This document shows, piece after piece, positions 1 to 20,678 of a DNA stretch of 20,678 nt (positions within the stretch are counted from its first letter, which is position 1; every line of letters starts with the position of its first letter). The notes below the pieces were generated by a model that was not told the DNA's origin, did not search any database, and saw only the letters and a program-made list of their open reading frames with translations. The translations under genes were made by a program, and so were the position numbers. The DNA lies in the IMG/VR virus record IMGVR_UViG_3300005264_000209, positions 1-20,678 of that record. The stretch is one strand, 5' to 3'. The DNA is from a virus.

Positions 1-51
1 ATATATACTATATTTCTTTTTAAAATAAAAAAATTTTTAACTTTACCAAAT

Positions 52-118
52 AACCTCTAATAATTTCATTAAAATATTATATGTATATAAACTTAAAATA
101 AGGTTGTTTTTAGAGGTT
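52..118. repeat. Spaced 9-bp inverted repeat in the left non-coding leader
   Basis: AACCTCTAA at 52-60 is matched exactly by its reverse complement TTAGAGGTT at 110-118, with 49 very AT-rich bases between. The 261-base leader that holds it has no supportable gene. The arms are among the most GC-containing stretches of the leader, so they stand out. They could be a protein-binding pair, for example for a regulator, or could form a long-loop hairpin in RNA. No T-tract follows the right arm, so it is not a typical intrinsic terminator. In such AT-rich DNA a 9-bp match can still arise by chance. Confidence 0.35.
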
Positions 119-189
119 TAAATAATTTCTTATATAATTACATGTAAAATGTTTTTTAATTAAAATTTGAATAAGTTTTGTGTTATTTA

Positions 190-221
190 TTTGGTATTTT
201 AGAATTAAACTTGTATCATTG
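190..221 (+). promoter_or_regulatory. Candidate Bacteroidota-type promoter for the nuclease-terminase genes
   Basis: TTTG at 190-193 is followed after exactly 20 bases by TATCATTG at 214-221. This matches the Bacteroidota primary sigma-factor consensus (-33 TTTG, -7 TAnnTTTG) with one mismatch in the -7 box. Transcription would start near 228-230, giving a leader of about 30 bases before the ATG at 262. It is the only promoter-like site I could place upstream of the first gene. It could drive the compact gene run that follows. Assignment rests on motif and spacing only. Confidence 0.5.
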
Positions 222-261
222 CAAAAGTAATTAGTATTTAATAAATAAATAAAATTAAAAT

Positions 262-1029
262 ATGGCTTTTAAGAAACCAATAGATAATGATTTCTATAGT
301 AAAGATAAAAAAGTAGAATTTGACCCTATACCACATACTTATACTTATGAAGGAAATCATTTAACTAGTGTAACACAATTTATTAAAGGATTTACAAAAC
401 CTTTCAATCCATTATTTGCCTCTAATACAAAGTCTAAAAAGAATATTAAAGAGAAGAAAGGTATAACTAATCCAATTATATTAAGGAAGTACTGGAGAAT
501 ACAAGGAGAACGTGCTTCCTCTAATGGAACAGCAGCACATGCTTTTGCAGAATTATATATTCTTGATAGAACAACAAAACCGCAAACAGGGTATGAAAAA
601 GCTATTGTAAAAGCAATTAAAAAATTAGAAGAAAATTGGAAGATTGTTTCACAAGAAGAAATAGTTTATAATACAGAATATATGTTAGCAGGAAGTATTG
701 ATTTAATATTACAACATAAAGTAACAAAAGAATATGCGTTAGGAGATTGGAAAACAACTCAAGATATGCATAAAGGTTACGGTAAATTATCAAAACCATT
801 TAATATTAAAAATAAAGCCTTAAATAAAAATTCAATACAATTAGATATATATAGTGAGTTATATCATAAACCAATACCTAAAAACAATCGAATTATTATA
901 CAAATCAAGAGTGATGGTACATTTGAATTTTATACACCATTATCTATTAAAAAAGAAAATAAATTACCATATACTGCTGATTTAACTAAAAAAGCATTAA
1001 TTGAATATAAACTTCAAAATAATATTTAA
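262..1029 (+). CDS. PD-(D/E)XK superfamily nuclease (RecB/Cas4-like)
   Basis: This 255-residue protein is a likely Mg-dependent DNA nuclease. It shows the ordered motifs of the RecB-type PD-(D/E)XK fold: a G-T-A-A-H stretch at residues 89-93 with E97, the G-S-I-D motif at 144-147 with catalytic D147, the D-W-K motif at 162-164, and a Q-x-x-x-Y helix motif at 193-197. Length suits a stand-alone phage nuclease. No helicase or other domain is fused to it. It is the first gene of the run that leads to the terminase, so roles in trimming or resolving replicated DNA before packaging, or in recombination, are reasonable inferences. The A-rich leader before the ATG is typical of Bacteroidota genes. 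The fold call is fairly firm and the exact role is unknown. Confidence 0.8.
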   Translation: MAFKKPIDNDFYSKDKKVEFDPIPHTYTYEGNHLTSVTQFIKGFTKPFNPLFASNTKSKKNIKEKKGITNPIILRKYWRIQGERASSNGTAAHAFAELYILDRTTKPQTGYEKAIVKAIKKLEENWKIVSQEEIVYNTEYMLAGSIDLILQHKVTKEYALGDWKTTQDMHKGYGKLSKPFNIKNKALNKNSIQLDIYSELYHKPIPKNNRIIIQIKSDGTFEFYTPLSIKKENKLPYTADLTKKALIEYKLQNNI

Positions 1030-1030
1030 A

Positions 1031-1336
1031 ATGAATATAAAACTTACTGATTTAGACATAAGAGTTATATTAGATGAAAAACCTTATAATTTAGATACTG
1101 CTATGAATTATGCTGATATGTTAACACTAAAATACAATAAGTTATATTGTGTTATAAAATATATTGATGATAGAGTTTCTAAAAACAGAAGAAGATTCGT
1201 AAGAAAGAAAAAATATTCTATCATTGGATTTAATCATTTTAGAGATAATATTCCTTTATATGAGTTATATTATATTACAAAAAAAGATAAACCTAAAAAA
1301 TTAATACTAGATGGAAAAACGATACAACTCAGATAA
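1031..1336 (+). CDS. Small basic protein of unknown function
   Basis: I do not recognise this 101-residue protein. It is basic, with a dense Arg/Lys patch around residues 48-60 (sequence N-R-R-R-F-V-R-K-K-K), and looks like a small alpha/beta protein without a signal peptide or membrane segment. An ATG 30 bases upstream at 1001 lies in frame inside the nuclease gene. I prefer the ATG at 1031, which directly follows the nuclease stop (1027-1029) as in other gene joins here. The two starts sit in near-duplicate sequence (GAATATAAAACTT against GAATATAAACTT). The gene overlaps the next one by 26 bases, which suggests coupled translation. The basic patch allows nucleic-acid binding, but this is speculation. 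Confidence 0.6.
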   Translation: MNIKLTDLDIRVILDEKPYNLDTAMNYADMLTLKYNKLYCVIKYIDDRVSKNRRRFVRKKKYSIIGFNHFRDNIPLYELYYITKKDKPKKLILDGKTIQLR

Positions 1337-1577
1337 TTTTTATCTTTTATTAAAAGAACGAAGTGAAGAATTAAATCTTGACCCTAAAATAGCGAGTAAA
1401 ATATATCGACATATGTTCTGGCATATACGAAGAAAAATGAAAGATTATCTTGTAAAATATAATTTTGTAGATAGTATATTAAAAATAACAGTTGGTAAAT
1501 TAGGTTCTTTCAGATCTTTAAAAAAGAATAATAATAGTATGAAAAATATAATTCTTGCTAATAAAAATAAAAAATAA
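1311..1577 (+). CDS. Short HU/IHF-like DNA-binding protein candidate
   Basis: This 88-residue basic protein has two predicted helices (about residues 8-22 and 25-50). A beta segment at 58-68 follows, reading K-I-T-V-G-K-L-G-S-F-R. That segment resembles the conserved GxGxF turn that follows the helical dimerisation part of HU/IHF proteins. Small IHF-like genes are known from crAss-like phages, often in the structural gene block. The protein ends about 20 residues after this turn, so there is no room for the usual beta-ribbon DNA-binding arm. It is either an armless HU relative or an unrelated small basic protein. The start overlaps the preceding gene by 26 bases, and the following gene begins 5 bases after the stop. 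Confidence 0.4.
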   Translation: MEKRYNSDNFYLLLKERSEELNLDPKIASKIYRHMFWHIRRKMKDYLVKYNFVDSILKITVGKLGSFRSLKKNNNSMKNIILANKNKK

Positions 1578-1582
1578 GAAAA

Positions 1583-2167
1583 ATGAACTCATTATTTGAA
1601 TTTAATGGAAAAGACATAACAATAAATCCTTTATTATTATCTATACAGGAATTTAAAAAGATATGGAATAGAGATAAAACAAAAGATAAAAAACATGCTA
1701 GAGCAGAGTTAACATATATATATGGAATGTCTAGTGGAGAAAAAGATAATATATGGAGAGATTATACTGATTTAAAACAAAGAGAAAAAATTATAATAGA
1801 GGATATTTATGGAGAAAATAGTGATTGGATACCAAATGATTTAGTTTTAACAGCTTTAAAAAAATATAAACAACGCTATCCTAAAACTGCGGCAGAAATG
1901 TTATTAGATACTAGTATGGGAACAATGATGAAAATAAAACAATATTTAGATGATATTGATTTAGATGAACGAGACGCAAACGGAAAGCCTGTACACAATC
2001 TTAAAAATATACTAGATACAAGTAAATTAGCATTAAAGCATTATCTTGAAATAGAAGAGGTTATAAGTAAAGTAAAAGCTAATAAGAAAATAAATAGTAG
2101 TAAAATAAGAGGTGGAGGTGAAGAAGGAATGTTTGAAGATGAAAATCTATTAAATGATTTATTTTAA
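1583..2167 (+). CDS. Putative small terminase subunit (by position)
   Basis: This 194-residue charged protein appears almost entirely helical. It ends in a glycine-rich stretch (about residues 176-180) and an acidic tail reaching residue 194. It lies directly before the large terminase gene, separated by 5 bases, which is the classical place for the small terminase subunit that recognises phage DNA and regulates the packaging motor. The middle contains a long helical section (about 98-166) that could form the oligomerisation core. The N-terminal 70 residues could hold the DNA-binding part, although I see no clear helix-turn-helix signature. The acidic C-terminus would suit contact with the large subunit. 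The call depends mainly on gene order. A non-terminase packaging accessory is the main alternative. Confidence 0.45.
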   Translation: MNSLFEFNGKDITINPLLLSIQEFKKIWNRDKTKDKKHARAELTYIYGMSSGEKDNIWRDYTDLKQREKIIIEDIYGENSDWIPNDLVLTALKKYKQRYPKTAAEMLLDTSMGTMMKIKQYLDDIDLDERDANGKPVHNLKNILDTSKLALKHYLEIEEVISKVKANKKINSSKIRGGGEEGMFEDENLLNDLF

Positions 2168-2172
2168 TAATT

Positions 2173-4368
2173 ATGAATAAAGAACGATACAAAAAAATAG
2201 CATTTAGATATAATTTATCTTTATTGGAAATTGAACAATTGTATCATTTTTCATTAAAAAATGATATTCATATATATGATAGTAAAATCTTATTAGATAA
2301 ATATGGTGAGAAATATATGAATGATTATGTTCAGGAACGAAAGTTTGGTAACCTATTAGAGAAATGGTTAAAAGGAGATTATAAATTATACAATTCTGAT
2401 ATTTTTAAACAAAGAGGAATTGATTATGTAAAGAATGGAAAATATACAGATTATGTAAAAAATTCTCATCCTCAATCAAAATATATGAAATTCTGGAGAG
2501 AAGAAATTAGAAGAAGTATATATGGATATTTAGATGGAAACGAATGGGTAACAGGATATAATTATTTTTATATCAATTATGCTCCAATAGAATTAACTAA
2601 AATTATAGATAGTGTTGAAAATAATGATGGAAGTAAAATTGCTAGAGGAGAACGGGTTGTAGAGACACCTTATTTTTGGGATGGTGATCTATTTTATTTT
2701 AAATATTTAGAAGAGGCTGAGAGACATGGTCTAAGTGCGGTTGTTATAAAATGTAGAGGAAGAGGATTTTCTTGGAAGGCTGCATCTATGGTTAATAGAA
2801 ATTTCTATTTAATACCTCGTAGTAGAAGTATAATATATGCTGGAGATGATGAATATTTAGTAGGAGGTGATGGTGTATTAACTAAAGCTTGGTCTCAAAT
2901 GTCTTTTCTTGATGAGCATACTCCTTTTGCAAAAAAGAAACAAAAAAAGAACACAGAACATCATAGGAGAGCTAGTATGGTAAAGAATGAAAATGGTGTT
3001 GAAATTGAGAGTGGGTTTTTATCAGAAATTATAGGTAAAACTTTAAATCAAGGATCTGCGGCGTCAAGAGGGAAAAGAGCTAAACTAATTTTATATGAAG
3101 AAGCTGGTAGTTTTAAAAAATTATTAGAGAGTTGGATTGTATCAAAACCTTCAGTAATGCAAGGAAATATTACTTATGGGTTAAGAGTTGCATTTGGTAC
3201 AGGTGGACATGAAGGAGCCAGTTTTGAAGGATTACGTAAACTATTCTATGAACCTAAAGTATATGATATACAGGGTGTATCTAATCTATGGACCGCAGGA
3301 GCAAGTAATAATGAAGTAGGATGGTTTCAACCAGAATATGTTAATAGAGAAGGATTTTATGATAATCAAGGTAATAGTGATATACTAATGGCAAAAGAAA
3401 AGATATTAGAGGAAAGAACATTATTAACAAATAGTGGTGCTGATATAGATACTATTTTACGAACTAAGGCGGAACAACCAATTACTCCAGAGGAGGCTAT
3501 TTTAAGAACATCAGGTAGTCCGTTTCCAAGACAAATGTTAAAAGAACAACAAATTAATGTTACGACAAATAAAGAATTTAGTGATACGCATAGAGGTCGT
3601 TTAATTATAAATACTTCTGGAGATGTATTGTGGGTGGAGGATAATACTGTTAATATTATTGAAGGACATAATCCTTCAAAACTTAATATAACAGGAGGAA
3701 TTGAAATATTTGCTCAACCAATGGATGCTATTAAAGAAACAACTTATGGATATATCATCGGCGTAGATCCAATAGATTTTGACTTTAATGAAATAAATCA
3801 AGATAAATTTTCATTAGGAAGTTGTTTTGTTATGAATAGTATAAGTAAACAAATTGTAGCAGAATATACAGGTCGTCCGGAAATGGCAGATACTTTTTAT
3901 GAAAATGTAAGAAGATTAGCATTATATTATAATGCTACCATAATGTATGAGAATAATATCAAAGGTTTATATACTTATTTTATTAATAGATATAGTGAAA
4001 ATTTATTAGCATTAAAACCTCAAATATTAGATGATAACGGTATGTTAGTTAGTACAGGGAGAAGGAAATATGGTTATAATGCTAACGAAAGAGTTAATAA
4101 ATTAGGATTGTCGATTATAAGGAAATGGTTAAAAGAGACAATTGATGATAGTGGTAATTTATTAATGTTAAATACAATTAAAAGTAAAGGATTGTTAGAT
4201 GAATTAGTTGAATGGAACCCTGATGGCAACTTTGATAGAGTGAGTGCTTTGATTGCAACAATGATTTTTTATAAGGAGATTGAACGCTTAATTGAAAATG
4301 GTTATAATGATGTTAATAAGTCAGAGGAGGCTAAGTTTTGGACAAAACCGTTTAAATATTCAAAATAA
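2173..4368 (+). CDS. Terminase large subunit (packaging ATPase-nuclease)
   Basis: This 731-residue protein is the likely DNA-packaging motor. The ATPase half has a divergent P-loop at residues 194-202 (C-R-G-R-G-F-S-W-K). A Walker B motif follows at 304-310 (K-L-I-L-Y-E-E), with the acidic pair E309-E310. A coupling region at about 435-452 carries the P-I-T-P-E-E-A motif typical of terminases. The RNase H-like nuclease half shows three spaced acids expected for metal binding: D532 in G-V-D-P-I-D, E593 in M-Y-E-N-N and D688 in F-D-R-V-S-A-L. The length suits the large terminases of crAss-like and related Bacteroidota phages, and roughly 180 residues precede the ATPase core. The P-loop lacks the usual G-K-S/T ending. 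The portal gene follows, as expected for a packaging cassette. Confidence 0.9.
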   Translation: MNKERYKKIAFRYNLSLLEIEQLYHFSLKNDIHIYDSKILLDKYGEKYMNDYVQERKFGNLLEKWLKGDYKLYNSDIFKQRGIDYVKNGKYTDYVKNSHPQSKYMKFWREEIRRSIYGYLDGNEWVTGYNYFYINYAPIELTKIIDSVENNDGSKIARGERVVETPYFWDGDLFYFKYLEEAERHGLSAVVIKCRGRGFSWKAASMVNRNFYLIPRSRSIIYAGDDEYLVGGDGVLTKAWSQMSFLDEHTPFAKKKQKKNTEHHRRASMVKNENGVEIESGFLSEIIGKTLNQGSAASRGKRAKLILYEEAGSFKKLLESWIVSKPSVMQGNITYGLRVAFGTGGHEGASFEGLRKLFYEPKVYDIQGVSNLWTAGASNNEVGWFQPEYVNREGFYDNQGNSDILMAKEKILEERTLLTNSGADIDTILRTKAEQPITPEEAILRTSGSPFPRQMLKEQQINVTTNKEFSDTHRGRLIINTSGDVLWVEDNTVNIIEGHNPSKLNITGGIEIFAQPMDAIKETTYGYIIGVDPIDFDFNEINQDKFSLGSCFVMNSISKQIVAEYTGRPEMADTFYENVRRLALYYNATIMYENNIKGLYTYFINRYSENLLALKPQILDDNGMLVSTGRRKYGYNANERVNKLGLSIIRKWLKETIDDSGNLLMLNTIKSKGLLDELVEWNPDGNFDRVSALIATMIFYKEIERLIENGYNDVNKSEEAKFWTKPFKYSK

Positions 4369-4373
4369 AATTA

Positions 4374-4381
4374 TATTTTTG
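4374..4381 (+). promoter_or_regulatory. Possible -7 promoter element before the portal gene
   Basis: TATTTTTG in the terminase-portal gap matches the Bacteroidota -7 consensus TAnnTTTG exactly. It lies 25 bases before the portal ATG. No TTG or TTTG occurs at the expected position about 20 bases upstream (only TTT at 4351-4353), so the site is half a promoter at best. The 37-base gap is wider than most gene joins here, which slightly favours a signal. In such AT-rich DNA, chance occurrence is plausible. Confidence 0.25.
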
Positions 4382-4405
4382 CACAAAAAATAAAATAAAT
4401 TTTTA

Positions 4406-6712
4406 ATGGACAAAAAATTAAAATATTTACCAAAAGGTAAACCAAATAAAGAATGGTTTAAAAATATAACTGATCATTATATTAAAGTAGCAATATCAGA
4501 CGATATTAGGGATTTAAAAAATATACAAAATAATTATAGTTTATTAAATGGTGTTTTAAACAAAGATTATTTTAATAAAACTTTAAATCCTTTTGACTTA
4601 CCACAAACTGATAATACCATTCCTGTAGATGAAGAGGTAATCCCAATTATATCTCCTTCATTAAATACATTGATAGGAGAAATATATGAAAGGAATGTTA
4701 ATTTTAAAGCATATGTAATGAATCCAACAGCAGTAAGTGAAAAAGAAAAATGGTTAAAAGAAGAGATCAATAAAAAGTTACAAAATATAGTAAATTCAAA
4801 ATTACCTAAAGAAGAGGAAAAATTAAGATTAGCTGAATTAAAACAATGGAAAGAATATGATGCACAAGATGTTAGAGAACGTTTAGCTAATCATATATTG
4901 AAAGATCATATTGAAAGGTTGAATTTTAAAAAGAAATCAAAAGAAGGGTGGAAAGAGTTGTTATATAATAGTGAACAGGCTTATAAAATAGAAATTGTAA
5001 AAGATAATGTTGTTTTTGAAAAATTAAATCCATTAGGATTAACATTTTACGGATTACCAAATAGTGGAGAAATACATAAATCAGAAGCAATTGTATATCA
5101 ACGATATATGAGTGTTGGTGAAATAATTACTAGTTATGGTAATGAAATAAATAAAAAACAACTAGATAGTATAATAGAAAAAGGTGGTTTAAATTCTAAG
5201 TCTGAGAACGGAATAATAATGGTTATGGATAAAGAGACAAATAATGATGGATTATTAGATGTAGATATTAGTTCAGGAACAATAAGTTACAACTCAGGAA
5301 TAATGAACGGTAAACTACTAGTTAAAACTGTATATTTTAAAGTATTACGCAAAGTACATGATCTATATTATATTGACGAAATTACAGGTGAAGAAAAAGT
5401 TCAGACAGTATCTGATGATTACGAGGTTAATGAAGAAATGGGAGAACATTTAGAGAATACTTCTTATATAAACGAGTATTGGCAAAGTACAAGAATTGTT
5501 GATGATATTTATGTAGAGCAAAAAGAATGTGATGTACAAATGAGAGATGTGAATAATGATAGTTTAGTTATAGCTCCAATTATCGGAATTGTAATGATTA
5601 AAAATGATAGTGTTGTTAAAAGTGTACTTGATAATTTAAAAGCTATTCAGTATCAATGGACTGTTTATAGTAAAAGATTATCTAAATTGTGGGCTCAAAA
5701 CTTAGGTAAACTTGTAAAATTAGATATATCCAAAATACCTAAAAAATATGGATTTACTGTAGATTTATATATGAGTTGGATACAACAAATGGGGATTGTA
5801 GTAGAAGATCCTTTTAACGAAGCAATGAAAGGTCAACCAGCAGGACAATTTGGTAGTAGTGTACAAGCTATTGATTTAGAATTGTCTTCTTCAATTTCAC
5901 AAGCATTACAATATATGATTTATCTAAGAGAATTGGCTGATGAAATTGTGGGAGTTCCAAGACAAAGAAAAGGCAATTTAATGGCTTCAGATGGATTAGG
6001 AGCAACGCAAGAGAGTATTAATAGATCTTTTAAAATTACAGAGGAATTATTTCAAGAACATTATGATTTACAAAAGATATTATTGCATGCTATTTTAGAA
6101 CATGCTAAAGTTGTATTAAAAAGTTCTACCGATAAACGTATGCAGTATATTACTGATGGTGAAAGTTATGCTTTATACGATGCTGATACTAATATATTAA
6201 ATGATATTGATATGGGTATATTTATTGATAATACTAAAAAGCAACTAGAATCAGAACAAACTTTTATGCAATTAGCTCATGCCTATGCTCAAAATGGTGC
6301 GATCAAAATGTCAGAGATAATGGAATTGTATAGAACTAACAGTATGAGTGAGAGAATAAATAAATTAAAATTGAGAGAAAAAGAACAAGTATTACAACAA
6401 CAACAGGCAGAAAAAAGAAAGCAAGAACATGAACAAAAATTAATAGAATTAGGACAACAATTTGAACAACAAAAACATGAATTTGAAATGCAACTGCAAG
6501 AACTTAAAAATAGAGGTATTATAGAAGTTGCTAGAATACAAGCTGAAGCTAAGGTCGAAGGAGAGAATATTAAATCTGATAGTAATTTAGAACAGGCGGA
6601 AATTAAAGAAGGAACTGATTATCGTAAATCAGATGTGGATTTACATAAAGCATATTTAACTCAAAAACAAAATACTCAAAGACAACAAACTAAAAAACAA
6701 CTAAAAAAATAA
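4406..6712 (+). CDS. Portal protein with Gln-rich coiled-coil C-terminus
   Basis: This 768-residue protein fits the portal, the dodecameric ring at the head vertex through which DNA is packaged and released. It lies directly after the large terminase gene. It carries features seen in portals of Bacteroidota phages: the stretch L-G-K-L-V-K-L-D-I-S in the middle, then G516-V-P-R-Q-R-K-G523, then a G-A-T-Q segment with N-R-S and T-E-E-L-F. These come just before a long helix, which would be the region around the tunnel and crown. From about residue 655 to the end, the protein becomes a Gln/Glu/Lys-rich coiled coil of over 100 residues, far more extended than a minimal portal. The following gene starts 4 bases later and encodes another Gln-rich protein. 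The fold is inferred from position and local signatures. Confidence 0.8.
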   Translation: MDKKLKYLPKGKPNKEWFKNITDHYIKVAISDDIRDLKNIQNNYSLLNGVLNKDYFNKTLNPFDLPQTDNTIPVDEEVIPIISPSLNTLIGEIYERNVNFKAYVMNPTAVSEKEKWLKEEINKKLQNIVNSKLPKEEEKLRLAELKQWKEYDAQDVRERLANHILKDHIERLNFKKKSKEGWKELLYNSEQAYKIEIVKDNVVFEKLNPLGLTFYGLPNSGEIHKSEAIVYQRYMSVGEIITSYGNEINKKQLDSIIEKGGLNSKSENGIIMVMDKETNNDGLLDVDISSGTISYNSGIMNGKLLVKTVYFKVLRKVHDLYYIDEITGEEKVQTVSDDYEVNEEMGEHLENTSYINEYWQSTRIVDDIYVEQKECDVQMRDVNNDSLVIAPIIGIVMIKNDSVVKSVLDNLKAIQYQWTVYSKRLSKLWAQNLGKLVKLDISKIPKKYGFTVDLYMSWIQQMGIVVEDPFNEAMKGQPAGQFGSSVQAIDLELSSSISQALQYMIYLRELADEIVGVPRQRKGNLMASDGLGATQESINRSFKITEELFQEHYDLQKILLHAILEHAKVVLKSSTDKRMQYITDGESYALYDADTNILNDIDMGIFIDNTKKQLESEQTFMQLAHAYAQNGAIKMSEIMELYRTNSMSERINKLKLREKEQVLQQQQAEKRKQEHEQKLIELGQQFEQQKHEFEMQLQELKNRGIIEVARIQAEAKVEGENIKSDSNLEQAEIKEGTDYRKSDVDLHKAYLTQKQNTQRQQTKKQLKK

Positions 6713-6716
6713 AATA

Positions 6717-7796
6717 ATGGCAATAGAACCTATTAACATTGATGTAAATGAAGATTCAAATGGAGATGATATTCAAAACAATATGAATATACAAGTAAAT
6801 GAAAATTCTAATTTTGAAGAACAAGAACAAGAAATTAGAAATACTCCTAATTTGAATCAAACAAATAGTGAAAGTTCAGATCAATTAAATAATGAACAAT
6901 CGGAATCAGAGATTGATAATACAAATAATAATGAAGATGGAGACGACTATGATATTGAAGGTTTATATAATTTTTTTAAAGATAACAATATAGTTCCTGA
7001 TAAGCCGGAGGGACAGACATTTGAAAATATAAATGATTTGGCTAATTTTATATTTAAAAATAATTCTGATTTAATAGAACAAGGAGTTCAAAGTCAATTA
7101 GAACAAGTTAATAGTACTTACAGAGATTTATTCAATTATGTAAAAAATGGAGGAGATGTACAACAATTTGTTAATAATTATAGTAATAGTTATAATGAGT
7201 TAGATGTTAAAATGTTATCTCAAAATATAGATTTACAAAAACAAGTTGTAAAAGATTATTATAGAAATACAACTAATTGGAATGATAATATGATTGATAA
7301 ACAATTAAGTAAATTTGACGATACTGAAATTGCTGAAATGAGCAAACAATCGTTGAATACATTAAAACAGATAGAAATTAATAATAAACAACAATTAATA
7401 CAACAACAGCAACAACAAGAATTACAACAGAAACAATACTATGATAATTTAACAATAGAATATAATAAACAATTAGATGAATTAACAAAACTTGGCTCAC
7501 ATGATATTACAATAAAAGAAAAAGAAAGTATTAGAAGTAATCTATTTAATAATGTAACATATAACAAATTATCAGAAAATTTTGATAAATATAGATTGAA
7601 TTTAGCAATATTAGACAATTATGGTTTATTAGATAATCCAAATGCATTATCAGAAATTATAAAAACTAATAAACAAAAGTATAATTTTAAAAAGAAATCA
7701 ACATCAAAACATCAAGATAATACTGGAATTGATTTAGATATTATTACAAATCAAAACGCTAATAATGAAACAGATACACCTATAATGAAGTTTTAA
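6717..7796 (+). CDS. Putative scaffolding protein
   Basis: This 359-residue protein sits between portal and major capsid genes, the usual place for the scaffold that guides procapsid assembly and then leaves. Its composition fits: an acidic, Asn/Ser/Glu-rich and probably disordered N-terminal 90 residues, a helical middle, a Gln tract at about 224-240 including six Gln in a row, and a basic patch near 320-330 (K-F-N-F-K-K-K-S-like) before the C-terminus. A basic helix near the C-terminus is common in scaffolds that bind the acidic inner face of the capsid protein. I see no protease motif in it, and no separate head maturation protease gene lies nearby. The function is inferred from place and composition, and an internal core protein is the alternative. 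Confidence 0.55.
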   Translation: MAIEPINIDVNEDSNGDDIQNNMNIQVNENSNFEEQEQEIRNTPNLNQTNSESSDQLNNEQSESEIDNTNNNEDGDDYDIEGLYNFFKDNNIVPDKPEGQTFENINDLANFIFKNNSDLIEQGVQSQLEQVNSTYRDLFNYVKNGGDVQQFVNNYSNSYNELDVKMLSQNIDLQKQVVKDYYRNTTNWNDNMIDKQLSKFDDTEIAEMSKQSLNTLKQIEINNKQQLIQQQQQQELQQKQYYDNLTIEYNKQLDELTKLGSHDITIKEKESIRSNLFNNVTYNKLSENFDKYRLNLAILDNYGLLDNPNALSEIIKTNKQKYNFKKKSTSKHQDNTGIDLDIITNQNANNETDTPIMKF

Positions 7797-7798
7797 AC

Positions 7799-7829
7799 TT
7801 GTTATTATAAAAATAATATAATATATTTG
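7799..7829 (+). promoter_or_regulatory. Bacteroidota-type promoter before the major capsid gene
   Basis: TTG at 7799-7801 is followed after 20 bases by TATATTTG at 7822-7829, an exact match to the -7 consensus TAnnTTTG with the right spacing. The site lies in the 56-base gap between the scaffold-like and capsid genes, one of the longest gaps in the run. Transcription would begin near 7836, leaving a very short A-rich leader before the ATG at 7853. A private promoter here would allow extra transcription of the capsid gene, whose product is needed in hundreds of copies. Confidence 0.6.
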
Positions 7830-7852
7830 TAAAAAATAATAAATAATTAAAA

Positions 7853-9358
7853 ATGGCAAAATACAAAAGCTATCCATTCCAATTAAATGATATGACATCA
7901 TGGAATGGTCTCACAAGAGAAACACATTTAGTTAATGCATTCGGAGATGAACCTCAATATTTAGATAAGGTTGTAAGAAATGTTTTTAATGTAAATTACG
8001 GAATGTTATTTGATGAATATTTGAATCAATTTGATACAAAATATGTAGATGAAGATAAGATGTATAAATGGAAATTAAGAGGACGTGATGAACGTAATAT
8101 TCCTTTGTTAGATATTTGGGAAGATGAAAATGGTACTGTAGTAGCAGGAACAACTACTTCTAGAATTGGTATTAATGGACAACGATTTTATATGGATTTT
8201 CCTGAAGATTATTTTTCAGTTACAGCTGTAATTCGTGGAGCAAAAGACTTATATCATTTAAGAGTTATGTCAGATGGTATTGAAATTACTCCTAATCGTT
8301 TTAGATATGAATTTCAATTAGTAACAGGTGATGATAGTTTCTTTATTCCTTTAAATGAAGTTGAGAAAGGTTCTCGATGGGCATTATCTTATGGTTTATC
8401 AGAACGTTATTTATCCAAAGATGGAGCAGATATTTCTTTCAGTTCTCCTTTTACAATGCAGAATCGTATATCTATGTTTAGAATGGAACATACCGTTGCT
8501 GGAGAGATGATTGATAAAGGTAAAAATAAACCTTTATTATTTGGATTTTTAGGTGAAGATAACCAAGTTAGAAAAGCATGGATTCCTGAATTAGATTATA
8601 AATTCATTGCAGATTTTAAAAAACGTAAAAATAGAATGACGTTTTATGGTCAATCTACTTTAAGACAAGATGGTTCTTCTACAATGAAAGGAAGTTCTGG
8701 CAATGTTATTGAAAGCGGTTTAGGTATTAGAGGTCAAATTTCAGCTACTAATAAGTTTGCCTACGATAAATTAACATTTAAACAATTACGTTCTATTCTT
8801 TTAGAAATTTCTATTGGTCGTAAAACAATGGGAGATCGTCATTTTGTAATAGGTACAGGTGAATATGGTCTTGCAATGTTACATGATATGATTTCAGAAC
8901 ATTTATCAGCAAATGACTATAAATGGTTAAATGATACTACTGGGCGAGGATTTAGCTGGACAGATAATGATATTAAAGTTAAATTTGGACAATTCCGAGG
9001 ATTTGCTACAATCAATGGTATTAAAGTATCGTTTATGCATATTGATCATTATGATGATCCAGTTCTTAACATATTACAACATCCAGATGGTGGACCAGCA
9101 GAAAGTCGTAGATTAACTATCATGGATGTTGGTTCAAAAACAGAACCTAATATTCATAAAATTAGAATTAAAAACTTTGAACCTCAATATGCTTATATCC
9201 CTGGTTTAAGAGATCCTTTTGAAAAAGGTGGATTAACTAGAATGAAGAAAGTAGCCTCTAAAGTTGATGGTTATGATATGATGTTAATGGATAAAGAAGG
9301 AGCAGTTGTTGTTGATCCAACAAGAATTGTAGAATTTATCCCTTCAATTATTGTATAA
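7853..9358 (+). CDS. Major capsid protein (HK97-fold candidate)
   Basis: This 501-residue protein is the best candidate for the shell subunit. It follows terminase, portal and scaffold-like genes in the standard order. Its length matches the roughly 500-residue capsid proteins of crAss-like and related Bacteroidota phages. It is a mixed alpha/beta soluble protein with no signal peptide or membrane segment. It also has more CGT arginine codons than its neighbours (eleven by my count), consistent with high expression. It has its own promoter candidate. No N-terminal coiled-coil delta domain or obvious protease cleavage site stands out, so head assembly probably relies on the separate upstream scaffold-like protein. 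I infer the HK97 fold from context and did not see it directly. Confidence 0.75.
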   Translation: MAKYKSYPFQLNDMTSWNGLTRETHLVNAFGDEPQYLDKVVRNVFNVNYGMLFDEYLNQFDTKYVDEDKMYKWKLRGRDERNIPLLDIWEDENGTVVAGTTTSRIGINGQRFYMDFPEDYFSVTAVIRGAKDLYHLRVMSDGIEITPNRFRYEFQLVTGDDSFFIPLNEVEKGSRWALSYGLSERYLSKDGADISFSSPFTMQNRISMFRMEHTVAGEMIDKGKNKPLLFGFLGEDNQVRKAWIPELDYKFIADFKKRKNRMTFYGQSTLRQDGSSTMKGSSGNVIESGLGIRGQISATNKFAYDKLTFKQLRSILLEISIGRKTMGDRHFVIGTGEYGLAMLHDMISEHLSANDYKWLNDTTGRGFSWTDNDIKVKFGQFRGFATINGIKVSFMHIDHYDDPVLNILQHPDGGPAESRRLTIMDVGSKTEPNIHKIRIKNFEPQYAYIPGLRDPFEKGGLTRMKKVASKVDGYDMMLMDKEGAVVVDPTRIVEFIPSIIV

Positions 9359-9389
9359 ACAAATTAAATTAAAATAAATTACTGAGCAA

Positions 9390-10226
9390 ATGGCTGTAAA
9401 AAAGAAATCTAATAATATTGGTACAATCCCTCAAAATGAGGGGAGTACCAGTTTAAATTTTATGTTACCTGATAAAAAGGTAACCTTACTTCCAATAGTA
9501 AGACAAAAATCATTTATGGGGAGTACTAATCATGATGGATTATTTTTATATACTGGAGCATTTAATGCCTGGACTATATATAGAAATCAACATGGTAATT
9601 ACGTAGACCCTTTAAATTATAAAGAACGAGAATATTTAGAAAAAGAATTAAAAGAAGATTTTAATGTGTATCATAAAGATAATTTTTGGAAGAATTATTC
9701 ATTTAAAATTAAAAAGAATAATTCAGAAATGTCTAGTTTGAAAAGAGTATTTAATTTATCAAATCCTCATGATTTTATTGCATATAAATTGTTGTTAACT
9801 GCACCTAATGTAGCTAATTCAATAAAAGAAAAAGATGATACACCTGAATATGCAGCATGTTATGCATGGCTTACAGAAAACGAGAATAAGAAAAGTTATT
9901 TAAGAGATATGTTATATGTTATGAATTTAAGAACAAATAAAGATCAAACATTAGAGGAAGTAGTTAATATTGTAATAGATGCGATTGAAAGTCAACGAGT
10001 ATATAATTTATATGAACTAATTAACGATGAAGATATTACTTTAAAAATTCTATTAGCTAAATCATTAAGAGCAAGAGCAATTGTAATTCGTAGAAATAAA
10101 TTTTATGATGTTAATGGAGACTTACTAGCCAATAATAGATTATCTATGCTAGAATGGTTATCTTCTCCAGAAAATGGTATAGGTGTTCTTGAAATAAAGA
10201 AACTTATTGAAAAATCTAAAATATAA
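9390..10226 (+). CDS. Unknown virion-region protein after the capsid gene
   Basis: I do not recognise this 278-residue protein. The N-terminal 35 residues are basic then Ser/Asn-rich. The rest looks largely helical, with aromatic patches (for example the F-W-K-N-Y stretch near residue 100). There is no signal peptide or membrane segment. It lies between the capsid gene and a connector-like gene, inside the unit bracketed by the 7799 promoter and the 12315 terminator, and the next ORF starts 6 bases after its stop. That place suits a head-completion, capsid-accessory or tail-chaperone role, but nothing in the sequence decides between these. Two GGGGAGTAC copies at 9440-9448 and 9519-9527 encode similar G-S-T segments and are probably coincidental. 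Confidence 0.65.
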   Translation: MAVKKKSNNIGTIPQNEGSTSLNFMLPDKKVTLLPIVRQKSFMGSTNHDGLFLYTGAFNAWTIYRNQHGNYVDPLNYKEREYLEKELKEDFNVYHKDNFWKNYSFKIKKNNSEMSSLKRVFNLSNPHDFIAYKLLLTAPNVANSIKEKDDTPEYAACYAWLTENENKKSYLRDMLYVMNLRTNKDQTLEEVVNIVIDAIESQRVYNLYELINDEDITLKILLAKSLRARAIVIRRNKFYDVNGDLLANNRLSMLEWLSSPENGIGVLEIKKLIEKSKI

Positions 10227-10232
10227 TTTATT

Positions 10233-11024
10233 ATGGTAGCAAATAGTATGAGAAATTTATTTAAAGAATTATATGATGGAGCATCAGCTCAAGAGATGGG
10301 GTTTGATGATATTGAAGTAATGAGATTTTTGAATTTATCTCAAGATTTAATAATTAAAGAAAATTTTTATCCTCTTAGAAATAGATTTAAAGAAGGATTT
10401 GAGACATCTTCAAAAAGAGATATGGAATTAAATAATTTAAAACGTTCTGCTACAACATGGTTTAATAAACTAACAAATTATTGGGAAACTATTAATTATA
10501 ATGGTGTACTAGAAAGTAATACAGAAATCATATCAAATGATTTAATAACAAATAATAATTCGGTTATGATTGAATTATTAGAAGAAGTACTGTTATTATT
10601 AGGAAGTGACACTGTTGATATTAAATTAAAAACAGAATTACAAGATAAAAATACTATAAGGAATATTCATGTTAAAAATATAAACGAAGACAATTTAGAT
10701 AATATATTAAAAAATCCTTTTGAAAAACCAGATATTACAGTAATTTATAGAAGTCTTGAAAAAAGAACAGAGGATGATGATCATAAATTTGTAAAATTTT
10801 ATTTACCGGAAGGATATGAATTTATGAGATGGAATTTCTCTTATCTAAAACGTCCAAGAGAAATAGTTGTAGATATATTAGACCCTAGTCAACAAATTAA
10901 TTGTGAATTAGATGAAATTATACACAATGATATTGTATTCAAAGCAGTTGAATTAGCTTTGGGTTCAATAGGATCGCAAAAAACACAAATTGCAATCCAT
11001 AACACAAACACAAAAACTAACTAA
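10233..11024 (+). CDS. Putative head-tail connector (adaptor-like) protein
   Basis: This 263-residue protein has a helical N-terminal region and a C-terminal part (about residues 190-255) that runs from a beta segment through F-S-Y-L-K-R-P-R-E-I-V-V-D. It then reaches C-E-L-D-E-I-I-H with a closing helix. A pattern of this kind, a K-x-P strand then C-E-L and a His before a terminal helix, recurs in connector or ring proteins of Bacteroidota phages as I recall them. Its place shortly after the capsid gene fits an adaptor under the portal. The following gene begins at the base right after its stop codon. The resemblance is from memory of the family, so I hold this at moderate confidence. Confidence 0.45.
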   Translation: MVANSMRNLFKELYDGASAQEMGFDDIEVMRFLNLSQDLIIKENFYPLRNRFKEGFETSSKRDMELNNLKRSATTWFNKLTNYWETINYNGVLESNTEIISNDLITNNNSVMIELLEEVLLLLGSDTVDIKLKTELQDKNTIRNIHVKNINEDNLDNILKNPFEKPDITVIYRSLEKRTEDDDHKFVKFYLPEGYEFMRWNFSYLKRPREIVVDILDPSQQINCELDEIIHNDIVFKAVELALGSIGSQKTQIAIHNTNTKTN

Positions 11025-12287
11025 ATGGCACAATTATCAGCTAATCATGTTACGTATGCTTTTGTAGCAAAAAATATTGCTAGACAGGCCACTACTATTA
11101 CAAACCCTGCTTCTATGACTTATATTAAAGAAGGAGAAGTTGTAGTTTCTGGATTAAATAATAAACTTATTACAGATGCTGCCGAAACTTATACAGGAGT
11201 TAAAAATATTAAAATATCACAATTAAAGAATACAGGACTTTATAGTTCGCCAACTTTAAATTATGATAATATAACTTTTTACAAAGTTACTGCTCATGCA
11301 AGTAAAGTACAAAAAGTAATTTATGTAGGTTTTAACGGAACTTCAGGTTGTTTAGAAAATAATAGTTTCTTAGCAGGACAACAATATGAAATTAGAGTTA
11401 AGAAATTAGATTTAATAGACCACTATGAAGATACTTATAATACGCATAAATTATTCTCATATTATAATGAAAGTGTTAGTACTGCACAATCTACAATTGC
11501 GAGAAAACTTGTTAAAAATGGAGTAAATAATTTTTATAATGATATTGACGGGTTTGTAAAAGTTGAAATGGTTACTAATTCAGCAACGACAGCAGCATCA
11601 GCAGCGGTTGATTTTATTGAAGGAAGTAAAGTAGCTATTGCGGCAGGTACTCATGGTATTGTTGCAGGTAAATTTATTAAAGTTAATACTACAGAAACAT
11701 ATTACGTTACAAGTGTTAATGGAAATAGTATTTATCTAGAGGTGCCTTATCAAGGAACTTCTTGTACATGTACACCTACAATTGTTACAACGGCAACAAT
11801 AGGAGATTGGGGAATTAAACTCTCAGGAAACGAAAAAATATTTGATGCTGAAAATAATAAATTTACATATAATGTAACTGATTTTGATATTGTAATTCCA
11901 GGGTTTACAGATACTCCTATTACTTATGCTTCATATGCTTCATTAGGTAATGGTGAATGGGAAGAAGTTGCCCAAATGGAATGGGAAGTACAAGATTATG
12001 ATGGTCAAACATCACATACAGATCATTTAATGCCAAGTCGTAAACGTTACTTTGAACAAGGAATTGACTATGATATTTTGGTGATTAAAGGATTTGACGA
12101 TAGTACAACCCAAATTTCAGGAACTCCAAAATCATTATTTACTGTTTATGTAGCTATTCCAGTTACAAATACTCAAGGTGATGATTCAGGAGCAAATCCT
12201 ACAAATATGGGAGTAGCAACTGCTTTAGATACATGGTTAACCGCAAACACTTCAACAACTTATACTGAAGCAAGTAACTTAACATAG
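11025..12287 (+). CDS. Major structural protein, tail-tube or capsid-auxiliary candidate
   Basis: This 420-residue protein is Thr/Ser/Ala-rich and mostly beta. The N-terminal 110 residues and the C-terminal 140 residues look like conserved structural parts. The latter has W-G-I-K-L followed by E-W-E-V-Q-D-Y-D-G, a pattern seen in uncharacterised structural proteins of Bacteroidota phages. Between them, at about residues 185-255, lies a small beta insertion ending in the L-E-V-P-Y-Q-G type motif found in phage surface domains, plus C247-T-C249. It is the last gene before a strong terminator, in the unit led by the capsid promoter, so it is probably made in high amounts. A tail tube and a capsid decoration protein are both possible. 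The stop is TAG, the only one among the complete genes here. Confidence 0.5.
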   Translation: MAQLSANHVTYAFVAKNIARQATTITNPASMTYIKEGEVVVSGLNNKLITDAAETYTGVKNIKISQLKNTGLYSSPTLNYDNITFYKVTAHASKVQKVIYVGFNGTSGCLENNSFLAGQQYEIRVKKLDLIDHYEDTYNTHKLFSYYNESVSTAQSTIARKLVKNGVNNFYNDIDGFVKVEMVTNSATTAASAAVDFIEGSKVAIAAGTHGIVAGKFIKVNTTETYYVTSVNGNSIYLEVPYQGTSCTCTPTIVTTATIGDWGIKLSGNEKIFDAENNKFTYNVTDFDIVIPGFTDTPITYASYASLGNGEWEEVAQMEWEVQDYDGQTSHTDHLMPSRKRYFEQGIDYDILVIKGFDDSTTQISGTPKSLFTVYVAIPVTNTQGDDSGANPTNMGVATALDTWLTANTSTTYTEASNLT

Positions 12288-12314
12288 TATTTATAATTTA
12301 ATATTATTACATAT

Positions 12315-12365
12315 AAAAGGAGAGGGAAGAATTGTATAGAATGTTTCTTTTCTTTCCTTTTTTTT
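12315..12365 (+). terminator. Intrinsic terminator after the capsid-tail unit
   Basis: The arm 12316-12331 (purine-rich, AAAGG then AGAGGGAAGAA) pairs along its whole 16-base length with 12345-12360, using three G-U pairs and no mismatches. The loop is 13 bases (12332-12344). A T-run of eight (12358-12365) closes the structure, the classic form of a Rho-independent terminator. It starts 28 bases after the stop of the 420-residue protein gene and ends 19 bases before the next ATG. Three wobble pairs in RNA may permit some readthrough into the fibre genes, for which I found no separate promoter. Confidence 0.8.
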
Positions 12366-12384
12366 ATAAACAACAAACAACATT

Positions 12385-13035
12385 ATGATAAGATACAAAA
12401 ATGATGATATAGATAATACTATTATTCTACAAGAGGTTGTAAGATTATTAAAACAAATTTCAGATGGATTACCACCACCTCCTCCAGGTGGATTAGCGAC
12501 AGAACCAACTCTTTTATTAGTTAATTCTGCACTTGATTTGTTGACGACTACTGTCAATGGTACAAGTTTAAATTCACTTGTTCAATTTGACAAAGATGGA
12601 ACAATCACAAATGTAATAGAGGATAGTGTTACTCCTAGCAACAATACACCATTGCCTGTTAAAATAACAAGTACTGCTGGAGATATTAATATTACAGCAG
12701 GAGATTTGAATGTTCAATTGAGTGCGTCAGGTACAAATTTTGATAGCGTGAGGATAGGTGATGGAAATAATTTACTAACAATAAATTCTGATGGTAGTTT
12801 AAATGTAATAACGAAAGAAGAGGATAGATTAGCAAGATATGCTATATCAAGAGATGATAGTTCAACAACTACAGAATATTATGGATTTACTGCAACAGAT
12901 GGTAATTGGTATATTATGCAAATAGATACTATAAATGGTGAATATAAATATGCAAATGGTAGTTCTGATTTTTTAACTAATTGGGGAGATAGAACAATAC
13001 TTGTTTATGCAGAATTTGAAACTTTAACTTGGTAA
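12385..13035 (+). CDS. Fibre-like structural protein with polyproline hinge
   Basis: This 216-residue protein has three parts. Residues 1-29 form a charged helix likely to anchor the protein or make it trimerise. Residues 30-36 are five Pro and two Gly, a rigid hinge. Residues 88-141 hold a beta module of the T-P-L-P-V-K-I-T ... D-L-N-V-Q-L-S ... R-I-G-D-G ... I-N-S-D-G-S type that occurs in many phage fibre and neck proteins. The C-terminal 65 residues contain Y-Y-G-F ... D-G-N-W-Y-I-M, a small domain also common in phage fibre proteins. It opens the gene group after the terminator. I infer a head fibre, neck fibre or tail fibre subunit. Which organelle carries it cannot be seen. Confidence 0.65.
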   Translation: MIRYKNDDIDNTIILQEVVRLLKQISDGLPPPPPGGLATEPTLLLVNSALDLLTTTVNGTSLNSLVQFDKDGTITNVIEDSVTPSNNTPLPVKITSTAGDINITAGDLNVQLSASGTNFDSVRIGDGNNLLTINSDGSLNVITKEEDRLARYAISRDDSSTTTEYYGFTATDGNWYIMQIDTINGEYKYANGSSDFLTNWGDRTILVYAEFETLTW

Positions 13036-13038
13036 ACT

Positions 13039-14172
13039 ATGTCATTAAACAATAAATATAATCCTTTATTAAAAAGAGGGATTCAAAAAATAAATAATCC
13101 AGATTTAGAAAAATATGATGTCACAGTAGGAACAGATGGAGATTATCCAGCTATTGACGGTATAAGGTTAGCTTTAGAAGACGGAAAAGAGCATTTAAAA
13201 TTAATATCTGATGTTACAGAAACTACTACTTTTTTATTGTCAAGTAATCTATTTATAAATGGACAAAATAAATATAAACTAACATTAGCAAAAGAAGTTA
13301 GTATAAATGCAAGTTCAAATATATTTCAATTAGATGATTTAACTTTTGAGGGAGATGTAACTGATGATTTTGTTATTCAAAGTGGTATAATTCGTATAAA
13401 CAATTGTGAAATTATATATAAGTCTGCAAGAACAACGAGTTCGTCTTATCTTTTTTATACTCCCCGACCTAATTCATTTATTAAAAATAGTAAAATAACT
13501 ATTACAAATGGAGGGAGTATTACAAGAATTGATATGAGGTTTTCTTATGAAAACATTGACTTATATTCTACAGGTAGTGATGTACGAATAGTATTAGGAG
13601 GTATCAGTAATAATGTAACATTTAAAAACATGAGATTCTATGGCAATCTTTATCACGCATTATCCTCAAGCGGAGGTTGTATTTACCATAATCCTTTACA
13701 TCAATTCTATTGCCCAGATGATATTAACTTAAATTTATATAATGAAAATGTTAATGTTATTATACCAAAAGGATTTGTCGTTTCAAATATGAATTTTTCT
13801 TTAAGGTTATTTGAAATTAAATATTTTAGAATGTGTAATCATTCACGTTTTGAAAAAGGAACAGTATTAAATGCTGAATTATGTAATTGGACAAGCGGTG
13901 GTGGTGTTCACGATAATGTTTTTGAACAAGTAACTTTTACAGGAAATATAACAATAAGCGGAGATAACAATTCATTCAAAAATTGTATTTTTGAAAATGA
14001 TGTGACTATAGATGCTGATAATGTAACAATTGAAAATTCTTTTGTTGAAAATGGAACAATTACAGTAAATCCAACAGCTGATAAAACAACATTAATAGGA
14101 AATAGAACATTAACTTCGATAGGTTATGTTGGAAGTACGAATACACAATTAGTAGCAAATAACTTAATATAA
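13039..14172 (+). CDS. Right-handed beta-helix spike or fibre protein
   Basis: This 377-residue protein begins with a short basic segment. It then has V-T-V-G-T-D-G-D-Y-P-A-I-D-G at about 29-42, the usual entry to pectate-lyase-like beta-helix proteins of phages. From about residue 50 to the end, short beta strands with regularly placed Asn, Ile and aromatic residues repeat at intervals near 20 residues (for example I-N-N-C-E-I, F-K-N-C-I-F-E-N, V-T-I-E-N-S-F-V-E-N). This is the stacking pattern of a right-handed parallel beta-helix. Such proteins bind, and sometimes cut, bacterial surface polysaccharide. I cannot identify catalytic acids, so enzymatic action is not shown. It starts 3 bases after the preceding fibre gene. 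Confidence 0.7.
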   Translation: MSLNNKYNPLLKRGIQKINNPDLEKYDVTVGTDGDYPAIDGIRLALEDGKEHLKLISDVTETTTFLLSSNLFINGQNKYKLTLAKEVSINASSNIFQLDDLTFEGDVTDDFVIQSGIIRINNCEIIYKSARTTSSSYLFYTPRPNSFIKNSKITITNGGSITRIDMRFSYENIDLYSTGSDVRIVLGGISNNVTFKNMRFYGNLYHALSSSGGCIYHNPLHQFYCPDDINLNLYNENVNVIIPKGFVVSNMNFSLRLFEIKYFRMCNHSRFEKGTVLNAELCNWTSGGGVHDNVFEQVTFTGNITISGDNNSFKNCIFENDVTIDADNVTIENSFVENGTITVNPTADKTTLIGNRTLTSIGYVGSTNTQLVANNLI

Positions 14173-14183
14173 AACAAAATAAT

Positions 14184-14741
14184 ATGCAATTAAATAATAG
14201 AATAACAGGGCATAAAATATTGTCTAATAAAATAGATATTAATCAAAAAAGAATTGTTTATTCAGAATACGAACAAATAGTATTTGATTCTGATGGAAAC
14301 GAAGTAGTTAAATTTTTAAAAGAACAAAAATCAAAAGTATTCAATGATATTGATTTATCCATATTAGCAGATAATACATTAAGTATCGAAGACAATATTT
14401 TAAAAATTTATTTAACAGCGTTACTCAACACTCTTAAAGATAAAGAGAATTGGGAAATATCGGAAAATAAACAAAATTGGTTGTATCAGGACAGAAATTA
14501 TTGTATTACAATTTTAAATTCTTTCATACTTAAAGAATTACAGCCTATTAATGCAGAAGGTGATTTATCGCCGATAGGAACAATTATTAATAATGAGAGA
14601 ACTAATAATTATGGTTTCTATTCAACTAATGACGGAGATAAAGTAATGACCCTTTATACACCAACTATTAGTCCAGATGACCAACCGATCATACAGCCAT
14701 TTTTGGGTACTAAAATATGGTTGGAAACTAAATTAACATAA
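14184..14741 (+). CDS. Unknown protein within the fibre gene group
   Basis: I do not recognise this 185-residue protein. It appears to have a beta-rich N-terminal third (residues 1-60, with alternating hydrophobic residues around F-D-S-D-G-N-E), a helical middle (about 70-125) and a beta-rich C-terminal end. No membrane segment, signal peptide or catalytic motif is visible. It is placed between the beta-helix protein and the lectin-tipped fibre, with gaps of 11 and 4 bases. Genes of this size among phage fibres are often small fibre subunits, fibre attachment proteins or folding helpers. I cannot choose among these. Confidence 0.6.
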   Translation: MQLNNRITGHKILSNKIDINQKRIVYSEYEQIVFDSDGNEVVKFLKEQKSKVFNDIDLSILADNTLSIEDNILKIYLTALLNTLKDKENWEISENKQNWLYQDRNYCITILNSFILKELQPINAEGDLSPIGTIINNERTNNYGFYSTNDGDKVMTLYTPTISPDDQPIIQPFLGTKIWLETKLT

Positions 14742-14745
14742 TATT

Positions 14746-16272
14746 ATGGGAGAAAAATCAAAAATGCAAGGGGAATTATATTGTGAAGGTAATAAGTATG
14801 TACAACCAATACCATATCCGATAGTTACAACAATCGAGAGGGATAATCTTACGGTTGATAATGGATATAAAATATATAATTCTGATACAGCAACATATCA
14901 AATGTATAATGGTACAACATGGTATGATATATTTGATGATGAATTAGGAATAAAAACCAAAGCATTTAAAGTTAATGTAGATAGTGGGTTATCTGGAGAT
15001 GTAATAGATTTAGATTGTTTAGATAATACTAACTTCTTTGATATTTACCTTGATAGACCTATGACAAGAATAAATATGCCTACAAATGTAGTTAATGGTC
15101 AATCATATAAAGTACAAATACGTCAAGATGGAGTCGGCGGTAGATTTGTAAGATGGGGTAATAAAGATACATTTAAATATTTAGAAGTATCAATTTATCA
15201 AAGTGGTGGAGAAATAGAACTTTACATAAAAGATGGAACTTTTGATTGGAGTGTTTTGAGAGCGGATGCTGGTAGAAAATCATTTATTAATTTAGATGGC
15301 TTTGCCTATGAGAATAATAATTTAGCAGGATTAAAAGTTAAAAGTTTTGATGAAAGCTCTAACCTTATCACTTGCTATTCACCTAATTGGGAAATATATG
15401 ATGATGAAAATGTAATTGATGTTACAATAGAAGTTGAAAATGCCTTCTATTTCATTGATGAAAAGGGTGATGATTGGATAGGACAATTCCCTTATGGTGT
15501 TACAATGTTCCAATTCTATTCTACTAATGATGGTAATAGTGCTATGTTAGAAAAAATAGGAGTTTTCTCAAATTCATTATATACACAAGCAAAAGTAAAA
15601 TTTGAAGAAACATTAACAGATGATTTTATAAACGGTAGTGATGACGGTTTACTTAATTGGAGAGAGGGTAATGCTAATGGAACAACAGTTTCATCAAGTG
15701 CTGATGTTGATGGTGAACATCCAGGTTTATTAATTCAAAGGTTGAATGGTGGTGCAACAGCAGATGGTAGAACATCAACTACAATGGGTACTGATATGTT
15801 TAACATATCAAATAAACGAATTATAATTGAAGGTGTTGTTAAACCAAATGGAAACGCATTCTCAACAGCAGATGTAAACTATTACTTTGGTTGGGTAGAT
15901 AATGTTCAATTCCATCAATCAAACAATAGTGTATATTTTCAATTAATTGCTGAGGGAAGCGAAAAAGGTAGAGTTCATTGTATAACTAAGAATGCTGGTA
16001 CAACAACTGATTACGATACAGGCATTGATTTTTTAGAAGATGAATGGCATTCGTTAAAAATAGGATTACCACCAAATGGTTTAGGTATCCATTTCATTGT
16101 TGATAATATACTTGTACACACAGCAAATAGAGCAACATTCAGTGAAAATGAAAAAGTAACTTGTGGTTTTGGGCAATATTATGATTTTACAGGAACATCT
16201 CTACCACATAATAAAGATTGGTTTATTGATGTATTTTCATTAAAATATCGAATGAATAATAATAGAATATAA
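14746..16272 (+). CDS. Tail fibre with C-terminal lectin-like domain
   Basis: This 508-residue protein is modular. Residues 20-62 hold the fibre motif in which an E-R-D-N-L region leads to Y-K-I-Y-N-S-D-T and then Y-N-G-T-T-W. Residues about 82-170 hold a beta domain with the signature R-Q-D-G-V-G-G-R-F-V-R-W-G, which is widespread in phage fibre and baseplate-peripheral proteins. From about residue 288, D-D-F-I-N-G ... L-L-N-W starts a concanavalin A/LamG-like beta-sandwich that runs to the C-terminus with E-W-H-S-L-K-I near its end. That fold commonly binds glycans. It is the strongest receptor-binding candidate in the window. The middle section (about 180-285) is beta-rich and I do not recognise it. 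Confidence 0.75.
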   Translation: MGEKSKMQGELYCEGNKYVQPIPYPIVTTIERDNLTVDNGYKIYNSDTATYQMYNGTTWYDIFDDELGIKTKAFKVNVDSGLSGDVIDLDCLDNTNFFDIYLDRPMTRINMPTNVVNGQSYKVQIRQDGVGGRFVRWGNKDTFKYLEVSIYQSGGEIELYIKDGTFDWSVLRADAGRKSFINLDGFAYENNNLAGLKVKSFDESSNLITCYSPNWEIYDDENVIDVTIEVENAFYFIDEKGDDWIGQFPYGVTMFQFYSTNDGNSAMLEKIGVFSNSLYTQAKVKFEETLTDDFINGSDDGLLNWREGNANGTTVSSSADVDGEHPGLLIQRLNGGATADGRTSTTMGTDMFNISNKRIIIEGVVKPNGNAFSTADVNYYFGWVDNVQFHQSNNSVYFQLIAEGSEKGRVHCITKNAGTTTDYDTGIDFLEDEWHSLKIGLPPNGLGIHFIVDNILVHTANRATFSENEKVTCGFGQYYDFTGTSLPHNKDWFIDVFSLKYRMNNNRI

Positions 16273-16302
16273 TATAATTGAAAAATAAAAAAAAATAAAA
16301 AA

Positions 16303-16953
16303 ATGAGTAATGAAATAAAAGAATTATTATTAGTAGCATTGCCGATATTATCGGCAATTATAACAGGGAGTATCCAAAAGTGGTATTTAGCTTATAAAAC
16401 AAAAAAATTTAAACTGATAGACCACCCATTATTTACTGATTTAGTCTTAAGTATAAGAGGTTTAAAATCTTGGACTCCCGTTGAAAATAGACAAGTATTT
16501 GTAGATGCTCTCGAAATTAAATTTAATTGTTGGAAAAGACAAGGAGAGGTATTAGCAAAAGAATTACAGAATGGTAATTATTCTAATTTACAATTACAAA
16601 ATAAAATTTTAAAATGGGCTAGTAATACAGTAGATAGTTATAATAATGAATGGATTGAAAATGATATACCTAAGTTAGTAATAGATAGAATTACAAAAGT
16701 TCACGACGAAAAAGTTCAACAATTTTTAACAGAGATTAAACAAATTAGTTTTTCAAACGATATGCATCCTTTTAAAATGCAAAAATCAATTGCTATATTT
16801 AATACATTAAGATTATTATTGGCAGATACTAAAAATGATTTTAATAAGTTAGTATATAGAGAAAAATATAATGGTCATTTTATAGGAGTTAAATATAAAG
16901 GACTTCCAATTAATGATAGTGAATATAATATATATAAACAAAAAAATAATTAA
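16303..16953 (+). CDS. Membrane-anchored protein of unknown function
   Basis: This 216-residue protein has one clear hydrophobic segment at residues 8-24 (L-L-L-V-A-L-P-I-L-S-A-I-I-T-G-S-I) followed by positive residues (K26, K33, K35, K36). It then has a long soluble helical domain. That suggests an N-out or signal-anchored inner-membrane protein with the basic side inside. It has only one membrane segment, so a classical multi-span holin is unlikely. A pinholin-like, spanin-like or injection-associated role is possible, but no lipobox or amidase gene is nearby. The gene follows a 30-base A-rich gap and starts a new small group. A perfect palindrome at 16338-16358 overlaps the codons of the membrane segment. 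Confidence 0.6.
   Translation: MSNEIKELLLVALPILSAIITGSIQKWYLAYKTKKFKLIDHPLFTDLVLSIRGLKSWTPVENRQVFVDALEIKFNCWKRQGEVLAKELQNGNYSNLQLQNKILKWASNTVDSYNNEWIENDIPKLVIDRITKVHDEKVQQFLTEIKQISFSNDMHPFKMQKSIAIFNTLRLLLADTKNDFNKLVYREKYNGHFIGVKYKGLPINDSEYNIYKQKNN
16338..16358. repeat. Perfect 21-base palindrome inside the membrane-protein gene
   Basis: ATTGCCGATA, a single central T, then TATCGGCAAT: ten bases each side match exactly. In RNA it would form a 9-bp stem with a 3-base loop. The arms hold GCCGAT/ATCGGC, very GC-rich for this DNA. It begins 35 bases into the gene, over codons 12-19, so the amino-acid sequence alone does not require it. No T-tract follows on either side, so it does not look like a terminator. 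An operator-like site or an RNA structure affecting translation are options. Confidence 0.6.
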
Positions 16954-16955
16954 TC

Positions 16956-17861
16956 ATGGCTAAAGGATTTAAATTAGGATTAATTCAAAATAGATATACT
17001 GATTGGATTGTATATGATGCAACTAATAGGTGTGACGGTAATACAAGACCATTAATAGAGGATTTAATAGAGATCAGGATTACATTTTCTGGACCAGAAT
17101 TAAATCATAATAAAACTTATATTTTTGATGATAGTAAAAAAGCAAAGATAACTGCCTATGGAACATTTGATGGTTTAGATTGTACTCAATATCTTAACAC
17201 TAAAAATTTATCTTTAGAGGTTAATAAAGTACAACATAATGCTGAATTTAAAAATATTTATCCAGATACTGACGCAATGGTAGATGCTTTAAATGTAGAA
17301 TTTTCTTCTCTTGAAATATTATTTATAAATAATGGAGATTATATCAGTGCAGAAACAACTACAACTGGAAGTAATGTTTATATAAAAGTAATAGAGGGGT
17401 CGTTATTAGATTCTATTAAATGGAATATTGGGGTACATAGAGGAAATAATTTTTTATGGAATACTCCAAATGTATTACAAAAAGATTTAAATTTTATGAT
17501 AAGCAGGGAAGACTTTGGTTATGAAACTTTAGAGGTACCTGAAAGTTATTGGAATATTCATGGTAAAATAGTATTCTCTACTGAGGAAAATAATATATTA
17601 GATGATTTTACAGAATTTTCTTATAAACAGACTGAAATATATAGAGCTAAAATATTTGAATATTTAGCTAATAATTTTACAGAATTTAATAAAATTGAGC
17701 AACGATGGCAAACAGATATGGAATTGTTTATGCAACGTAATATATATTTTGACGCTTTATATAAATCTTTTTTAGCATCAATAGAAATTGGTAATACTGA
17801 TAGAGCCTATGAATTATTAAATATAATTATAGATTATAAATCATTAAATCCAATAATATGA
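16956..17861 (+). CDS. Unknown virion-region protein with beta N-terminus and helical C-terminus
   Basis: I do not recognise this 301-residue protein. Residues 1-165 look beta-rich, with possible beta-sandwich domains around residues 1-95 and 100-165. From about 215 onwards the chain becomes helical (with F-L-A-S-I-E-I-G-N and the final Y-E-L-L-N-I-I-I-D segment). It has no signal peptide or membrane segment. The stop TGA overlaps the next ATG in an ATGA junction (17858-17861), a standard sign of coupled translation, so the product may act with the 91-residue protein encoded next. Its place between a membrane-anchored protein and a large fibre suggests a virion part, possibly a fibre or baseplate connector. 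That is inference only. Confidence 0.6.
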   Translation: MAKGFKLGLIQNRYTDWIVYDATNRCDGNTRPLIEDLIEIRITFSGPELNHNKTYIFDDSKKAKITAYGTFDGLDCTQYLNTKNLSLEVNKVQHNAEFKNIYPDTDAMVDALNVEFSSLEILFINNGDYISAETTTTGSNVYIKVIEGSLLDSIKWNIGVHRGNNFLWNTPNVLQKDLNFMISREDFGYETLEVPESYWNIHGKIVFSTEENNILDDFTEFSYKQTEIYRAKIFEYLANNFTEFNKIEQRWQTDMELFMQRNIYFDALYKSFLASIEIGNTDRAYELLNIIIDYKSLNPII

Positions 17862-18133
17862 CAAGTCCTTTTTTAATAAATTATGATAAGACTAATTTAA
17901 CAAATGATATTAGTAGTTTTGTATTAAAACAATATAATAATATACAAGATGGTGATTGGAAAAGAAAACAATTTAATTATCAAATGTGGTTCTTATCTGA
18001 AGGATTAGATTTATTATTAGAATATGATTTTTATAATAAAGATATGAATTTACTAGAAGATAATAATTATCAAAATATATTAAACACAATAACAAAAATT
18101 ATTAACAAAGAATATTATGGCTTTAATAAATAA
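17858..18133 (+). CDS. Small unknown protein, translationally coupled on both sides
   Basis: This 91-residue protein is rich in Asn, Tyr, Asp and aromatic residues, with helical segments at about residues 15-30 and 38-58. I do not recognise it. It starts inside the stop of the preceding gene (ATGA) and overlaps the following fibre gene by 17 bases, so all three genes are probably translated as a coupled set. Being small and placed directly before a large fibre, it could be a fibre chaperone or an attachment subunit. No motif supports a specific choice. The overlaps and the unbroken frame support it as a real gene. Confidence 0.6.
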   Translation: MTSPFLINYDKTNLTNDISSFVLKQYNNIQDGDWKRKQFNYQMWFLSEGLDLLLEYDFYNKDMNLLEDNNYQNILNTITKIINKEYYGFNK

Positions 18134-20222
18134 CAAAAATCCATTTGATCCACATATATCATCAAGAAGATTAAATGAAGATATTAATTTTCAATTTGAT
18201 AGAGGATGGTCTCCAATATTAGGTACCGTTCTTGTTGGAGATAAAGTTCATTTAGTACTAAGAGATTGGCAAGGAGGAGAAGGGGAAAAACCTTTTGATC
18301 CAAGTGTAGGAGGACCTTATTATATAGGTGATGCTGGTTATGTAATAGATATTAATTTAGCAGTTAATATAGCAGAACATTTTTTAACAGATGATAATTT
18401 AGAAGATTTAATTGATGTTAGTTCAATGACATTTGATTTTATAACTGCTGGAGATGGTATTACAAAACAATTGAGATTAGAATATAATACTAGAGATACC
18501 ACTCCGTCAATACCTGTTGTACATACATTTAATGCGAACATATTAACTAATAGTAATACACTAATAGATTATATATCAGAAAATGGTAGTGATGATGTTG
18601 GTAGCACAGTATTAGCTATCTCTAAGGCATTATATAGTCTTAGAAATTGGTTAATAATAGATGATTCTTCTCCTGTAGAACCTTGGGAAACTGAACAAGG
18701 AATGTCACAAAATGCGATAATGACCGCAATAAATGATGCTAAGGCTCAATTCGACGTACCTATATTAAATTTAGATATTGATTTGATAACTGAAATAGAA
18801 CAAACTTCTAATATAACAGAATATAATCCTTATTATTTAATTGTTAGAGAAGATGAAAGGACAGATGGAAGACATACTTCAATTTGTACAATAACATGTG
18901 TTCAACAATGTTGTGATTTAAATACAGATGGAGGTTATGAGGAAAGAGGTAATAGAGACGGAATTACAGGATGTAGATGTGATGCAGGGATAGAGGAAGT
19001 ACTAGCAGAATGTTTAATTACAGTTGTAAATGCAGGAGTAGATGGGGATCGACATGAAATATGGTTAAATGATGAATTTTATGCAGCTTATGATGTAGTA
19101 GCTGGTGATACAACCTCTGAAGTTGTAATAGGATTAATAAATAATATTGGTTCTTCTTGTGGAGACGTAGGATGTACTGTTTTAAATCAAACATCAAATT
19201 CTTTTGTGTTACGAGCACCTATAGGTTCTGGAAGTGATCCTAATAGTTGGAATAAATTTACTGTAACAACTGGAAGTGCACAACTTACTATAGATCAATT
19301 AGTAATAGGAGTAGATTATCTACCAGCTACATATAGAGGTGTTAGACATCATTTAATAGCATATGATGGTAATGAATGGTATGATTTTGGACCAACATTA
19401 GCATTTGGTAATAATAATGAAGATCCTGAGAGTTGTATTTGTACATTTTTATCACAAACAGATACTCCTAATTCATATGTTGGATTTGCAGGTTATGTAC
19501 CTATTGTAAATACATTAATGGATGCATTAGAATTTATAGATTTTACATTTTTAAATTTACACGATACTCCTACAACTTATACAATCAATCATCGAGTTAA
19601 AGTTGATCCTACAGGAAATTCATTAATATTTGTTGATGATAGTATTGTTGAATTAAATGATGTTGATGATGTACTTGTATCAAATACAAGACTTAAGGTA
19701 AATAACGCAGGAACTCTTGTAGAATTTATCAACGATACATTTTTAGAATTAAATGATGTTGTAGATACATCATATACAGGAAATGCTACATTTGTACCTA
19801 GTGTAAATACATTAGAAGATGGACTAGAATTTGTTGATCCACAAAGTTTAGTTAATAACACATTTATAGGATTAACGGATACTCCATCAACATATGTTGA
19901 AGGTACAGGTACAACAGATCCTTTAAATCCGATGATTGTTATAAATACAACTAATGATGGACTTATATTTGCACCAACTCCTACTAAAGTAGAAAATAAT
20001 AATGTTATATTAAATGAAGATACTTATATATTACAACCTCAACATTTTAAATTTGAAGATGATACAGAAGATACAACAGGATGGGGAATAGAACATGCAG
20101 GAAGAATGAGGTTTATAAGAGTCGATCATGGTGCATACGAAACACAGTCTTTACAAGTATGGAGTATTGATAATAATGGAGTATATGGTTGGCAAAATGC
20201 ATATCATGCTACAACTATTTAA
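18117..20222 (+). CDS. Large modular tail fibre with Cys-rich segment and DTPxxY repeats
   Basis: This 701-residue protein has an N-terminal region (1-200) that may mount it on the virion. Residues 257-299 are Cys-rich: C257, C261, C265, C266, C286, C288 and C299. Four further Cys follow at 348, 353, 440 and 442. From residue 444 to about 593, related segments repeat: F-L-S-Q-T-D-T-P-N-S-Y at 444, F-L-N-L-H-D-T-P-T-T-Y at 478, I-V-E-L-N-D-V at 510, F-L-E-L-N-D-V at 542 and F-I-G-L-T-D-T-P-S-T-Y at 583, spaced 32-41 residues apart. The F-L-x-L-x-D-T-P-x-x-Y motif is common in phage fibres and probably marks shaft repeats. The C-terminal 100 residues may form the tip. The gene overlaps its upstream neighbour by 17 bases. 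Confidence 0.7.
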   Translation: MALINNKNPFDPHISSRRLNEDINFQFDRGWSPILGTVLVGDKVHLVLRDWQGGEGEKPFDPSVGGPYYIGDAGYVIDINLAVNIAEHFLTDDNLEDLIDVSSMTFDFITAGDGITKQLRLEYNTRDTTPSIPVVHTFNANILTNSNTLIDYISENGSDDVGSTVLAISKALYSLRNWLIIDDSSPVEPWETEQGMSQNAIMTAINDAKAQFDVPILNLDIDLITEIEQTSNITEYNPYYLIVREDERTDGRHTSICTITCVQQCCDLNTDGGYEERGNRDGITGCRCDAGIEEVLAECLITVVNAGVDGDRHEIWLNDEFYAAYDVVAGDTTSEVVIGLINNIGSSCGDVGCTVLNQTSNSFVLRAPIGSGSDPNSWNKFTVTTGSAQLTIDQLVIGVDYLPATYRGVRHHLIAYDGNEWYDFGPTLAFGNNNEDPESCICTFLSQTDTPNSYVGFAGYVPIVNTLMDALEFIDFTFLNLHDTPTTYTINHRVKVDPTGNSLIFVDDSIVELNDVDDVLVSNTRLKVNNAGTLVEFINDTFLELNDVVDTSYTGNATFVPSVNTLEDGLEFVDPQSLVNNTFIGLTDTPSTYVEGTGTTDPLNPMIVINTTNDGLIFAPTPTKVENNNVILNEDTYILQPQHFKFEDDTEDTTGWGIEHAGRMRFIRVDHGAYETQSLQVWSIDNNGVYGWQNAYHATTI

Positions 20223-20234
20223 ACTAAAAAAATT

Positions 20235-20678
20235 ATGAAATTACCAGAATTAATACAAAATATTAAATCTATTTTATATACAAATAAAATACCAGCAACT
20301 AACAAAATAGATAACAGACAAATTATATATTGGATAAATGAACAAAGAGCATTGTGGTTAAAAAGAGAATATAATCAAATTAGACCTCCTCAGCACAATG
20401 AATTACAAAGTTTATATAATATAGAGATGGAGGTAATAGACAATGAAAATACATTAGGTATTGTTAATAAAACTCTATTAAGAAGTAAAAAAACAATACC
20501 TAGAACAATACAATATAATCTTTCAGATGGTATCCGATATGTTTCGGGTACCAAATTGTTATCTAATAAATTAAATTATGTTAGTAAAAATGATATGTTA
20601 TATAAAGGTAATGGTATATTTAATAGAAAAAGAATATATGCTTTTAAAGATAATGATTATCTATATATAAAATATGGG
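20235..20678 (+). CDS. Putative head-tail connector/ring protein, cut by window edge
   Basis: The reading frame opens with ATG at 20235, 12 bases after the preceding stop, and stays open for 148 codons to the window end, so the C-terminus is missing. Residues 27-44 read N-R-Q-I-I-Y-W-I-N-E-Q-R-A-L-W-L-K-R, then E-M-E-V-I-D (64-69) and L-R-S-K-K-T-I-P-R (82-90). This order (R-x-I ... I-x-x-x-R-A ... E-x-E-V-x-D ... K-x-I-P-R) matches connector or ring-type structural proteins of crAss-like and other Bacteroidota phages as I recall them. Such proteins sit between portal and tail. It is a second connector-like gene, far from the one at 10233. A 9-bp stem candidate lies inside at 20529-20552. Confidence 0.6.
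   Translation, partial: MKLPELIQNIKSILYTNKIPATNKIDNRQIIYWINEQRALWLKREYNQIRPPQHNELQSLYNIEMEVIDNENTLGIVNKTLLRSKKTIPRTIQYNLSDGIRYVSGTKLLSNKLNYVSKNDMLYKGNGIFNRKRIYAFKDNDYLYIKYG

Follow-up and report, generated by a model that had tools for sequence, protein, structure and literature searches.

The probable tail fibre of a divergent crAss-like phage carries seven Cys within 43 residues, a cluster that is real and locally unusual and that lies within an otherwise recognisable crAss-like tail fibre. By analogy with the tail of phi-crAss001, we tentatively read the cluster as a structural cross-linking of the fibre through disulfides, with a probability of roughly 0.4. The features of the window (the whole stretch of DNA analysed, 20,678 bases) that bear on this reading are as follows.

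1-20678: sequenced stretch, 20,678 bases, from a virus record
7853-9358, + strand: major capsid protein (PF23898, 1.4e-98)
10233-11024: ring 3/4 protein (PF25710, 2.5e-13)
16956-17861, + strand: ORF at the tail hub protein A place, assigned by position alone
17858-18133, + strand: 91-aa ORF at the tail hub protein B place, assigned by position alone
18117-20222, + strand: probable tail-fibre protein, 701 aa, 11 Cys (phrog_11660 tail protein, 6.6e-16; tblastn)
18180-18371, + strand: N-terminal W-x-GG-x-G ... YIG-x2-G module, residues 22-85 (phrog_33244, L016 ORFs)
18885-19013, + strand: cluster of seven Cys, residues 257-299 (translation)
19158-19175, + strand: pair C348/C353, C-x4-C (translation)
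19434-19442, + strand: pair C440/C442, C-x-C, immediately ahead of the repeats (translation)
19443-19976, + strand: L-x-DTP-type repeat region, residues 443-620 (phrog_11660, 6.6e-16; tblastn)
20235-20678, + strand: ring protein 2 (R2), cut by the window end (PF25702 CrAss_Ring_2, 3.8e-14)

The window comes from a crAss-like phage

The window encodes a crAss-type major capsid protein together with ring proteins (PF23898, PF25710 and PF25702), and the capsid protein puts the phage among the crAss-like phages. Judged by these profile matches, the window covers part of the genome of a divergent crAss-like phage (order Crassvirales). The capsid protein was 31.0-32.7% identical to those of named phages (25 listed of 114 matching records). 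A related capsid protein was present in 114 phage records, which by name included 30 Bacteroides, 29 Flavobacterium and 2 Cellulophaga phages. By these names the mostly anaerobic host group of the initial annotation is only partly borne out, and the host is not certainly anaerobic.

The nearest contigs by capsid protein were L002 and the contig of L005 and L006, at 77% and 74% identity. Both came from metagenome 3300033146 and both stop short of the fibre gene. Among the scans made, of which the broad capsid scan covered the best 80 of 258 matches, these two contigs were the only close capsid relatives (74-77%). Searches anchored on ring 2, the ring 3/4 protein or the ORF at 11025-12287 found no contig spanning the fibre gene.

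The Cys-bearing ORF is a probable modular tail fibre

The ORF at 18117-20222 is probably, from the modules recognised in it, the modular tail fibre of this phage. Fibre modules were detected by profile matches to phrog_11660 (6.6e-16) and to the tail fiber protein family phrog_33244 (0.007 with the whole fibre and 0.00099 with the first 100 residues only), and by tblastn, in which the ORF matched 49 phage records at E <=1e-3 with annotated tail proteins among the matches. The N-terminal module, which recurs in fibres of several phages, gave weak tblastn matches (best E 0.04) and was 36% and 35% identical to two fibre ORFs of the crAss-like locus L016 over their first part. The N-terminal module, the repeat module and the position beside ring 2 bear out the initial description of the protein as a phage fibre.

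Residues 100-440 were without a solid match in PHROGs or Pfam. Residues 101-235 and 236-308 did not match either collection, and residues 291-401 reached 0.037 in PHROGs (unknown function) and 0.16 in Pfam, below the Pfam cut-off. The sequence PYYLIVREDERTDG precedes the cluster and YDGNEWYDFG stands past residue 412; in a marine virus, YDGTTW immediately precedes the repeats. From their sequences, PYYLIVREDERTDG and YDGNEWYDFG look like a single short fibre module split in two. This split, together with the marine YDGTTW, suggests that the cluster and the next hundred residues are an insert in the fibre.

The Cys clustering exceeds chance and the crAss-like comparison set

The 11 Cys of the fibre are at residues 257, 261, 265, 266, 286, 288, 299, 348, 353, 440 and 442. 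The cluster has the layout C-x3-C-x3-C-C-x19-C-x-C-x10-C and is followed further on by C-x4-C and C-x-C. On translation, the Cys positions, their layout and the coordinates 18885-19013 given in the initial annotation were all exact, and its wording of eleven clustered Cys was a slight overstatement, as seven are clustered and the other four form two separate pairs.

All 11 Cys codons of the fibre ORF were TGT, and over 17 window ORFs Cys was encoded by 32 TGT and 2 TGC codons. GC3 of residues 251-300 was 0.08, with the other 50-codon blocks of the fibre gene at 0.04-0.16. As GC3 of this block matches the rest of the gene, the Cys block does not have the look of a recent acquisition. Two sources of the cluster were set aside, a frameshift in view of the open frame and foreign DNA in view of the similar GC3 along the gene.

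The rate at which shuffles of the fibre protein (20,000 trials) packed at least seven Cys into 43 residues was 5e-5, and placing 11 Cys randomly in 701 positions did so in 16 of 200,000 trials. The cluster was also compared to ATG-started ORFs of at least 300 aa from 83 crAss-like loci (L002-L084), taken from the region downstream of the capsid gene. Two of these loci are from named phages and two are from one contig. This gave 146 ORFs, fibres and non-fibres alike, which were reduced to 106 at 70% identity. The maximum number of Cys per 43 residues was five in one ORF, four in three ORFs and three or fewer in the other 102. The Cys fraction of the window fibre (1.57%) was equalled or exceeded in 7 of the 106 ORFs. 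By these counts the Cys content is ordinary for the group and the Cys clustering is not, and with seven Cys in 43 residues against a maximum of five the initial view of the clustering as unusual was upheld.

Among the 106 ORFs the closest to the window cluster was an 845-aa ORF of L062 (15509-18043), whose 12 Cys include five in the 43 residues starting at residue 354; no sequence similarity between the two was seen. A high Cys content is not in itself unusual among crAss-like phages: in phi-crAss001, gp22, gp25 and gp26 (782-850 aa) have 10 Cys each, and the 215-aa tail hub protein gp38 has 11.

The Cys segment has no recognised relatives

The whole fibre had no homologue in IMG/VR or in GTDB genomes in scans that need exact 8-residue peptides and reach close relatives only. 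Against phage records, a 158-aa piece with the cluster gave chance-level matches alone (best E 0.2), and within residues 1-256 the N-terminal module alone was matched. The exact seven-Cys DNA pattern gave 23 in-frame matches among 120 IMG/VR stretches listed, and these 23, inspected by eye, were Cys-rich low-complexity or wrong-frame sequence. None of the loci listed for this pattern matched residues 1-440 (tblastn, E <=5). The pattern C-x3-C-x3-CC-D gave 83 in-frame matches among 120 stretches listed, six of which were in open frames of at least 120 residues. None of these six, among those listed, carried the tested fibre motifs, and by tblastn (E <=0.1) the listed stretches did not match the fibre. 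AlphaFold predictions from the single sequence were too poor for use, both for the whole fibre (mean pLDDT 32) and for residues 231-401 (pLDDT 44).

The initial annotation had counted homologues that keep the fold but lack the Cys as a point against its metal or disulfide reading. Relatives that bear on this were available for the last pair only, in three repeat-sharing phages and at the positions covered. The positions aligned to C440 and C442 are not Cys in L085 and L086, and the position aligned to C442 is not Cys in L087, whose alignment covers C442 and not C440.

These results bear on the possibility that the Cys have no joint role and are free thiols in a fast-changing, little-constrained segment of the fibre. 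Phage fibres change fast, no relatives are known for the segment, C440 and C442 are not common to the repeat relatives where covered, and the total Cys content is ordinary for the crAss-like group, all of which would fit such a segment. We nevertheless consider this possible but somewhat unlikely, as random placement rarely gives the clustering (16 of 200,000 trials) and the clustering exceeds that of all 106 comparison ORFs.

The fibre gene stands beside ring 2

In both cr112_1 and phi-crAss001, the genes for tail hub A and tail hub B, in that order, precede ring 2 (named as in the accessible text of PMC10172136). In the window, the fibre gene stands between two hub-position ORFs and ring 2, with ring 2 directly downstream. 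The ORFs at 16956-17861 and 17858-18133 are named hub A and hub B by position only, and neither had a profile match to crAss hub proteins. A ten-sequence hub A profile (hmmsearch) matched 38 of 84 sources, partial ORFs included, and the window was not among them. By hhalign the ORF at the hub A place scored a probability of 0.2%, and gp38 was absent from its PDB matches. The 91-aa ORF had no PF25711 match and no useful PDB match.

The ORF at the hub A place has two Cys. Other crAss-like phages have Cys-rich probable hub A proteins, and an alignment of ten shows three invariant Cys columns and a further six that are nearly invariant. In many contigs the probable hub A has a Cys-rich C-terminal tail with C-x2-C pairs (among them L072 14201-14842, L064 14247-14822 and L053 14272-14862). 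The hub A proteins of the other loci are tied to gp38 via the cr112_1 member (2.1e-25), which is 17% identical to the first row of the alignment, and the L072 member alone had no match in solved structures. Residues 55-131 of the window ORF at 16956-17861 weakly matched proliferating cell nuclear antigen (PCNA) chains, with E of about 0.2 for single copies and 3e-6 only against one 798-aa chain with three matched stretches. This is probably chance or a common sheet pattern.

Disulfide bracing is the favored explanation of the cluster

In the tail of phi-crAss001, disulfides are reported to join the hub proteins to one another and to the rings, to link R1 with R2 and to occur inside the gp57 dimer, and the tail fibre gp22 of this phage has its N-terminus docked in the hub (accessible text of PMC10172136). 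With these disulfides in the phi-crAss001 tail, disulfide bracing is the most natural reading of a Cys cluster in a crAss-like tail. We infer a fibre trimer in which residues 257-299 and the pair 348/353 would form a lineage-specific insert, placed at a joint between the fibre module and the shaft of L-x-DTP repeats. The cluster Cys would pair as disulfides, either intra-chain or between chains of the trimer. Pairing would occur after the virion exits the reducing cytoplasm, and the disulfides would lock the joint of the fibre.

Several observations are consistent with bracing. The clustering is greater than expected by chance and greater than in the 106 long crAss-like ORFs, and fibre modules flank the cluster on both sides. 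The fibre gene precedes ring 2, the place of the fibre-docking hub genes in cr112_1 and phi-crAss001, Cys are present at the N-termini of other crAss-like fibre ORFs (L016, L008), and the fibre has no C-x2-C metal knuckle. Other observations speak against it. As 11 is an odd number and residues 265 and 266 are adjacent, intra-chain pairing of every Cys is impossible, and the counterparts of C440 and C442, where covered, are not Cys. The first 256 residues of the fibre hold zero Cys, and this, together with the odd number, the adjacent pair and the two-Cys ORF at the hub A place, suggests that the phi-crAss001 scheme is not simply copied here.

The cluster could instead bind a metal, either zinc or an iron-sulfur cluster, as in gpL of phage lambda, where Cys173, 182, 205 and 212 surround a modelled iron-sulfur cluster (accessible text of PMC10721106). 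The close proximity of seven Cys and this precedent from a phage tail would suit a metal site, but there is not one C-x2-C in the 701 fibre residues, the Cys spacings differ from the 173/182/205/212 of gpL, and the whole fibre was without a match in Pfam (E <=1), NCBIfam or PDB sequences, with none of note for its pieces, making metal binding unlikely. A zinc ribbon or ferredoxin, with C-x2-C knuckles, was rejected as the fibre lacks this motif.

H-x-H iron sites occur in trimeric phage fibres and spikes. In a sulfur counterpart of these, both C-x-C motifs (286/288, 440/442) would lie close to the threefold axis of the fibre trimer, as would the CC at 265/266. With three chains, each site would have six thiols, and axial metal ions or axial inter-chain disulfides would hold the fibre. 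We regard this arrangement as a long shot. The first six Cys of the cluster are in the order C, C, CC, C, C, which is also that of inhibitor cystine knots and might point to a small cystine-knot-like domain. Usual cystine knots are poorly fitted by a 19-residue loop after the CC and a one-residue loop between the last two Cys, and with residues 236-308 matching neither Pfam nor PHROGs we hold such a domain to be very improbable.

Should the cluster prove to be a disulfide brace or a metal site, disulfide bracing of the phi-crAss001 type would widen from the hub and rings to the fibre shaft, and redox-sensitive chemistry would sit in the receptor-binding arm. If it is neither, it would be of small interest, a Cys-rich orphan in a single fibre of a single metagenomic phage.

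Comparison with known systems

The L-x-DTP repeat region is common to Caulobacter phages (phiCbK and relatives), Brevundimonas phages, Sinorhizobium phage Phosso and marine virus AG-345-F15, whose tail proteins were 27-39% identical to the window fibre in this region over the 49 listed records. These proteins align from residue 346 onward and never cover the cluster, and in the three examined the counterparts of C440 and C442 (in one, of C442 only) are not Cys. The crAss-like L016 fibre ORFs (14158-15207 and 15226-16227) share the N-terminal module at 36% and 35% identity, but have Cys at the extreme N-terminus (MACTDC and MCTNC), which is Cys-free in the window fibre, and no cluster like that at 257-299. 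A crAss-like fibre ORF of L008 (15569-16243) also has a Cys-rich N-terminus, MSTGCSGCNDGC. The Cys-rich N-termini of the L016 and L008 fibre ORFs perhaps dock to the Cys-rich hub.

Like the window fibre, phage lambda gpL is an outer tail part with several Cys (accessible text of PMC10721106), but it is another type of protein with other Cys spacing and no sequence match to the window fibre.

The crAss-like phage phi-crAss001 has tail parts with raised Cys, as in the window fibre, in gp22 (10 Cys in 832 aa) and in gp38/gp39 (gp38, chain 7qoj_G, 11 Cys in 215 aa). The Cys of gp22 are spread out, whereas those of the window fibre are clustered, and the window fibre has no sequence match to solved structures. 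The accessible text of PMC10172136 reports disulfides of the phi-crAss001 hub and rings and does not report one in the fibre shaft. By this analogy the cluster, unusual in detail, would fit a phage group known for a disulfide-braced tail.
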